NCBI RefSeq assembly: GCF_014334735.1
Contig: NZ_CP060587.1
Location: 1,364,001 to 1,428,000, forward strand
Direction: 5' to 3'
Source: Aeromicrobium senzhongii
GTDB lineage: Bacteria; Actinomycetota; Actinomycetes; Propionibacteriales; Nocardioidaceae
DNA: 64,000 bases
Shown here: positions 1 through 64,000 of the stretch, one piece after another
How positions within the stretch are numbered: the first letter of the stretch is position 1
How the letters are laid out: each line of letters starts with the position of its first letter
Notes under the pieces: model-generated
What the model was told of the DNA's origin: nothing
What the model saw: the letters and a program-made list of their open reading frames with translations, nothing else
The model's database searches: none
Translations under genes and position numbers: made by a program

Positions 1-139
1 ACGGGACGACGGACTCCTGCGGCGCCGCGGCGTCGTCGTCACGGGCCACACCGGCTGCGAAGCCGCCCGTGACGCCGACGGCACCTGCTGCTCCGATCAG
101 CCCGAGGGCCGATCGACGCGACCACCGACCGCCGGTCAT
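1..139 (-). CDS. efeB: EfeB, Tat-exported DyP-type heme peroxidase (5' part only)
   Basis: Only the first 46 codons lie in the window; the rest runs off the left edge. The N-terminus has a twin-arginine signal (WSRRSALGLIGAAG) followed by a small, alanine/glycine-rich hydrophobic stretch, as expected for the periplasm-side heme peroxidase of EfeUOB. Its ATG overlaps the efeO stop in an ATGA junction, so translation is probably coupled. The assignment rests on the Tat signal and on position as third gene after efeU and efeO; the catalytic domain cannot be seen. In the family, EfeB is a dye-decolorising peroxidase that oxidises ferrous iron or acts on heme before uptake. Confidence 0.8.
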   Translation of the reverse strand, partial: MTGGRWSRRSALGLIGAAGAVGVTGGFAAGVARDDDAAAPQESVVP

Positions 140-1347
140 GACTTCGAGACGCCCAGGACCGTGTGGGTCAGCTGCGACAGGGGCTCGCTCAGGGCGTTGA
201 GCTGGGCACCGAGCTCGTTGCGCTGGGGCTGCTCGACCGTGTCGTACGAGACGAAGCCCTTCTCGTAGTCGCCGTGGGTCTTCAGCAGGGCGAACATGGC
301 CGCGAACTGACGGTCGAGGTCGCTGACCAGCTGCTTGCCCTCGGCGCCCTTGCCCACGGCGATCTCACGCACCGAGGTGTAGGCGACCTGGGCGCCCTCG
401 ACGTTCGCGTGGAAGTCGTACAGGTCGGTGTGGCTGAACTCGTCCTCCTCGCCGGGGAGCTTGCCGTCGGGGGCGGCGACCTCGTCCAACAGGCCGATGG
501 CCCCGTTGGTGATGTCGCCGATCGTCAGCACGAACTCGGGGGAGTGCACCTTGTCGTAGAGCGCCTGGATGTCGTTGACCAGTTGCGCCCCGAGCTCCTT
601 GCGGCCGGCGGTGTCGAGCGCGGTGATCTTCTCGTCGGGGTAGTTCTTCCTCGCCTCGTCGAGCCACAGGTCCATCTCGATGCGGTGGAACCCGGTGAAC
701 GGCAGGTTCTCGGCCTCGGCGCCGGGCTTGCGGTAGTCGATCTTGGGGTCGAGGTCGCCGAACTGCTCGGCCGTGGGCTCGATGCGCTCGTAGTTGATCC
801 GGGTGATCGGGAAGAGTCGGCGGGCCGTGTCGTCGTCACCGGAGGTGTACGCCGCGACGAAGTCCTCGACGTTCGCCACGAGCTCGCCGACCTGGTCCTT
901 CGTGTAGGCGGTGTACGAGGCGACGGCCGCGTCGATGGCTCGCTGGTCGTCCTGGTCGACCACGACGTCGTCACCGCTGACGGTGAACTTCGCGTTGCCG
1001 ACGCCATCGCCGACCATGCCGGGCTTGCACTCGGTGAAGTAGTCGCCGGGCTGGGCCTGGACCGTGAGGCCGCGCGAGGTGCCCGGCGCGATGTTCTCGA
1101 CCTCGCCGATGATCCGCAGCTTGTCGCTGTCGAGCAGGTAGAACTCGGTGACCTTGTCGCCCTCGTTGGTGACGTCGAAGGTGATGGTGCCGCTGTCGGC
1201 CTTCGTCGCCGAGACCTCACAGCCGTCGGCGGTGCTCGTGACCTTGATGGCGTCGTCGGACGAGTCGGAGTTCTTCACGCAGGCGCTCAGGGCGAGCGCG
1301 CCCGTCAGGGCGACGGCCAGCACGGCGCAGCGGGGACGACGATTCAT
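136..1347 (-). CDS. efeO: EfeO, iron-binding imelysin-family (M75) lipoprotein
   Basis: The protein has 403 residues. A lipoprotein signal ends in LSAC with the lipidated Cys at residue 23. A cupredoxin-like domain of about 100 residues follows, then a helical imelysin/M75 domain that carries the family metal-binding motif HRIE (H221, E224). The start is the ATG at 1345-1347, which overlaps the efeU stop by four bases. A much longer open frame continues upstream across efeU, but there it is only a shadow. EfeO is the extracytoplasmic iron-binding component that passes Fe to the EfeU permease. Length and domain order match the two-domain EfeO type. Expression is probably iron-repressed through the box upstream of efeU. 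Confidence 0.93.
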   Translation of the reverse strand: MNRRPRCAVLAVALTGALALSACVKNSDSSDDAIKVTSTADGCEVSATKADSGTITFDVTNEGDKVTEFYLLDSDKLRIIGEVENIAPGTSRGLTVQAQPGDYFTECKPGMVGDGVGNAKFTVSGDDVVVDQDDQRAIDAAVASYTAYTKDQVGELVANVEDFVAAYTSGDDDTARRLFPITRINYERIEPTAEQFGDLDPKIDYRKPGAEAENLPFTGFHRIEMDLWLDEARKNYPDEKITALDTAGRKELGAQLVNDIQALYDKVHSPEFVLTIGDITNGAIGLLDEVAAPDGKLPGEEDEFSHTDLYDFHANVEGAQVAYTSVREIAVGKGAEGKQLVSDLDRQFAAMFALLKTHGDYEKGFVSYDTVEQPQRNELGAQLNALSEPLSQLTHTVLGVSKS

Positions 1348-2198
1348 GCACGGGTTCCTTCGGTGGTGGTGGCGGGCTGCCTCGGCTTGCGGACGACGCG
1401 CGCGTACGCGGCGCCGACGACCGCCAGGTAGGTCGCCCACGCGGCGAGTTCGAGCTTGGTCATGTCGGGGGAGAAGCCGATCGTTCCCTTGAGCAGGGCG
1501 GCGGGCAGGCCCGACGGGTCGATGGTGTCGCTCAGCTGGAACGCCCACGCGGAGGCGCCCTGGGTCCACGGTCCGGGCAGGACGCCGGCCTCCTGCAGGT
1601 CGTGGACGCCGTAGGCGAGGATGCCCGCTGCGACGACGATCAGCAGGGCGCCGGTCCAGGTGAAGAACGTGGCGAGGTTGATCCGCACGATGCCCCGGTA
1701 GATGAGCCAACCGATGCAGACGGCGGTCAGCAGTCCGAGTACCGCGCCGACCCAGGCCAGGGGAGCGTCGCCGCTCGAGCGGACGGCGCTCCACAGGAAC
1801 AGGGCCGTCTCGAGTCCTTCGCGGGCGACCGCGACGAAGCCGACGGCCACGAGTCCCCAGCCGGGCCCGTCGAGCCGCGCGTCGATCTGGTGCTCGAGCT
1901 CGCGCTTGAGCCCTCGGGCCGTGCGCGCCATCCAGAAGATCATCCAGGTGACCAGCGCGACGGCCAGGATCGACAGGGTGCCCCCGATGATCTCCTGCGC
2001 CTCGAACGTCAGCCCGTAGGTGCCGAACGTCAACAGGGCGCCCAGCCCCAGGGAGAGGGCGACCGCGATCACCACGCCGGCCCAGATCCGGGGCACGACG
2101 TCGTCGCGACCGATCTTGCGGACGTAGGCGATGAGGATGCCGACCACGAGGGAGGCCTCGAGGCCCTCGCGCAGGCCGATCAGGAACGTGCCGAGCAT
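1344..2198 (-). CDS. efeU: EfeU, FTR1-family ferrous/ferric iron permease
   Basis: The 284-residue polytopic membrane protein carries two copies of the REGLE iron-coordination motif, at residues 10-14 and 126-130, each in a hydrophobic helix. This is the hallmark of FTR1/EfeU permeases. About seven transmembrane segments can be seen. It is the first gene of efeUOB and is coupled to efeO by a four-base ATGA overlap. A G-rich ribosome binding site (GGGGGG) precedes the ATG. A DtxR/IdeR-like operator 24 bp upstream of the start suggests repression when iron is plentiful. Length, motifs and neighbours all agree, so the assignment is secure. Confidence 0.95.
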   Translation of the reverse strand: MLGTFLIGLREGLEASLVVGILIAYVRKIGRDDVVPRIWAGVVIAVALSLGLGALLTFGTYGLTFEAQEIIGGTLSILAVALVTWMIFWMARTARGLKRELEHQIDARLDGPGWGLVAVGFVAVAREGLETALFLWSAVRSSGDAPLAWVGAVLGLLTAVCIGWLIYRGIVRINLATFFTWTGALLIVVAAGILAYGVHDLQEAGVLPGPWTQGASAWAFQLSDTIDPSGLPAALLKGTIGFSPDMTKLELAAWATYLAVVGAAYARVVRKPRQPATTTEGTRA

Positions 2199-2221
2199 GA
2201 TCCCCCCGTCGGACGCCGAAG

Positions 2222-2240
2222 TTAGGCGAGCCTCAGCAAA
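2222..2240 (-). promoter_or_regulatory. Putative DtxR/IdeR iron box for efeUOB
   Basis: On the plus strand the site reads TTAGGCGAGCCTCAGCAAA. It matches the 19-bp DtxR/IdeR consensus TWAGGTTAGSCTAACCTWA at 14 of 19 positions by eye, including the TTAGG half-site and the central AGCCT. It overlaps a possible -10 hexamer for efeU (TAACTT, read on the minus strand at 2224-2219), a good place for repression. The match is by eye only; no repressor gene is in the window. Confidence 0.55.
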
Positions 2241-2320
2241 CGTACATCAGCCCGGGGGTTGCGGGGAACCACTGACGGGACCTCCGCAGGTGCCCACTTC
2301 GTCGTCCGGACACCGCGCGG

Positions 2321-2677
2321 TCAGCGAGCCGGAGGTGCTTGGTCGACCTCCGTCCAGACCTCGGTCATCTCGCTGACCCGGTCACCGCGTGCGGTGATGA
2401 ACGTCGCCACCTCGAAGTGCGCCAGCTCGCCGTCGTGGCGGCCCGTCACGTGGCACCGGGCGACCGCCCGGTCGTCGGAGGCGACGACGTCCTCGATGGT
2501 CAGGTGGTCGAATCCCGGGTATTCCGCGTTCAGTCGGATCCAGCCCTGACGATCGAAGGTCTCGCCGGTGTGCACGTAGCGACACGCGAAGTCCTCGTGC
2601 AGCAGCGGCTCGAGGTCGGACCAGGCCTGCGTGTCGATGGCCCGACACAGGCGGGTCAGCAGCTCTTCGGCGCTCAT
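2321..2677 (-). CDS. SnoaL/NTF2-like small protein
   Basis: The 118-residue soluble protein has the cone-shaped NTF2/SnoaL-like fold pattern: an N-terminal helix pair, then a tryptophan-rich region (WSDLEPLLHEDF), then strand-rich sequence carrying VTGRHDG and a final EMTEVWTEVDQ strand. Such proteins act as small isomerases, hydrolases or ligand-binding modules, and the substrate cannot be inferred. It is monocistronic, between the divergent-looking efe promoter region and the hydrolase gene at 2865. No SD is obvious; the ATG at 2675-2677 is the only sensible start. The fold is moderately sure and the function unknown. Confidence 0.7.
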   Translation of the reverse strand: MSAEELLTRLCRAIDTQAWSDLEPLLHEDFACRYVHTGETFDRQGWIRLNAEYPGFDHLTIEDVVASDDRAVARCHVTGRHDGELAHFEVATFITARGDRVSEMTEVWTEVDQAPPAR

Positions 2678-2864
2678 GGCGCCAAACTAGCGTTTCCGGG
2701 TCCGGACCATGGCGCACTCCGCAGGCCCCGCACTAGAGTCACGATCAGACGCCGGTGTGCGCAATGACGCGGACACCAGAAGAGGTCACCGGGTATCCCG
2801 GGGCTGCGGTCCTCCCGGCTCGATCACGAGCCCCGCTTCACCCCGCGCCGCCGAAGGGCCCGCC

Positions 2865-3683
2865 ATGAACGACCTCCACCACCCCGCCACCGTCGTCCTG
2901 GTCCACGGACTGTGGATGACCCCCCGCAGTTGGGACCACTGGAAGACCTACTACGAGAGCCAGGGCCTACGCGTCCTGACTCCCGCCTATCCCGGATTGG
3001 AGATCGAGGTCGAGGCCCTGCGCCAGGCTCCGCAGGTCATCGCGGACCTGACGGTGCCGGAGACCGTCGATCACTTGGCCGAGGTGATCGGCCGGCTCGA
3101 CGAGCCGCCGATCATCATGGGTCACTCCTTCGGTGGCACCCTGACGCAGCTGCTGCTGGCGCGCGGCCTCGGGGCGGCGGGTGTGGCCATCAACTCCGCG
3201 CCGACGGAGGGCGTACGCGTCAGCCCGCCGTCGCAGGTGAAGGCCCTCCTGCCGGCGCTGAGCCACCCGGCCACCCGCAAGCGCGCCTTCGGCTTCACGC
3301 CCGAGCAGTTCCACTACGCCTTCACCAACACCCTGACCGAAGAGCAGTCGCGCGAGGTGTGGGACACGTTCCACATCCCCGCTCCGGGCCACTGGATCTG
3401 GGAGTACGGGCTGATCGCGAACTTCAAGCCCGGTCACCAGGAGACGTGGGTGGACTACTCCGCCGATCGGGCGCCGCTGCTGTTCATCGCCGGGGGCAGC
3501 GACCACATCATGCCGCCCGCGGTGAACCGATCGAACGCGCGTCGCTACCGCCGGTCACCGGCCGTCACCGCGTACATCGAGCTCGAGGGCCGTGACCACT
3601 GGACGTGCGCGGCACCCGGCTGGGAGGCGGTCGCCGACCGGGCCCTCGCGTGGGCGCTGCGCACCAGTGGCGCCCGTGCGTGA
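2865..3683 (+). CDS. Alpha/beta hydrolase
   Basis: The 272-residue protein has an oxyanion-hole motif near the N-terminus (LVHGLW) and the nucleophile elbow GHSFGG with S88. The remaining triad residues are probably D213 (GGSDH) and H245 (GRDHW). The open frame extends upstream to 2709, but that extension lacks protein-like composition and the HG motif sits close to the ATG at 2865, so that start was chosen. It resembles the non-heme haloperoxidase/esterase branch of alpha/beta hydrolases. No signal peptide is seen, so it should be cytoplasmic. The substrate is unknown. Confidence 0.85.
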   Translation: MNDLHHPATVVLVHGLWMTPRSWDHWKTYYESQGLRVLTPAYPGLEIEVEALRQAPQVIADLTVPETVDHLAEVIGRLDEPPIIMGHSFGGTLTQLLLARGLGAAGVAINSAPTEGVRVSPPSQVKALLPALSHPATRKRAFGFTPEQFHYAFTNTLTEEQSREVWDTFHIPAPGHWIWEYGLIANFKPGHQETWVDYSADRAPLLFIAGGSDHIMPPAVNRSNARRYRRSPAVTAYIELEGRDHWTCAAPGWEAVADRALAWALRTSGARA

Positions 3684-3714
3684 CCTCCGACTGTCCAAGT
3701 GCGCTCCGGAGGCT

Positions 3715-3720
3715 TAATGT
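3715..3720 (+). promoter_or_regulatory. Putative -10 for the M6 protease gene
   Basis: TAATGT, with CTGTCC 18 bp upstream as a weak -35, gives a 5' leader of roughly 60 nt before the GTG at 3790. Recognised by eye only. Confidence 0.35.
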
Positions 3721-3789
3721 CGTAAATCACACAGGAGAGCCGCGACGCCCCCCGGCCGGATTCCCCTTTCTCTCGAAAGGAATGTCCAC

Positions 3790-6219
3790 GTGAGAATCAC
3801 GCATGCCGGGGTCAGCCTGGCTTTGATGGCGGGAGCCGGCCTGATCGCCGTCCCGACGGCTTCGGCCGCACCTGCCGGGCCCACAGGCCCCGGAGGAGAA
3901 CCACAGGGGGCCACCCCCGCCCACGTTCTGCCCAACCCGAAGGCAGAGAAGCAGGTCGCACTGCGGCAGGAGGCCTGGGCCAAGGTGCTCAGCGGGGAGG
4001 CGACTCCCCAGACGATCAAGGGCAACGAGGTGCTGAAGGTCGGGCGCGAGCCAGCGGCCGCCAGCCCGAACGCCCGGCGCCAGGCCACCGCGGACGAGAC
4101 GCAGGACCAGTACGTCGAGCTCTCCAACGAGCGCACCGACAAGGTCTTCGTCCTGCTGGTGGAGTTCGGTGACCAGCGTCATCCGAACTTCCCCGACCGC
4201 GACACCGCGCCGAGCATCGTCGGACCGAGCCGCTTCGACGGACCTCGGTTCAACGAGATCCCGAAGCCCGGCCCGGACGACAACCGGACCCAGTGGCGCA
4301 AGAACTACACGAAGAACTACTTCAAGAACCTCTACTTCGGAGAGGGTGACGGCGTCGAGTCGCTCAAGACGTACTACGAGCGTCAGTCGTCGGGTCGGTA
4401 CAGCGTCGAGGGCATGGTCACCAACTTCACGCGGGTGCCCTACAACCAGGCGCGCTACGGCCGCAGTGACGGCTACCCGTGCGGATCCAACGTGTGCAGC
4501 AACACCTGGAACCTGGTCTCGGACGGCATGACCCAGTGGGTCGCCGACCAGAAGGCGGCGGGCAGGACCGACGCGCAGATCCGCCGGACGGTGGCGCAGT
4601 ACGACATCCGCGACCGCTACGACTTCGACGGTGACGGCAACTTCGACGAGCCCGACGGCTACATCGACCGCTTCCAGATCATCCACTCCGGCGGCGACCA
4701 GGCCGACAGTGACCCGATCTACGGCGAGGACGCCATCTGGAGTCACCGCTGGAAGGCGTTCCAGAACGGTGACGGCGTGTTCGGCCCCGAGGGCAACCTC
4801 GACGGTGGTGCGCAGATCGGCGACACCGGCCTCTGGGTCGCGGACTACACGATCCAGCCCGAGAACGGCGGCCTGTCGGTCGTCGCTCACGAGTACGGTC
4901 ACGACCTCGGTCTGCCCGACCACTACGACACCTCGGCGTCGGGTGACAACCCGGTGAACTGGTGGACGCTGATGGCACAGAGCCGCGTGTCCGACACAGG
5001 CGACCAGGGGCTCGGCACCCGTGCCGCGGACCTGGGCGTCTGGGACAAGCTGCAACTGGGGTGGCTCGACTACGAGACGGTGGTCGCCGGCCAGACCCGG
5101 ACGATCGACCTCGGCCCGCACGAGTACAACTCCGAGGACGCCCAAGGTGTCGCCGTCGTGCTGCCGGACAAGCAGACCGTCACGCCGTTGCCCACGCCGC
5201 CGCAGGGCAGCAGGCAGTGGTGGTCCGGTCAGGGCGACGACTACGAGTCCTCCATGTCCCGTGCCGACATCGCGGTGCCGGCCGGTGGCGCGACGTTGAG
5301 CCTGCGGACGCAGTTCAACATCGAGGAGGACTACGACTACGCGTGGTTCGAGGTCGAGGCTCCCGCCGGAAGCGGGAACTGGGTCCAGCTGCCCACGGCG
5401 GCCATCGACCCTGATGCCGAGGCCGATGCCGACGAGGTCGCGATCGACGGTGTCAGCAACGGTTACGCCTCCGTGTCCTACGACCTGGCGCCCTATGCCG
5501 GCCAGACCATCGGCTTCCGGGCTCGGTACCGGACGGACGGTGCGGTGCAGGGTCAGGATCCCGATCTGGGCTGGTCGGGTCTGTTCGTGGACGACATCCG
5601 GGTCACCGCCGGTGGCACGGTCGTCTTCTCCGACGGCGCCGAGACCTCACCCAACGGGTGGACGCTCGACGGGTTCAGGTCGGTGGGCGCCAGCATCACT
5701 GCCGCCACCGACCAGTTCTACCTCGCGAGCAACCGCGCGTACGTGTCCTACGACAAGTACCTGCGGACCGGGCCGTACCACTTCGGGTTCCCGGACCGGC
5801 CGAACTTCGCGGAGAAGTTCCCGTACCAGAACGGCCTGCTGGTGAACTACTGGGACGCGTCGTACACCGACAACAACACCAGCCAGCACCCCGGTGCGGG
5901 CCTGGTGCTGCCGGTGGACGCCAACCCGCAGGTGCTCTACAACCTGCAGGGTCAGCCGTGGCGCGGACGGATCCAGACGTACGACGCACCGTTCGGTCTG
6001 GAGAAGTCGGACTCGTTCTACCTGACGGCCGACGGTCGCCGGAGCTACATCCGTGGAGCGGCGGCCAAGCCGCTGTTCGACGACTCCGACCCGAACCGGT
6101 ACTTCAAGCCGTTCGCGGACGCGGGTCAGCCGCGCACGGGTGTGAAGGTCGCCGGAGCGGGGGTGAAGATCCGGGTGCTCGAGCAGTACGGCACCTCGAT
6201 GCGGATCCGGGTGCAGTGA
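3790..6219 (+). CDS. Secreted immune inhibitor A-like metalloprotease (peptidase M6)
   Basis: The 809-residue exported zinc protease begins with a Sec signal peptide (residues 1-26, ending TASAA). A propeptide-like segment follows. The catalytic domain carries HEYGHDLGLPDHYD, with H367 and H371 as zinc ligands, E368 as the general base, and the Asp of GLPD as probable third ligand, as in M6 peptidases. The C-terminal half has acidic, aromatic beta-sandwich sequence typical of the InhA accessory (MAM-like) domain. The start is GTG with GAAAGGA eight bases upstream. It is monocistronic and ended by a strong hairpin. InhA-type enzymes degrade extracellular proteins; the actual substrate here is unknown. 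Confidence 0.92.
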   Translation: MRITHAGVSLALMAGAGLIAVPTASAAPAGPTGPGGEPQGATPAHVLPNPKAEKQVALRQEAWAKVLSGEATPQTIKGNEVLKVGREPAAASPNARRQATADETQDQYVELSNERTDKVFVLLVEFGDQRHPNFPDRDTAPSIVGPSRFDGPRFNEIPKPGPDDNRTQWRKNYTKNYFKNLYFGEGDGVESLKTYYERQSSGRYSVEGMVTNFTRVPYNQARYGRSDGYPCGSNVCSNTWNLVSDGMTQWVADQKAAGRTDAQIRRTVAQYDIRDRYDFDGDGNFDEPDGYIDRFQIIHSGGDQADSDPIYGEDAIWSHRWKAFQNGDGVFGPEGNLDGGAQIGDTGLWVADYTIQPENGGLSVVAHEYGHDLGLPDHYDTSASGDNPVNWWTLMAQSRVSDTGDQGLGTRAADLGVWDKLQLGWLDYETVVAGQTRTIDLGPHEYNSEDAQGVAVVLPDKQTVTPLPTPPQGSRQWWSGQGDDYESSMSRADIAVPAGGATLSLRTQFNIEEDYDYAWFEVEAPAGSGNWVQLPTAAIDPDAEADADEVAIDGVSNGYASVSYDLAPYAGQTIGFRARYRTDGAVQGQDPDLGWSGLFVDDIRVTAGGTVVFSDGAETSPNGWTLDGFRSVGASITAATDQFYLASNRAYVSYDKYLRTGPYHFGFPDRPNFAEKFPYQNGLLVNYWDASYTDNNTSQHPGAGLVLPVDANPQVLYNLQGQPWRGRIQTYDAPFGLEKSDSFYLTADGRRSYIRGAAAKPLFDDSDPNRYFKPFADAGQPRTGVKVAGAGVKIRVLEQYGTSMRIRVQ

Positions 6220-6244
6220 CCCGCACAGATCACTGAGGAGACGG

Positions 6245-6276
6245 CCGGTGCCGGGGGCTTTCACCCCCGGCACCGG
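6245..6276. terminator. Bidirectional hairpin terminator
   Basis: A perfect 13-bp inverted repeat (CCGGTGCCGGGGG and its complement) encloses a 6-nt loop. It lies in the 71-bp gap between the convergent M6 protease and DUF1269-like genes. There is no T-run, as is common for actinobacterial terminators. Confidence 0.8.
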
Positions 6277-6290
6277 TCGTTCCGCGTCCG

Positions 6291-6806
6291 TCAGTGCGTG
6301 ACGGCTTCGAAGACCTTCTCGTCGCCCTCGTTCACGGCCTTCACGACGGCGTCGTAGTCGCCCTTGTCGATGGCCTTGTCGATCTTCTTGGCCGCCTTCT
6401 TGACCGCCTTGTCGACGCGGTCCAGGTAGAGGTCGTCGACGACGGCCACCAACGCCGAGGAGCCCGGCGGCAGCCATTCCTCGGCGTCCACGCCGATCTT
6501 CTTCTCCTCATGTCGCTTCGCGATGGCGCCCGCGCCGGCGCCGATGGCGGCACCGATCACGCCGGACAGCAGCAGGTGCGGCGCGAAGAGCCCGACCACG
6601 AGGCCGCCGACGGCGCCGACGGTGGTGCCCGCGGCGACCACGCGGCCGCCGTGTTCCTCGACCTTCGTCTGCCCCGACGCGTCGCGCGACAGCACGACGC
6701 CGGCCACGACCAGGTCGTCGGTGTCCTTGATCGCCTCGAAGTCGTCGGCTGCGGATGCGGTGTCGTCGTACGTCGCGACGAACAGGGTGTAGTTGTGCTC
6801 TGACAT
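6291..6806 (-). CDS. DUF1269-like membrane-associated protein
   Basis: The protein has 171 residues. An N-terminal beta-alpha region (LFVATYDD and following) precedes a glycine/alanine-rich hydrophobic hairpin at about residues 60-95 that could insert in or lie on the membrane. A charged, lysine-rich C-terminal tail follows (repeated KAVKKAAKK-type segments). This resembles the DUF1269 group of stress-associated actinobacterial proteins of unknown function. The start is the ATG at 6804-6806; a longer upstream frame is non-coding in character. It is convergent with the M6 protease and shares its terminator. Confidence 0.7.
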   Translation of the reverse strand: MSEHNYTLFVATYDDTASAADDFEAIKDTDDLVVAGVVLSRDASGQTKVEEHGGRVVAAGTTVGAVGGLVVGLFAPHLLLSGVIGAAIGAGAGAIAKRHEEKKIGVDAEEWLPPGSSALVAVVDDLYLDRVDKAVKKAAKKIDKAIDKGDYDAVVKAVNEGDEKVFEAVTH

Positions 6807-7108
6807 GCTGGGCCCCCATGGGCGGTGGACGTCTGTTGGACCACCTCGAGATGTCGACCGGGCGGCTGCTCGGCCGATGAGATCGACGGAGGAGCGCCGT
6901 GCCGATGTGAGGTCAGCCAGACCATCCGCCTCCTTCGACGGTAAGTCGGGTGATGGGCTGCCGCCTCCCCGCCGCAGCGCCCACAGGATCGGGGTGAAGC
7001 CGGCCAGCGTGCGCCCTGGCCCTGGCCGAGCTGGGGGAGAGACGAGCGCTTCGCGAAGCTCGGGCCGATTCCTGGTGGGATGCTCGCGCGCAGGGGATGA
7101 TGGCGCGC
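6807..7108. other. Intergenic region with no recognised gene
   Basis: These 302 bp lie between the divergent DUF1269-like and oxidoreductase genes. They should hold both promoters. A GATGAT hexamer at 7096-7101 could be a -10 for the oxidoreductase. The open frames here look like GC-rich shadows, and no tRNA or riboswitch was recognised. Confidence 0.5.
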
Positions 7109-8062
7109 ATGAGAGCTGCGGTGTACGACCGGTACGGCGGACCGGATCAGCTCCAGGTGCAGGACGTGCCCGTGCCGTCTCCATCGTCGGACCAGGTGCT
7201 CGTCCGGGTCGAGGCGACATCGGTGAACCTGAGCGACTGGGAGTGCCTCACGGGTTCGCCGATCTATGCGCGGCTCGGTGGCCTGCGCCGTCCGGCGCGC
7301 AGGACACTCGGGTCGGACATCGCCGGTGTCGTCGAGCGGGTGGGCGAGAGCGTGACCCGCTTCCGGCCCGGGGATCAGGTGTACGGCGACAACCTGGCGC
7401 TCAAGGGCGGCTTCGCCGAGTACGCAGTCGCCCCGGAGTCCGCGCTGGCCCAGGTGCCGGACGGCCTCGGCTTCGCGGAGGCGTCCACGATCCCGCAGGC
7501 CGGTGCCATCGCCTGGCAGGGCACCGAGAAGGTGGGACCCGGTGCGCGGGTGCTGATCAACGGAGCCGGAGGCGGGTCGGGCTCGTTCGCGATCCAGCTC
7601 GCGAAGCGGCGCGGTGCCCACGTCACGGCCGTCGACCACGGGACGAAACAGGAGTTCATGCGCTCGCTGGGCGCCGACGAGGTCATCGACTACGAGCACG
7701 AGGACTTCACCCGGACGTCCCAGCCCTACGACGTCGTCCTCGATCTGGTCGCCCATCGGTCGCCGCTGGCGTACCGCCGCGCGCTCTCACGCGGTGGGAC
7801 CTACCGCTGCGTGGGCGGCTCGGTGGGCACGCTCCTGGGCGTGCTCACCGTCGGCGCGGTGGCCGGTGCGGTCACCGGCCGTTCCCTCGGCGTCCTCGCC
7901 GTCAAGCAGGGACCCGCCTTCTTCGAGCCGATCAGCGCACTCGTGGCAAGCGGTGAACTGAACACCCACACCGAACGGGTCTTCTCCCTCGAGCAGGTCG
8001 CGGACGCCCTGGCCCACGTCGGCGAGGGGCGTGCCCGAGGCAAGGTCGTCGTCGTGCCGTGA
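7109..8062 (+). CDS. Zinc-independent MDR-family NAD(P)-dependent oxidoreductase
   Basis: The 317-residue medium-chain dehydrogenase/reductase is of the quinone oxidoreductase/enoyl reductase type. The N-terminal GroES-like half lacks the catalytic and structural zinc cysteines. The Rossmann half has the nucleotide motif INGAGGGSG followed by the conserved helix. The most likely start is the ATG at 7109 (MRAAVYDRYGG), seven bases after a GATGAT -10-like hexamer; ATGs at 7097 and 7100 are in frame but would add unusual residues. The substrate is unknown. The GNAT gene follows at once, so the two may be co-transcribed. Confidence 0.85.
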   Translation: MRAAVYDRYGGPDQLQVQDVPVPSPSSDQVLVRVEATSVNLSDWECLTGSPIYARLGGLRRPARRTLGSDIAGVVERVGESVTRFRPGDQVYGDNLALKGGFAEYAVAPESALAQVPDGLGFAEASTIPQAGAIAWQGTEKVGPGARVLINGAGGGSGSFAIQLAKRRGAHVTAVDHGTKQEFMRSLGADEVIDYEHEDFTRTSQPYDVVLDLVAHRSPLAYRRALSRGGTYRCVGGSVGTLLGVLTVGAVAGAVTGRSLGVLAVKQGPAFFEPISALVASGELNTHTERVFSLEQVADALAHVGEGRARGKVVVVP

Positions 8063-8082
8063 GCTCCGGGGACAATGGGCGC

Positions 8083-8538
8083 ATGGTTGTCCTGACTCCC
8101 GCCAACGCAGACAACTGGCGCGCCATCGCTCGCGTCCGAGCCGCGGCGGGACAGCGCGAGTGGGTGGCCGACTCGACGTACTACCTGTGCCTGTCGGCGT
8201 ACGGCGACCTGTGGCGCTCCTACGCCGTCGAAGCCGACGGCGCGACTGTCGGACACGTGATGTGGGCCGTGGACCCCGATGACGGCAGCCACTGGATCGG
8301 CGGCCTCGTCATCGACTCCGAGCACCAGCGCCGTGGCCTGGGTCGAGCGACCGTTCAGGCGCTGCTCGATCTGTGGGAGCGCGAGGAGCCGTCCCTGTCC
8401 GGTACCCCGTACCGGGAGGCCGCCCTGTCCGTGTCGCCGGACAATCAGGCCGCGATCGGTCTGTACCGGTCGCTCGGGTTCGTGGAGACTGGCGAGATGG
8501 AGGACGACGAGATCGTGCTGCGCCGGCCGCGGGCCTGA
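8083..8538 (+). CDS. GNAT-family N-acetyltransferase
   Basis: The protein has 151 residues. The acetyl-CoA-binding motif is visible as a GLVIDSEHQRRGLGRA stretch (the R-x-x-G-x-G/A pyrophosphate loop), followed by NQAAIGLYRSLGF, the conserved motif B. A GTG at 8059 overlapping the previous stop is in frame. The ATG at 8083 fits better, because a GACAAT hexamer lies six bases upstream, as for the leaderless genes elsewhere in this window. The acceptor substrate is unknown; family members modify small amines or protein N-termini. Confidence 0.82.
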   Translation: MVVLTPANADNWRAIARVRAAAGQREWVADSTYYLCLSAYGDLWRSYAVEADGATVGHVMWAVDPDDGSHWIGGLVIDSEHQRRGLGRATVQALLDLWEREEPSLSGTPYREAALSVSPDNQAAIGLYRSLGFVETGEMEDDEIVLRRPRA

Positions 8539-8542
8539 CGCG

Positions 8543-9397
8543 GTGACCGGCGACGTCAGCGCTCTCACGGTCCGGCCGGCCCGGCACGATGACCAGCCCA
8601 CGCTCGAAGCGTGGTCGAGCAGGGAACCGGTGGAGTGGGTCGACCGAGCCCGTCTCTCAGCCGAGCTGGGGACACGGAACTACCGGTACGAGTGGTCGTG
8701 GATCGCTGAGCGCGGTGACCGCCCGGTCGGCCGCGCCCTGTGGTGGGGGAGCGAGAATGCCGAGCGCCCGGTGACTCTCGACTGCCTCCTCGTCGCGGAG
8801 TCCGAGCCCCGTCCCGACGAGGTCGGCGCCGCGCTGATCCGTGCCGGGATCGCCGACTTCGGGGCCGGCCCGGAGTTGGAGTTCAACGTCGACGTCGACG
8901 TCCGGTGGACGCAGAACCCGGCCGCGACGCCGCGTCCGCAGCGGCCTCGGCGGCTCGGCTTCCGGCCCGGGACCGACGACGAGTTCCGAACCCTGTTCGC
9001 GGCGGTCGCGCCGGGCAGCCTCGATGCCCACACCCTCGCGATGGTGGCGGAGCAGGGCGTCGATGCGCTGGCCGACGACGATCTGCAGTTCTACCTCTCC
9101 CTGCCGGGCAGCCGCGACGCCTGGCGGATCGCGACTCTCGCCGACGGCACGACGGTCGGCTTCACGATCGCGACCAGGACGGCCTACGACGCCAGCATCA
9201 GCTACCTCGGTGTCCTGCCGGAGCACCGCGGGCGCGGGTTCGTGGACGAGCTGCTGGCGCAGATGGTCCACCTGCACCACGACGACGGGGAGCAGCGCAT
9301 CGTGGGAACGACCGACGCCGCGAACGCTCCGATGGCCGCCGCCTTCGGGCGCGCCGGGTTCGAGACGACGCGGGTGCGGATCGTCCACGCCCGGTAG
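8543..9397 (+). CDS. GNAT-family acetyltransferase, possible tandem-domain
   Basis: The protein has 284 residues and starts at GTG four bases after the preceding GNAT gene. The C-terminal GNAT domain shows the acetyl-CoA loop in LGVLPEHRGRGF and the later ANAPMAAAFGRAGFETT. The N-terminal 140 residues look like a degenerate GNAT-like domain with no clear CoA loop, so this may be a tandem type in which only one half is active. Tight spacing suggests an operon with the upstream GNAT. The substrate is unknown. Confidence 0.8.
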   Translation: MTGDVSALTVRPARHDDQPTLEAWSSREPVEWVDRARLSAELGTRNYRYEWSWIAERGDRPVGRALWWGSENAERPVTLDCLLVAESEPRPDEVGAALIRAGIADFGAGPELEFNVDVDVRWTQNPAATPRPQRPRRLGFRPGTDDEFRTLFAAVAPGSLDAHTLAMVAEQGVDALADDDLQFYLSLPGSRDAWRIATLADGTTVGFTIATRTAYDASISYLGVLPEHRGRGFVDELLAQMVHLHHDDGEQRIVGTTDAANAPMAAAFGRAGFETTRVRIVHAR

Positions 9398-9460
9398 GCC
9401 GAACCGCGCAGGGCTGCGGCACACTCGTGGGTGATCGCGCCGCCGACCGAAGGACCCGAT

Positions 9461-10129
9461 GTGAGCCAAGCCGCCCCCCAGCTCGACCGCCGTGACGACG
9501 TCTTCGTCCTGAACCTCGGTGACGGAGAGAACCGCTTCCACCCCGACTGGATCGCCGCGGTCGATGCCGCCCTCGATGAGGTCGAGCAGGCCGACGGCGC
9601 CAAGGCGCTCGTCACCACGGCGACCGGCAAGTTCTTCTCCAACGGCCTCGACCTCGACTGGCTGGGCAGCCATGCCGAGCAGATGGGCGAGTACGTCGCG
9701 GCCGTGGAGGGCCTGTTCGCGCGGGTGCTGGCCCTGCCCCTGATCACCGTCGCTGCCGTCCAGGGTCACGCGTTCGCCGCCGGCGCGATGCTGACGCTGG
9801 CCCACGACTTCCGGGTGATGCGCGACGACCGCGGCTTCTGGTGCCTGCCCGAGGTCGACATCCACATCCCGTTCACGCCGGGCATGAACGCGCTCATCAC
9901 GTCGCGCCTCGCGCCGCAGGTCGCCCACGAGTCCATGACGACGGGTCGCCGCTACGGCGGTGCCGATGCGCGTGACCTCGCGATCGTCGACCGGGCGGTC
10001 TCGGAAGACGCGGTGCTGCCGACGGCACTCGAGATCGCCACGGCGAACGCCGGCAAGGCCGGCGAGACGCTCGGCACGATCAAGGCCCGCATGTACGAGG
10101 AGACGCTGAAGGTCCTGCGCGACCACTGA
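9461..10129 (+). CDS. Enoyl-CoA hydratase/isomerase (crotonase family)
   Basis: The 222-residue protein has crotonase-fold features: the oxyanion-hole segment around FFSNGLDLDWL and the glycine/alanine-rich AAVQGHAFAAGAMLTLAHD stretch. The usual catalytic glutamate pair is not obvious (the second region reads LPEVDIHIPF), so the activity could be isomerase or other acyl-CoA chemistry. The start is GTG at 9461, six bases after a GAAGGA SD; an in-frame GTG at 9431 has no SD. No partner beta-oxidation genes are adjacent. Confidence 0.83.
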   Translation: MSQAAPQLDRRDDVFVLNLGDGENRFHPDWIAAVDAALDEVEQADGAKALVTTATGKFFSNGLDLDWLGSHAEQMGEYVAAVEGLFARVLALPLITVAAVQGHAFAAGAMLTLAHDFRVMRDDRGFWCLPEVDIHIPFTPGMNALITSRLAPQVAHESMTTGRRYGGADARDLAIVDRAVSEDAVLPTALEIATANAGKAGETLGTIKARMYEETLKVLRDH

Positions 10130-10204
10130 GCCTCGAGTGATGAGTTCCTGAGCTCCCGACCGTCATACGTGTGACAGGACACGAACCGACGGAAGAGGAT
10201 GACC

Positions 10205-11188
10205 ATGAGTGTGAACACACGAGTGGGGGAGCGGGGCGACATGACCGGGGTCGAGGAGCCGACGTTCTCCGCGATGACGGAGCCGCACCGGCGCGAGCTG
10301 CACGTGCACTGCTACCGGATGCTCGGCTCGTTCGAGGATGCCGAGGACGCGGTGCAGGAGACGTTCCTGCGGGCGTGGCGGCGGCGCGCGACCTTCGAGG
10401 GGCGCTCGACGTTCCGGGCGTGGCTCTACAAGATCGCGACGAACACCTGCCTGGACCTGCTGGCGAAGCGACGTCCCGCCCCGGCGACCGGTGGTGAGGT
10501 GGTGTGGCTCCAGCCGTACCCGGACCGGTTGCTGGACGAGCTCCGCGCCGACGAGAACGGACCCGAGGCGGCGGCGCTCGCGCGCGAGACCATCGAGCTG
10601 GCATACGTCGTCGCGTTGCAGCACCTCGCGCCCCGGCCACGGGCGGCGCTGATCCTGCGCGACGTGATCGGCTGGCCCGCGAAGCAGGTGGCCGAGCTGC
10701 TGGGGGACTCGGTGAACTCGGTCAACAGTGCGCTGCAGCGTGGGCGGGCGGCGATGCGCGAGCATCTGCCGGCCGAGCGACAGGACTGGACGGGAGGCGA
10801 GGAGGACGTCGCCACCCGTGAGCTGGTGCGGCGCTACACCGAGGCGAGCATCGCCGCCGACATCGACGCGCTCGCCGCGATGCTCAGCGACGACGTCCGC
10901 TTCTCCATGCCGCCCACGCCGGGTCTGCACGTCGGCCGCGACACGGTGGTCGCCGACTGGGTGCAGGACGGTTTCGAGACCATGACCGGACTGCGGGTCC
11001 TGCCGACCGCGGTGAACCGGCAGCCCGCCCTGGCCGCGTACATCTGGCAGGACGAGGAGCAGGCCTACCTGCCGCTGACGCTGGACGCCCTGCGGATCGA
11101 GGGCGGGGAGATCACCGAGATCTTCATCTTCCACGGCGACCGGTTCCCGCAGCTGGGTCTGCCCGACCGGCTGGAGGCGGACGCATGA
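10205..11188 (+). CDS. ECF sigma factor with C-terminal SnoaL-like domain
   Basis: The protein has 327 residues. Sigma region 2 runs from about residue 30 (HCYRMLGSFEDAEDAVQE, then the tryptophan-rich promoter-melting part). Region 4 follows at about 130-180 and includes the helix-turn-helix around WPAKQVAELLGDSVNSVNS. The last 120 residues form a SnoaL/NTF2-like domain; in sigma factors of this architecture (SigG/SigJ type) it can modulate activity in place of a separate anti-sigma factor. The ATG at 10205 has an AGAGGA SD; an ATG two codons upstream is also possible. The stop overlaps the DUF6069-like gene by four bases, suggesting that protein is its partner or target. Confidence 0.88.
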   Translation: MSVNTRVGERGDMTGVEEPTFSAMTEPHRRELHVHCYRMLGSFEDAEDAVQETFLRAWRRRATFEGRSTFRAWLYKIATNTCLDLLAKRRPAPATGGEVVWLQPYPDRLLDELRADENGPEAAALARETIELAYVVALQHLAPRPRAALILRDVIGWPAKQVAELLGDSVNSVNSALQRGRAAMREHLPAERQDWTGGEEDVATRELVRRYTEASIAADIDALAAMLSDDVRFSMPPTPGLHVGRDTVVADWVQDGFETMTGLRVLPTAVNRQPALAAYIWQDEEQAYLPLTLDALRIEGGEITEIFIFHGDRFPQLGLPDRLEADA

Positions 11189-11628
11189 GCGCCCTGACCG
11201 CGGGCCGTCCCCGCCTGGGTCGCGTGGCGGTCATGGGTGTCCTCGCGACGGTCGCCGCCGCGGTGGTCACGACGACGCTCGGAGCCCTGGCGAAGAGGGC
11301 CGGTGTCGAGTTCGAGATCCCCGCCGGCGGCGACGCGATCCCCACCGGCGCGTTCGCGACCGTGACGTCGTTCTTCTCCCTGATCGGGGTGGGCGTCGCG
11401 CTGGCCGCAGGACGGTGGAGCGATCGTCCCGCGCAGCGCTTCGTGGCGATCACCGTCCCGCTGGCGGTGGCGTCCCTCGTTCCGCCGTTCGTCGTGGGGG
11501 CGAGCGCCGAGACTTCCCTCGTGCTCGTCGTGTTGCACCTTGCCGCCGCGGCGGTGGTGATCCCGACGCTCGCCCGCACCCTGCGGGTGTCCAGCGTCAG
11601 CCCGCGCGCTGCAGCCAGTCGACGATGA
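11185..11628 (+). CDS. DUF6069-like four-helix membrane protein
   Basis: The 147-residue protein has four predicted transmembrane helices, at about residues 15-35, 55-76, 86-106 and 113-133. Size and pattern match the DUF6069 group of small actinobacterial membrane proteins of unknown role. Its ATG overlaps the stop of the ECF sigma gene in an ATGA junction, so the two are translationally coupled. It could sense membrane state or be a target of the sigma factor, but nothing in the sequence decides this. It has no cysteine or histidine motif typical of a zinc anti-sigma factor. Confidence 0.75.
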   Translation: MSALTAGRPRLGRVAVMGVLATVAAAVVTTTLGALAKRAGVEFEIPAGGDAIPTGAFATVTSFFSLIGVGVALAAGRWSDRPAQRFVAITVPLAVASLVPPFVVGASAETSLVLVVLHLAAAAVVIPTLARTLRVSSVSPRAAASRR

Positions 11629-11648
11629 GGCCGCCGACCAGCGTTGAC

Positions 11649-12788
11649 TCACTCGGTCCAGCGCGCAGGCGCGTCGAGGTGCCGGTCGTCCAGGTGACCG
11701 TGGGACTTCATGTTGTGGTGCTTGCGGCACAGGCACCGCAGATTGGCTCCGGTGGTTCTGCCGCCGTGGCCGTAGGGGATGTGGTGGTCGAGGTCGGTGT
11801 CGTGGACCGGGGCTCGGCATCCGGCGACGCGGCAGCTGCCGTCTCTCCAGCGGAGTGCTTGTCGGAGGGACTCGGGTGGTCGATAGGTGAGGACCTCCGT
11901 GTCCAGGACGTGGCCGACCGGATCGAGGACCAACCGCCGGAGGACGGCGTGCTCACTCGCGGCCAGCTCGCGGACCCAGTCGGCCGGGACAGGTTCGCCG
12001 TCGAGGGTGACGCCGGGGCCGTTGGTGTGCCCGAGTAGGTCGGTGGCGGCGATGCTGATGGCGATCTCGGCACGGATGTCGGTCGAGGTTCCGGTACTGG
12101 ACGTGAGCCAGTGGGCGAGGACGTCGGCCTGCTTCTGCTCGCGGGTGCGGTGATCCTTCTCGCCGGTCTCGGGGTCGATGACGGGCAGGGCCCGGGCGGT
12201 ACGACGCAGCCGGTCGGCGATGACGATCGCGACCCCGGTGGGCAGCAGGGCGTTGAGCCAGCTGGTGCCGTCGTCGTTGTGGGTGATGGTGACGCGCCGG
12301 TCCTCGACAGCGCGGGCGGTCTCGGCGTCGGCGACGTCGGGTTCGAGCCGGCGGCGCAGCCGGCGCAACCACGCCCGGAGCTCGGCGATGGTGTGGGCGG
12401 CGGCGTAGGCCGGTGCGGTCTGCTCCAACTGGGCCCACGCCTCGGGCGTGACGAGCCGGTCGGCGGTGTCGGCGATCGCGGTGACCCGGACGCCGTCGAT
12501 GTCCCCGGCGGCGAACGCGCGCCAGATCGCCGGGGTCTTGCGCTGGAGCGTGGCTGCTTCACGCACCATCGCCCAGACCTGGTGCTCGGTCACGTGCAGT
12601 GCCTGGGCCAACTCCAGGGTGACCTCGCGCCGAGCGAGCTCCTTGGACAGCACGATGTCGTCGGAGCGATCGATCTCAGCGACGCGCCGGCCGTGGTGCC
12701 GCGCGACGAAGTCCCACTCCTCGAACTCCGCGATCGCCCGGGCACGACGGACCGCGTCACCGGTGACCACTGCCTGACTCGAGCTCAT
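11649..12788 (-). CDS. DUF222/HNH endonuclease-domain protein (13E12-type)
   Basis: The protein has 379 residues. An N-terminal helical DUF222 region (about 20-270) precedes a C-terminal HNH nuclease domain. The HNH core is visible as CRVAGCRAPVHDTDLDHH, then NLRCLCRKHHNMKSHG, which provides the CxxC zinc knuckle, the catalytic DHH and the final HH. These proteins are often multicopy in actinobacterial genomes (the mycobacterial 13E12 repeat family), and their biological role is uncertain. The start is the ATG at 12786-12788. The gene is complete, convergent with the DUF6069-like gene, and has no flanking repeats that would mark a mobile element. Confidence 0.88.
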   Translation of the reverse strand: MSSSQAVVTGDAVRRARAIAEFEEWDFVARHHGRRVAEIDRSDDIVLSKELARREVTLELAQALHVTEHQVWAMVREAATLQRKTPAIWRAFAAGDIDGVRVTAIADTADRLVTPEAWAQLEQTAPAYAAAHTIAELRAWLRRLRRRLEPDVADAETARAVEDRRVTITHNDDGTSWLNALLPTGVAIVIADRLRRTARALPVIDPETGEKDHRTREQKQADVLAHWLTSSTGTSTDIRAEIAISIAATDLLGHTNGPGVTLDGEPVPADWVRELAASEHAVLRRLVLDPVGHVLDTEVLTYRPPESLRQALRWRDGSCRVAGCRAPVHDTDLDHHIPYGHGGRTTGANLRCLCRKHHNMKSHGHLDDRHLDAPARWTE

Positions 12789-12891
12789 GCACCCAACGTA
12801 GTGGGCGCCACTGACACTTCCTCGAGGCCCGTGCAGGGAGGCCGCGCATCACCGACGGGACGACCTGCTCTCCATCCCGGAGGAGGTCGCG

Positions 12892-13371
12892 ATGGATGTC
12901 AGCACGTTCTACGCGGTGTTCTCCGCGACCTGCTTCGCCCTCGTGGGGCTGTGGTGGGGCGTCACGTTGCGCGACACGCGGTGGGTCGCCGAGCCGGCGC
13001 GCCGACGGGCGATCGGCGGGGTCTACCTGGCCTTCCTGCTCCCGGCGCTGATGGGCCTGTTCGCGCAGGTCGGCGGAGTCGAGGAGCCGCTGGTCTGGCG
13101 GATCAGCTTCATCATCATCTCGGTGGTCGGGTGCGTGGCCACGATTCGCCTGCTCGCCACCGATGCGAAGCCCGCCGTCACCGGTATCCGTGCCGGGGCC
13201 GCCGCCGTCTACGTGCTGGTGGCGCTCCTGGGCGTGTTTCCCGCCTCCTCCGACGTCCTGGACCTGCGGCCCATCCAGGTCGAGGCGCTGCTGCTGGTCG
13301 TCCTGGTCGCACTCGGGCATGCGCTCGCCTGGCATTTCGTGGTGCATGACGCGATCGAGGAGGACGCCTAG
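12892..13371 (+). CDS. Small membrane protein, unknown function
   Basis: The 159-residue protein has four hydrophobic helices, at about residues 5-24, 43-63, 72-91 and 97-118, plus a further one near 128-148. The ATG has a strong GGAGG-type SD (GGAGGAGGTCGCG). No family is recognised. It ends nine bases before the Arr start, so the two might be expressed together, although arr appears to have its own -10. Confidence 0.65.
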   Translation: MDVSTFYAVFSATCFALVGLWWGVTLRDTRWVAEPARRRAIGGVYLAFLLPALMGLFAQVGGVEEPLVWRISFIIISVVGCVATIRLLATDAKPAVTGIRAGAAAVYVLVALLGVFPASSDVLDLRPIQVEALLLVVLVALGHALAWHFVVHDAIEEDA

Positions 13372-13374
13372 TCT
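13369..13374 (+). promoter_or_regulatory. -10 element of a probable leaderless arr transcript
   Basis: TAGTCT sits six bases before the GTG at 13381. The same arrangement recurs at fmt, pheS, rpe and hisE in this window and decides the arr start over the GTG at 13375. Confidence 0.5.
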
Positions 13375-13380
13375 GTGGCC

Positions 13381-13791
13381 GTGAGCGAGATTCTGGACGA
13401 GGGGCCGTTCTTCCACGGGACGAAAGCAGACCTGCGCGTGGGTGACATCCTCACTGCGGGCTTCCGGTCGAACTACCGGCCCGAGGTGGTCATGAACCAC
13501 ATCTACTTCTCGGCACTGCTGGCCGGCGCGGGTCTCGCGGCCGAGTTGGCGGCGGGCGACGGCGAGCCACGCGTCTACGAGGTCGAGCCGACCGGCGACT
13601 TCGAGAACGACCCGAACGTCACCGACAAGAAGTTCCCCGGCAACCCGACGAGGTCCTACCGCAGCACCGAGCCGCTGCGCGTCGTCCGCGAGGTGCTCGA
13701 CTGGCCGCGGCTGACTCCCGAAGGTCTCCAGGACTGGCGCGACCGAATCGCAGCGCTCCGCGCCGAGGGGACCGACGAGATCATCAACTGA
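13381..13791 (+). CDS. arr: Rifampin ADP-ribosyltransferase Arr
   Basis: The 136-residue enzyme transfers ADP-ribose from NAD+ to the C23 hydroxyl of rifamycins and inactivates them. The family signature FHGTKADL is present, as are NHIY and NDPNVTDKKFPGNPT. With the start at GTG 13381 the probable triad is H12, Y42 and D77. The spacings of 30 and 35 residues equal those of H19/Y49/D84 in the characterised mycobacterial Arr. Length fits the compact Arr family. A GTG two codons upstream is possible, but it abuts the -10 hexamer. No integron or insertion sequence is nearby, so this looks like a chromosomal, intrinsic resistance gene. Confidence 0.93.
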   Translation: MSEILDEGPFFHGTKADLRVGDILTAGFRSNYRPEVVMNHIYFSALLAGAGLAAELAAGDGEPRVYEVEPTGDFENDPNVTDKKFPGNPTRSYRSTEPLRVVREVLDWPRLTPEGLQDWRDRIAALRAEGTDEIIN

Positions 13792-14485
13792 GCGAGCTCG
13801 CGGCGAACCAGTCGGCGATCGAGGGCAGGACCAGGTCGAGCCGCCGCAGCATCGCGTCGTGATCGAGCCCGGGCACGACCGCGTACGGAATCCGGCGCGC
13901 GTCCAGGTCGCGGCGGAACTCGGCGGGGGACAGGAGTGACGCCACGAGGGTGTCGTCGGCACCCCACCAGGCGTGAAGTGGCCGGCCGAGGTCCGCCAGC
14001 GCGGCCAGCGGCAGCCTGGCGACCTCATCCCAGAAGACCTCGGCGGCGATCGGATCGTAGGTGGCCAGCACGTCCGCCCATGCGTCCGGGTCGCGCCGAG
14101 CGTCATCGTTGCGTGCGCGAGCCCGCTCGCCCATGCCGGCGAGGTCCGCCGTGAGCGGAAAGCCGCCGCACGCCACCGCCGTGACGCGAAGGCTGTTCAG
14201 TGCGAGACGGGCCGCCATCACCCCGTTCATCGAGTAGCCGAACGTGGCGTAGGAGTCGATGCCCACGTGGTCCACGACCCGTTCGACGTCGCCGACGAAT
14301 CCGTCCATGTCGTACCGACCCGGACGCGAGCTCGGACCGAACCCTCGCGGCGCCACGGTCACCACGCGGAAGCGGTCGGTCAGTGCCGAGAGATCGACCG
14401 TGTTCCAGTCGACGTTCAGCCGAGGCACCACGACCGCGGGCCCGTCGCCCGTGGCCGTCCACCAGATCCCGTCGAGTTCCGCCAC
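13784..14485 (-). CDS. Alpha/beta hydrolase
   Basis: The 233-residue protein has the nucleophile elbow GYSMNG (Ser near residue 99) after a strand-turn, a possible acid residue in WWGADDT, and a C-terminal catalytic His in GLDHDAM. It is shorter than typical hydrolases and its lid is small. The stop codon region overlaps the end of arr by eight bases in a convergent arrangement. The substrate is unknown, and no signal peptide is seen. Confidence 0.82.
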   Translation of the reverse strand: MAELDGIWWTATGDGPAVVVPRLNVDWNTVDLSALTDRFRVVTVAPRGFGPSSRPGRYDMDGFVGDVERVVDHVGIDSYATFGYSMNGVMAARLALNSLRVTAVACGGFPLTADLAGMGERARARNDDARRDPDAWADVLATYDPIAAEVFWDEVARLPLAALADLGRPLHAWWGADDTLVASLLSPAEFRRDLDARRIPYAVVPGLDHDAMLRRLDLVLPSIADWFAASSLS

Positions 14486-14676
14486 GCGGCCAGCCTAGGC
14501 CGCGAGGAGCGCTGATTACTGTGGACGACGGCCACCCCCGACCACCTCGATCCGGCTCGGCAAGTTTGCTCGGGTGACCGATGTCGTCGAGCGGATCGGT
14601 GGCCGCACCCCACCTCGCTCGAGAGCCTGGTCGCCGTTCCGGACTGAGTGGACCGCGCGCCTGAGAGGATGTCGCC

Positions 14677-15714
14677 GTGCGCGCTCTCGTCCTCGATTCG
14701 GTTCGTTCCCAGCCGGAGATCCGTGACGTTCCCGCGCCCGTGGCTCCCGCCGGTGGCGTCGTCGTCCGCGTGGTCGCCACGGGGCTGTGCCGCAGCGACT
14801 GGCATGCGTGGGCCGGCCACGACGACGGTGTCGCCTTCCCTCACGTGCCGGGTCACGAGCTGGCCGGAGAGATCAGCGAGGTCGGTGCCGGCGTCACGCA
14901 GTGGAAGGTCGGCGACCGGGTCACGGTCCCGTTCGTGGCCGGCTGCGGCACGTGCGAGTGGTGCCTGGCCGGGGACGCGCAGGTGTGCCCGGACCAGGAG
15001 CAGCCGGGCTTCACGTACTGGGGCTCGTTCGCCGAGTACGTCGTGGTCCACGCCGCCGACACCAACCTGGTGGCGATCCCCGAGTCGGTCGACTTCGCGA
15101 CGGCCGCCAGTCTGGGCTGCCGTTTCGCCACCGCGTACCGGGCGCTCGTCGGCCGGGTCCGCGTCGCCGAGGGTGAGTGGGTCACGGTGATCGGCGCCGG
15201 GGGAGTGGGACTGAGCTCGGTCATGATCGCCCGCGCTCTGGGTGCCCGGGTGATCGCGGTGGATCGGAACGCCGAGGCACTCGCCGTCGCCGCCGAGCTC
15301 GGTGCCGAGCACACGGTCCTGGCCGACGGGCGCGACATCCCCGCAGCGGTCACCGAGCTCACCGGCGGCAGCCACGTCGCCGTGGACGCGGTGGGCAGCG
15401 AGCAGACCTGCGCCGACGCGATCCTCAGCCTGCGTCGCCGTGGACGCCTGGCCCAGGTGGGTCTGCTGCCGGCGCTTGACGGGAACCCGCGCGTGCCGAT
15501 GGGTCGCGTGATCGGCTGGGAGCTGGACGTGCTCGGCAGTCACGGCATGGCCGCGGCGGACTACCCGGGGATGATGGCGCTGATCGAGTCCGGTGCGCTG
15601 CGGCCCGACCGTCTGATCGAGCGCACGATCGGGCTCGCCGAGGCGGCGGAGCTGCTGCCGGTCTTCGACGGGGCGACGGTCGCGGGGATGACCATCATCG
15701 ACCCGCGTCGCTGA
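14677..15714 (+). CDS. Zinc-dependent alcohol dehydrogenase (MDR family)
   Basis: The 345-residue protein has both zinc sites. The catalytic site uses C38 and H60-E61 (GHE). The structural site uses C90, C93, C96 and C104 in the CxxCxxCx7C pattern. The Rossmann motif IGAGGVGLSS follows at about residue 170. The start is GTG at 14677 with a GAGGAT hexamer six bases upstream. It resembles class III-like and aryl/threonine-type dehydrogenases of actinobacteria, and the substrate cannot be told from sequence. It is monocistronic. Confidence 0.9.
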   Translation: MRALVLDSVRSQPEIRDVPAPVAPAGGVVVRVVATGLCRSDWHAWAGHDDGVAFPHVPGHELAGEISEVGAGVTQWKVGDRVTVPFVAGCGTCEWCLAGDAQVCPDQEQPGFTYWGSFAEYVVVHAADTNLVAIPESVDFATAASLGCRFATAYRALVGRVRVAEGEWVTVIGAGGVGLSSVMIARALGARVIAVDRNAEALAVAAELGAEHTVLADGRDIPAAVTELTGGSHVAVDAVGSEQTCADAILSLRRRGRLAQVGLLPALDGNPRVPMGRVIGWELDVLGSHGMAAADYPGMMALIESGALRPDRLIERTIGLAEAAELLPVFDGATVAGMTIIDPRR

Positions 15715-15836
15715 GGGAACTAGGTCCGACGAACCCGCCCGAACCCCTCGGATGAGCGGTCCCGGGCGCGGCCCGACCCTGCCTACGGTGATGGGGTCCA
15801 CGTCTCGGGAACCCCTCTGGAACCGGAGTGTTCGAG

Positions 15837-16940
15837 ATGCGCACCACCTTCAGAACGATCACCGCCATCGGCATCGCAGCCGGCGTGGCCCTGGGGCTGG
15901 CTCCCTCGGCGTCAGCCCACGGCAAGCACCGCCCGCCTGCTCCCGTCACCGTCGTCGCCAGCGGCTTGGCCGGTCCCTATCAGGTCTCGTCGTCGGGTCG
16001 AGATCTGATCGTCACCGAGGCCGACGCCGGTCGCGTGGTCGCGATCAACCGACACCGGCGCGGCTCCGTGAGGACGCTCGTCAGCGGCCTGGGCGAAGGT
16101 GCCGCGGCGGGCGCGGTGCGGATCGGCAACAAGGTGCTCATCGCGACCGCCGAGGCGGGCGGACCTCCGGATGCTCCGCCGCGGCCGCCGTCGCCGTATC
16201 CCGGGTCCTCGGTGCTGGTGGCGTCGAAGGGCCGGGTCAGCCAGTTCGCCGACCTGCTCGCGTACGAGCTGAGGAACAACCCCGACGGTCAGACGCAGTT
16301 CGGACCCGACGGGGCGCCGCTCGATGCGCTGTCCAACCCGTTCAGCCTGCTCGCCGCCCGGGGCGGGGGAGTCCTGGTGGCCGATGGCGGTGCGAACGTC
16401 GTGCTGCGCGTCAGTGCGAGTGGACGGGTGTCGACGTTCTTCGTCCCGCCGGTCGTCACGACCGGTGCGTGCGCGGGCCGGCCGAACAACGACGCCGCCT
16501 CGACGGGCTGTGACCCCGTGCCGACGGGCCTGGCGTACGGACCTCGCAACACGCTCTACGTCTCGACGCTCTCGGGTGAGGCACCCGGCCAGGGTCGGGT
16601 CTACGTCCTGGACGCGCGTCGAGGCACCGTCAATCGGGTCATCAGCGGCTTCACGTCGCCGACCGGTGTCGCGGTCGCTCCCGACGGAACCGTCTACGTG
16701 TCCGAGGCGCTCGAGGGCCAGCCGACATCGGAGCCGGGTCCGGACTTCGATCCCTCGACCGTGGGTCAGGTCGTGAAGGTCAGCCCGCGCGGTCAGCGCA
16801 CCTACGCGCAGATCACGACGCCGACCGGCATCGTCTGGACGGGTGGGAAGCTCTACTCCACCGCCTGGTCGCTAGGCAGCTTCTTCGGCCAGTTCGGCAC
16901 CGGCCAGATCGTGGCGCTGAGCCCGCGAGCGTTCCGATGA
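15837..16940 (+). CDS. Secreted ScyD/ScyE-like beta-propeller protein
   Basis: The 367-residue protein has a Sec signal peptide (cut after about residue 28, ASA-H). The rest consists of NHL/SMP-30-like repeats of the form GLAxGPxNTLYVSTxxGxxPGxGRVYxLD, as in the ScyD/ScyE family. The ATG has a GGAG SD eight bases upstream; a GTG at 15828 is unlikely. These proteins are extracytoplasmic propellers of poorly known role. The gene ends 15 bp before the convergent propeller gene at 16956, so two exported propeller proteins are encoded tail to tail. Confidence 0.82.
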   Translation: MRTTFRTITAIGIAAGVALGLAPSASAHGKHRPPAPVTVVASGLAGPYQVSSSGRDLIVTEADAGRVVAINRHRRGSVRTLVSGLGEGAAAGAVRIGNKVLIATAEAGGPPDAPPRPPSPYPGSSVLVASKGRVSQFADLLAYELRNNPDGQTQFGPDGAPLDALSNPFSLLAARGGGVLVADGGANVVLRVSASGRVSTFFVPPVVTTGACAGRPNNDAASTGCDPVPTGLAYGPRNTLYVSTLSGEAPGQGRVYVLDARRGTVNRVISGFTSPTGVAVAPDGTVYVSEALEGQPTSEPGPDFDPSTVGQVVKVSPRGQRTYAQITTPTGIVWTGGKLYSTAWSLGSFFGQFGTGQIVALSPRAFR

Positions 16941-16955
16941 CAGGACCTCACCGAC

Positions 16956-18647
16956 TCAGCGCAGGCGGTCCCAGAGGAAGACGTCCTCGCGTCGGTTGCC
17001 GTCACCGCTGACCAGGTCGGTCGCGTAGCTGGTGTAGACGATGTGGCGGCCGTTGCGGGAGGTGCGGGCGTACCAGCCGGACTGCTGGTTGCCCGCCATC
17101 CCCGCGGCGCCCGCGCTGATCAGTGACGAGGCGGCGGCGGGCGAGGTGCGGTCCCAGAGGAAGATGTCGCTGGCCCCGTTCTCGTCGCCGGGGGCGATGT
17201 CGCTGGCCCAGCTGACGTACGAGACGTAGCGTCCGTCGCCCGAGATGTCGCCATGCCTCGACCGTTCGTCAGCCGCTCCGCCGCCCATCCGCCGGGAGAC
17301 CAGGACGGCCGCCGTGGAGGGAGCCAGCCGGTCCCACACGAAGACGTCGTGGTGTCCGCCCGTGTGACCTGCTGAGATGTCGTCGGCGCTGCTGCTGAAG
17401 GTGATGAAGCGACCGTCGTCGGAGAGCGACTCTGCCGCGGACTCCCCGTCGGGTTGGCCACCCGTGGCGGCCCGCGAGACCAGGATGGGGCGCGTCGTCG
17501 CAGCGGACAGGTCGATCACGTAGGCCGAGGGGGTCGAGGAGCTCTCCGTCGCCATGAGGTTGGTCGCCGCCGAGGTGAAGGCGACGAACCGGCCGTTGCC
17601 GGAGATCACCGGGTTGACCGAGTCCCCGTCGGCGCTGCCACCGCCCGCCGCGCGCGTCAGCAGGGTGACGCCTTCACCGCGCGTCCACAGGAACGCGTTC
17701 GACCGGCTCTGGGTGTCGTCATCGACGAGGTTGGTGGCCGAGGTGCTCCACACGACGCGGTTGCCGTCATCGGAGATGGAGGGCACTCCCGACTCGTGAC
17801 TCGACGACCAGCCCAGCTGCTTCGAGCTGATCAACTGGGTGGCGTCAGGGTTCTCGCGATCCCACAGGAACACCTGGAAGTGGTCGGGACCGCGGCCACC
17901 TGCCGCCATCTCCATGGCTCTCGACCGGTACGCGATCCAGCGTCCGTCCGCCGAGATGGAGGGCGCCTCGGAGCGGCCCGATCCGTATCCCCCGCTCGGG
18001 GGACGGCTGACCCGGACGGTGGCGCCTGTCGTGTTGTTGGTCGCGTAGACGTCGCCGGCCGCCTGGGTCGCCCCGGTCACCAGGTTCGAGGAGTCGGACA
18101 CGTAGGCGGTCCAGGTGCCGTCCGCCGAGACGGCCGGAAATCCTGACCCCCCGTCGGCGCCGGCGCCCGACGGCGACCGGCTGATCAGCGTCGTGCGGGG
18201 CTGGGGAGCGGGCGGCTTGGGTGCCGGCGTCGCCTTGGGCCTGGGACGTGCCGTGATGGCGCGGGTCCTGGAGGCCTTGGCCCGCAGTCGGCCGGTCTTC
18301 GGAGCGAGGACCCGGAACTTCGTCCGGCCCGCGGCCGTGAGCGTGATCGAGAGCTTGTAGGTGCCCGTGCGCTTGGTGCGCACCGTGCGGACGGTGCGCC
18401 ACTTCTTGCCGGTCTGCTTCTGGACTCGGACCTTGATGCGCTTCTTGGTGCGAGTGACCTTGCCCGACAACGAGACCTTGCTGCCGACGTAGACGGTGGT
18501 CGCCGACGTCTTGAGGCTGACCTTCCGCTGCGGGGCCGCCTCGGCGGGCGCGGAGACGGCGATGAGGCACGTGAGGGCGACGGCGAGCGCGGCGAGGATC
18601 GCGATGGAGGGGCGAGGGACGCTGATGGCGCGCGGAGGTCGGGTCAC
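16956..18647 (-). CDS. Secreted seven-bladed TolB/WD40-like beta-propeller protein
   Basis: The 563-residue protein has a signal peptide (residues 1-38). A basic Ig-like beta-sandwich domain follows (about 40-135; KVSLSGKV, then KKWRTVRTV), then a proline-rich linker. The C-terminal 400 residues hold seven copies of a blade motif, roughly IS-DGR-V-Y-S-A--L--GD and ending in DVFLWDR; the best copies are the last three. Seven copies make a closed propeller. The start is GTG (18645-18647), and no upstream alternative is better. The function is unknown; such propellers bind proteins or carbohydrates at the cell surface. The Ig-like segment resembles one in the M15 peptidase at 57390. Confidence 0.8.
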   Translation of the reverse strand: MTRPPRAISVPRPSIAILAALAVALTCLIAVSAPAEAAPQRKVSLKTSATTVYVGSKVSLSGKVTRTKKRIKVRVQKQTGKKWRTVRTVRTKRTGTYKLSITLTAAGRTKFRVLAPKTGRLRAKASRTRAITARPRPKATPAPKPPAPQPRTTLISRSPSGAGADGGSGFPAVSADGTWTAYVSDSSNLVTGATQAAGDVYATNNTTGATVRVSRPPSGGYGSGRSEAPSISADGRWIAYRSRAMEMAAGGRGPDHFQVFLWDRENPDATQLISSKQLGWSSSHESGVPSISDDGNRVVWSTSATNLVDDDTQSRSNAFLWTRGEGVTLLTRAAGGGSADGDSVNPVISGNGRFVAFTSAATNLMATESSSTPSAYVIDLSAATTRPILVSRAATGGQPDGESAAESLSDDGRFITFSSSADDISAGHTGGHHDVFVWDRLAPSTAAVLVSRRMGGGAADERSRHGDISGDGRYVSYVSWASDIAPGDENGASDIFLWDRTSPAAASSLISAGAAGMAGNQQSGWYARTSRNGRHIVYTSYATDLVSGDGNRREDVFLWDRLR

Positions 18648-18668
18648 CGGCCAAGGCTAGGGGTCCGA

Positions 18669-19199
18669 TCACCTGCCGTCCGACGTTTGGTACAGCCAGT
18701 GGACGATTCTCCCGGATCCATGCCCCGGGACGTAGGAGGCCGAGACTCCCGTCTCCTCGGCGGGAACCGACAGTTGGGAGCCGACGGACCCGACGATGCC
18801 GCGGTCGAGGACGTAGGAGCCCTTCGACTCGAGGGCGGGGTTCGCCTCGAGCAGGCCGGCGACGTGCGCCGTCGCGTCGTCCATCGTCACTCCATCGGGC
18901 AGGGGGAGCGACGAGGGGGCCAGCTTCTCGGCGACCAGCCTGAGGCCCGTTGCACGCACCACATCGGTCTCGGGCGTGGAACCCGGTCGGTGGTGCCCAG
19001 CCACGCCGTTCCGGCGCAGACCGCCGCGAGCCCGCCGGCGAGAACGACGCGACGTGCGCGGTGTGTCGAGTGCAGCGGTCGACGCTCACCTTTCGTGATC
19101 GATCTGGCGGTCGCGGCCATGGCGGGACCCGCGGCAGGGGGGGACGTGCACCTCCGGTGACGTCTGGCGCAGCAGGTGGTCGAGGTCGGTACTGGGCAT
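18669..19199 (-). pseudogene. Frameshifted gene for a single-pass membrane protein
   Basis: Three reading frames join into one plausible 176-residue protein. An ATG at 19197-19199 with a strong AAGGAGCAC SD opens MPSTDLDHLLRQTSPEVHV. At a run of seven C (minus strand, near 19135-19142) the frame must shift to continue into a segment with a transmembrane helix (RRVVLAGGLAAVCAGTAWLG). A second shift near 18965-19000 leads into the 111-residue soluble C-terminus ending at 18669. The two shifts compensate (one extra and one missing base). The layout resembles small actinobacterial anchored proteins of unknown function. It is either decayed or has two sequencing errors; the C-terminal frame alone could start at a GTG (19004). 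Confidence 0.5.
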
Positions 19200-19331
19200 G
19201 TGGTGCTCCTTCGGCTGGGGTCCTTCAGGAAGGAAATGTCCAGACGATCGAGAAATGTGACGCCATGCGTCCAGCTCTTTCAGTCGTGCGTGAGGCGCGG
19301 CGACCTCGGGCGTGGTCGTCCAGCGATACGA

Positions 19332-19347
19332 CCTCAGACTTTCGGAC
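19332..19347 (+). promoter_or_regulatory. Shared 16-bp element upstream of the two-component operon
   Basis: CCTCAGACTTTCGGAC lies about 25 bp upstream of the -10 of the histidine kinase gene. A near copy (13 of 16 identical) precedes the ABC exporter genes at 21202. It may be the binding site of the response regulator at 20527. Confidence 0.4.
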
Positions 19348-19371
19348 GGTCCGCTGACGGCGTTCCATCTC

Positions 19372-19377
19372 TACGCT
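19372..19377 (+). promoter_or_regulatory. -10 of a probable leaderless histidine-kinase transcript
   Basis: TACGCT ends seven bases before the GTG at 19385, placing the transcript start at or next to the start codon. Confidence 0.4.
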
Positions 19378-19384
19378 GAAGGGC

Positions 19385-20530
19385 GTGAGCAACCTGTTGC
19401 GCTCCTTCCTGGGGGAACCCCGGCCTCCGGCCCCGCCGGTGCACCTCTGGCGCGACTGGACGCTGGTGGCGCTCGTGGTGGTCGCTGGGGTGCTGGAGGG
19501 CGTCCTGCGCACGGACATGCCGCTACGGGTGCTGTCGGTGATCCTGGTGGTCGCACTGGCGCCGCTGCTGCTGTGGCGACGCACCCATCCGCTCGCCGTG
19601 GTGGCGACCGTCTTCGGTGTGATCGCGCTGACCGACATCGCCTTGCTCGTGGCAGGCGCGCGGGCGCTCGACGTGAACACCTTGCTCTTCGTCCTGCTGC
19701 TGGCCTACTCCCTGTTCCGCTGGGGCTCAGGGCGCGAGGTCGTGGCGGGGCTGGCGATCATCGCCGTTCCGGCCACCCTGGCCATCGTCGTCAGCTGGAC
19801 CGGGTTCGCGGAGGCGATCGGCGGGGTCGCCGTCCTGTTCTCCGCGTTCGCCCTGGGCTGGGCCGTGCGTGCCCAGCACGGGGCCCGCGAGCGATGGCTG
19901 GAACAGGTGAAGTCGCAGGAGCGGGTCCTGCTGGCGCGGGAGCTGCACGACACGGTGGCCCACCACGTCTCGGCCATCGCCATCCACGCCCAGGCTGGAC
20001 GAGTCCTCGCGGCGACCAGTCCGTCGGCGTCGCTCGAAGCGCTGGAGGTGATCGAGGTGGAGGCGTCGAGAACCCTGGCCGAGATGCGGACGATGGTCCG
20101 CGTGCTGCGCAACGAGGCGCCCGTCGACTACGCGCCGCAACGCGGTGTGGCCGACCTCGAGCTGTTGTCCGGTGCCTCGCCTGCCGGGCCGCGGGTGGAG
20201 GTCACGGTCTCGGGCGACCTGGTCGCCCTTCCGGCGGCGATCGACGCCGCGGTCTTCCGGATCGCTCAAGAGGCGGTCACCAACGCCCTGCGGCATGCCC
20301 GGAACGCCACGCTGGTCGACGTGCGCGTCGCCGGCGAGCCGACGACGGTCAGCCTCGTCGTGCGCGATGACGGTGACCCGGGAGGACCCGACCCCGCGCC
20401 TGATGCGGGGTTCGGGCTCACCGGGATGGTGGAACGCGCGTTGCTCCTGGGCGGCGCCTGCCAGGCCGGACCCTGCCCCGATCGTGGCTGGGTCGTCAGC
20501 GCCACCCTGCCGCGGGAGGTGCCGGCGTGA
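19385..20530 (+). CDS. Sensor histidine kinase, HisKA_3 (DesK/NarL-partner) type
   Basis: The 381-residue protein has an N-terminal membrane region with about five or six helices (residues 25-165). The dimerisation/phosphoacceptor domain has H188 in ARELHDTVAHHVS, the HisKA_3 signature. The HATPase domain is recognised by the N-box region (AQEAVTNALRHA) and the DDG G1 motif. No extracellular sensor domain is visible, so signals are probably sensed in the membrane. It starts at GTG behind a leaderless-type -10 and overlaps the response regulator by GTGA. It is likely to control the ABC exporter two genes downstream. Confidence 0.93.
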   Translation: MSNLLRSFLGEPRPPAPPVHLWRDWTLVALVVVAGVLEGVLRTDMPLRVLSVILVVALAPLLLWRRTHPLAVVATVFGVIALTDIALLVAGARALDVNTLLFVLLLAYSLFRWGSGREVVAGLAIIAVPATLAIVVSWTGFAEAIGGVAVLFSAFALGWAVRAQHGARERWLEQVKSQERVLLARELHDTVAHHVSAIAIHAQAGRVLAATSPSASLEALEVIEVEASRTLAEMRTMVRVLRNEAPVDYAPQRGVADLELLSGASPAGPRVEVTVSGDLVALPAAIDAAVFRIAQEAVTNALRHARNATLVDVRVAGEPTTVSLVVRDDGDPGGPDPAPDAGFGLTGMVERALLLGGACQAGPCPDRGWVVSATLPREVPA

Positions 20531-21183
20531 GCATCCGGGTGCTGGTCGCCGACGACCAGGATCTCGTGCGGACCGGACTGCGGCTGATCCTCGGCACCCT
20601 GGAGGGCATCGAGGTCGTGGGGGAGGCGCGCGACGGCCAGGAGGCGGTCCGGCTGGCTCGCGAGCTGCGTCCCGACGTGTGCCTGATGGACATCCGGATG
20701 CCCGTGCTCGACGGCGTCGAGGCGACCCGCCTCCTGGCCGGGCCGAGCGTCGTGGACCCGGTCGCGGTCGTCGTGATCACCACCTTCGACCTCGACGAGT
20801 ACGTGCACGGTGCGCTGGCGGCCGGCGCCACAGGGTTCCTGCTGAAGGACGCCGGGCCCGAACTGCTGGGCGAGGCGATCCGGGCGGCCACCCGAGGGGA
20901 CTCGCTCATCTCGCCGAGCATCACCCGCCGACTGCTGTCGACCTTCGCGCGCACGGGTCGGGCAGCACCTCCCGCGCAGCCTATCGACCCGCTCACCGAA
21001 CGCGAGGAGCAGGTGCTGCTCACCCTCGCGCGCGGCAGCACCAACGCCGAGATCGCCGCCGAACTGCACATCAGCCTCAGCACCGTGAAGACCCACATCG
21101 GCAGCCTCATGGCCAAGCTCGGCGCCCGGAATCGGGTGGAGGTCGCGATGTGGGGGTACGAGACCGGCCGGATCCGGGAGTAG
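20527..21183 (+). CDS. NarL/LuxR-family response regulator
   Basis: The 218-residue protein has a receiver domain (1-120) with the acidic pair D9/D10, phosphoacceptor D55 (LMDIRMP) and the conserved Lys in FLLKDAG. A LuxR-type helix-turn-helix follows at about 150-210 (LTEREEQVLLTLARG, then STVKTHIGSLMAKL). The GTG start overlaps the kinase stop, so it is the cognate regulator of the kinase upstream. Candidate operators are the paired elements at 19332 and 21202. Confidence 0.95.
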   Translation: MSIRVLVADDQDLVRTGLRLILGTLEGIEVVGEARDGQEAVRLARELRPDVCLMDIRMPVLDGVEATRLLAGPSVVDPVAVVVITTFDLDEYVHGALAAGATGFLLKDAGPELLGEAIRAATRGDSLISPSITRRLLSTFARTGRAAPPAQPIDPLTEREEQVLLTLARGSTNAEIAAELHISLSTVKTHIGSLMAKLGARNRVEVAMWGYETGRIRE

Positions 21184-21201
21184 GCGAGACCCGGGGCCCG
21201 G

Positions 21202-21217
21202 CCTCGTACTTTCGGTC
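21202..21217 (+). promoter_or_regulatory. Shared 16-bp element upstream of the ABC exporter
   Basis: CCTCGTACTTTCGGTC matches the element at 19332 at 13 of 16 positions, with ACTTTCGG in common. It lies 60 bp before the ATP-binding protein gene, in the only gap between the two operons. Confidence 0.4.
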
Positions 21218-21277
21218 AGGACAGGACGGGCCGTCAGACCGATCCGCGACCGCCGCGTTGCCGCGAGCGTGGAACCC

Positions 21278-22177
21278 ATGATCACTGTCGAGTCACTGAC
21301 CCGGAGGTACGCCGGCTTCACCGCCGTCGACAACGTCTCCTTCACTGCCCAGCCCGGCCGCGTGACCGGATTCCTCGGTCCGAACGGCGCCGGCAAGTCC
21401 ACCACGATGCGCGTCATGGTCGGACTGACCGCCCCGACGTCCGGCTCGGCCACCATCGACGGGGTCCGGTTCACCGACCTGCCCAACCCCGGGCTCGAGG
21501 TCGGCGTCCTCCTCGACGCCTCGGCACAGCACGCCGGCCGTACCGGGCGCGAGATCCTCACCGTGGCCGCCGACACGATGGGGCTGCCCCGAGCCCGCGT
21601 CGACGAGATGATCGAGCTGGTGAGCCTGACGCCCACCGAGGCCCGGCGCCGCGTGCGCCACTACTCGCTCGGGATGCGTCAACGCCTCGGCATCGCCACC
21701 GCACTGCTCGGGGATCCCCGGGTGCTGATCCTCGACGAGCCCGCCAACGGGCTCGACCCCGCGGGGATCCGGTGGATGCGCGACCTGCTGACGGACTTCG
21801 CCGGCCGCGGCGGCACCGTGCTGCTGTCCTCCCACCTGCTCCACGAGATCGAGGTCATCGCCGACGACCTGGTCGTGATCGGCCACGGCAGGATCGTCGC
21901 GTCCGGTACGAAGGAGGGACTCCTCGCGGCGGTCGGGACGCTCGCCCGCTCGACCTCGCCCCTCGATCTCGCCCACGCCCTCGAGCAGGCCGGGATCGCC
22001 AGCACGCTCGCCGGCGACGGTTCGGTCCGCACGGAAGCCGACCCCGCACGCGTGGGAGCCGTCGCCCTGACCGCCGGCATCGCCCTCACCGAGCTCCGAT
22101 CGGCCGATGGCGCCGGTCTCGAAGAGATGTTCCTGTCGCTCACCGCCGACACCCAGCGCGAAGGAGTCGCAGCATGA
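21278..22177 (+). CDS. ABC transporter ATP-binding protein (drug/antibiotic export type)
   Basis: The 299-residue protein has Walker A (GPNGAGKST), signature YSLGMRQRLG, Walker B with catalytic Glu (VLILDEPANGLD) and the H-loop in LLSSHLLHE. It is of the CcmA/DrrA type that pairs with a separate permease. The C-terminal 90 residues form the extra regulatory region common in this group. The ATG at 21278 is preferred over the in-frame GTG at 21269. It overlaps the permease gene by ATGA and sits just after a two-component system, a typical arrangement for exporters induced by membrane-active compounds. Confidence 0.93.
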   Translation: MITVESLTRRYAGFTAVDNVSFTAQPGRVTGFLGPNGAGKSTTMRVMVGLTAPTSGSATIDGVRFTDLPNPGLEVGVLLDASAQHAGRTGREILTVAADTMGLPRARVDEMIELVSLTPTEARRRVRHYSLGMRQRLGIATALLGDPRVLILDEPANGLDPAGIRWMRDLLTDFAGRGGTVLLSSHLLHEIEVIADDLVVIGHGRIVASGTKEGLLAAVGTLARSTSPLDLAHALEQAGIASTLAGDGSVRTEADPARVGAVALTAGIALTELRSADGAGLEEMFLSLTADTQREGVAA

Positions 22178-22938
22178 CCACCACGATCACCATCCCGATC
22201 ACTCGGCTCGTCCGAGTCGAGTTGCGCAAGATGTTCGACACCCGCTCGGGGTTCTGGTTGCTCGTCAGCATCGGCGTCCTGGCGGTCGCCTCGACCGTGG
22301 CGGTCGTCGTCGTCGCTCCCGACGCCAACATCACCTACTGGAGCTTCGGGACGGCGATCGGCTTCCCGATGTCCGTGATCCTGCCGATCATCGCGATCCT
22401 GGCCGTCACGAGCGAGTGGAGCCAGCGCAGTGGGCTCACGACCTTCACCCTGGTCCCGAGTCGCGGGCGCGTGATCGGAGCCAAGGGGATCGCGGCCCTC
22501 CTGGTGGGCGTCGGTTCCATGGTGGTCGCCTTCGCGGTGGGCGCCCTCGGGAACCTCGTCGGCCCCGGACTCGCCGGCGTCGACACCGTCTGGGACGTCT
22601 CCCTGACCGCCGCGCCCCAGATCGTGCTCGGCAACCTCGTCGGCATGGGCATCGGCTTCACCCTCGGCGTGGTCCTGCGCAACTCCGCGGCCGCGATCGT
22701 GGGCTACTTCGTCGTCTCCTTCGTCCTGTCGGGCATCCTCGTCCTCCTGGCGCAGGTGCGCCCGTGGTTCGAGGACCTGCAGCCGTGGGTCGACTGGAAC
22801 CAGACGCAGGTGGTGCTCTTCGACGGCACCACGAACACCGCTGAGGAGTGGGCGATGCTCGCCTCGACGACGATGATCTGGATCGTCGCGCCCCTCGTCC
22901 TCGGACTGCTGTCCCTGCGTCATGGCGAGGTCAAGTGA
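22174..22938 (+). CDS. ABC transporter permease (ABC-2 type)
   Basis: The 254-residue protein has six hydrophobic helices, including one near 28-50 and a C-terminal one near 230-250. The first cytosolic segment (RVELRKMFDTRSGFW) is typical of ABC-2 permeases. The ATG has an AAGGAG SD and overlaps the ATP-binding protein stop. Together the two proteins would form an exporter with a homodimeric permease. The substrate is unknown, but the neighbouring two-component system suggests lipids or antimicrobial peptides. Confidence 0.9.
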   Translation: MTTTITIPITRLVRVELRKMFDTRSGFWLLVSIGVLAVASTVAVVVVAPDANITYWSFGTAIGFPMSVILPIIAILAVTSEWSQRSGLTTFTLVPSRGRVIGAKGIAALLVGVGSMVVAFAVGALGNLVGPGLAGVDTVWDVSLTAAPQIVLGNLVGMGIGFTLGVVLRNSAAAIVGYFVVSFVLSGILVLLAQVRPWFEDLQPWVDWNQTQVVLFDGTTNTAEEWAMLASTTMIWIVAPLVLGLLSLRHGEVK

Positions 22939-23047
22939 CCGGACTCGCCACCAGCGTGTGGGCATGCCTGTCGTCGAAGCGAAGCTGAGGGTCCCGGTCC
23001 AACGGTGCCGTCATCCGTCGTCCTCAGCGGCCGCCGCGGATCGGCCC

Positions 23048-23053
23048 TAGGCT
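23048..23053 (+). promoter_or_regulatory. Putative -10 for the glutamine amidotransferase gene
   Basis: TAGGCT lies about 50 bp upstream of the ATG at 23104, giving a short leader that carries the GAAGGA SD. Confidence 0.35.
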
Positions 23054-23103
23054 CGGGAGGCTTGCGTCGACACCACGTCAGCCCCCAACAGTGAAGGAAG
23101 CCC

Positions 23104-24054
23104 ATGTGCCGCGTTCTCGCCTATCTCGGGTCCGAAGTTCCGCTTGAGGATCTGCTCATCAAGCCCGAGAACAGCCTGATCAACCAGTCCCTCGACCCGG
23201 AGCGCCACCCGCAGCTGCAACTGGCCGGCTGGGGTTTCGGGGCGTGGGGCGAGCACCTGCTCAAGCCGGAGAAGCCCTTCCTCTACCACCGGCCGATGGC
23301 GGCCTTCTACGACGACAACGTCGCCGGAATCGTGCCCAGCCTCCAGGTCAGCACGATGCTCGCCCATGTGAGGGCGGCGGACTACAACGCCAAGACGGTG
23401 CTGGCCGACGAGAACTGCCACCCGTTCTCCTTCGAGGGGACTCCGTGGATCGTCGCGCAGAACGGCGACGTGCCGAACTGGCAGCTCTTGCAGCGCGAGC
23501 TGCTGCAGCACTGCAAGGACGAGTACCTCGAGCAGATGGTGGGCACCACGGACACGGAGTTCCTCTACGTGCTCCTGCTCTCGGTGCTCGAGAGCAACAG
23601 CGACGAGGACGTGAAGCGCGCCTTCGAGGAGGTCATCCGACTCCTCGTGCAGGCGATGGAGGATCTCGATCTGCCGGCGCTGGCCAAGCTGAAGATGGCT
23701 CTGGTCTCCCCCAACCGGATCATCGGCGTCAACGTCGGAACCGGGCACCAGGGAGAGCCGGATCCAGAAGGTGACTGGCGCGAGCTGCGCAAGTCCGGTC
23801 CGGGCACGGACGACTACGCCCTCTCGATGCTCCTGGAGCCGATGTACCTGCTGATGGGTCGCAACTTCGACTACGACGGCCCGACGTACGACTTCGAGGA
23901 GACCACCGCCGACGAGGCGACCTCCGTCATCTTCGCCTCCGAGCCGCTGACCGAGAGCACCGAGGACTGGTCGACGTTGGAGTTCGGCGAGATCGTGTTC
24001 CTGGAGAGGGACGGCGAGAAGATCACCAAGACCGTCGACAAGCTGAAGGTGTAG
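23104..24054 (+). CDS. Class II glutamine amidotransferase-like protein
   Basis: The 316-residue N-terminal nucleophile (Ntn) hydrolase begins MCRVLAYLG; Cys2 would become the nucleophile after Met removal. The HVRAADYN and FEGTPWIVAQNGDVPNW segments correspond to the glutamine-binding and NG motifs of GATase II enzymes of the YafJ/EgtC type. No synthase domain is present, so it is a stand-alone amidotransferase or amidohydrolase. EgtC (gamma-glutamyl hydrolase of ergothioneine synthesis) belongs to this group but is normally next to egtA/B/D, which are absent. The ATG has a GAAGGA SD. Confidence 0.85.
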   Translation: MCRVLAYLGSEVPLEDLLIKPENSLINQSLDPERHPQLQLAGWGFGAWGEHLLKPEKPFLYHRPMAAFYDDNVAGIVPSLQVSTMLAHVRAADYNAKTVLADENCHPFSFEGTPWIVAQNGDVPNWQLLQRELLQHCKDEYLEQMVGTTDTEFLYVLLLSVLESNSDEDVKRAFEEVIRLLVQAMEDLDLPALAKLKMALVSPNRIIGVNVGTGHQGEPDPEGDWRELRKSGPGTDDYALSMLLEPMYLLMGRNFDYDGPTYDFEETTADEATSVIFASEPLTESTEDWSTLEFGEIVFLERDGEKITKTVDKLKV

Positions 24055-24060
24055 ACCGCC

Positions 24061-24528
24061 TCAGGGCTCGAAGTACTCGGACATGACGTCGCCAACCCAT
24101 TCGGGTTGGCGCACGTCTGTCGGGAGGAACTCGCGCATCACCGGTTTGAGGTCGACGACCGGGGTGCCGGCGACGGCGTCGAGGCCGATCACGGTCAGCT
24201 CGCGACCGTCGACCGACTCGATCGCGCAGCAGGTCACCCCGATGCGGTTCGGCCGACGGGGCGCGCGGCCCGCGAAGACGCCGACCGACGGCAGGTCGGT
24301 GCGACCGCGGTAGGGCTTCGGCTCGCGGTGGTCGTCGAGCTCCTCGAACTGGTCGAAGACGAAGAGCACCTCGACGTGCGAGAACCCCTCCAGGCCCTGG
24401 AGGCACCTGTCGCCGAACCGCTCATCGACGGTGATGGTGCTGCGAACCGCACCCCACTGGTCCGAGTGCTGGACGTCGGTTCGGTCGTTGCGGACCGAGC
24501 CGATGGCGGTGATGGTGAAAGGGCCCAT
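24061..24528 (-). CDS. trmO: TrmO-like tRNA (adenine37-N6) methyltransferase
   Basis: The 155-residue single-domain protein has the TsaA/TrmO beta-barrel pattern: ITAIGSVRN at the start, then GLEGFSHVEVLFVFDQ, and FAGRAPRRPNRIGVT, which forms the SAM-binding site at the subunit interface. TrmO N6-methylates threonylcarbamoyl-A37 in tRNA-Thr(GGU). Actinobacterial short forms are often of this length, and some may have other substrates. The start is the ATG at 24526-24528; the frame continues upstream without protein-like sequence. It is convergent with the amidotransferase gene, six bases apart. Confidence 0.85.
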   Translation of the reverse strand: MGPFTITAIGSVRNDRTDVQHSDQWGAVRSTITVDERFGDRCLQGLEGFSHVEVLFVFDQFEELDDHREPKPYRGRTDLPSVGVFAGRAPRRPNRIGVTCCAIESVDGRELTVIGLDAVAGTPVVDLKPVMREFLPTDVRQPEWVGDVMSEYFEP

Positions 24529-24871
24529 ACCCACGTTGTAACTGATGACGTGACACCCGCCTATCCCTCGGCCGGGTGCTCCTGGGCCACGTCGAAGTCG
24601 GTCAGCCTGACGTCCGGCTGGTCGGGGCCGCTCAACGCCATGATCAGGGGCGCGAAGATCGCGAGACCTGCACTGGGGGATCAGCTCCGACCGGTTGTCT
24701 GACCAACACGGTTGCCGTTCGGTCGACGCCGCCTTCACGCGGGAAGGACGCGGCCGCTTGGCCAATACTGGTGCCCGGTTGCTGTCGGTGGCCGCCAGCA
24801 GTGCCACCAGATGCCCGCGGGGGTCCCGACTCCTCGGCCCGCTTACGTAAAATCCGGCTAGCGTGGGTTGC
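24529..24871. other. Intergenic region with a possible gene remnant
   Basis: These 343 bp separate the divergent trmO and membrane-protein genes. On the minus strand, 24561-24680 is open for 39 codons and encodes a hydrophobic segment (AGLAIFAPLIMALSGP) followed by a polar tail ending EHPAEG. It has no usable start apart from an internal ATG. It looks like the C-terminal relic of a small membrane protein. The remainder contains only promoter-like sequence for 24872 (TAGCGT at 24859-24864). Confidence 0.25.
24859..24864 (+). promoter_or_regulatory. -10 of a probable leaderless transcript
   Basis: TAGCGT ends seven bases before the GTG at 24872 and decides that start over an in-frame GTG at 24863. 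Confidence 0.4.
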
Positions 24872-25552
24872 GTGAGCGAACTCACCGTGGTTCCGGCCCG
24901 CCCTCCGGTTCGGGGGGTGATCATCGTCCTCGACGTGGCGGCCAAGGCGATGCTCCTGCTCCTGCTGATGACCGCGCTCCGGTACCCCGAGCTCGGCCAC
25001 CTCGAGGGCAAGGGCGCCACCGCGCGGGCGGTCGGCTATCCACTGGCGGCGTTCATCATCCCCGCCGCGTGGTTCCTGATCTGGCGCCGCCGGGTGACGT
25101 TTCCGTGGCTCGTGGACCTGCTGGTGACCCTCACCTGCTTCACGGACACGCTGGGCAACCGGATGGATCTCTACGACACGGTCCGACGGTTCGACGACCT
25201 GATGCACTTCGTCAACACCGGCGTGCTGACTGCGGCGTTCATCCTCCTCACTCTGCCGCCGCGGGCGACGCGTGCACAGGTGCTCGAGCGCTCCCTGGCC
25301 TTCGGGGTGACCGCAGCGCTCGTCTGGGAGATCGCCGAGTACTACGCCTTCCTCAGCACCTCGGGCATCGTCGACCGGTACGCCGACACGCTGGGCGACA
25401 TGGCGCTCGGTTCGCTCGGCTCGGTGGCCGCTGGGCAGCTCGTGTACTGGGCTTGGCAGCACCACCACCTTCTGACCGCGGGGCCGCAGCCCTTGCCGGC
25501 CTACCCGGGGGCCGACGAACGTCCACCGGCCAGTCGGCAGCCGGGGTTCTGA
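24872..25552 (+). CDS. Multi-pass membrane protein (DUF2238-like)
   Basis: The 226-residue protein has about six hydrophobic segments. The conserved-looking core RRFDDLMHFVNTGVLTAAF and the WEIAEYYAF motif, with acidic and histidine residues inside helices, resembles the DUF2238/YjdF-type membrane proteins. The GTG at 24872 is preferred because of the -10 seven bases upstream. The C-terminus is proline-rich and polar. Its function is unknown. Confidence 0.7.
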   Translation: MSELTVVPARPPVRGVIIVLDVAAKAMLLLLLMTALRYPELGHLEGKGATARAVGYPLAAFIIPAAWFLIWRRRVTFPWLVDLLVTLTCFTDTLGNRMDLYDTVRRFDDLMHFVNTGVLTAAFILLTLPPRATRAQVLERSLAFGVTAALVWEIAEYYAFLSTSGIVDRYADTLGDMALGSLGSVAAGQLVYWAWQHHHLLTAGPQPLPAYPGADERPPASRQPGF

Positions 25553-25650
25553 GCAGGAGCGGTCCTGCCAGTCGCCGTCGCCTCGTGTTCGTGCGCTGGG
25601 TGGCCGGCGCGGTGCGCGGGTCGTCGGGCCACGTGACCCGTCCGCTGATC

Positions 25651-26151
25651 ATGAAGGCTGGCGTCGTGACCGTCGCTGCTATGGCGCTTTCCCTGGGCCT
25701 GACCGGTTGTTCGACGGCCGGCAGCGATGGGGCGAGTGACTGCGACACTCAGGTGAGAGTGGACGGCATCATCTACACCTCCGTCGGCATCGCCGAGCAC
25801 GCGGCCACGAAGTTCTCGACGGCAGAACTGGCTGACTGCGACGACGTGGGGAGAGGCGCCCGCGGGTCCGTGTTCCCCGAGCACCCACGCCGAATCACCA
25901 CCGGGAAGCTCACGGGCTACCCACCCAGCGACGTCCTCGGCATCCGCTTCCAGTTGGATGGTCGACGTCGCACGGTTCTTACTCGATTCGGCATTTCTCG
26001 ACGGCCGCCCGTGGGACGCTCGCCCCATGACGAACGGTCCCCTTCCGCCGGCGGGCTGGTATCCAGATGCGCAGGGCGAGCTGCGTTACTGGGACGGTGC
26101 GGCGTGGACCGACCACACGGCGAGCAACTACCCGCACGCGCAGGATGCTGA
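25651..26151 (+). CDS. Small lipoprotein, unknown function, C-terminus uncertain
   Basis: The 166-codon frame starts at ATG 25651. A lipoprotein signal ends in GLTGC (Cys near residue 18). A small cysteine-containing domain follows: CDTQVRVDGIIYTS, then ADCDDVGRGARGSVFPEHP, up to GYPPSDVLGIRF. This part looks real and resembles small secreted actinobacterial proteins. After about residue 95 the sequence becomes arginine-rich and unprotein-like. The frame then runs 125 bp into the next gene in another frame. I suspect the native C-terminus was lost or displaced by a frameshift near 25960. No SD is obvious. Confidence 0.5.
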   Translation: MKAGVVTVAAMALSLGLTGCSTAGSDGASDCDTQVRVDGIIYTSVGIAEHAATKFSTAELADCDDVGRGARGSVFPEHPRRITTGKLTGYPPSDVLGIRFQLDGRRRTVLTRFGISRRPPVGRSPHDERSPSAGGLVSRCAGRAALLGRCGVDRPHGEQLPARAGC

Positions 26152-26974
26152 CCAGCCGACGCCCACCGGTCTCGCAGCCGGGAAGTCCTCGGCGAGTGCG
26201 AAGGTTCCGTGGACACGTCGGTGGCAGGTCTGGGTGGTGGGCGGCTGCGCTGCACTCCTGGGGGTCGGGGCCCTCGGAAATGCCGCCACCCCGGACACCG
26301 CCGACGACCCCAAGCCGCAGTCCGTCCAGGCAACCGAATCTGCTCCGACGGCGGAGCAGACCACGCCCAGCCCTGAACCGTCTCCCACGCCCACCGAGGA
26401 ACCAACAGAAGAACCCGTTGTCCTTCTGATCATGAAGGACCAGAAGGACGGCGATTCCTGGGTGGGATCAGATGGCAAGGAGTACCGCCTGGGGCTCGTC
26501 AACACACCGGAGCGGAACGAGAAGTGCGGCCCTGAGGCGACCGCTTTCACGCGCAAATTCCTCAGCGACGGCTTCACGGTCGATGCGTACGCGACCGACA
26601 CGTACGGTCGCGCGGTCGCCGAGGTGTTCGATCCGAAGGGCAGGTCGCTCAACGTCGAGCTCGCCAAGAGCGGGCTCGGCGACGGCCGCTACCTCGATCA
26701 GTTCCGTCATGAGAACCCGGACCTGGGTCGTCGTCTCGACCGTGCCTTGGCGTCGGCCGCCAAGCCGGACTGCCGGAAGTCTGCGGCACCGGTCCCTCTC
26801 GTCAAGAAGCCCCGCAAGACCAAGGCTCCAGCGAAGGACTGCATGGCCGGGTACGAACCATGCTTGCCGATCGTTGACGACCTCGACTGTGGCGAGATCG
26901 GCCACTCGGTCGCCGTGACCGGCAGCGACCCGTACCGGCTGGACCGGGACGGCGACGGCACTGGGTGCGACTGA
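26027..26974 (+). CDS. DUF2510-TM-nuclease-excalibur protein
   Basis: The protein has 315 residues. The N-terminal DUF2510 module reads PPAGWYPDAQGELRYWDG. One transmembrane helix follows (about 65-85), then a Pro/Thr/Glu-rich linker. A staphylococcal-nuclease-like domain comes next (about 135-245; RLGLVNTPERNEKCGPEA, then TDTYGRAVAEVF). The C-terminal excalibur calcium-binding motif ends DRDGDGTGCD with paired cysteines. The nuclease part would be outside the cell, anchored by the helix. It is a probable extracellular nuclease. The ATG lies six bases after a GACGCT hexamer. The upstream lipoprotein frame overlaps its first 42 codons. Confidence 0.82.
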   Translation: MTNGPLPPAGWYPDAQGELRYWDGAAWTDHTASNYPHAQDADQPTPTGLAAGKSSASAKVPWTRRWQVWVVGGCAALLGVGALGNAATPDTADDPKPQSVQATESAPTAEQTTPSPEPSPTPTEEPTEEPVVLLIMKDQKDGDSWVGSDGKEYRLGLVNTPERNEKCGPEATAFTRKFLSDGFTVDAYATDTYGRAVAEVFDPKGRSLNVELAKSGLGDGRYLDQFRHENPDLGRRLDRALASAAKPDCRKSAAPVPLVKKPRKTKAPAKDCMAGYEPCLPIVDDLDCGEIGHSVAVTGSDPYRLDRDGDGTGCD

Positions 26975-26994
26975 ACACCCGGAGTGACGTAACC

Positions 26995-27591
26995 TCAGGC
27001 CGTTCGGTCACCTCGGTAGATGTTGCTCTCATGAACTGCCCAGGCCGTCCCGTCAGCGGCGACGATGTAGTCCTTGGTCGCCGAGACGAATCGGCGGGCC
27101 TGACGTCGAGTGAGTGGCAGGCCGGTCGCGCTCCTGGCCGAAGCGACGACTGCGTTCCGCTCCGACCTGGTTTCGCGCCGGTGGCGCCAGATCAGGACCG
27201 ACGTCGCAACCATCCCGATCGCCGCGACCACGGTGGCGACGAGCGTCACGATCTGCCCCCGCGACGACCAGCCATTGTCGCGGGCGACCGAAGTCACGAG
27301 GAGCATCAGGATTCCGACACCGCAGCAGAACGCACTGGCCGACCACCACGACCACACCTGGGGCGGAGCGGTCGGTGGCATGGGCGCGATGACCTCGCCG
27401 GTCGGGGCCAGCGCGAACGACCTGTAGTCGCTTCGAATGTGGAGGGTCCCGTCCCCGTCGATCTCAAATTCGGTTCCTCGTTCGAGATCGAAATGGATGT
27501 CTCCGGCGTCTGCAGCGGCGCCTGCGCCCAAGAACATGACCCAAGTGTCCACGGCCAGGACCGTTGTGTCCCGAACACCGCTCGGCGGCAC
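26995..27591 (-). CDS. Hypothetical two-helix membrane protein
   Basis: The 198-residue protein has two transmembrane helices, at about residues 83-103 and 115-135. The N-terminal half (FEIDGDGTLHIRSDYRSFAL) is strand-rich; the C-terminal half is basic and ends in a strand pair (DYIVAADGTAWAVH). The start is GTG (27589-27591); a later start within the first 20 codons cannot be excluded. No family is recognised. The region 27-28.2 kb appears less GC-biased at third positions than its neighbours, which might mean later acquisition, but this was not measured. Confidence 0.55.
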   Translation of the reverse strand: MPPSGVRDTTVLAVDTWVMFLGAGAAADAGDIHFDLERGTEFEIDGDGTLHIRSDYRSFALAPTGEVIAPMPPTAPPQVWSWWSASAFCCGVGILMLLVTSVARDNGWSSRGQIVTLVATVVAAIGMVATSVLIWRHRRETRSERNAVVASARSATGLPLTRRQARRFVSATKDYIVAADGTAWAVHESNIYRGDRTA

Positions 27592-27669
27592 GCGGGTGAG
27601 GGCGTGCCCTCAACCCGGCGGAATGGGCCCCGGGCGCCCATCGCGTGTCCGACACCTAGGGCGACGTGG

Positions 27670-28041
27670 TCACGGAGCTGCCGCGTGAAGGAGCCGTGCG
27701 AGGAGTTCTGCCAAGGGCGCCATCGCCGCCTCGAAGGGAACGCCCTCCAGCTCCTCGGCTCTCGACGCATCCTCCTCGAGTCGGAGTGCACGGAAGGTGT
27801 CCGGTAGAGAAATGCCCTCGAAGTCGACCTCCACGCCGCGACCGTGTCCGACTGCAAGGTCAATGCAGGCGCCGGTGTCGCGTGGCTGATCGTTCGACTG
27901 GGGCAGGCCCGGGAACCGATCGCTCAGGTCGTCGTGGCCCGCACAGTAGATGACATGGGTATCGGAGGCTTGCCCGGGGGCGAAGCCCACCGGGACTAGA
28001 AGCGGGTCGAGTGCGGCCAAGACCGATCGCGCGAAGTCCAT
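27670..28041 (-). CDS. Hypothetical soluble protein
   Basis: The 123-residue protein has a good N-terminus (MDFARSVLAALDPLLVPVGFA) at ATG 28039-28041. The sequence is mixed alpha/beta with a C-terminal amphipathic helix (PFEAAMAPLAELLARLLHAA). No signal peptide, membrane segment or known motif is visible. It lies 78 bp upstream of the two-helix membrane protein on the same strand, so the two may be co-transcribed. The coding call rests on codon character and start quality. Confidence 0.5.
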   Translation of the reverse strand: MDFARSVLAALDPLLVPVGFAPGQASDTHVIYCAGHDDLSDRFPGLPQSNDQPRDTGACIDLAVGHGRGVEVDFEGISLPDTFRALRLEEDASRAEELEGVPFEAAMAPLAELLARLLHAAAP

Positions 28042-28355
28042 GCCCGAATCGTCGCCTCAATGACCAGTCTGCGGTGCCATTCGAAGAAATCCGAGCCTTG
28101 CTCAATTTCAGTCCTCACCGTCGTGTGGGGCTTCACCGATTCCCTTGTCATCGGGACCGTGGTGCAGACCACCGTGGGTGGGGTCGTCGTCTGTCAGCAC
28201 GTGCGCGGTGCCGGTGCTCGGAGACCAACGAGAACGACTCGCCGATCATGGGCCACCCGCGGGAATCCGGCGGGACGCATCTGTGGCCGTGGCGCACGGG
28301 GGACGGGTTCGCAAGGGCGATGGCGGGTCCCGGAGGGCGGGTGAGTCCGCACTGA
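28042..28355. other. Intergenic region upstream of the pyr promoter
   Basis: This stretch lies between the divergent hypothetical gene and the pyr leader. The short frames here have poor composition. Nothing recognisable was found before the -10 at 28356. Confidence 0.4.
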
Positions 28356-28361
28356 TAACCT
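28356..28361 (+). promoter_or_regulatory. Putative -10 of the pyr operon
   Basis: TAACCT, preceded by TGA as in an extended -10, predicts a start near 28368 and a leader of about 48 nt that contains the PyrR loop. Confidence 0.4.
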
Positions 28362-28380
28362 CGACGAGAACCATCCTTTA

Positions 28381-28410
28381 ACCACCGTCCTGTGAGGCGG
28401 AGAAGGAGGT
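28381..28410 (+). promoter_or_regulatory. PyrR-binding loop masking the pyrR ribosome binding site
   Basis: TCCTGTGAGGCG at 28388-28399 closely fits the PyrR-binding loop core UCCNGNGAGGCU. Flanking ACCACC (28381-28386) can pair with GGAGGT (28405-28410), which contains the pyrR Shine-Dalgarno, apart from one A-A mismatch. PyrR with UMP bound to this loop would therefore block translation initiation. This is the mode proposed for actinobacterial pyr operons, as opposed to the antiterminator mode of Bacillus. No terminator is visible in the leader. Confidence 0.75.
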
Positions 28411-28415
28411 CGGCT

Positions 28416-28945
28416 TTGAGCACCGTCATGGATGCCACCGACATCTCGCGTGCGCTGACACGCATCACCCACGAGATCCTCGAGCGAAATCGCGACGCCG
28501 AAGGCGTGGTGATCCTGGGGATTCCCACCCGCGGCGTCGAACTCGCCGAGCGGATCGCCGCGAAGATGGCCGAGGTCGAGGGGACCACCATCAAGCCCGG
28601 CGCTCTCGACGTCACGATGTACCGCGACGACCTGCGCCTGAAGGCACCCCGCGCGCTGGAGCGCACCAACGTCCCCGAGGACATCGACGGTCGCGTCGTC
28701 GTCCTGGTCGACGACGTGCTGATGAGCGGCCGCACGATCCGGGCCGCGCTCGACGCGCTCAGCGACCTCGGTCGCCCGAAGGCCGTGCAGCTGGCCGTCC
28801 TGGTCGACCGCGGCCACCGCGAGCTGCCGATCCGGGCCGACTTCGTCGGCAAGAACCTGCCCACGTCGAAGACCGAGAAGGTCCGCGTCCGGCTCACCGA
28901 GACCGACGGCGCCGCTGACTCGGTCTCGATCGAGGGGAGCGACGC

Positions 28946-28949
<4 letters not shown>
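28416..28949 (+). CDS. pyrR: PyrR, pyrimidine operon regulator/uracil phosphoribosyltransferase
   Basis: The 177-residue protein has the PRPP-binding loop [22 protein letters not shown] and the N-terminal [16 protein letters not shown] helix of PyrR. It binds pyr mRNA in response to UMP and can have weak UPRTase activity. The start is TTG at 28416, six bases from AAGGAGG. The next ATG (28428) is 18 bases from the SD and would be too far. It is the first gene of the pyr operon, with a four-base overlap into pyrB, and is itself regulated through the leader loop at 28381. Confidence 0.94.
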
Positions 28950-29874
<925 letters not shown>

Positions 29875-29878
<4 letters not shown>

Positions 29879-31152
29879 GCACCGTCATCAAGGGCGCCCG
29901 CATCCTGGGCGACGAGGTGGCCGACATCTTGATGGAGGGCGGTGTCATCACTCAGATCGGCACCGACCTGACCGGTGACGAGGTCGTCGACGCCGAGGGC
30001 CTCATCGCCCTGCCCGGCCTCGTCGACCTGCACACCCATCTGCGCGAGCCGGGCCGCGAGGACGCCGAGACCGTCCTCACCGGCACCCAGGCCGCCGCCA
30101 AGGGCGGCTTCACCTGCGTCTTCGCGATGGCCAACACCGAGCCCGTCGCCGACACCGCCGGCGTCGTCGAGCAGGTCTGGCGCCTCGGTCGCGAGCACGG
30201 CTACGCCGACGTCCAGCCCATCGGCGCCGTCACCGTCGGCCTGGCGGGGGAGCACCTCGCCGAGCTGGGCGCGATGGCCGACTCGGCCGCCCAGGTCCGC
30301 GTCTTCAGCGACGACGGCAAGTGCGTCAGCGACGCCGTCCTCATGCGCCGCGCCCTGGAGTACGTCAAGGCGTTCGACGGCGTCATCGCCCAGCACGCGC
30401 AGGAGCCGCGCCTCACCGAGGGCGCCCAGATGAACGAGGGCCCGCTCTCGGGGGAGCTCGGCCTCACCGGCTGGCCCGCGGTCGCCGAGGAGGCGATCAT
30501 CGCCCGCGACGTCCTGCTGGCCGAGCACGTCGGCAGCCGCCTGCACGTGTGCCACCTGTCCACGCGCGGCTCGGTCGAGATCGTGCGCTGGGCCAAGAGC
30601 CGCGGCATCGACGTCACCGCCGAGGTCACGCCCCACCACCTGCTGCTCGACGACGAACTGGTCCGCAGCTACGACCCGATCTACAAGGTCAACCCGCCGC
30701 TGCGCAGCAAGGACGACGTCCTCGCCGTCCGCGAGGGCCTGGCCGACGGCACGATCGACATCGTCGCCACCGACCACGCCCCGCACCCCATGGAGGACAA
30801 GGAGTGCGAGTGGCAGGCCGCGGCCTTCGGCATGATCGGCCTCGAGACCGCGCTGTCGATCGTGCAGCAGACCATGGTCGACACCGGCGCCCTCACCTGG
30901 GCCCGCGTCGCCGAGGTGATGAGCGCCAATCCGGCGCGCATCGGCCGAGCCACCACCCACGGCCGCCCGCTGGCGATCGGCGAGCCCGCCCACGTGGTGC
31001 TCTACGACCCGACGGCGAAGCGTACGATCGAGCCCGCCGACACCGCGAGCCTCTCGCGCAACACACCGTACGCCGGAAGGGAACTTCCCGGCCGCGTGGT
31101 CGCGACGTTCCTCGCCGGCAAGCCCACCGTCCTGGAAGGAAAGCTGCAGTGA
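29875..31152 (+). CDS. pyrC: Dihydroorotase (class I)
   Basis: The 425-residue metal-dependent amidohydrolase cyclises carbamoyl-aspartate. The [10 protein letters not shown] metal motif, later conserved histidines ([12 protein letters not shown]) and the catalytic Asp in ATDHAPHP are all present. The length fits class I PyrC. The ATG has an AAGGAG SD and overlaps the pyrB stop. It is in turn joined to carA by a GTGA overlap. Confidence 0.97.
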
Positions 31153-32256
31153 CGTTCACCCCCGCCATCCTCGTGCTCGAGGACGGACGCACCTTCCGCG
31201 GCCGCTCCTACGGCGCGACCGGCACCACCATCGCCGAGATCGTCTTCAACACCGGCATGACCGGCTACCAGGAGACGCTCACCGACCCGTCGTACCGCGG
31301 CCAGATCGTCGTCATGACGGCCCCGCACATCGGCAACACCGGCGCCAACCCCGAGGACTTCGAGTCCGGCCGGGTCTGGGTCGACGGCTACGTCGTGCGC
31401 GACCCCGCCCGCCAGCGCTCCAACTGGCGCTCCGACCGCACCCTCGACGAGCTGCTCGCCGAGCAGGGCGTCGTCGGCATCAGCGGCATCGACACCCGCG
31501 CCCTGACGCGCCACCTGCGCGAGCGCGGCTCCATGCGCGCCGGCATCAGCACCGAGGTCCTCGACCCCGAGCAGCTGCTCGAGCAGGTGCAGCAGGCGCC
31601 GGGCATGACCGGCTCGAACTACCTCGCCGACGTCACCGTCCCCGAGGCGCACGTCGTCCCGGCCGAGGGTGAGAAGAAGTACACGGTCGTCGCGCTCGAC
31701 CTGGGCATCAAGGGCATGACCCCCAAGCTCATGGCCAAGCGCGGCATCGAGGTGCACGTGCTGCCCGCCACGGCCTCGCTCGACGAGGTCCTCGCGATCG
31801 AGCCCGACGGCGTCTTCATGTCGAACGGCCCCGGCGACCCGGCCACCGCCGACCACCAGGTCGAACTGGTCCAGGGCGTCCTCGAGCGTGGCACGCCGTA
31901 CTTCGGCATCTGCCTGGGCAACCAGATCTTCGGCCGCGCCCTCGGACGCGGCACCTACAAGCTCAAGTACGGACACCGCGGCGTCAACCAGCCGGTGCAG
32001 GACCGCACGACGGGCAAGGTCGAGATCACCGCGCACAACCACGGGTTCGCCGTGGACGCGCCGCTCGACGAGGACTTCGAGACGCCCTTCGGGCCGGCTC
32101 GGGTCACCCACGTGTGCCTGAACGACGACGTCGTCGAGGGCATCGCCCTGCTGGACCAGCCCGGGTTCAGCGTCCAGTACCACCCCGAGGCCGCCGCGGG
32201 TCCGCACGACGCCGGCTACCTCTTCGACCGCTTCACCGACCTCATGGAGGCAGCTC

Positions 32257-32273
<17 letters not shown>
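31149..32273 (+). CDS. carA: Carbamoyl-phosphate synthase small subunit
   Basis: The 374-residue glutaminase subunit supplies ammonia to CarB. It has an N-terminal CPSase small-chain domain and a C-terminal class I amidotransferase with catalytic C255 in FGICLGNQ. The His-x-Glu of the triad is in [12 protein letters not shown]. The start is GTG overlapping the pyrC stop. The end overlaps carB by 17 bp. Confidence 0.97.
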
Positions 32274-35567
<3,294 letters not shown>

Positions 35568-35571
<4 letters not shown>

Positions 35572-36389
35572 GCTTCGGCAGTCGCGCCCAGGTGGCGATG
35601 CAGGCGTACGGTCCGCTGTGCGTCGGCATCGACCCCCACCCTCATCTGCTCGAGGAGTGGGGGCTGGAGGACTCGGTCGAGGGACTCGATCGGTTCGCCG
35701 CCACCTGCGTCGAGGCGTTCGCCGGCAAGGTCGCGTTCGTGAAGCCGCAGTCGGCCTTCTTCGAGCGCTTCGGCGCCCGCGGCGTCGCCATCCTCGAGCG
35801 CACGCTGCAGGACCTGCGGCACACCGGGTCGTTGACGATCCTGGACGTCAAGCGCGGGGACATCGGCAGCACCACCGAGGCCTACGCCGACGCCTACCTC
35901 GACGACGACGCCCCGATGGCCGCCGACGCGATCACCGTCAGCCCGTACCTGGGCTTCGGGTCGCTGACGCCGTTCTTCGCGGCCGCCGAGAAGAACGACG
36001 CCGGCGTGTTCGTGCTGGCGTTCACCTCGAACCCCGAGGCGATCCGCCTGCAGACCGCGACGACCTCGTCGGGGATGACGGTCGGCGACCAGACCCTGGC
36101 CCAGTTGGCGCTGGCCAACGAGGGTGCCGAGCCGATGGGCTCCTTCGGTGCCGTCATCGGGGCGCGCGTGGCCCACGTCGACGCGCGGCGCCTGGACATC
36201 AACGGGCCGATCCTGGTGCCGGGCTTCGGCGCCCAGGGCGGCACGGTCGAGCACCTGCGCGAGCTGTTCGGGTCGGTCCTCGACTCGATCATCCCCAGCA
36301 CCTCCCGCGAGGTGCTGGCGAAGGGCCCCGACGTCATCGCGCTGCGTGCCGCTGCCGCTGCGGCGAACGACTCGCTGTCCCTGCTCTAG
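35568..36389 (+). CDS. pyrF: Orotidine-5'-phosphate decarboxylase (type 2)
   Basis: The 273-residue enzyme makes UMP. The active-site [10 protein letters not shown] (catalytic Lys-Asp pair) and the phosphate-binding GFGAQGG region match the actinobacterial PyrF2 type, which is longer than the E. coli form. The ATG overlaps the carB stop. No pyrD lies between carB and pyrF or elsewhere in the window. The stop at 36389 abuts the stop of the convergent CHAT gene with no intergenic base. Confidence 0.96.
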
Positions 36390-38840
36390 TCACCAGCCGG
36401 CGCCGAAGCAGACGAACGAGGTCGGCCGGTCGGCCGTGGCCTCGGCCAGCGCGACGGCCGGGGGAGTGCCACCGGCCATGAGCCGGTGTACGTCCTGCAG
36501 GAGCTCGCAGGCCTCGTCGTCGGCGACGGCGGCCGGCGAGGCGATGACGCAGCGGGCGCCCGCGTGCAGCCATGCGTTGACCATGCCGAGCGACTCCTCG
36601 GCCCAGCGCTGGGTCGAGCGGCCCACCTCACAGGCCGAGAGGATCACCACGTCGGGCACTCGGGCCAGTTCGTCGAGGTCGTAGCCGAAGAGGGGGCCGT
36701 CGGCCAGCCGGAGACCCGAGAAGAGGGGGTTCTCCACCGCGTGGCGGCCATGCGCGGAGATGTGCAGCAGGTCGACCTGTCCCGCGGCGGCCAAGGTGGC
36801 GGCGACCGTCGCTGCGTCGTCGGTGAGCGTCACTGCTCGCGGCCATCGCGCCGCCGACTGCTTGACCTCCTCCATGGCGCGGACCACCTCGGGCCCGGCC
36901 ACGAAGGCTGCTCGGCGCGGCTGCGGCAGGCCGCGGGTGGCCAGCCAGCGGGTGGCCGCGGAGGCGACCGTGACGGGCCGTCCCGCGAAGCCGGGAAGCA
37001 TCGACCACGGGATGCCGGCGAGGACGCCGGCCTGGGTGACGACGACGCGCCGATCGCCGACCCGGTCGAGGAGCGGCGCGACCAGCGCATCGCCCACCTC
37101 ACCCAGACGACGCAGCAGACCTGCCCGCACCACGCGAGCGATGGCGTCACCGGAGCGCCCTGCGCTGACGTCGAGGTCCGCACGCAGGCCGCCGAGCAGG
37201 CGCAGGATCGGACCGGACGCGCCCAGGTCGACCACGGATCGGGCCGCATCGGTGACGACGAGGGCGCTGATCCGCGCGGCGCCGTCCCACACGTAGCTGA
37301 CCAGGGCGCTGTCGTGACCGAGCGCCCGTTCGAGGTCGTCGAGCGCGCAGATCTCGTTCACCTCGCCGGAGCCCGCGTCCAGCCACGCCCGTTGCCGGAC
37401 GCGCTCGCGCAGGTTCTCGAGTCGCCGGGCCGCGCTCGTGTCCGGTTCGGGCTCGGCCACGGTCAGCGCACGGATCTCCATCAGGTCTGCGGCCGTGGCG
37501 CCGTCGCGGGGCGGTCGCACGGGAACGACCCGTGTCGTCAGCGCCCGGGCGCGCTCCGACCACTCGAAGACCAGCTCGGGCGATCCGCCGTCCAGCGTCA
37601 GGCGGATGCCCGATGCGGCGAGTCCGCGGCCGTGGCCGACCACCGAGCTCATCATGTCGAGGCTGCCGAACGTCGACTGCCAGTCGTGGAGGAGACCCAG
37701 CCCCGCGCGCAGGTGCGCCAAGGCGTCGTCACGGGACCCCTCAGCCAGTGCGAGATCGGCCATCGCGGCCCGCTCGAGCAGCCGCTCGGTGAGGGAGTCG
37801 GTGCTGGTGGTGCGGCTGCGCTGCATCCGCGTCCGTGCCGCGGTCAGGTCGCCCACGGCGATCGCGGCGCGGGCAGCGTTGAGATCGAGCAACTGTGCCT
37901 CGTGATCGAGGCGGCGCTCGCGCAGGGCGGCAGCCAACCGGTCCGTCTCCGGCAACCAGGCCGCGGGCACGGTGGCGATGCGCGCCTGCGCGACCGCCTC
38001 GAGGATCTCGGCGCGAAGAGCCCATGACTCGCTCCCGATCCGGCGCAGTCGCTGTGCCGTGAGGCGCGCGAGTCGCCGGGACCGCTGCGGGTCCGTGGCC
38101 AGCAGGGCTCGGGCGGCGACCAGGTCGCACTCCGCCCGCATCTGGTGGTGGCGGTGTCGTCCCAGGATCGCGGCGCTGGCCTCCAGCAGGCCGATCGCCT
38201 CGCTGGCCATGCCGGCATTGAGCAGTGCCTCGGCCCGGTCCTGGTCGACGAGCGCCAGCGCCACCTGCGAGCCCTCGGCCAGGACGGGACGTGCCGCCTC
38301 CATCAGGCGCAGTGCGGTGGCGAGGTCCCACCGGCGCATCGCCGCATAACCGCTGTTGTGCTGCGCCGTCGCGTGGCCCACCGCGTCGCCGAGTTGCTGG
38401 AAGGCGGCAGCGGCGCGGGCGAAGTCGCGCTCGGCCGCGGCGAAGTCGCCGAGTCGCAGCCGGACGACACCCAGATCGTTGAGGCTGTTGGCGAGCTCCA
38501 AGGACGCGTCGGGCAGGTGGTCGATCGACTGCTCGTAGAGCGCCAAGGATCGGTCGTACTCGCCGCGCCGCTGGTGCAGCGCCGCCTCCTGGCTCGTGAT
38601 GAGCGCGGTGACCTGCGGCGAGTCGACGCCGAGGCCATGGGCCTGCCCGCACAGTTCGAGACCTGTCTCGGGCTCGCCCAGCTCCGTCACTGCCAGGGCC
38701 AGGCTGACCAGGATCCGCGCCTGCAACTCCAGCGACGGGTCGCGGGTCAGGGCGCGCTGGAACTCACGGCGTGCCGAGGCGTACCGCCACTGGTGGAGGT
38801 GTTCGAGCCCCCGACGGTGCAGCTCCTGCGCGGTGAGCAT
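36390..38840 (-). CDS. TPR-CHAT caspase-like protease
   Basis: The 816-residue protein has an N-terminal two-thirds made of helical TPR-like repeats, from about residue 1 to 420 (for example GLEHLHQWRYASARREFQRAL and LGDFAAAERDFARAAAAF). A C-terminal CHAT (caspase HetF-associated with TPRs) domain follows at about 520-816, with the catalytic dyad H697 (HISAHG) and C737 (LSACEVG), both present and in the expected spacing. CHAT enzymes are clan CD cysteine proteases related to separase and caspases. The ATG is 38838-38840; the long frame upstream is a shadow. It is last in a four-gene operon with a sigma factor, a small protein and a subtilase. Confidence 0.9.
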   Translation of the reverse strand: MLTAQELHRRGLEHLHQWRYASARREFQRALTRDPSLELQARILVSLALAVTELGEPETGLELCGQAHGLGVDSPQVTALITSQEAALHQRRGEYDRSLALYEQSIDHLPDASLELANSLNDLGVVRLRLGDFAAAERDFARAAAAFQQLGDAVGHATAQHNSGYAAMRRWDLATALRLMEAARPVLAEGSQVALALVDQDRAEALLNAGMASEAIGLLEASAAILGRHRHHQMRAECDLVAARALLATDPQRSRRLARLTAQRLRRIGSESWALRAEILEAVAQARIATVPAAWLPETDRLAAALRERRLDHEAQLLDLNAARAAIAVGDLTAARTRMQRSRTTSTDSLTERLLERAAMADLALAEGSRDDALAHLRAGLGLLHDWQSTFGSLDMMSSVVGHGRGLAASGIRLTLDGGSPELVFEWSERARALTTRVVPVRPPRDGATAADLMEIRALTVAEPEPDTSAARRLENLRERVRQRAWLDAGSGEVNEICALDDLERALGHDSALVSYVWDGAARISALVVTDAARSVVDLGASGPILRLLGGLRADLDVSAGRSGDAIARVVRAGLLRRLGEVGDALVAPLLDRVGDRRVVVTQAGVLAGIPWSMLPGFAGRPVTVASAATRWLATRGLPQPRRAAFVAGPEVVRAMEEVKQSAARWPRAVTLTDDAATVAATLAAAGQVDLLHISAHGRHAVENPLFSGLRLADGPLFGYDLDELARVPDVVILSACEVGRSTQRWAEESLGMVNAWLHAGARCVIASPAAVADDEACELLQDVHRLMAGGTPPAVALAEATADRPTSFVCFGAGW

Positions 38841-38847
38841 GCCTCCA

Positions 38848-40476
38848 TCATGGTCGAGCGGCGACGAGCTTGGCCACGACCGACGCGTTCTGCTGGACGA
38901 TCTCCTCGGCCGGACGTTCAGGTGCGTCGGGTGGCGGCAGTTCGCGGCTGAGACGCTGGGCGAGCTCCGCCGCGAACACGGGGGCGGCGAACGAGGTCCC
39001 GCTCCACACGGCGAAACCGCCTCGGTAGTCGTCCGGGTCGATCGCCTCGCGGACCCGCGAGCCATGGCGGATCCGAGCGACGGGCTCGAGTCCGCCCTGG
39101 AACGGTGGCACGGTGCTGACCAGGGACGAGCCGGGGCGATGCACGGCGACCCAGGGCCCGGCGTTCGAGTACAGCGCGTCGGTGACGGCGTTCGGGTTGA
39201 GCGCGCCCACCGCCACGATCGGAGTGCTGCGGGGGTCGTGGACCACGATCTGGTCGGCGCCGTCCCACGGCGCGAACGCCGCCGGGAACATCGGGCGAGT
39301 GGTGGCGTCGTTGCCCGACGAGCAGACGACGACGGTTCCGGTCCGGCCGATCGCGGCGAGGATCTCGTAGAGCGTCGGGTCGAAGAGGTGGTCGACCGGC
39401 GTCTCGTGGTAGTACCCGAACGAGAGGTTGAGGACGTCGAGGTCGAGTCCGCCACCGGTGTCGCCGAGGCGCACCAGCTGGGCGATCCGCATGAGCACCG
39501 TCGCGAGGTCGGACTCGGGCGTGGTGCCGTCGGAGTCCAGGACCCGCCACCAGTGGATGTCGGCGTCGGGCGCACCCTGATGGAGCAGACCGACGATGAA
39601 CGTGCCGTGACCGGAGGCCTCGTCGAGCGAGCCGTCCAGCGGTCCGGAGACGTCACCCACGGACTCGGGGTCGGTGGCCGTGTCGGTCCGACCGATCGTC
39701 GCGCCCGGCAACAGCCCGCTGCCGTCGTGCACGGCGACGGTGAACCAGGGATGGGCCCCGCAGCCCGTGTCGACCACTCCGATCCGGGCGCGACGCGGCC
39801 CGTCGGGGTCGTCCGGGGCACGCCCCGGAGCCGGGCCGACGTACGAGACGGGTTGACGGCCCCCGCTGCCCTGGTCGGCGTACGAGTCGACTCCGTTGCC
39901 TCGCGTCAGGGGATTGCCTCGGGTCAACGGGTTGCCCCGGGTGAGCGGGTTGCCCCGCGTGAGGGGGTTCCCGCGGGTGAGCGGCGAGGTCGACAGGACG
40001 TGGTCCAGGCCGATGCCCCGCAGCAGGTCGCCGTCCGGCGAGCTGGCGCGCGCCGCCTGCAGGAGCGTCCAGGCGTCCGGCGGGCGCGTGGGGGAGTTCT
40101 GGGTGGCCGAGATGACCACCCGGGCGAGGCCGAGCACACCGGCGGCCCACGGGTAGCGCTCGAGGCGCTCGCGACGCTCCTGGGGTGACTCGTCGAGCGT
40201 GATGCGGGGGAAGTCGGGGTCCTCCTCGACGAGCCAGTCGAACGCCCGCGCGGCATCGCGCAACAGGGCGATCGCCGCGTCGACGTCGATCAGCGTCGAC
40301 ACCAGGAGCCGGGTGCTGAGGTAGGCGGTCGGGTTCGCCCGCACACCGTCGACCAGCGCCCCGGACTCGGCCGCGAGCAGGCGGCCCTGCTCCTCGGCGA
40401 TCGATCGGGCGCGCGTCCAGTCGTCGAACGACTCGAACCGCGGGGTCCGGCGGTGGCCGTTGTCCTCGGGGGCCAT
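38848..40476 (-). CDS. S8 subtilisin-like protease with PLTRGN repeats
   Basis: The 542-residue protein has no signal peptide. An N-terminal helical region (1-160) precedes five tandem PLTRGN hexapeptides (165-194), a short glycine-rich linker, and the subtilase domain. That domain has the complete triad D236 (GVVDTGCG), H290 (GHGTFIVG) and S495 (GTSFAAP), plus oxyanion N389 (SSGND). It is therefore likely active and cytoplasmic, unlike exported subtilisins. The N-terminal region may act as a prodomain. It lies seven bases upstream of the CHAT protease gene and eight bases after the small protein gene, so all are one transcript. Confidence 0.92.
   Translation of the reverse strand: MAPEDNGHRRTPRFESFDDWTRARSIAEEQGRLLAAESGALVDGVRANPTAYLSTRLLVSTLIDVDAAIALLRDAARAFDWLVEEDPDFPRITLDESPQERRERLERYPWAAGVLGLARVVISATQNSPTRPPDAWTLLQAARASSPDGDLLRGIGLDHVLSTSPLTRGNPLTRGNPLTRGNPLTRGNPLTRGNGVDSYADQGSGGRQPVSYVGPAPGRAPDDPDGPRRARIGVVDTGCGAHPWFTVAVHDGSGLLPGATIGRTDTATDPESVGDVSGPLDGSLDEASGHGTFIVGLLHQGAPDADIHWWRVLDSDGTTPESDLATVLMRIAQLVRLGDTGGGLDLDVLNLSFGYYHETPVDHLFDPTLYEILAAIGRTGTVVVCSSGNDATTRPMFPAAFAPWDGADQIVVHDPRSTPIVAVGALNPNAVTDALYSNAGPWVAVHRPGSSLVSTVPPFQGGLEPVARIRHGSRVREAIDPDDYRGGFAVWSGTSFAAPVFAAELAQRLSRELPPPDAPERPAEEIVQQNASVVAKLVAARP
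39895..39984 (-). repeat. Five tandem 18-bp repeats in the subtilase gene
   Basis: The units encode PLTRGN five times. They are alike but not identical at third positions, so the amino acid sequence is kept while the DNA has drifted. This suggests selection on the peptide, not a recent slippage array. Confidence 0.9.
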
Positions 40477-40484
40477 GGTGCTCC

Positions 40485-40931
40485 TCAGATCTCGAAGGTC
40501 GGGGTGGCGAGGTTGTCGCGGTCCGCGACCTCGAACCAGATGCGCACCAGGCCGGCGGGCACCTCGTCGAACTCGAACCGTCCGGCGACGAGGTCGGCCG
40601 TCAGGGCATCGTCTCCGCGCTGGAGCCGGGCCCCGCCGTCGTGGGCCGGGGTGACCCAGCCGTCGATGCGGCGGGTGTCGGACGTCGGTCCCTCGGTCAC
40701 GCGCACCAACACCGTGACGTCGTCGTAGGCGAACTCGATCGTGAGCGGGCCGGAGCCGCGCGTGCCGACCAGTGCCGTGCTGCGGTTGACCAGGCTCAGC
40801 AACTCGTACTCGTTGTCGAGGTCCTCGGCGGCGATCACGGCGATCATGGCGTCGGCCAGGTGCGCCGGCGGCGGGTCGATGGCCTCGTACATGGCCCGGA
40901 GGTCGCTGAAGACCGGTTCGCGTTCAGTCAT
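40485..40931 (-). CDS. 148-aa soluble protein, candidate regulator of the cassette
   Basis: The protein has an N-terminal helical part (DLRAMYEAIDPPPAHLADAMIAVIA) and a C-terminal strand-rich half, with FDGWVTP-like RIDGWVTPAHDGGARLQRG and a final GRFEFDEVPAGLVRIWFEV that resembles a carboxypeptidase-regulatory or transthyretin-like strand pattern. There is no membrane segment and no cysteine-zinc motif. The ATG overlaps the sigma factor stop by ATGA, the usual place for an anti-sigma factor. By position it could restrain the sigma factor or link it to the proteases, but no anti-sigma signature is visible. Confidence 0.75.
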   Translation of the reverse strand: MTEREPVFSDLRAMYEAIDPPPAHLADAMIAVIAAEDLDNEYELLSLVNRSTALVGTRGSGPLTIEFAYDDVTVLVRVTEGPTSDTRRIDGWVTPAHDGGARLQRGDDALTADLVAGRFEFDEVPAGLVRIWFEVADRDNLATPTFEI

Positions 40932-41533
40932 GACGAGGCCCCCTTGGCGATGACGGACTTGAGCTTCTCGAGGCAGCGGCGCCGCGTCGGGCCGATGCTG
41001 CCCACGGGCATGCCGAGGTCCTCGGAGATGTGGTGGTAGTCGGGCCGGTCGTCGAACGCGATCACCCGCAACAACCGCTGGCACCGTTCGTTCAGCTGCG
41101 CGACCGCGTGCCAGAGCCGATGGTTCTCGTCGGCCTCGACGGCCTCGGACTCGGCGGCGCGCGTGGTCGGCAGGACCGGCGCCAGCACCTCGTCGTCGGT
41201 GGCGTCCTCGCGGCGGTTGCGCGTGGCGACGCGCCACGCCTGGCGCCGGGCGGTGATGATCAACCACGACGCCACGGCGCGGGGGTTCTCGACCGCATCG
41301 GCCTTGCGCACCAGGGTCAGCCAGGTGAACTGGATGACGTCCTCGCAGACGTCCTCATCGAGCCGGTAGGCGCGGACCACGTGCCACAGCACCGGGGTCA
41401 TCTCGCGCACGAGCTCGTCGATCGCTGCTCGGTCTCCGTCACGCCAGCGTGCGAAGGCCTCACCGGAGCGGATCCACGGGCCGTCGTCGGCTTCTGCTGG
41501 TTCGTGTGACTTGCTGTCGGTCACAGGTTTCAT
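40928..41533 (-). CDS. ECF-type RNA polymerase sigma factor
   Basis: The 201-residue protein has a sigma-70 region 2 (about 30-110; CEDVIQFTWLTLVRKADAVENPRAVASWLI) and region 4 (about 145-195; QLNERCQRLLRVIAFDDRP, then HHISEDLGMPVGSIGPTRRRCLEKL). The ATG at 41531-41533 was chosen; the frame continues upstream across the divergent lipoprotein gene only as a shadow. It is first gene of the cassette and divergent from the lipoprotein gene, with 94 bp between. It probably drives its own operon, but no matching promoter was identified. Confidence 0.9.
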   Translation of the reverse strand: MKPVTDSKSHEPAEADDGPWIRSGEAFARWRDGDRAAIDELVREMTPVLWHVVRAYRLDEDVCEDVIQFTWLTLVRKADAVENPRAVASWLIITARRQAWRVATRNRREDATDDEVLAPVLPTTRAAESEAVEADENHRLWHAVAQLNERCQRLLRVIAFDDRPDYHHISEDLGMPVGSIGPTRRRCLEKLKSVIAKGASS

Positions 41534-41615
41534 TGTGCGCACATCCGGGACGAGTCGAGAAGGGGTCGGCCTGATACACGCCGACACGGAGCGCTGTCCA
41601 ATCGACCCGCGCAGG

Positions 41616-41621
41616 TAGCCT
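41616..41621 (+). promoter_or_regulatory. -10 of a probable leaderless lipoprotein transcript
   Basis: TAGCCT ends six bases before the GTG at 41628. Confidence 0.4.
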
Positions 41622-41627
41622 GTCGGG

Positions 41628-42059
41628 GTGCGACGACCCATCCTGATGCTCTGCCTGGTCCTCGGTCTCGGCACGGTGGCGGGGTGCTCCGGTGGCGGTC
41701 CGTACTGCGACGCGATCGACGAGGCCAAGGAGCCGTTGACCTCCTTCGGCAAGCAGACCGACACCGCCTTCGCCTCGTACGCCGAGGTCACGCAGGACAT
41801 CGCCGAGGTCGCACCGGCGGAGGTCAAGAAGGAGTGGCAGGCGATCGCCAAGGCCACCCGCAGGGTCGTCGTCGCGCACCGCAAGGCCGACTTCCGCCTC
41901 CAGGACATGAAGGACGAGGTGAAGGTGAACGCGTTGTCCAAGGAGGACATCGACCGCATCACCGCGGCCCACGAGGCCTTCAACGACACGAAGTCCCAGC
42001 GGGTCACGGTCGTCGAGAACGTGGACGCCGAGTGCGGCATCGACCTGTCCCAGAAGTGA
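41628..42059 (+). CDS. Small lipoprotein, unknown function
   Basis: The 143-residue protein has a lipoprotein signal (residues 1-20) with lipobox VAGC. A helical mature part follows, and a short Cys-containing C-terminus (DAECGIDL) could form a disulfide with an early cysteine (GPYCDAI). No family is recognised. It starts at GTG in a leaderless arrangement and is followed by mihF after 10 bp, so it may share its promoter with the housekeeping genes. It is divergent from the ECF sigma gene. Confidence 0.7.
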   Translation: MRRPILMLCLVLGLGTVAGCSGGGPYCDAIDEAKEPLTSFGKQTDTAFASYAEVTQDIAEVAPAEVKKEWQAIAKATRRVVVAHRKADFRLQDMKDEVKVNALSKEDIDRITAAHEAFNDTKSQRVTVVENVDAECGIDLSQK

Positions 42060-42069
42060 GGAGTTGATC

Positions 42070-42390
42070 GTGGCACTGCCCGAACTGACCGACGAACAGC
42101 GCCGCCAGGCGCTGGCCAAGGCTGCCGAGGCGCGCCAGGTGCGCGCCGAGGTGAAGAACCGGCTGCGTCACTCCGGTGCCTCGGTCGCCCAGGTGCTCGC
42201 CGAGGCCGAGCGCAACGAGGCGATCGCCAAGATCAAGGTGCTCGACCTGCTGCAGAGCATCCCGGGCATCGGCAAGCTGACCGCCCAGCAGATCATGGAC
42301 GACCTCAAGATCGCCCAGAGCCGGCGCCTGCGCGGCCTCGGGGCCAACCAGGCCAAGGGCCTCATCGCCGAGATCGCCCGTCGTGGCTGA
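42070..42390 (+). CDS. mihF: mIHF, actinobacterial integration host factor
   Basis: The 106-residue DNA-binding nucleoid protein contains a helix-two-turn-helix region ([35 protein letters not shown]), typical of mIHF/sIHF. It organises the chromosome and is needed for phage integration in mycobacteria. The GTG at 42070 has GAGGAG six bases upstream; an in-frame TTG at 42064 is less likely. The end overlaps gmk by eight bases, the conserved order in actinobacteria. Confidence 0.95.
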
Positions 42391-42979
42391 CCGGCACGGG
42401 GCCGTGCGCGGCCGACTGATCGTCCTGGCCGGCCCGACCGCCGTCGGCAAGGGCACCGTGGCGGCGTGGGTGCGCGAGCACCACCCCGAGATCTGGATGT
42501 CGGTCTCGGCGACGACGCGTCCGCCGCGCCCCGGCGAGATCGACGGCAAGCACTACCACTTCGTCTCGAACGAGGAGTTCGACCGGCTGGTCGCCACCGA
42601 CGGTCTGCTCGAGTGGGCCGTCGTCCACGGGGTCAACCGCTACGGCACCCCGCGCGCCGCGGTCGAGGCGAAACTGGCCGAGGGCGAGTCGGTCCTGCTC
42701 GAGATCGACCTGCAGGGCGCTCGCCAGGTGCGCGAGCACATGCCCGAGGCGTACCTGGTGTTCCTGGCACCGCCCAGCTGGGAGGAACTGGTCAAGCGCC
42801 TCGTCGGGCGCGGCACCGAGACCGAGGCCGAGCGCGAGCGACGCCTGGAGACGGCGCGCGAGGAGTTGGCGGCGGTCTCGGAGTTCGACACCACCATCGT
42901 CAACACCGAAGTCGATGAAGCGGGGCGCGAGTTGGTAGACTTGTTCAGATCCCACCCGACGGCCGACCCTGCCGGGTGA
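42383..42979 (+). CDS. gmk: Guanylate kinase
   Basis: The 198-residue enzyme phosphorylates GMP to GDP. The P-loop GPTAVGKGT (a G-x4-GK-S/T variant with Thr) and the GMP-binding [19 protein letters not shown] are present, as is the later [13 protein letters not shown] 42383 overlaps mihF. The 3' end contains the probable rpoZ promoter. Confidence 0.97.
42936..42941 (+). promoter_or_regulatory. Putative -10 for rpoZ inside gmk
   Basis: TAGACT within the gmk 3' end lies about 65 bp before the rpoZ GTG and predicts an rpoZ transcript independent of gmk. Confidence 0.4.
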
Positions 42980-43005
42980 CCCCACCACACTTCTGGAGAT
43001 TCTGA

Positions 43006-43296
43006 GTGTCCACGACACGTTCTGCTGCCGAAGGCATCACCAACCCGCCGATCGACGACCTGCTCGAGAAGGCGGACTCCAAGTACAAGCTGGTCCTGTA
43101 CAGCGCCAAGCGCGCCCGTCAGATCAACGCCTACTACTCCCAGCTGGGCGAGGGCCTGCTCGAGTACGTCGGCCCGCTGCTCGAGACGCAGGTCCAGGAG
43201 AAGCCCCTGTCGATCGCGCTGCGCGAGATCAACGCCGGCCTGCTGACCGTCGAGGACATCACGCCCGACGCCGCCGCGTCCACCGACGAGGCCTGA
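43006..43296 (+). CDS. rpoZ: RNA polymerase omega subunit
   Basis: The 96-residue protein has [32 protein letters not shown], the conserved omega core that clamps the beta' subunit. The GTG has GGAG eight bases upstream. It sits in the conserved gmk-rpoZ-coaBC order. Confidence 0.96.
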
Positions 43297-43306
43297 GCCT
43301 CTCGCG

Positions 43307-44509
43307 ATGAGTCGCATCGTCCTCGGCGTCACCGGAGGCGTCGCCGTCTACAAGGCGGCGCTGCTGCTGCGGCTCTTCACCGAGGCGGGGCACGACGTCC
43401 GCGTCGTCCCCACCGATGCCGCACTCGAGTTCGTCGGCGCGCCGACGTGGGAGGCGCTGTCGGGCCACCCGGTCCAGACCGGCGTCTTCGAGAACGTCCC
43501 CGAGGTCCCGCACGTCAAGCTCGGCCAGACCGCTGACCTCGTCGTCGTGGTGCCGGCCACCGCCAACACCCTGGCGCGGGCCGCCCACGGACTGGCCGAC
43601 GACCTGTTGACCAACACCTTGCTGACGGCGCGGTGTCCGGTGGTCATGGCCCCGGCCATGCACACCGAGATGTGGCAGCACCCGGCCACCGTCGCCAACG
43701 TCGAGACGCTGCGTGAGCGCGGCGTCCTGGTGATCGACCCCGACTCCGGGCGCCTCACCGGCACCGACACCGGTCCGGGACGCCTGCCCGATCCCGAGGC
43801 GATCTTCGCCTTCTGCCTGCAGGTCCTGCACGGGCGTCCGCGCGATCTCGCCGGCCGGCACGTCGTCGTCTCGGCCGGCGGCACCCGCGAGTTCCTCGAT
43901 CCGGTGCGCTTCCTGGGCAACCGGTCGTCGGGCCGCCAGGGGATCGCCCTGGCCGAGGCCGCGCTGGCCCGCGGCGCCTCCGTCACGCTCGTCGCCGCCA
44001 ACGTCAGCCTCGACGTCCCGGCCGGTGCCGAGGTCGTGCGTGTCGTCACGACCGCCGAGCTGCGCGAGGCGATGCTCAAGGCCTCCGCGTCGGCCGACGC
44101 CGTCGTCATGGCGGCCGCCCCGGCCGACTTCCGGCCCGTCTCGATGGCCGACGCCAAGATCAAGAAGCAGGCCGACGGCGTCGCGCCCACGATCGAGCTG
44201 ACCGAGAATCCCGACATCCTCGTCGAACTCGTGCGCACCCGCACGGGGCGATCCCCGGTCATCGCCGGCTTCGCCGCCGAGACCGGCGACGCGAACGGCA
44301 CGGTCCTGGACCACGCCCGCGCCAAGTTGGCCCGCAAGGGCTGCGACCTGCTCGTGGTCAACGACGTCGGATCCGAGCGCGTGTTCGGGCGCCCCGACAA
44401 CGAAGTCACCATCTTGTCCGACGATGGATCCGAGCAGCCGGTGCCCCGGGCGGCGAAGGGCGAAATCGCCCACGCCATCTGGGACGCGGTCGTCCAACGG
44501 GTGGAATGA
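43307..44509 (+). CDS. coaBC: Bifunctional CoaBC (phosphopantothenoylcysteine synthase/decarboxylase)
   Basis: The 400-residue protein carries two steps of coenzyme A synthesis. The N-terminal CoaC flavoprotein has GVTGGVAVYKAA, the PAMHTEMWQHPA region and the NTL substrate site (ATANTLARAAHG). The C-terminal CoaB ligase has NRSSGRQGIALAEAAL and AAPADFRP. The ATG follows rpoZ by ten bases. Confidence 0.97.
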   Translation: MSRIVLGVTGGVAVYKAALLLRLFTEAGHDVRVVPTDAALEFVGAPTWEALSGHPVQTGVFENVPEVPHVKLGQTADLVVVVPATANTLARAAHGLADDLLTNTLLTARCPVVMAPAMHTEMWQHPATVANVETLRERGVLVIDPDSGRLTGTDTGPGRLPDPEAIFAFCLQVLHGRPRDLAGRHVVVSAGGTREFLDPVRFLGNRSSGRQGIALAEAALARGASVTLVAANVSLDVPAGAEVVRVVTTAELREAMLKASASADAVVMAAAPADFRPVSMADAKIKKQADGVAPTIELTENPDILVELVRTRTGRSPVIAGFAAETGDANGTVLDHARAKLARKGCDLLVVNDVGSERVFGRPDNEVTILSDDGSEQPVPRAAKGEIAHAIWDAVVQRVE

Positions 44510-44534
44510 ACCGGGCGCGTCACCGTACGCCCAC

Positions 44535-44540
44535 TACAGT
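44535..44540 (+). promoter_or_regulatory. Putative -10 for metK
   Basis: TACAGT predicts a leader of about 40 nt. The leader contains a perfect 8-bp hairpin (ACGACGTC-CGC-GACGTCGT, 44545-44563). It is too short for a SAM riboswitch. Confidence 0.4.
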
Positions 44541-44587
44541 CGACACGACGTCCGCGACGTCGTAGCCCATCAGCCAGAGAGGTAACC

Positions 44588-45775
<1,188 letters not shown>

Positions 45776-45780
45776 CCGGA

Positions 45781-47670
45781 GTGAGTCCCGCCCAGCGGCG
45801 TGTCGCGAGAATCCTCGTCGACACGCCGCTGTCGCATCTGGACCGCCCGTTCGACTACGCCGTCCCCGACGACCTCGAGGTCGTGGCGGGGTGCCGCATC
45901 AAGGTGCGGTTCGCCGGGCGCCTCGTCGACGGCTACGTGCTCGAGCTCGCCGACGACACCGCCCACGAGGGCAAGCTGGCGACGATCGCGAAGGTCGTGT
46001 CGCCCGAGCCGGTCCTGACGCCCGAGATCGCGCGGCTGGCCCGTGACGTGGCCGACCGGTACGCCGGCACGATCGCCGACGTGCTGCGCCTGGCGATCCC
46101 GCCGCGGCACGCCCGCGCCGAGGCCCATCCCGGCGGTGCGACGCCGCCCGAGCCGCCCGACATCGGTGACGCGTCGTGGCACGCCTACGTGCACGGCGCG
46201 GCCTACGTACAGGCGCTCGCGGCCGGCCAGTCGCCCCGCGCCGTCCTCAACGCCCTGCCGCGCCACGAGCCCGAGCGCGCCGTCGCCGAGGCGGTGTCCG
46301 CCGTCGTCCGGGCGGGCCGCGGCGCCGTCGTCTGCGTGCCCGACGTGCGCGACGTCGCGCGCTGGGACGCAGTCTTCGCCGAGGCGCTCGGTCCCGGCGC
46401 CCACGTGACCTTGACCGCCGCCGACAAGCCCGCGGCGCGCTACCGCAACTTCCTGCGCGTGTCCCGCGGCGAGGTGCACGTGGTGTTGGGGACCCGAGGC
46501 GCCGCCTACGCGCCGGTCCACGACCTCGGTCTCGTCGTGATCTGGGACGACGGCGACGACCTGTACGCCGAGCCGCGCGCTCCCTACCCGCACACCCGCG
46601 AGGTGCTGCTGACCCGCGCCGTCGAGACCGGTGCCGCCGTCCTGATCGCCGGACACGCCCGCACGGCCGAGGCGCAGTCGCTCGTCGAGCAGGGCTGGTG
46701 CGCCGAGATCGTGGGCGACCAGCCCGCCCGCCGGCGGGAGTGGCCCGTGGTCGACGTGACCGACGGGACCGAGCACGGCGCCGCGCCGGCACGGCTGCCC
46801 GCCGCGGTCTTCGAGATGGTCCGAGCCGCTCACGGCCCGGTGCTGATCCAGGTGCCGCGGCGCGGCTACCGGACCTCACTGGTCTGCGACCGCTGCCGCA
46901 CCCCGGCCCAGTGCCCCGCGTGTGCCGGACCGCTCGTGCAGCACCGTGCCGACGCACCCCTGGCCTGCCGCTGGTGTGCCACGACGGTGGCGCAGTGGCA
47001 GTGCGGCGAGTGTCACGGCACGCGGCTGCGCGCCCCCGTGGTCGGGCAGCTGCGCACGGCGGAGGAGTTCGCCGCGGCGTTCCCCGGCCGCGCGATCGTC
47101 ACGTCCGGCGGGCAGACGGTGCTGGACCGCATCGAGCGCGACGAGACGGCTCTCGTGCTGGCCACTCCCGGAGCCGAGCCGGTGGTGCCCGGCGGCTACG
47201 CCGTGGTCGTGCTGCTCGACACCTGGCTCATGCTGGCGCGCGACGACGTCCGGGTCTTCGAGGAGTCGCACCGGCGGTGGTTCAACGCCCTCGCGCTGGC
47301 CGCGTACGGCGCCCGAGCGGTCGCGGTGGGCGACAGCGGCATTCTGCAGGGACTCGTGCGCGCCGACCCGGCGGGTGTCGCGGCGCGCGAGCTGGCCGAC
47401 CGCGCCCAGACCCACCTGCCTCCGGTCGGTCGGCTGGCCACGGTCGACGGTCCCGCAGACGTCATCACCGGGCTCTCGACGCGCGAGTGGCCGCCGTTCG
47501 TCGACGTGCTGGGTCCGGTCCCGGTCGAGCCCGGCCGCGACCGACTCATTCTGCGCGTGCCACGACGCGAGGGCCTGGCGCTGGCGAAGGTCCTCAAGGG
47601 CGTCGCCGGCGAGCGCAGCGCGGCCAAGGAACCGCCCGTGCGGATCCAGGTCGACCCCGTCGCCTTCTGA
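45781..47670 (+). CDS. priA: PriA-like primosomal protein N', helicase motifs missing
   Basis: The 629-residue protein has an N-terminal 3'-DNA-binding domain (VARILVDTPLSHLDRPFDYAVP) and a zinc-binding segment with eight cysteines in CDRCRTPAQCPAC ... CRWCATTVAQWQCGEC. The Walker A position reads RAGRGAVVCVPD without GKT, and the Walker B region has WDDGDD in place of DEEH, so ATPase and helicase activity are not expected. This is the known actinobacterial form of PriA. It probably still serves as a scaffold for restarting replication forks. GTG 45781 is five bases after the metK stop. Confidence 0.9.
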   Translation: MSPAQRRVARILVDTPLSHLDRPFDYAVPDDLEVVAGCRIKVRFAGRLVDGYVLELADDTAHEGKLATIAKVVSPEPVLTPEIARLARDVADRYAGTIADVLRLAIPPRHARAEAHPGGATPPEPPDIGDASWHAYVHGAAYVQALAAGQSPRAVLNALPRHEPERAVAEAVSAVVRAGRGAVVCVPDVRDVARWDAVFAEALGPGAHVTLTAADKPAARYRNFLRVSRGEVHVVLGTRGAAYAPVHDLGLVVIWDDGDDLYAEPRAPYPHTREVLLTRAVETGAAVLIAGHARTAEAQSLVEQGWCAEIVGDQPARRREWPVVDVTDGTEHGAAPARLPAAVFEMVRAAHGPVLIQVPRRGYRTSLVCDRCRTPAQCPACAGPLVQHRADAPLACRWCATTVAQWQCGECHGTRLRAPVVGQLRTAEEFAAAFPGRAIVTSGGQTVLDRIERDETALVLATPGAEPVVPGGYAVVVLLDTWLMLARDDVRVFEESHRRWFNALALAAYGARAVAVGDSGILQGLVRADPAGVAARELADRAQTHLPPVGRLATVDGPADVITGLSTREWPPFVDVLGPVPVEPGRDRLILRVPRREGLALAKVLKGVAGERSAAKEPPVRIQVDPVAF

Positions 47671-47689
47671 GCCCCGGGTGCCCACGACC

Positions 47690-47695
47690 TAGACT
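47690..47695 (+). promoter_or_regulatory. -10 of a probable leaderless fmt transcript
   Basis: TAGACT ends six bases before the GTG at 47702. Confidence 0.45.
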
Positions 47696-47701
47696 CGGCG
47701 G

Positions 47702-48625
47702 GTGAAGATCGTCTTCGCCGGCACGCCGGCCACCGCAGTCCCGACGCTCGAGGCGCTCGTCGCCAGCCGCCACGAGGTCGCCGCCGTCATCACCCGTCCC
47801 GACGCGCGCGTCGGCCGGGGACGGTCCCTGCAGCCGTCGCCGGTCGCCGTCGCCGCCGAGGCCCACGGCATCCCCGTCCTGAAGCCCACGTCGACGTCCG
47901 ACCCCGAGTTCCTCGACGAGCTCGCCGCGACCGAGGCGCGGGTGGGCGTGATCGTCGCGTACGGCGCGCTGCTGCGCCGCGACGTCCTGGACGCGCTCGA
48001 GTTCGGCTGGATCAACCTGCACTACTCGGTGCTGCCGTCGTGGCGCGGTGCCGCGCCCGTCCAGCGGTCGATCATGGCCGGCGACGAGGTCACCGGCGCC
48101 ACCGTCTTCAGCCTCGTCGAGGCGCTCGACGCCGGTCCGGTGCTGGGCACGATCACCGAGCGCATCCGCGAGGACGACACCACGGGCACCCTGCTGGGCC
48201 GGCTGTCGGACCAGGGAGCGCGGCTCGTGGTGGACGTGGTCGACCACATCGAGGACGGCGACATCGGCGCAGTGAGCCAGCCCGAGGACGGCGTCTCGTA
48301 CGCCCACAAGCTCAGCACCGAGGACGCCCGCATCGACTGGCGGCGTCCGGCGTTTGCCATCGACCGGCACGTGCGCGGGTGCACTCCCGCGCCGGGCGCC
48401 TGGACCGAGGTCGACGGCGCCCGTCTGAAGGTCGGGCCGCTCACGATCGCCGAGGACTCGACGCTCGAACCCGGTGTCGCGGCGATCGGCAAGCGCGAGG
48501 TGCGCGTCGGCACCGCCACCACGGACGTGATCCTGGGAGAGGTGCAGCCGCACGGCAAGAAGGCGATGAACGCGGCCGACTGGGGCCGAGGACTCGGCGG
48601 AGCCACGGAGGTGGTGTTCGCATGA
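47702..48625 (+). CDS. fmt: Methionyl-tRNA formyltransferase
   Basis: The 307-residue protein formylates initiator Met-tRNA with 10-formyl-THF. The catalytic domain has the INLHYSVLPSWRGAAPVQRSI signature (Asn/His of the active site), and a C-terminal OB-like domain follows. GTG start; the stop overlaps rsmB by ATGA. Confidence 0.97.
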   Translation: MKIVFAGTPATAVPTLEALVASRHEVAAVITRPDARVGRGRSLQPSPVAVAAEAHGIPVLKPTSTSDPEFLDELAATEARVGVIVAYGALLRRDVLDALEFGWINLHYSVLPSWRGAAPVQRSIMAGDEVTGATVFSLVEALDAGPVLGTITERIREDDTTGTLLGRLSDQGARLVVDVVDHIEDGDIGAVSQPEDGVSYAHKLSTEDARIDWRRPAFAIDRHVRGCTPAPGAWTEVDGARLKVGPLTIAEDSTLEPGVAAIGKREVRVGTATTDVILGEVQPHGKKAMNAADWGRGLGGATEVVFA

Positions 48626-49893
48626 GCAACGCCATCACCGATCCCCGCGAGGTCGCCTTCGAGGTCATGTCGGCGGTCCGGACGCGTGAGGTCTACGTCA
48701 ACCTGCTGCTGCCGACGCTGCTGGGCGGACTGTCCGAGCGGGACGCCGCGCTGGCCACGGAGCTGACCCACAACACGATCCGCAACCAGGGCACGTACGA
48801 CGCGATCATCGACCGCGTCGCGACCGGCACGGTCCACCCGGCGGTGCGCGACGCGTTGCGGCTGGGCACCCACCAGCTGCTGGCGATGCGCGTGCCCCCG
48901 CACGCCGCCGTGGACACCACCGTGAACCTGGTCCGTCGCCGGATCGGGCACCGGCCCGTCGGGTTCACCAACGCGGTGCTGCGCAAGATCGGGCAGAAGG
49001 ACCTCGGCATGTGGATCAACGAGGTCACGGCAGGGCTGAGCCGGCTCGACGCGCTGGCCGTCCGGTACTCGCATCCCACATGGGTCGTCGAGGCGCTGGA
49101 GCAGGCGGTCGGTGCGGACCAGCTCGAGGACCTGCTCGAGGCCGACAACGTGCCGCCGTACGTCACGCTGGTCGCCCGCCCGGGCCTCGTCGACCCGCGG
49201 TCCCTGCCCGGTGAGACGGGACAGCTCAGTCCGTACGCCCGGGTGATGACCGGTGGCGGCGACCCCGGCTTCGTCCCGGCCGTGCGCGACGGCCGCGCGG
49301 GCGTGCAGGACGAGGGCTCGCAGATGGTCGCGATCACGACCGCCGAGGCCCCGATCGAGGGCTACGACACCCACTGGCTCGACCTGGCTGCCGGTCCCGG
49401 CGGCAAGGCCGCCCTGCTCGGCGCCCTCGCGGCGCAGCGCGGGGCCACCCTGGTCGCCAACGAGATGCAGCCGCACCGGGCCGAGCTGGTCCGTCAGTCG
49501 GTGAAGGCGCTGAAGAACGTCGAGGTCACCGTCTTCGACGGCCGCGAGGGTCCGTGGGAGGAGGAGTCCTTCGACCGCGTCCTGCTGGACGCCCCGTGCA
49601 CCGGGCTCGGCGCGCTCCGCCGGCGTCCGGAGGCCCGCTGGCGTCGCAAGCCTGAGGACGTCCCCGAGCTCGTGACGTTGCAGCGCGAGCTGCTGGGCCG
49701 CGCTGTCGACCTCGTCCGTCCGGGCGGCGTCGTCGGCTACGCGACGTGCTCGCCGCTGCTGGCCGAGACCCGCGAGGTCGTGGACGCTGTTCTCGCGGAC
49801 CGTCCCGATCTCAAGCTCGAGTCCGAGCACCACTGGTGGCCGCACACCGACGGCACCGACGCGATGTACCTCGCCATCGTCCGGCGCTCCTGA
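48622..49893 (+). CDS. rsmB: 16S rRNA (cytosine967-C5)-methyltransferase RsmB
   Basis: The 423-residue protein has an N-terminal NusB-like RNA-binding domain and a C-terminal SAM methyltransferase. The SAM motif is LDLAAGPGGKAA; the two functional cysteines lie in DAPCTGLG and GYATCSP, the latter being the nucleophile. The ATG overlaps fmt, the usual fmt-rsmB pair. Confidence 0.95.
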   Translation: MSNAITDPREVAFEVMSAVRTREVYVNLLLPTLLGGLSERDAALATELTHNTIRNQGTYDAIIDRVATGTVHPAVRDALRLGTHQLLAMRVPPHAAVDTTVNLVRRRIGHRPVGFTNAVLRKIGQKDLGMWINEVTAGLSRLDALAVRYSHPTWVVEALEQAVGADQLEDLLEADNVPPYVTLVARPGLVDPRSLPGETGQLSPYARVMTGGGDPGFVPAVRDGRAGVQDEGSQMVAITTAEAPIEGYDTHWLDLAAGPGGKAALLGALAAQRGATLVANEMQPHRAELVRQSVKALKNVEVTVFDGREGPWEEESFDRVLLDAPCTGLGALRRRPEARWRRKPEDVPELVTLQRELLGRAVDLVRPGGVVGYATCSPLLAETREVVDAVLADRPDLKLESEHHWWPHTDGTDAMYLAIVRRS

Positions 49894-49899
49894 TCTCGG

Positions 49900-49905
49900 T
49901 ACCCT
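49900..49905 (+). promoter_or_regulatory. -10 of a probable leaderless rpe transcript
   Basis: TACCCT ends six bases before the ATG at 49912. Confidence 0.45.
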
Positions 49906-49911
49906 CGCCCC

Positions 49912-50568
49912 ATGCGCATCACCCCGAGCCTGCTGAACGCCGACTTCGCGAACCTGGCGGGGGAGGCGGCACGGATCCCCAGTGCCGACTACCTGCACAT
50001 GGACGTGATGGACAACCACTTCGTGCCGAACCTGACGCTCGGCGCTCCGGTGATCGAGGCGCTGGCGAAGGCGGCCCCGCAGCCGATCGACGCGCACCTC
50101 ATGATCGAGGAGCCCGACCGCTGGGCCCCGCAGTTCGTCGAGGCCGGGGCGTCCAGCGTGACGTTCCACGTCGAGGCAGCCCAGGCTCCCGTACGGCTCG
50201 CTCGTGAGATCCGTGCCCAGGGTGCGCGTGCCTCGATGGCGCTCAAGCCCGCGACGCCGATCGAGCCCTACGAGGACCTGCTGCCCGAGCTCGACATGGT
50301 GCTGATCATGACCGTCGAGCCGGGATTCGGCGGCCAGAAGTTCCTCGACCTGTGCCTGCCCAAGATCCGTCGCACCCGCGCGCTGCTCGACAAGGTCGGC
50401 GGCGACATCTGGCTTCAGGTCGACGGGGGAGTGTCGCTGGAGACCATCGAGCGTTGCGCCGAGGCCGGCGCCGACACGTTCGTGGCGGGCTCCGCGGTCT
50501 ACGGCGCGGACGACCCGGGCGCGATGGTCGAGCGTCTGCGTGAGACGGCCGCCGGCGCTTGTCACTGA
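49912..50568 (+). CDS. rpe: Ribulose-phosphate 3-epimerase
   Basis: The 218-residue TIM barrel interconverts ribulose-5-P and xylulose-5-P. Metal-binding residues are visible in [12 protein letters not shown] and the phosphate loop in [10 protein letters not shown] and VDGGVS. It precedes the riboflavin operon, whose ribulose-5-P substrate it shares. Confidence 0.97.
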
Positions 50569-50573
50569 GCCGG

Positions 50574-50579
50574 TAGACT
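50574..50579 (+). promoter_or_regulatory. Putative -10 of the riboflavin operon
   Basis: TAGACT right after rpe predicts transcription starting near 50586, just upstream of the FMN riboswitch. Confidence 0.45.
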
Positions 50580-50602
50580 CTCCGCAGAACGAGCTAACGC
50601 TC

Positions 50603-50729
50603 GCGTGCTCCGGGGTCGGTGAAAGTCCGAACCGGCGGTGACAGTCCGCGACCCGAGGCCCTCCGGGGCTGAGGTTGAACCGGTGGAACTCCGGTACCGA
50701 CGGTTAAAGTCCGGATGGAAGGTGCACGC
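50603..50729 (+). ncRNA. FMN riboswitch (RFN element)
   Basis: All conserved RFN blocks are present: GGGTCGGTGAAAGTCCGAACCGGCGGT, CAGTCCGCGACCC, GAACCGGTGGAACTCCGGTACCGACGGTTAAAGTCCGGATGGAAG in order. The closing P1 stem pairs GCGTGC (50603-50608) with GCACGC (50724-50729). It binds FMN and shuts off the rib genes. The 63-nt stretch to ribD shows no clear T-run terminator, so control may be translational or Rho-dependent. Confidence 0.97.
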
Positions 50730-50792
50730 TGCTCGGGCGCGACGCGTCCGAGCCGTCCCCGGTGTGTCGTGAGCCCGACCGCAGGGGGCCCG

Positions 50793-51827
50793 GTGGCCAG
50801 TCAGACCGAGATCGACGCGATGCGTCGAGCGATCGACGCCGCACGCACGGTGGGCCGCACGCTGCCCAACCCTCCGGTCGGCTGCGTGCTGCTCGCGCCG
50901 GACGGCACCGAGCTGGCGGTCGGCGTCCATCGTGGCGCCGGCACCGACCACGCCGAGGTCGACGCCCTCAAGCAGGCCGGCGACCGGGCCCGCGGCGCCA
51001 CTGCCGTCGTGACGCTCGAGCCCTGCGACCACACCGGCCGGACCGGCCCGTGCACCCGCGCTCTGCTCGACGCGGGTGTCGCCCGGGTCGTCCACGGCTC
51101 CAGCGATCCCGCGGAGGGCGCCGGGGGAGCGAAGGCGCTGATCGACGCCGGGGTCGACGTCGAGAGTGGTGTCCTGGTCGACGAGACCGACGAGCTGATC
51201 CGGTTCTGGGCCTTCCGTCACGTCCACGGCCGGCCGTTCGTGACCTGGAAGTACGCCGCCACCCTCGACGGGCTCAGCGCGGCGCCGGACGGCACGAGCC
51301 AGTGGATCACCAGCCAGACGGCACGCCGCGACGTGCAGCAGTTCCGGGCCGAGTGCGACGCCATCATGGCGGGCACGAACTCGGTGTTGACCGACGATCC
51401 CCGGCTCACGGTGCGCGATGACGACGACCGGCCCCTGCCGTACGACCGCCAGCCGCTGCGGGTCGTGGTGGGGGAGTCGAAGATCCCGCAGTACTACCGC
51501 GTCCTCGACCGCGTGGCTCCCACCCGGCTGATCCAGTCCCGTGACCCGCACGAGGTACTGGGCCTGCTGAACGAGGCCGGCATCCACCACGTGTGGCTCG
51601 AGGGCGGACCGCGTCTGGCGGGCGCCTTCTGGGGCGCAGGCCTGATCGACCGCGTCATCGGCTACCTGGCGCCGGCGATGCTCGGCTCCGGCCGTGCCGC
51701 GCTCGAGGGCGAGGCCACGACGCTGGCGGACATCCGCCCCATCGCCATCACCGACCTGAGCATGGTCGGCCCCGACATCCGCATCATCGGCACGCCCGGC
51801 CGGGCGCCCAGAGAGGACATGGACTGA
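50793..51827 (+). CDS. ribD: RibD, bifunctional pyrimidine deaminase/reductase
   Basis: The 344-residue protein carries steps two and three of riboflavin synthesis. The N-terminal deaminase has zinc ligands H53 (DHAEVDAL, with E55 as proton shuttle), C78 and C87 ([11 protein letters not shown]). The C-terminal reductase domain begins near [12 protein letters not shown]. The GTG at 50793 follows AGGGGG. An ATG at 50715 in the same frame lies inside the riboswitch GGATGGAAGG block and is not a start; GTG 50769 is a weaker alternative. A one-base TGATG overlap joins it to ribE. Confidence 0.95.
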
Positions 51828-52426
51828 TGTTCACCGGACTGGTGGAGGAGAAGGGCACCGTCGTGGCCCTGGACGACCTCGGCGACTCCGTGAGGATCAC
51901 GATCCGCGGACCCGTCGTGACCTCGGACGCCGCCCACGGCGACTCGATCGCCGTCAACGGCTGCTGCCTGACGGTCGTCGACCCGACGCAGGACACCTTC
52001 AGCGCCGACGTCATGCGCGAGTCGCTCGACCGGACCAGCCTGGGCGACCTGACGCCGGGCGCCGAGGTCAACCTCGAGCGCGCGATGCAGGCCGGCGCCC
52101 GCATGGGCGGCCACATCGTCCAGGGACACGTCGACGGCACGGCGACGTTGCTGGACCGCACCCCCAGCGAGCACTGGGAGGTCGTCCGCTTCAGCCTGCC
52201 GCCCGAGCTCGCCCGCTACGTCGTCGACAAGGGATCGATCACCGTCGACGGCACGTCGCTCACGGTCGTCGAGGCCGGCGACGACTGGTTCAGCGTCTCG
52301 CTGATCCCCACCACCTTGGCCGACACCGTGCTCGGCACCCGTCAACCCGGCGACCGCGTCAACCTCGAGGTGGACGTCATCGCCAAGTACGTCGAGCGGC
52401 TGCTCGAGAAGGGAGCTCACGCATGA
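51827..52426 (+). CDS. ribE: Riboflavin synthase alpha chain
   Basis: The 199-residue protein has the two internal-repeat lumazine-binding domains. The N-terminal [10 protein letters not shown] and the later [10 protein letters not shown] / DGTSLTV repeats are diagnostic. It dismutates two lumazines to riboflavin. The start overlaps ribD by one base and the end overlaps ribBA by four. Confidence 0.97.
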
Positions 52427-53664
52427 GCGAGCAGTACTCCGGAGTCCGCCTCGACAGCATCGAGCGCGCGATCAACGACATCCGCGAGGGCAAGGCCATC
52501 GTCGTCGTCGACGACGAGGGCCGCGAGAACGAGGGCGACATCATCTTCGCCGCATCCAAGGCCACGCCCGAGCTCATGGCCTTCCTGGTCCGTTACTCCA
52601 GCGGTCTGGTCTGCGCGCCGGTCACCGGCGAGATCCTCGACCGGCTCGCGATCCCGCTGATGACCCCGCACAACCGCGACCGGTTGCGTACCGCGTACAC
52701 GGTCTCGATCGACGCCCGCGACGGCGTCACCACGGGCATCTCGGCCTCCGACCGCGCCCGCACCTGCCGCGTCCTGGCGGACTCGGCGACCGAGCCGTTC
52801 GAGATCACCCAGCCCGGCCACATCGTGCCGCTGCGCGCGAAGGCCGGGGGAGTGCTGGAGCGTCCCGGTCACACCGAGGCCGCCGTCGACTTCGCCCGCC
52901 TCGCGGGCCTGACGCCCGCGGGCGTGATCGGCGAGGTCATGAACGACGACGGCACGCTCAAGCGCGCGCCCGAGCTGCGCGAGTTCGCCGACGAGCACGG
53001 GCTGGCGCTCGTGTCGATTGCGGATCTGCAGGTGCACCTGCGGCTGCACGAGTCGCAGATCGACCGCCTCGCCGAGACCCGGCTGCCCACCGAGTTCGGC
53101 CAGTTCCGTGCGCTCGGGTACCGCGACCGGATCGACGGCGCCGAGCACGTCGCGCTGGTCCACGGCGACCCCGGCACCGAGGACGTGCTGGTGCGCCTGC
53201 ACTCGGAGTGCCTGACCGGCGACGTCTTCGGCTCGCGCCGCTGCGACTGCGGACCGCAGTTCGAGGCGGCGATGGCCGCCGTCGTCGCCGAGGGCGCGGG
53301 CATCGTGGTCTACCTGCGCGGCCACGAGGGCCGCGGGATCGGCCTGCTGCACAAGCTGCAGGCCTACGAACTGCAGGACGAGGGCCAGGACACGGTCGAC
53401 GCGAACCTCGCGCTGGGATTCGGCGAGGACGAGCGCGACTACGCCGCGGGCGCCCAGATCCTGCGCGACCTGGGCATCACCTCGGTCCGGCTCATGACGA
53501 ACAACCCCGACAAGTCCACCCAGCTGGAGCAGTACGGCGTCAAGGTCGCCGAGCGTCTCCCGGTGGTCATCGCGCCCACCCCCGACAACCTGCGGTACCT
53601 GCAGACCAAGGCCGCGCGCATGGGTCACGACCTGCCCGACCTGCACATCGACGAGGAGAGCTGA
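52423..53664 (+). CDS. ribBA: RibBA, DHBP synthase/GTP cyclohydrolase II
   Basis: The 413-residue fusion has DHBP synthase at 1-205 ([22 protein letters not shown]) and GTP cyclohydrolase II after that, with zinc cysteines in [18 protein letters not shown] and catalytic GHEGRGIGL. It supplies both precursors of riboflavin, from ribulose-5-P and GTP. ATGA overlap with ribE. Confidence 0.97.
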
Positions 53665-53665
53665 C

Positions 53666-54145
53666 ATGGCCGGACACGGCGCCCCCGAACTGACGGTCGA
53701 CGGGGCCGGCGCGAAGGTCGCCATCGTGGCGTCCAGCTGGCACACCGAGGTCATGGACGGCCTCGTCGCCGGTGCCGAGCGCGCCCTCAAGGAGGCCGGG
53801 GTCAGCGACCCCACGCTCGTGCGCGCCGCCGGCTCGTTCGAGCTGCCGATCATCGCCCAGGGCTGCGCGAAGGCCGGGTACGACGTGGTGGTGGCGCTCG
53901 GCGTCATCATCCGCGGCGGCACGCCGCACTTCGAGTACGTGTCGGCCGCGACCACCGACGGACTGTCGCGCGTCGCGCTCGACACCGGCGTCCCGGTGGG
54001 CTTCGGACTGCTCACGTGCGACGACGAGCAGCAGGCGCTGGACCGCGCCGGACTGCCCGGATCGAACGAGGACAAGGGCCGTGAGGCCGCCGAGGCGGCG
54101 CTCGCGGCATGGGTGACCCTCCGGGGTCTGACCCCTCGCCGATAG
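53666..54145 (+). CDS. ribH: 6,7-dimethyl-8-ribityllumazine synthase
   Basis: The 159-residue protein has the substrate-binding [29 protein letters not shown] with the catalytic His, and [10 protein letters not shown]. It joins the RibA and RibB products. It starts one base after the ribBA stop. Confidence 0.97.
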
Positions 54146-54148
54146 GAT
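54143..54148 (+). promoter_or_regulatory. -10 of a probable leaderless hisE transcript
   Basis: TAGGAT overlaps the ribH stop region and ends seven bases before the hisE ATG at 54156. Confidence 0.45.
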
Positions 54149-54155
54149 CGACGCG

Positions 54156-54419
54156 ATGAAGACGTTCGATGGCCTGTTCGCGGAACTGTCCGAGAAGGCC
54201 GCCACCCGCCCCGAGGGCTCCCGCACCGTCGCGGAGCTCGACGGTGGCGTGCACGCGATCGGCAAGAAGCTCGTCGAGGAGGCCGCCGAGTCGTGGATGG
54301 CCGCCGAGCACGAGGGACCTGCGCGTGCGGCCGAGGAGATCAGCCAACTGCTGTACCACGCGCAGGTGATGATGATCGCCGCTGGCATCTCGCTCGATGA
54401 CGTCTACTCACACCTCTAG
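54156..54419 (+). CDS. hisE: Phosphoribosyl-ATP pyrophosphohydrolase
   Basis: The 87-residue all-alpha pyrophosphatase performs step two of histidine synthesis. [28 protein letters not shown] contains the metal-binding ExxE / ExxD-type helices. It pairs with hisG, seven bases downstream, apart from the rest of the his genes. Confidence 0.95.
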
Positions 54420-54426
54420 GAACCAC

Positions 54427-55272
54427 ATGCTCAAGGTCGCCGTCCCCAACAAGGGGGCCCTGTCCGAGGCTGCTGCCGAGATGCTGGCCGAGGCCGGCTA
54501 CCGCCAGCGCCGCAACGCCAAGGACCTCGTCTGCGTCGATGCCGACAACGACGTCGAGTTCTTCTACCTGCGTCCGCGCGACATCGCGATCTACGTCGGC
54601 GAGGGCACCCTCGACGCCGGGATCACCGGCCGCGACCTGCTGCTGGACTCCGGCGCCAAGGCCGACGAGGTCATGACGCTGGGCTTCGCCGGCTCGACGT
54701 TCCGCTTCGCGGCACCTCGCGGCACGCTGACGTCCGAGGCCGAGCTGGCCGGTCGTCGCATCGCCACCTCGTACCCGGGCATCGTCCGGGCGCACCTCGA
54801 GACCCTGGGCATCGACGCCCAGGTCGTGCGCCTCGACGGCGCCGTCGAGACCTCGATCCGGTTGGGCGTCGCGGACGCGATCGCCGACGTCGTCGAGACC
54901 GGCACCACGCTGCGTCAAGCAGGGCTCGAGGTCTTCGGCGAGCCGATCCTGCAGTCCGAGGCGCTGATGATCACGCGGTCCGCCGCCGAGGCTCCCGCCG
55001 GCATGGAGGTCTTCCGCCGTCGCCTCGAGAGCGTCATCGTCGCGCGCACCTACGTGATGATGGACTACGACATCCGCGTCGAGAACGTCGAGAAGGCCGT
55101 CGGCCTCACGCCCGGCATCGAGTCGCCCACGGTCTCGCCGCTTCATCGTGAGGGCTGGGTCGCGGTGCGGGCGATGGTTCCGCGCGACGCCAGCCAACGG
55201 ATCATGGACGACCTCTACGCCCTCGGCGGTCGCGGCATCCTCGTCACCGACATCCTGTCGTGCCGGATCTGA
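54427..55272 (+). CDS. hisG: ATP phosphoribosyltransferase (long form, HisG)
   Basis: The 281-residue committing enzyme of histidine synthesis has VPNKGALSEAA at the start, LDAGITGRDL in the substrate region and the C-terminal ACT-like regulatory domain (LHREGWVAVRAMVPRD) of the long, histidine-inhibited form, so no hisZ is needed. The ATG at 54427 was chosen over an upstream frame start inside hisE. Confidence 0.96.
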   Translation: MLKVAVPNKGALSEAAAEMLAEAGYRQRRNAKDLVCVDADNDVEFFYLRPRDIAIYVGEGTLDAGITGRDLLLDSGAKADEVMTLGFAGSTFRFAAPRGTLTSEAELAGRRIATSYPGIVRAHLETLGIDAQVVRLDGAVETSIRLGVADAIADVVETGTTLRQAGLEVFGEPILQSEALMITRSAAEAPAGMEVFRRRLESVIVARTYVMMDYDIRVENVEKAVGLTPGIESPTVSPLHREGWVAVRAMVPRDASQRIMDDLYALGGRGILVTDILSCRI

Positions 55273-55691
55273 TGGATATGACCACGCGCCGCACCTTCCG
55301 TCCCACCGGTGTCATCGTCGTGATGTGGGCGATGGTGGTCGTGCTGACCGTCATGGCCTTCGTCATCGGCACCCGACTGCCCGAGGGCTACCAGTTCCGC
55401 ACGTCCGAGACGGTCACGATCGGCGCGCTGATCTGCGCCGTGGCGATCTTCGCGCTGGCCTGCACCCTGAGCCGGGCCAGCGGCGACGAGGAGTCGCTGA
55501 CCTTCGTCAACGGGTTCCGCAAGCACGTCCTGCGCTGGGACGAGATCGCCGTCATCTCGATGCGCGCCGGTGCGCCGTGGCCCACCGTCGAGACCAAGGA
55601 CGGCCGGCGGCTGCCGGTGTTCGCGATCCAGGGCAGTGAGGGCGGCTCCGCGCGCGACGCGGTGTCGTGGCTCGTCGGGCACCTGCGATGA
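55272..55691 (+). CDS. PH-domain membrane protein (bacterial PH, bPH-like)
   Basis: The 139-residue protein has two transmembrane helices (about 14-36 and 50-70). A small PH-like strand region follows (LTFVNGFRKHVLRWDEIAVISM). It starts in a TGATG overlap with hisG and ends in an ATGA overlap with the next gene. Such proteins follow hisG in many actinobacteria and their function is unknown. Confidence 0.8.
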   Translation: MDMTTRRTFRPTGVIVVMWAMVVVLTVMAFVIGTRLPEGYQFRTSETVTIGALICAVAIFALACTLSRASGDEESLTFVNGFRKHVLRWDEIAVISMRAGAPWPTVETKDGRRLPVFAIQGSEGGSARDAVSWLVGHLR

Positions 55692-56158
55692 GCGTCCACG
55701 GCGGAGGCCGTTCGCTCGCCTCGCCGGCGTTCCCGGACGACGACGGCTCGACCGATCCGACGCTGGACCTCACGGACGACACGACCGTGCTGGCGACCCT
55801 CGGCACGGCCCGGGTGTTCGTCCCCGTGGTCGCGGTGCTGGGGGAGCAGGCCACCGACGGCAGCGACAAGAACTCCGACATGGCCGCGGTGCTGATGACC
55901 GGAGCCGACGGCCGCACCGCCCTGCTGGCGTTCAGCTCGATCGAGACGATGACGCGCTGGAACCCGAACTCGCGCCCCGTCCCCGTCTACGGCCGGGACG
56001 CCGCGCGTGCCGCGATCTCGGAGGGCGCCTCGGCCCTGCTGCTCGACCTGGCCCAGCCGTCGTTCAGCGTCGTCGAGACCGAAGACCTCGAGCACCTCGC
56101 CGCCGAGCACGTCCTCGTCACGACGCCCGCCGGCACCGCCTGGGTCGAGCCGGCCTAG
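55688..56158 (+). CDS. SseB-family protein
   Basis: The 156-residue soluble protein resembles the SseB N-terminal domain, with FVPVVAVLGE, AVLMTGADGRTALLAFSSIETMTRW and a C-terminal strand. The role is unknown. Its ATG overlaps the PH-domain gene, and its stop overlaps the convergent gene at 56155 by four bases. Confidence 0.8.
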   Translation: MSVHGGGRSLASPAFPDDDGSTDPTLDLTDDTTVLATLGTARVFVPVVAVLGEQATDGSDKNSDMAAVLMTGADGRTALLAFSSIETMTRWNPNSRPVPVYGRDAARAAISEGASALLLDLAQPSFSVVETEDLEHLAAEHVLVTTPAGTAWVEPA

Positions 56159-56643
56159 TCCTGATCGATGCGCGTGGCCGGCAGATTGACGAGGTTCACG
56201 TCGGCCTCGTACGTGATTGCCGAGGCCGGTAGACCCGCGAACCGCGCGAGCTCCCGCTGCTCGTCCTGACTCGGCACATCGGCGGTCACGCCGACCCGCA
56301 CGCCCGATCCGTCCGAGTTCACCGAGACCTCCGTGAGGCCGAGGGCTCGACCCTCTGTCGAGTCGGCCAGCCTCCGCGCCACCTCCTGCAGCTCGGAGCG
56401 GGTGTAGGCGGCTTGGGACGTCGCGACGATCCGGATGCCCCCTGGAGTCTCGGCCGCGTACTCCGTCACCCTGGCCGGTACCGACCCGTGCCATCTGGCG
56501 GTGATGACCTTCTGGTCGGCGATCTCGGCGATGCTGGAGGGAGGCGTCGCATGGGAGGCACCCGCTTGGGCGACGCCGAACCCGCCGGCCGCCACGGCGA
56601 GAGCGCCAACGGCGAGCGAAGTCATCGTGCGAAGAGCGCTCAT
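56155..56643 (-). CDS. Exported hypothetical protein
   Basis: The 162-residue protein has an N-terminal signal-like segment (MTSLAVGALAVAAGGFGVAQAGA), then a mixed alpha/beta domain with an arginine-rich helix (RSELQEVARRLADST) and strand pairs. No family is recognised. The ATG at 56641-56643 is seven bases after the AIM24 stop without a clear SD, so coupling to the upstream gene is likely. Confidence 0.65.
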   Translation of the reverse strand: MSALRTMTSLAVGALAVAAGGFGVAQAGASHATPPSSIAEIADQKVITARWHGSVPARVTEYAAETPGGIRIVATSQAAYTRSELQEVARRLADSTEGRALGLTEVSVNSDGSGVRVGVTADVPSQDEQRELARFAGLPASAITYEADVNLVNLPATRIDQD

Positions 56644-56650
56644 GGTCAGG

Positions 56651-57370
56651 TCAGCTGAACAGGTCGCCGATGATGCCGCCACCGCCGCCGGAGGACCCGC
56701 CGGACGAGCCGCTGGCGCCGCTGTCCCACTCGCTCGGCTGGACGACCACGAAGCCCTGACCGTGGTAGCGGTACTGGAACGCCTCGCCCGATCCGCCGCG
56801 CAGCATGGAGCGCACGTTCATCGAGTTGACCAGCTGCGGCTGCAGGTGCGACGACCAGGCGACCGCCGCGTTCACGTCGACGTGGGTGGGCTGCTGGGCG
56901 CAGTCGAGCACCACCGGCTGGCCGACGGCGTGCAGCGCCACGGTCCCGGTGCCGGAGAGTTCCATGTTGAACAGGCCGCCGGCCATCATGCTGCCGGCCT
57001 TGACCCGCTTGATGTCCCACTTCAGGGACGAGTCGAACGCCAGCAGGTTGCGGCCGCTGACGCTGAGCGCGTCACCGGTCAGCTGGACGAGGAACACGTA
57101 GCCGGCGGTGTCGGCGAAGAAGACCTCGCCCTGACCGGAGACCCGCATGAGCGGCACGTCGTCGCCGCTGACGGCCTTCTTCAGCAGGCGGCCCATCGAG
57201 CCCGCGCTCTCGTGGTTGAACGTGACCGCACCCTGGTACGCGACCATCGCGCCCTTGACGGCCAGCACGTCGTCACCGAGGGAGACGCGCAGCATCTGGG
57301 GGTTCTGGACGACGAAGCGCTCGTTCGTCTGCTTCTCGAGGTTGGCCTGGCTGAACAGTTCGCTCTGCAT
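56651..57370 (-). CDS. AIM24-family protein
   Basis: The 239-residue protein has the beta-strand-rich AIM24/TIGR00266 domain: LRVSLGDDVLAVKGAMVAYQG, then AGYVFLVQLTGDALSVSGRNLLAFD. A glycine/serine-rich C-terminal tail (GSSGGSSGGGGG) ends in a hydrophobic patch. In mitochondria AIM24 organises inner-membrane complexes; bacterial roles are unclear. The ATG at 57368-57370 is preferred over a GTG two codons upstream. Confidence 0.85.
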   Translation of the reverse strand: MQSELFSQANLEKQTNERFVVQNPQMLRVSLGDDVLAVKGAMVAYQGAVTFNHESAGSMGRLLKKAVSGDDVPLMRVSGQGEVFFADTAGYVFLVQLTGDALSVSGRNLLAFDSSLKWDIKRVKAGSMMAGGLFNMELSGTGTVALHAVGQPVVLDCAQQPTHVDVNAAVAWSSHLQPQLVNSMNVRSMLRGGSGEAFQYRYHGQGFVVVQPSEWDSGASGSSGGSSGGGGGIIGDLFS

Positions 57371-57389
57371 GGGCACAGCCTAGGGGGCG

Positions 57390-58697
57390 TCAGCCGTCGA
57401 AGTGGTGCATGTCGGAGCGGCCGTACGACCAGCGGAACCCGTGCTTGCGCATGAGCTTCACCACGGGGTCCGACGAGCTGCGCCACGTGACCCGTGCCGG
57501 ACTGGCGTGCGTGACGAACCATTTGTTCGGGACCCACCCGCCGGAGGAGCGGAACGGGTTCTCCCACGGGTTCACGTCGATGGCGCGGCCGGAGGCGTGC
57601 GGGCTGCGCACGGACCGGCCGACGACCTTGCGGCAGTTGAACCCCGAGGTGTTGTCCGCCCGCATCGACTTGCGGTCGTCGGCGCCCTTCAGTGACTTGG
57701 ACCAGCCGAACCGGTCGACGCGGTACATGTGCCGGATCGGGTGCCGGCCCTTGAACATGGCGGTGAAGGCGCGCGCGGTCTTGCCGGCGACCTTGCGGTG
57801 GACGACGATCTCGCCGCGCCGCACGTACCCGTCGAAGGCCCAGTAGTTGACCCGCACGATCCGCAGGTCCGAGCGGCCGACGGGGCAGCCGGCGTGCCAG
57901 CTGCGACCCTTCATCGACTTCCAGACCGAGTCCGAGAGCTTCGAGATTCTCGCATCGGCGGCCTGACGGGACGCCCGGGGCTGGGCCGGGAGGCTGCTGG
58001 GCCGGGGAGCGCCCCGGGGGAGCACCACCTTGGCGCCGGGCGGGACGTTGTCGAGAGCCCTGGTCGGCGACGTCGCCCGGGCGTAGGTCCGGGTTCCGGC
58101 GAACCGCAGCCGGTACCGGCCGTCGTCACGGGGCGCGAAGGTGACCGAGCCCGTTCCCTTCCGGACGCTGATCGTGCGGGCCTTGCGCCAGGTCTTCGTT
58201 CCGGCCTTGCGGAACTCGAGCCGCACGGATCCCGTGGGCGCCGGGCCGTGGGCGGCCCGCCAGGTCGCGACGAAGCGCGCCTTGCGGTGGTCGACGACCC
58301 GTTTCGGACTCTGCAGCCGCAGGGACGTGGCGATCGCGGTGCCCGTGACGGTGGCCGTGCCCGAGGTCGCCACGACCGCTCCGGCCGCATCGACGACCTG
58401 CAGGCGCAGCCGCACGGGATCCACCGCGGTGCGCACGCGCACGGTGACGCGAGGCCCGTCGACGCTCAGCGCGCCGGTTCCCTCCAACCGCACGGTCGCA
58501 CCCTGCGGCAGGTCGGCAGCCGTGCCGGTGAGGGTGACGTCGGTGCCGATGGGACCCGAGGCGCTGGCACGAGCCCACGCGATCGAGGGAGCCGCAGGCT
58601 CCTCGGCCCGTGCCGTCGCCGCAGAGCCCAGCACGAGTGCGCCGAGCACGGCGGGCAGGACGAGTCGACCGGTCCACCGCGCGATTCCCGGGGTCAC
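57390..58697 (-). CDS. Exported M15-family peptidase (D-Ala-D-Ala carboxypeptidase/endolysin type)
   Basis: The 435-residue protein has a signal peptide (1-31), one or two Ig-like beta-sandwich domains (about 35-210), and a C-terminal M15 zinc peptidase domain. The zinc motif SPHASGRAIDVN (H and D ligands) and DMHHFDG (final His) are intact. It should cleave peptidoglycan peptides. The Ig-like region (KTWRKARTISVRKGTG) resembles one in the propeller protein at 16956. The start is on the minus strand at 58697, first of a minus-strand group with AIM24 and the exported protein. Confidence 0.9.
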   Translation of the reverse strand: MTPGIARWTGRLVLPAVLGALVLGSAATARAEEPAAPSIAWARASASGPIGTDVTLTGTAADLPQGATVRLEGTGALSVDGPRVTVRVRTAVDPVRLRLQVVDAAGAVVATSGTATVTGTAIATSLRLQSPKRVVDHRKARFVATWRAAHGPAPTGSVRLEFRKAGTKTWRKARTISVRKGTGSVTFAPRDDGRYRLRFAGTRTYARATSPTRALDNVPPGAKVVLPRGAPRPSSLPAQPRASRQAADARISKLSDSVWKSMKGRSWHAGCPVGRSDLRIVRVNYWAFDGYVRRGEIVVHRKVAGKTARAFTAMFKGRHPIRHMYRVDRFGWSKSLKGADDRKSMRADNTSGFNCRKVVGRSVRSPHASGRAIDVNPWENPFRSSGGWVPNKWFVTHASPARVTWRSSSDPVVKLMRKHGFRWSYGRSDMHHFDG

Positions 58698-58758
58698 GGG
58701 CTCAGGGTAAGTCAGACACGCAGGGGAGTGCGATTTCCGTTGGGAAGGATCTGGCTGC

Positions 58759-58764
58759 TAGCAT
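58759..58764 (+). promoter_or_regulatory. Putative -10 of the infC operon
   Basis: TAGCAT is about 180 bp upstream of infC and gives room for the leader and attenuator. The -35 is weak. Confidence 0.3.
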
Positions 58765-58874
58765 GGTTGATCGAAGTGGAGGTCACTCCCACCTGCCGGG
58801 TTTTTGATCCGGGGGTCACCCATTGCGGGTCGTCTCTGACGATCGTGCGGTGTGCGGCACCGTAGGGTGCGTGT

Positions 58875-58908
58875 GGTGACTTTCGCTTCGACGGAGGTCA
58901 CCTTTTTT
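58875..58908 (+). terminator. Attenuator hairpin in the infC leader
   Basis: GGTGACTTTCG (58875-58885) pairs with CGGAGGTCACC (58892-58902) over 11 bp (two G-U), with a CTTCGA loop. Six T follow (58903-58908). This is a full intrinsic terminator 22 bases before the infC SD, so most transcripts could stop here unless the hairpin is prevented. GGTCAC also occurs at 58781-58786 and 58814-58819 and could pair with the left arm instead, as an antiterminator. L20 or IF3-linked control is a plausible signal. Confidence 0.75.
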
Positions 58909-58940
58909 CGTGTCCTCCACCACCGATCTCAGGAGGATCC

Positions 58941-59630
58941 ATCAGCACAGATCTGCGCGTCAACGAGCGCATTCGCGTACCCGAGGTCCGGCTCGTCGGA
59001 CCCAGTGGTGAACAGGTCGGCATCGTTCGTATCGAAGATGCCATGCGCCTGGCTGCAGAAGCCGATCTCGACCTGGTCGAGATCGCGCCCCATGAGCGCC
59101 CCCCGGTGTGCCGTCTCATGGATTTCGGAAAGTTCAAGTACGAATCGGCGCAGAAGGCTCGCGAGTCCCGTCGCAACCAGACGAACACGGTCATCAAGGA
59201 GATGAAGCTCCGCCCCAAGATCGACCAGCACGACTACGCCACGAAGAAGGGCCACGTCGTGCGGTTCCTGCAGGCGGGCGACAAGGTCAAGATCACGATC
59301 ATGTTCCGCGGCCGCGAGCAGCACCGTCCCGAGCTCGGGTACCGGTTGCTGCAGAAGCTGGCTGCCGACGTCGAGGATCTGGGCTTCATCGAGTCCAATG
59401 CGCGCCAGGACGGCCGCAACATGACGATGGTGCTCGCTCCGCACAAGAAGAAGTCCGAGGCGCAGGCCGAGGTCAAGGCCGCCAAGGCCGTGACCACCGC
59501 CGCGCGTGAGGCTGAACGCGAGGCCGAGGCCGAGGCCGAGAAGGCGCATCGCGAAGAACACAAGAAGACCGCGACGGCGAAGAAGCCCCGTCGTCGCTCC
59601 GAGAACCTCGACCCAGACATGGAGGCATAA
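58941..59630 (+). CDS. infC: Translation initiation factor IF-3 with an AUC start
   Basis: The 229-residue protein has the IF3 N-domain ([24 protein letters not shown]), linker, and C-domain ([16 protein letters not shown], then MFRGREQ). Codons upstream of the first ATG (59043) encode conserved N-domain sequence, so that ATG is internal. The only start in this frame after the leader is ATC at 58941, four bases after AGGAGG. AUU/AUC starts are known for infC, where IF3 rejects them and so limits its own synthesis. A 50-residue Ala/Glu/Lys-rich tail extends the C-terminus. The operon continues with rpmI and rplT. Confidence 0.93.
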
Positions 59631-59632
59631 CC

Positions 59633-59827
59633 GTGCCGAAGTTCAAGCCCCACTCGGGCATGAAGAAGCGCATCAAGGTCACCGGCAAGGGCAAGCTCCG
59701 CCGCGAGCAGACCAACCGCCGCCACCTCTTGGAGGTCAAGTCCTCGACCCGGAAGCGCCGCCTCGCCGGCACGACCGAGGTGTCGAAGGCTGACACCAAG
59801 GCGGTCAAGAAGCTGCTCGGTCTCTGA
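59633..59827 (+). CDS. rpmI: Ribosomal protein L35
   Basis: The 64-residue basic protein begins MPKFKPHSGMKKR, as in L35, and starts at GTG two bases after infC. It is in the conserved infC-rpmI-rplT order. Confidence 0.98.
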   Translation: MPKFKPHSGMKKRIKVTGKGKLRREQTNRRHLLEVKSSTRKRRLAGTTEVSKADTKAVKKLLGL

Positions 59828-59863
59828 GCGCCCCACCCCCCAAAGATTTGAAGGAGTAACACT

Positions 59864-60256
59864 GTGGCACGCGTCAAGCGTTCAGTGAACGCGCAGAAGA
59901 AGCGCCGCGAAGTCCTCGAGCGGGCCTCCGGCTACCGTGGCCAGCGCTCGCGGCTGTACCGCAAGGCCAAGGAGCAGGTCACCCACTCGCTGGTCTACTC
60001 GTACAACGACCGCAAGGCTCGCAAGGGCGACTTCCGTCGTCTCTGGATCCAGCGAATCAATGCCGCGGCTCGCGCCCAGGGCATGACGTACAACCGCTTC
60101 ATCCAGGGCCTCAAGGCCGCCGAGGTCGAGGTCGACCGCAAGATCCTCGCGGATCTGGCCGTCAACGACATCGCCGCGTTCAACGCTCTCGTCGAGGTCG
60201 CCAAGGCGAACCTGCCCGAGGACGTCAACGCCCCCAAGGCCGACCAGGCCGTCTGA
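59864..60256 (+). CDS. rplT: Ribosomal protein L20
   Basis: The 130-residue protein has the [15 protein letters not shown] basic extension and the globular domain. It has a GAAGGAG SD and a GTG start. In other bacteria L20 represses its own operon. Confidence 0.98.
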
Positions 60257-60278
60257 GCTCCGGCTCAAACTCTCACTC

Positions 60279-61067
60279 GTGGCGAGCCCCGGCGATCTCA
60301 CCGTCCGTTCCGGACGGGTCAAGGTCGCGCGGCGGCTCGCCACGCGTGCGTTCCGGGTCAAGACCGGCGAGTTCCTCGCCGAGGGACCCCAGGCCGTGCG
60401 TGAGGCTCTCGCAGAGCCCGGCGTGGTGATCGAGGTCTTCGCGACCGTCGACGCCACCGAGCGGTACCCCGAGCTCGCGGACATGGCCGAGACGTGGCAC
60501 GTCGTCACCGACGACGTCGTCGCCGAGATCGCCGACTCCGTCACGCCCCAGGGCCTCGTCGCCCGCTGTCACTCGGTGCTGACCACGATCGAGGACATCC
60601 CCGAGGACGCGCGCCTCGTGCTGGTCTGCGCCGAGATCCGCGACCCGGGCAACCTCGGTGCGGTCATCCGCTGCGCCGACGCGGCCGGGGCCGCCGGCGT
60701 CATCGTCGCGGGCGAGAGTGTCGACCCGCTCAACCCCAAGGTCGTGCGCGCCACCGCCGGCTCGCTGTTCCACCTGCCGATCGCGGTCGAGGACGACGTC
60801 GAGGCCGTCATCGCCGAGCTGCAGTCCCGCGGCGTCCAGGTGCTCGCCGCCGACGGCGCAGGGGAGACGGGCCTGTTCGACGCCGATCTCGACCTGACGG
60901 CGCCCACCGCCTGGATGATGGGCAACGAGGCCCACGGACTGCCCGACGAGTGGTCCGCGCTGGCCGACCGGGTCGTCCACGTGCCGATCCTGGGCCGGGC
61001 CGAGAGCTTGAATCTTGCCACCGCCGCAGCGGTCTGCCTCTACTCCTCAGCCCGCGAGCAGGGTTAG
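60279..61067 (+). CDS. TrmH/SpoU-family rRNA methyltransferase
   Basis: The 262-residue SPOUT methyltransferase has the N-terminal SpoU substrate-binding domain and a C-terminal trefoil-knot domain with motifs AEIRDPGNLGAVIRCADAAG, GNEAHGLP and ESLNLATAAAVCLY. It would 2'-O-methylate 23S rRNA or tRNA ribose; the target is not decided. It follows rplT by 22 bases. Confidence 0.93.
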   Translation: MASPGDLTVRSGRVKVARRLATRAFRVKTGEFLAEGPQAVREALAEPGVVIEVFATVDATERYPELADMAETWHVVTDDVVAEIADSVTPQGLVARCHSVLTTIEDIPEDARLVLVCAEIRDPGNLGAVIRCADAAGAAGVIVAGESVDPLNPKVVRATAGSLFHLPIAVEDDVEAVIAELQSRGVQVLAADGAGETGLFDADLDLTAPTAWMMGNEAHGLPDEWSALADRVVHVPILGRAESLNLATAAAVCLYSSAREQG

Positions 61068-61070
61068 GCT
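61065..61070 (+). promoter_or_regulatory. -10 of a probable leaderless PAS-kinase transcript
   Basis: TAGGCT at the end of the methyltransferase gene ends seven bases before GTG 61078. Confidence 0.45.
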
Positions 61071-61077
61071 CTGGCCC

Positions 61078-62115
61078 GTGCCCTCAGACGAGTACCCCGA
61101 CGGCATCATCGTCGCCGACGCCGACGGGCGGGTGACGTACGTCAACGAATGGATCAAGTACTGGGCCCGCGCCGAGGGCGACGAGATGCTCGGCATGCAT
61201 CTGAACGACGCCGTGCCGTTCGACGATCTCGCGGGCAACAGCTGGTTCGACTCGGTCCACCCGTACGACGGGCTCGCGATCCGCACCCGCATCAGCGAGG
61301 CGTCCTGGTACTCCCCGCGTGGCAGTGAGTACCTGATCACCGCCGCCCTCGTGCGCGACCGCCCGGCCGGCAAGGTCATCAAGGTCGTCGTCTCGGTCCG
61401 CAACGCCCGCGTCCGCCTGCAGCGCGACCGCGAGAAGTCCGACATGGTCGCCACCGTCGCCCACGAGCTGCGGTCCCCGCTGACCGGCATCAAGGGGTTC
61501 ACGGCCACGCTGCTGAGCCGCTGGGACGCGTTCACCGAGGAGCAGCGCCTCTTCATGCTGCAGACCATCGATGCGGACGCCGACCGGTTGAGCCGCCTCA
61601 TCACCGAGCTGCTCGACGCCGCCCGGATCGATGCGGGTCGCCTGTCCCTGCGCACCGAGCCCGTGCGGCTCGACGAGCTGGCCACGCGGGTCCTCAAGTC
61701 GGTGTTCTCCACGGCGGACGACGTGCCGACGCCCCGGGTCATCGGCGATGTCCCGGTCGTGTGGGGCGACGCCGACCGCGTCACCCAGGTGCTGACCAAC
61801 CTCATCGAGAACGCCATCCGCCACGGCGAGGGCCTGCGCGAGGTCGTGATCTCGCCGGAGGGTCGCGGTGACACGGCGGGCGTGGCCGTGCGCATCGTCG
61901 ACAACGGTCCGGGCATCCCGGAGGAGTCGCGGGTGCGCATCTTCAGCCGGTTCTGGCGCTCGGGTCCCGGCGCCGGCAGCGGCCTGGGCATGTTCATCGT
62001 GCGCGGTGTCGTGGACCAGCACGGCGGCTCGATCTCGATCGAGGACGCCGACGGCGGGGGAGCCTCGATCTGCGTGTGGTTCCCGGTCAACGAGCCGGAC
62101 TCCCTGACCTCCTGA
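61078..62115 (+). CDS. PAS-domain sensor histidine kinase
   Basis: The 345-residue soluble kinase has an N-terminal PAS domain (1-115; DGIIVADADGRVTYVNEW), HisKA with the H-box AHELRSPLTGIKG, and HATPase with NLIENAIRHG, DNGPGIPEESR and GSGLGMFIV. It has no membrane segment and no adjacent response regulator, so it is an orphan cytosolic kinase. The start is GTG 61078; the open frame starts earlier inside the previous gene. Confidence 0.92.
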   Translation: MPSDEYPDGIIVADADGRVTYVNEWIKYWARAEGDEMLGMHLNDAVPFDDLAGNSWFDSVHPYDGLAIRTRISEASWYSPRGSEYLITAALVRDRPAGKVIKVVVSVRNARVRLQRDREKSDMVATVAHELRSPLTGIKGFTATLLSRWDAFTEEQRLFMLQTIDADADRLSRLITELLDAARIDAGRLSLRTEPVRLDELATRVLKSVFSTADDVPTPRVIGDVPVVWGDADRVTQVLTNLIENAIRHGEGLREVVISPEGRGDTAGVAVRIVDNGPGIPEESRVRIFSRFWRSGPGAGSGLGMFIVRGVVDQHGGSISIEDADGGGASICVWFPVNEPDSLTS

Positions 62116-63240
<1,125 letters not shown>

Positions 63241-63241
63241 C

Positions 63242-64000
63242 ATGCGTGTCCCCGTGGAGTGGCTGCGGTCACTCGTCGAGTTGCCCGATGCCGTCACGAC
63301 GGAGCAGTTGGCCGATCGCCTGACGATGTACGACCTCAAGCTCGAGGAGATCGTCGGCGGCGGCCTGTCCGGCCCGCTGACGGTCGGCCGCGTGCTGGCG
63401 ATCTCGCCCGAGGAGCAGAAGAACGGCAAGACGATCAACTGGTGCCGCGTCGACGTCGGTGCGCACAACGAGCCGTCGGTGCCCGACGCCCCCGGTGACG
63501 ACGTGCCCTCGCGCGGCATCATCTGCGGCGCGCACAACTTCGGTGTCGGCGACCTCGTCGTCGTGTCGCTGCCGGGCACGTACCTGCCCGCGCTCGGCTT
63601 CGAGATCGGCTCGCGCAAGACCTACGGCCACGTGTCCGACGGCATGATCTGCTCGACCACCGAACTCGGTTTGGCCGAGGACGAGTCGACCGCCCACGGC
63701 ATCGTCGTGCTCGAGCCCGGCTCCGCGGAGCCCGGCGACGACGCGATCGCGCTGCTGGGCCTGGCCGACCAGACCCTCGACCTCGAGGTGAACCCCGACC
63801 GTGCCTACGCGCTGAGCCTGCGTGGCGTCGCCCGCGACGCCGCCCTGGCGTTCGACGTGCCGTTCACCGACCCCGCCGACCGTCCCGTGCCGTCCACCGA
63901 TGCCGCGGCCTACCCGGTCCGCGTCGAGGACCCGATCGGCTGCCCCGTCTTCACGACGCTCGTCGTCGAGGGCATCGACCCGTCCGCGAAGACTCCGGCG
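63242..64000 (+). CDS. pheT: Phenylalanyl-tRNA synthetase beta subunit (5' part only)
   Basis: The first 253 codons are in the window. They show MRVPVEWLRSLVELP, the EMAP-like tRNA-binding domain (GRVLAISPEEQKNGKTINWCRVDVG, then GIICGAHNFGVGD), and DLEVNPDRAYALS at the start of the B3 region. Start ATG 63242, one base after pheS. The gene continues past the right edge. Confidence 0.95.
   Translation, partial: MRVPVEWLRSLVELPDAVTTEQLADRLTMYDLKLEEIVGGGLSGPLTVGRVLAISPEEQKNGKTINWCRVDVGAHNEPSVPDAPGDDVPSRGIICGAHNFGVGDLVVVSLPGTYLPALGFEIGSRKTYGHVSDGMICSTTELGLAEDESTAHGIVVLEPGSAEPGDDAIALLGLADQTLDLEVNPDRAYALSLRGVARDAALAFDVPFTDPADRPVPSTDAAAYPVRVEDPIGCPVFTTLVVEGIDPSAKTPA

Follow-up and report, generated by a model that had tools for sequence, protein, structure and literature searches.

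A conserved sigma factor-protease operon of Aeromicrobium senzhongii in which the groove of a TPR-CHAT protease co-evolves with a peptide repeated in the neighbouring subtilase

In a 64,000-nucleotide stretch of the Aeromicrobium senzhongii genome (the window), two proteases are encoded directly beside a sigma factor and a small protein, which raises the question of how the two proteases are related to each other and what the TPR part of one of them reads. All four genes lie on the minus strand with gaps of -4, 8 and 7 bp, confirming the layout given in the initial annotation. The first (40928..41533) encodes an ECF-type sigma factor of 201 aa (Pfam Sigma70_r2, 2e-6, and generic ECF matches) and shares an ATGA overlap with the gene for a 148-aa protein (40485..40931). 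Next come the genes for a subtilase (S8) of 542 aa (38848..40476; Pfam Peptidase_S8, 2.1e-15) and for a TPR-CHAT protease of 816 aa (36390..38840; Pfam TPR_12, 5.1e-13, and CHAT, 2.2e-24).

The four-gene set is a conserved operon, and the locus counts exclude a chance grouping. It was complete and close together in 37 of 40 same-family loci, complete in 77 of 80 named loci, which were the 80 best among 451 relatives, and clustered in 95 of 100 further loci; these sets overlap in part, and one of the 95 (L255) has a small gene without tblastn confirmation. The conserved two-protease unit proposed earlier is thus borne out, the genes co-occurring in all three sets rather than rarely. The usual order across loci is sigma-small-S8-CHAT or S8-sigma-small-CHAT, and at L097 the S8-CHAT pair is present with the sigma and small genes absent beside it. 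The neighbours examined were carB, pyrF, mihF and gmk. The pyrF site was fetched from 30 loci of the genus and carried the cassette in 4, was empty in 24 and was undecided in 2. The CHAT protein matched four records of a plasmid collection and the subtilase one record of a phage collection, all at less than 60% identity.

The catalytic domain of the subtilase (residues 231-510, 38947..39786, from Pfam) features an Asp-His-Ser triad with an oxyanion Asn, since D236, H290, S495 and N389 are invariant in 47 aligned sequences. H697 and C737 of the CHAT protease are likewise invariant, in 57 aligned sequences, so that the full set of catalytic residues claimed for both enzymes was found again, with no variation in the aligned homologues. 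Hydropathy revealed no signal-peptide-like or membrane segment in either protease, as had been stated for signal peptides. A conserved N-terminal region of the subtilase (residues about 30-160, 39997..40389, delimited by alignment) occupies the place of a prodomain and may function as one. Between the N-terminal and catalytic domains lies a tandem array of five PLTRGN hexapeptides (residues 165-194, 39895..39984), which the initial annotation had missed.

An exact array was detected in 225 of 232 distinct subtilase homologues, with 132 different units among them and 2 to 12 copies of the unit per subtilase. Units within one gene are identical as protein, while their codons have diverged to about 0.80 of random in 121 genes (some genomes counted under two locus ids; for L059, with unread bases in the array, the readable units were counted). 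Because the codons diverged while the units stayed protein-identical, recent DNA duplication is ruled out as the general cause of the identity. A degenerate word for LTRGNP, used to look for the peptide elsewhere in the genome, gave four exact matches, all within the array. Of 106 arrays, 34 have Arg as the fourth residue of the unit, and in L176 the unit cores are separated by spacers of varying sequence.

The TPR-CHAT protease consists of TPR groove helices (residues 75-208, 38217..38618), containing both conserved and variable sites, and a CHAT catalytic domain (residues 579-802, 36435..37106) defined by Pfam and structure comparison. Sites 84, 122, 162, 165 and 201 are mostly conserved (Q84, N162 and D201 each in 88 of 89, Y165 in 86 of 89 and N122, which is D in the window, in 78 of 89), and sites 118, 125, 155, 194 and 198 are variable. 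Some distant loci have Leu in place of Q84 and Cys in place of Y165. In a structure table obtained by re-scoring Foldseek's matches with a second aligner, the TPR model superposed best on Rap receptors with bound pheromones, as expected of a Rap-type TPR superhelix, the Craspase rows differing from the Rap rows by no more than about 1 Z unit. TPR superhelices resemble one another, which weakens this likeness.

The TPR groove of the CHAT protease co-evolves with the repeat unit of the neighbouring subtilase. Among 111 distinct S8 loci, 106 had a P-phase hexamer, 99 all four genes and 89 a full CHAT protein; the covariation set comprised 86 of the 111, L059, L071 and L072 having been left out before. 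Of 623,157 column pairs between proteins, the two strongest joined unit position 2 to TPR residue 198 and unit position 3 to TPR residue 125. A reading of the array by the CHAT domain, the sigma factor or the small protein was rejected, the maxima being only z 4.6, 3.6 and 3.4, compared to 8.8 for the best TPR pair. Unit position 3 couples also to one column within the subtilase (z 5.9), and unit positions 5 and 6 could not be paired clearly with any TPR residue in the main covariation set. The initial annotation had regarded the TPR array as a sensor; the covariation of its groove points instead to the partner subtilase and its peptide array.

In a branch test, 19 of 24 changes at unit position 2 shared a branch with TPR residue 198. 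Q90 tied with residue 125, and residues 194 and 155 were ordinary, with 36 of 105 and 7 of 98 comparable columns doing equally well. The held-out set comprised 21 of 23 loci after removal of two duplicates, 18 distinct ones of which were used for permutation. In its 12 sigma-first loci, one of which (L262) has a CHAT protein 92% identical to that of a discovery locus, the 2/198 and 3/125 pairs were predictive and unit position 4 was not; across the 21 loci, position 4 was right in 10 from residue 118 and in 9 from residue 155, against 10 for the commonest residue. The residue-125 rule was wrong in all six held-out S8-first loci; in the S8-first set, units were found in 45 of 50. Compared to the discovery table, residue 125 fitted one and residue 198 two of the four CHAT proteins in the distant loci L267 and L268. 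The genome of L094 encodes a single CHAT protein alongside two subtilases whose units differ.

A candidate ECF promoter, GTATCAG-N16-CTCGTC (41549..41577, minus strand), ends 15 nt upstream of the sigma start codon and was aligned in six loci of the genus, the window among them. A scored two-box search, with boxes picked after seeing this alignment and the six loci excluded from the count, gave scores of at least 11 in 91 of 204 other upstream regions (some genomes occurring twice) against 1.8 expected from shuffles, which preserve dinucleotide blocks only. It took the place of an earlier word with fixed CGTC that matched 7 of 214 regions. As this conserved word stands upstream of the first gene, the sigma factor probably autoregulates the operon, in keeping with the role of amplifier already proposed for it. 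The whole genome holds three matches of GTATCAGN{14,17}CTCNT, the operon's own included. One of the others falls within an apparent lipoprotein ORF of the opposite strand; downstream of the second, no ORF of at least 90 aa begins within 300 nt. These matches thus yielded no second target and hence no regulon beyond the operon.

The 148-aa protein has an N-terminal part with a conserved DPxP motif and a carboxypeptidase-regulatory-like C-terminal part, CarboxypepD_reg matching weakly in 4 of 37 homologues. The window's protein itself had no Pfam match, no Pfam anti-sigma domain was found in it or its homologues, and a search of solved structures (PDB) gave nothing below E 0.19. The small gene adjoins the sigma gene in either of the main operon orders, and its product may be an anti-sigma factor.

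Taken together, these comparisons make it likely that the four genes specify a self-amplifying protease relay inside the cell, with a lineage-specific peptide code by which the CHAT protease docks on the subtilase. The TPR superhelix of this caspase/separase-like protease would be a Rap/Phr-type peptide receptor, whose ligand, instead of a free pheromone, would be the short unit of which the subtilase linker holds 2 to 12 copies. Physical docking on the array is the step we infer strongly. Each unit would be one docking site, and the subtilase could therefore hold one or several CHAT proteases. Docking would put the CHAT active site at the junction of the N-terminal and catalytic domains of the subtilase or, alternatively, cluster CHAT molecules for mutual activation. 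One protease would then switch on the other, the direction of activation between them being presumptive. The small protein would be an inhibitor of the sigma factor that is removed by the relay, and the freed sigma factor would boost operon transcription via its own promoter. More tentatively, the unit may be a private code, and its reader a separase-like protease that carries a Rap-like peptide receptor. With 2 to 12 identical docking sites, the subtilase would be a scaffold on which CHAT proteins gather and are activated by proximity, as in initiator caspases, and changes of the code would insulate the relays of different lineages.

The initial annotation had favoured a phage- or stress-induced defence cascade with the TPR part sensing the invader. 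A CHAT protease does act in CRISPR-linked immunity (PMC10028731), and some members of the genus have the cassette at a given site where others lack it; we nevertheless find this reading somewhat unlikely, as covariation links the TPR groove to the partner subtilase and PADLOC recognised nothing in the four proteins except for a weak BovA match in the CHAT part. The flanks gave no evidence of a defence island, with wrong-frame ORFs among the calls in this GC-rich DNA. Slightly less probable is a multi-copy peptide precursor, the subtilase being precursor and possibly processing enzyme, from which hexapeptides would be freed to act in the manner of Rap/Phr pheromones, switching either the TPR-CHAT protease itself or TPR proteins belonging to neighbours. 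Identical lineage-specific copies and the superposition on Rap-pheromone complexes would suit it, and pheromones in tandem have been described in RRNPPA propeptides (PMC11343458). However, the array is embedded in an enzyme lacking a signal-peptide-like segment rather than in a small exported propeptide, and the spacers in L176 vary in sequence.

The unit might instead be a cleavage site for the CHAT or S8 active site, with the array as a linker for activation or self-processing. Clan CD proteases often cleave after Arg, the array is placed between the N-terminal and catalytic domains, and unit position 3 couples to an S8 column. We judge this improbable, given that Arg at position 4 is confined to 34 of 106 arrays, the best pair with the CHAT domain falls well below that with the TPR (z 4.6 versus 8.8), and redundant sites presumably need not keep every copy identical. 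Hardly credible is a mere flexible linker growing by DNA slippage, its identity due to recent duplication. A few arrays do look recent, L051, L092 and L047 for example having only one or two distinct DNA units, but the mean synonymous difference of 0.80 of random goes along with no protein difference, and the array co-evolves with another gene.

The relay reading would turn an unexplained operon of the ECF54 context into a testable machine and connect caspase/separase-like proteases with peptide recognition of the RRNPP type. On this view, bacteria would contain a caspase-like protease relay whose password peptide differs between species. The 132 units, most with a matching TPR-CHAT gene, form a natural library for decoding TPR-peptide specificity, and the recognition target of a bacterial TPR-CHAT protease becomes directly testable with synthetic peptides.

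Compared to known systems, the operon's CHAT protease differs from separase in being bacterial and having a subtilase as partner. The match to BovA (3.5e-6) covers only residues 697-775. With Craspase (type III-E TPR-CHAT) it shares the His-Cys dyad and the CHAT fold with TPR, but the NCBIfam model of Csx29 scored 13.4 bits, far below the cut-off of 300, which places it outside that sequence family. In the Craspase system of Csx29, Csx30 and CASP-sigma, it is the CHAT2 domain that binds the substrate, whereas here the TPR seems to read the partner peptide. In Rap/Phr and NprR (RRNPP), a gene adjacent to that of the receptor supplies the ligand as a small secreted propeptide; here, the receptor is fused to a CHAT protease and the repeated peptide lies in tandem inside a 542-aa subtilase without export signal. 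The RRNPP backbone anchors are Asn, Gln, Asp and Tyr, and the groove has Q84, N122 (D in the window), N162, Y165 and D201 as possible counterparts of these. The closest precedent is ECF54, for which the available part of the account (PMC8999054) gives an actinobacterial ECF sigma factor with carboxypeptidase, subtilase and CHAT neighbours and proposes proteolytic control without an anti-sigma factor, no mechanism being demonstrated. The same neighbour set was found here, with the carboxypeptidase-regulatory-like match weak (4 of 37 homologues), so the gene set is not an undescribed one, as had been supposed. That part of the account mentions no peptide array, no TPR reading it and no promoter word, and on this comparison the wiring of the two proteases seems new.

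The four genes that the initial annotation placed on the minus strand at 36390-41533, separated by -4, 8 and 7 bp, were all borne out by a sequence check. Family searches recognised an ECF-type sigma factor, a subtilase (S8) and a TPR-CHAT protein (CHAT), and returned no family match for the 148-aa protein. PADLOC reported nothing beyond a weak match to BovA in the CHAT part. The CHAT protein has a single match in the whole genome (one contig, 3.13 Mb). The closest named record among the matches listed is L073, an Aeromicrobium MAG, whose subtilase is 59% identical.

All four genes are present in 37 of 40 loci of the same family, in 77 of 80 named loci (the best 80 of 451 relatives, drawn from Aeromicrobium, Nocardioides, Cellulomonas, Microbacterium, Klenkia and others) and in 95 of 100 further loci, three sets that overlap one another; the small gene of locus L255 was not confirmed by tblastn. 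Two main gene orders occur, sigma-small-S8-CHAT and S8-sigma-small-CHAT, and sigma and small genes adjoin in both. Locus L072 holds a distant trio of CHAT, S8 and sigma genes on mixed strands, with no array in the S8-matching ORF. A strong S8 match was found in at least 8 of 396 genomes of the phylum, a lower bound because three candidates were scored per genome, in 109 of 198 genomes within one genus and in 80 of 149 within one family. The four-gene set is common in some groups and patchy. Its site in the genus lies between pyrF (found in 39 of 41 genomes searched) and a lipoprotein-mihF-gmk run. Among 30 loci compared, four (counting the window) carry the cassette there, 24 have pyrF directly followed by lipoprotein, mihF and gmk without it, and the other two could be assigned to neither state. 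The cassette is likewise at the pyrF site in loci L036 and L037.

The subtilase contains a tandem peptide array, PLTRGN x5, at residues 165-194. An exact tandem unit is found at the same place in 37 of the first 40 relatives, mostly with a different sequence; the exceptions are L044 (imperfect), L059 (unread bases) and L072 (none). Overall, an exact array is present in 225 of the 232 distinct S8 proteins and has at least three copies in 212 of them; 132 distinct units were counted. The period is 6 in 183 arrays, 7 in 24, 5 in 11, 9 in 5 and 10 in 2. The three-copy test was positive for 2/240 CHAT, 0/239 small and 4/237 sigma ORFs. The seven S8 proteins without an exact array comprise three ORFs without the N-terminal part (L190, L228, L271), the near-perfect L044, L174 and L176, in which only a core is repeated and spacers vary, and L175, which has no array. 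The L176 and L174 repeats have an invariant core (PYITGPA or PYITGPG, PYFSGPG) between drifting short spacers, as would be expected for docking motifs. In the S8-first clade L179-L246, the proline type mostly gives way to units rich in glycine that include an aromatic residue (YGSGVG, YWGGVGG, GLYWGGQGG). In 115 arrays (from a set of 121 genes), the units within a gene encode the same peptide, yet their synonymous differences average 0.80 of what random codon choice would give. Given this identity despite codon divergence, selection seems to hold all copies in a gene to one sequence, which changes between lineages.

Covariation was calculated as mutual information with average-product correction for 623,157 inter-protein pairs in 86 loci. 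The top two pairs link residue 198 of the CHAT protein to unit position 2 and residue 125 to unit 3; residue 118 pairs with unit 4 at z 6.1. S8 columns of similar entropy reached these values in 0/105, 0/114 and 0/124 cases. A further partner of unit 3, at z 5.9, is a column within the catalytic part of the subtilase itself. The pairings are Gly198-Tyr, Ser/Cys198-Phe, Val198-Leu and Met/Leu198-Val/Ala for unit 2, Asn125-His, Val125-Thr and Leu125-Gly/Thr for unit 3, and Arg118-Ser/Asp/Glu and Asn118-Arg/Lys for unit 4, and are chemically sensible. In a branch test (parsimony, tree from other parts), 19 of 24 changes in unit 2 coincide with a change in residue 198, against a mean of 4.9 and a maximum of 10 over 104 comparable columns. 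For unit 3 and residue 125 the count was 10 of 21, with one of 117 columns as good (Q90), and for unit 4 and residue 118 it was 11 of 30, matched by one of 118 columns. In this test, residues 194 and 155 were unexceptional. Fisher tests of the three associations on 31 disjoint closest pairs gave p values of 0.0007, 0.0059 and 0.0011. Among comparisons without the unit, the small protein and the CHAT catalytic part had the highest share of strong pairs (0.0033 at z>4), and could be substrate and enzyme.

Applied to 21 new loci, the discovery table was right for unit 2 in 13 when residue 198 was used (the commonest residue and the nearest discovery locus each gave 8) and for unit 3 in 12 with residue 125 (4 and 6, respectively). 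Unit 4 was right in 10 from residue 118 and in 9 from residue 155 (commonest residue 10, nearest discovery locus 2), so the gain over the commonest residue is nil. In 12 distinct sigma-first held-out loci, unit 3 was correct from residue 125 in 9, where permutation gave 3.0 (p about 1e-5), and unit 2 from residue 198 in 9, where it gave 6.3 (p 0.027). Adding six S8-first loci, none of which fits the residue-125 rule, yields 9/18 for unit 3 and 10/18 for unit 2. Within the S8-first clade alone (45 loci), residues 198 and 49 are joint first for unit 2 (z 4.4), Q90 is top for unit 3 (6.0) and S83 for unit 6 (6.0); for unit 4, G155 is only third, with other columns interspersed.

Several loci have altered gene content. 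In L094 (6282-9581; same place as L265 2217-5516), two subtilases, one with unit PFTRTN and one with PFGKTN, lie side by side and are accompanied by only one CHAT gene, whose product has L125, a residue that occurs with both G and T units. L267 (18001 bp) and L268 (19001 bp), the most distant loci and from another family, each have two adjoining S8-CHAT modules and one sigma gene. Their module units differ (PFTSGG and PMYDGH/PLYDGH), which makes them a natural orthogonality test; the discovery table fits residue 125 in one and residue 198 in two of their four CHATs. L097 has S8-CHAT without the sigma and small genes, and L123 sigma-small-S8 without CHAT. With these altered gene sets, the S8-CHAT pair and its code looks like the core and the sigma-small pair like its control.

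A candidate promoter word, GTATCAG-N15/16-CTCNT, lies at 41549-41577 upstream of the first gene. It scores at least 11 in 91 of 204 upstream regions vs 1.8 expected, and at least 10 in 175 vs 17.6 expected. Three occurrences were found in the whole genome, without a convincing second target. From the word and its position, the sigma factor most likely drives its own operon. In locus L035, the sigma gene matches as two pieces in different frames (about 9506-10052, minus strand) and may be frameshifted.

CHAT very likely docks on the subtilase array, and one of the two proteases, whichever it may be, likely activates the other. No paper on the array or code was found in the literature searched, whose coverage leaves out most subscription papers. 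The same gene set is already in the literature as the conserved neighbourhood of sigma factor group ECF54, where regulation by proteolysis was proposed (PMC8999054). No anti-sigma domain was recognised in the 148-aa protein. In Craspase, Csx30 keeps an ECF sigma factor inactive and is cut by a TPR-CHAT protease (PMC10028731); the 148-aa protein may restrain the sigma factor of this operon in an analogous way.
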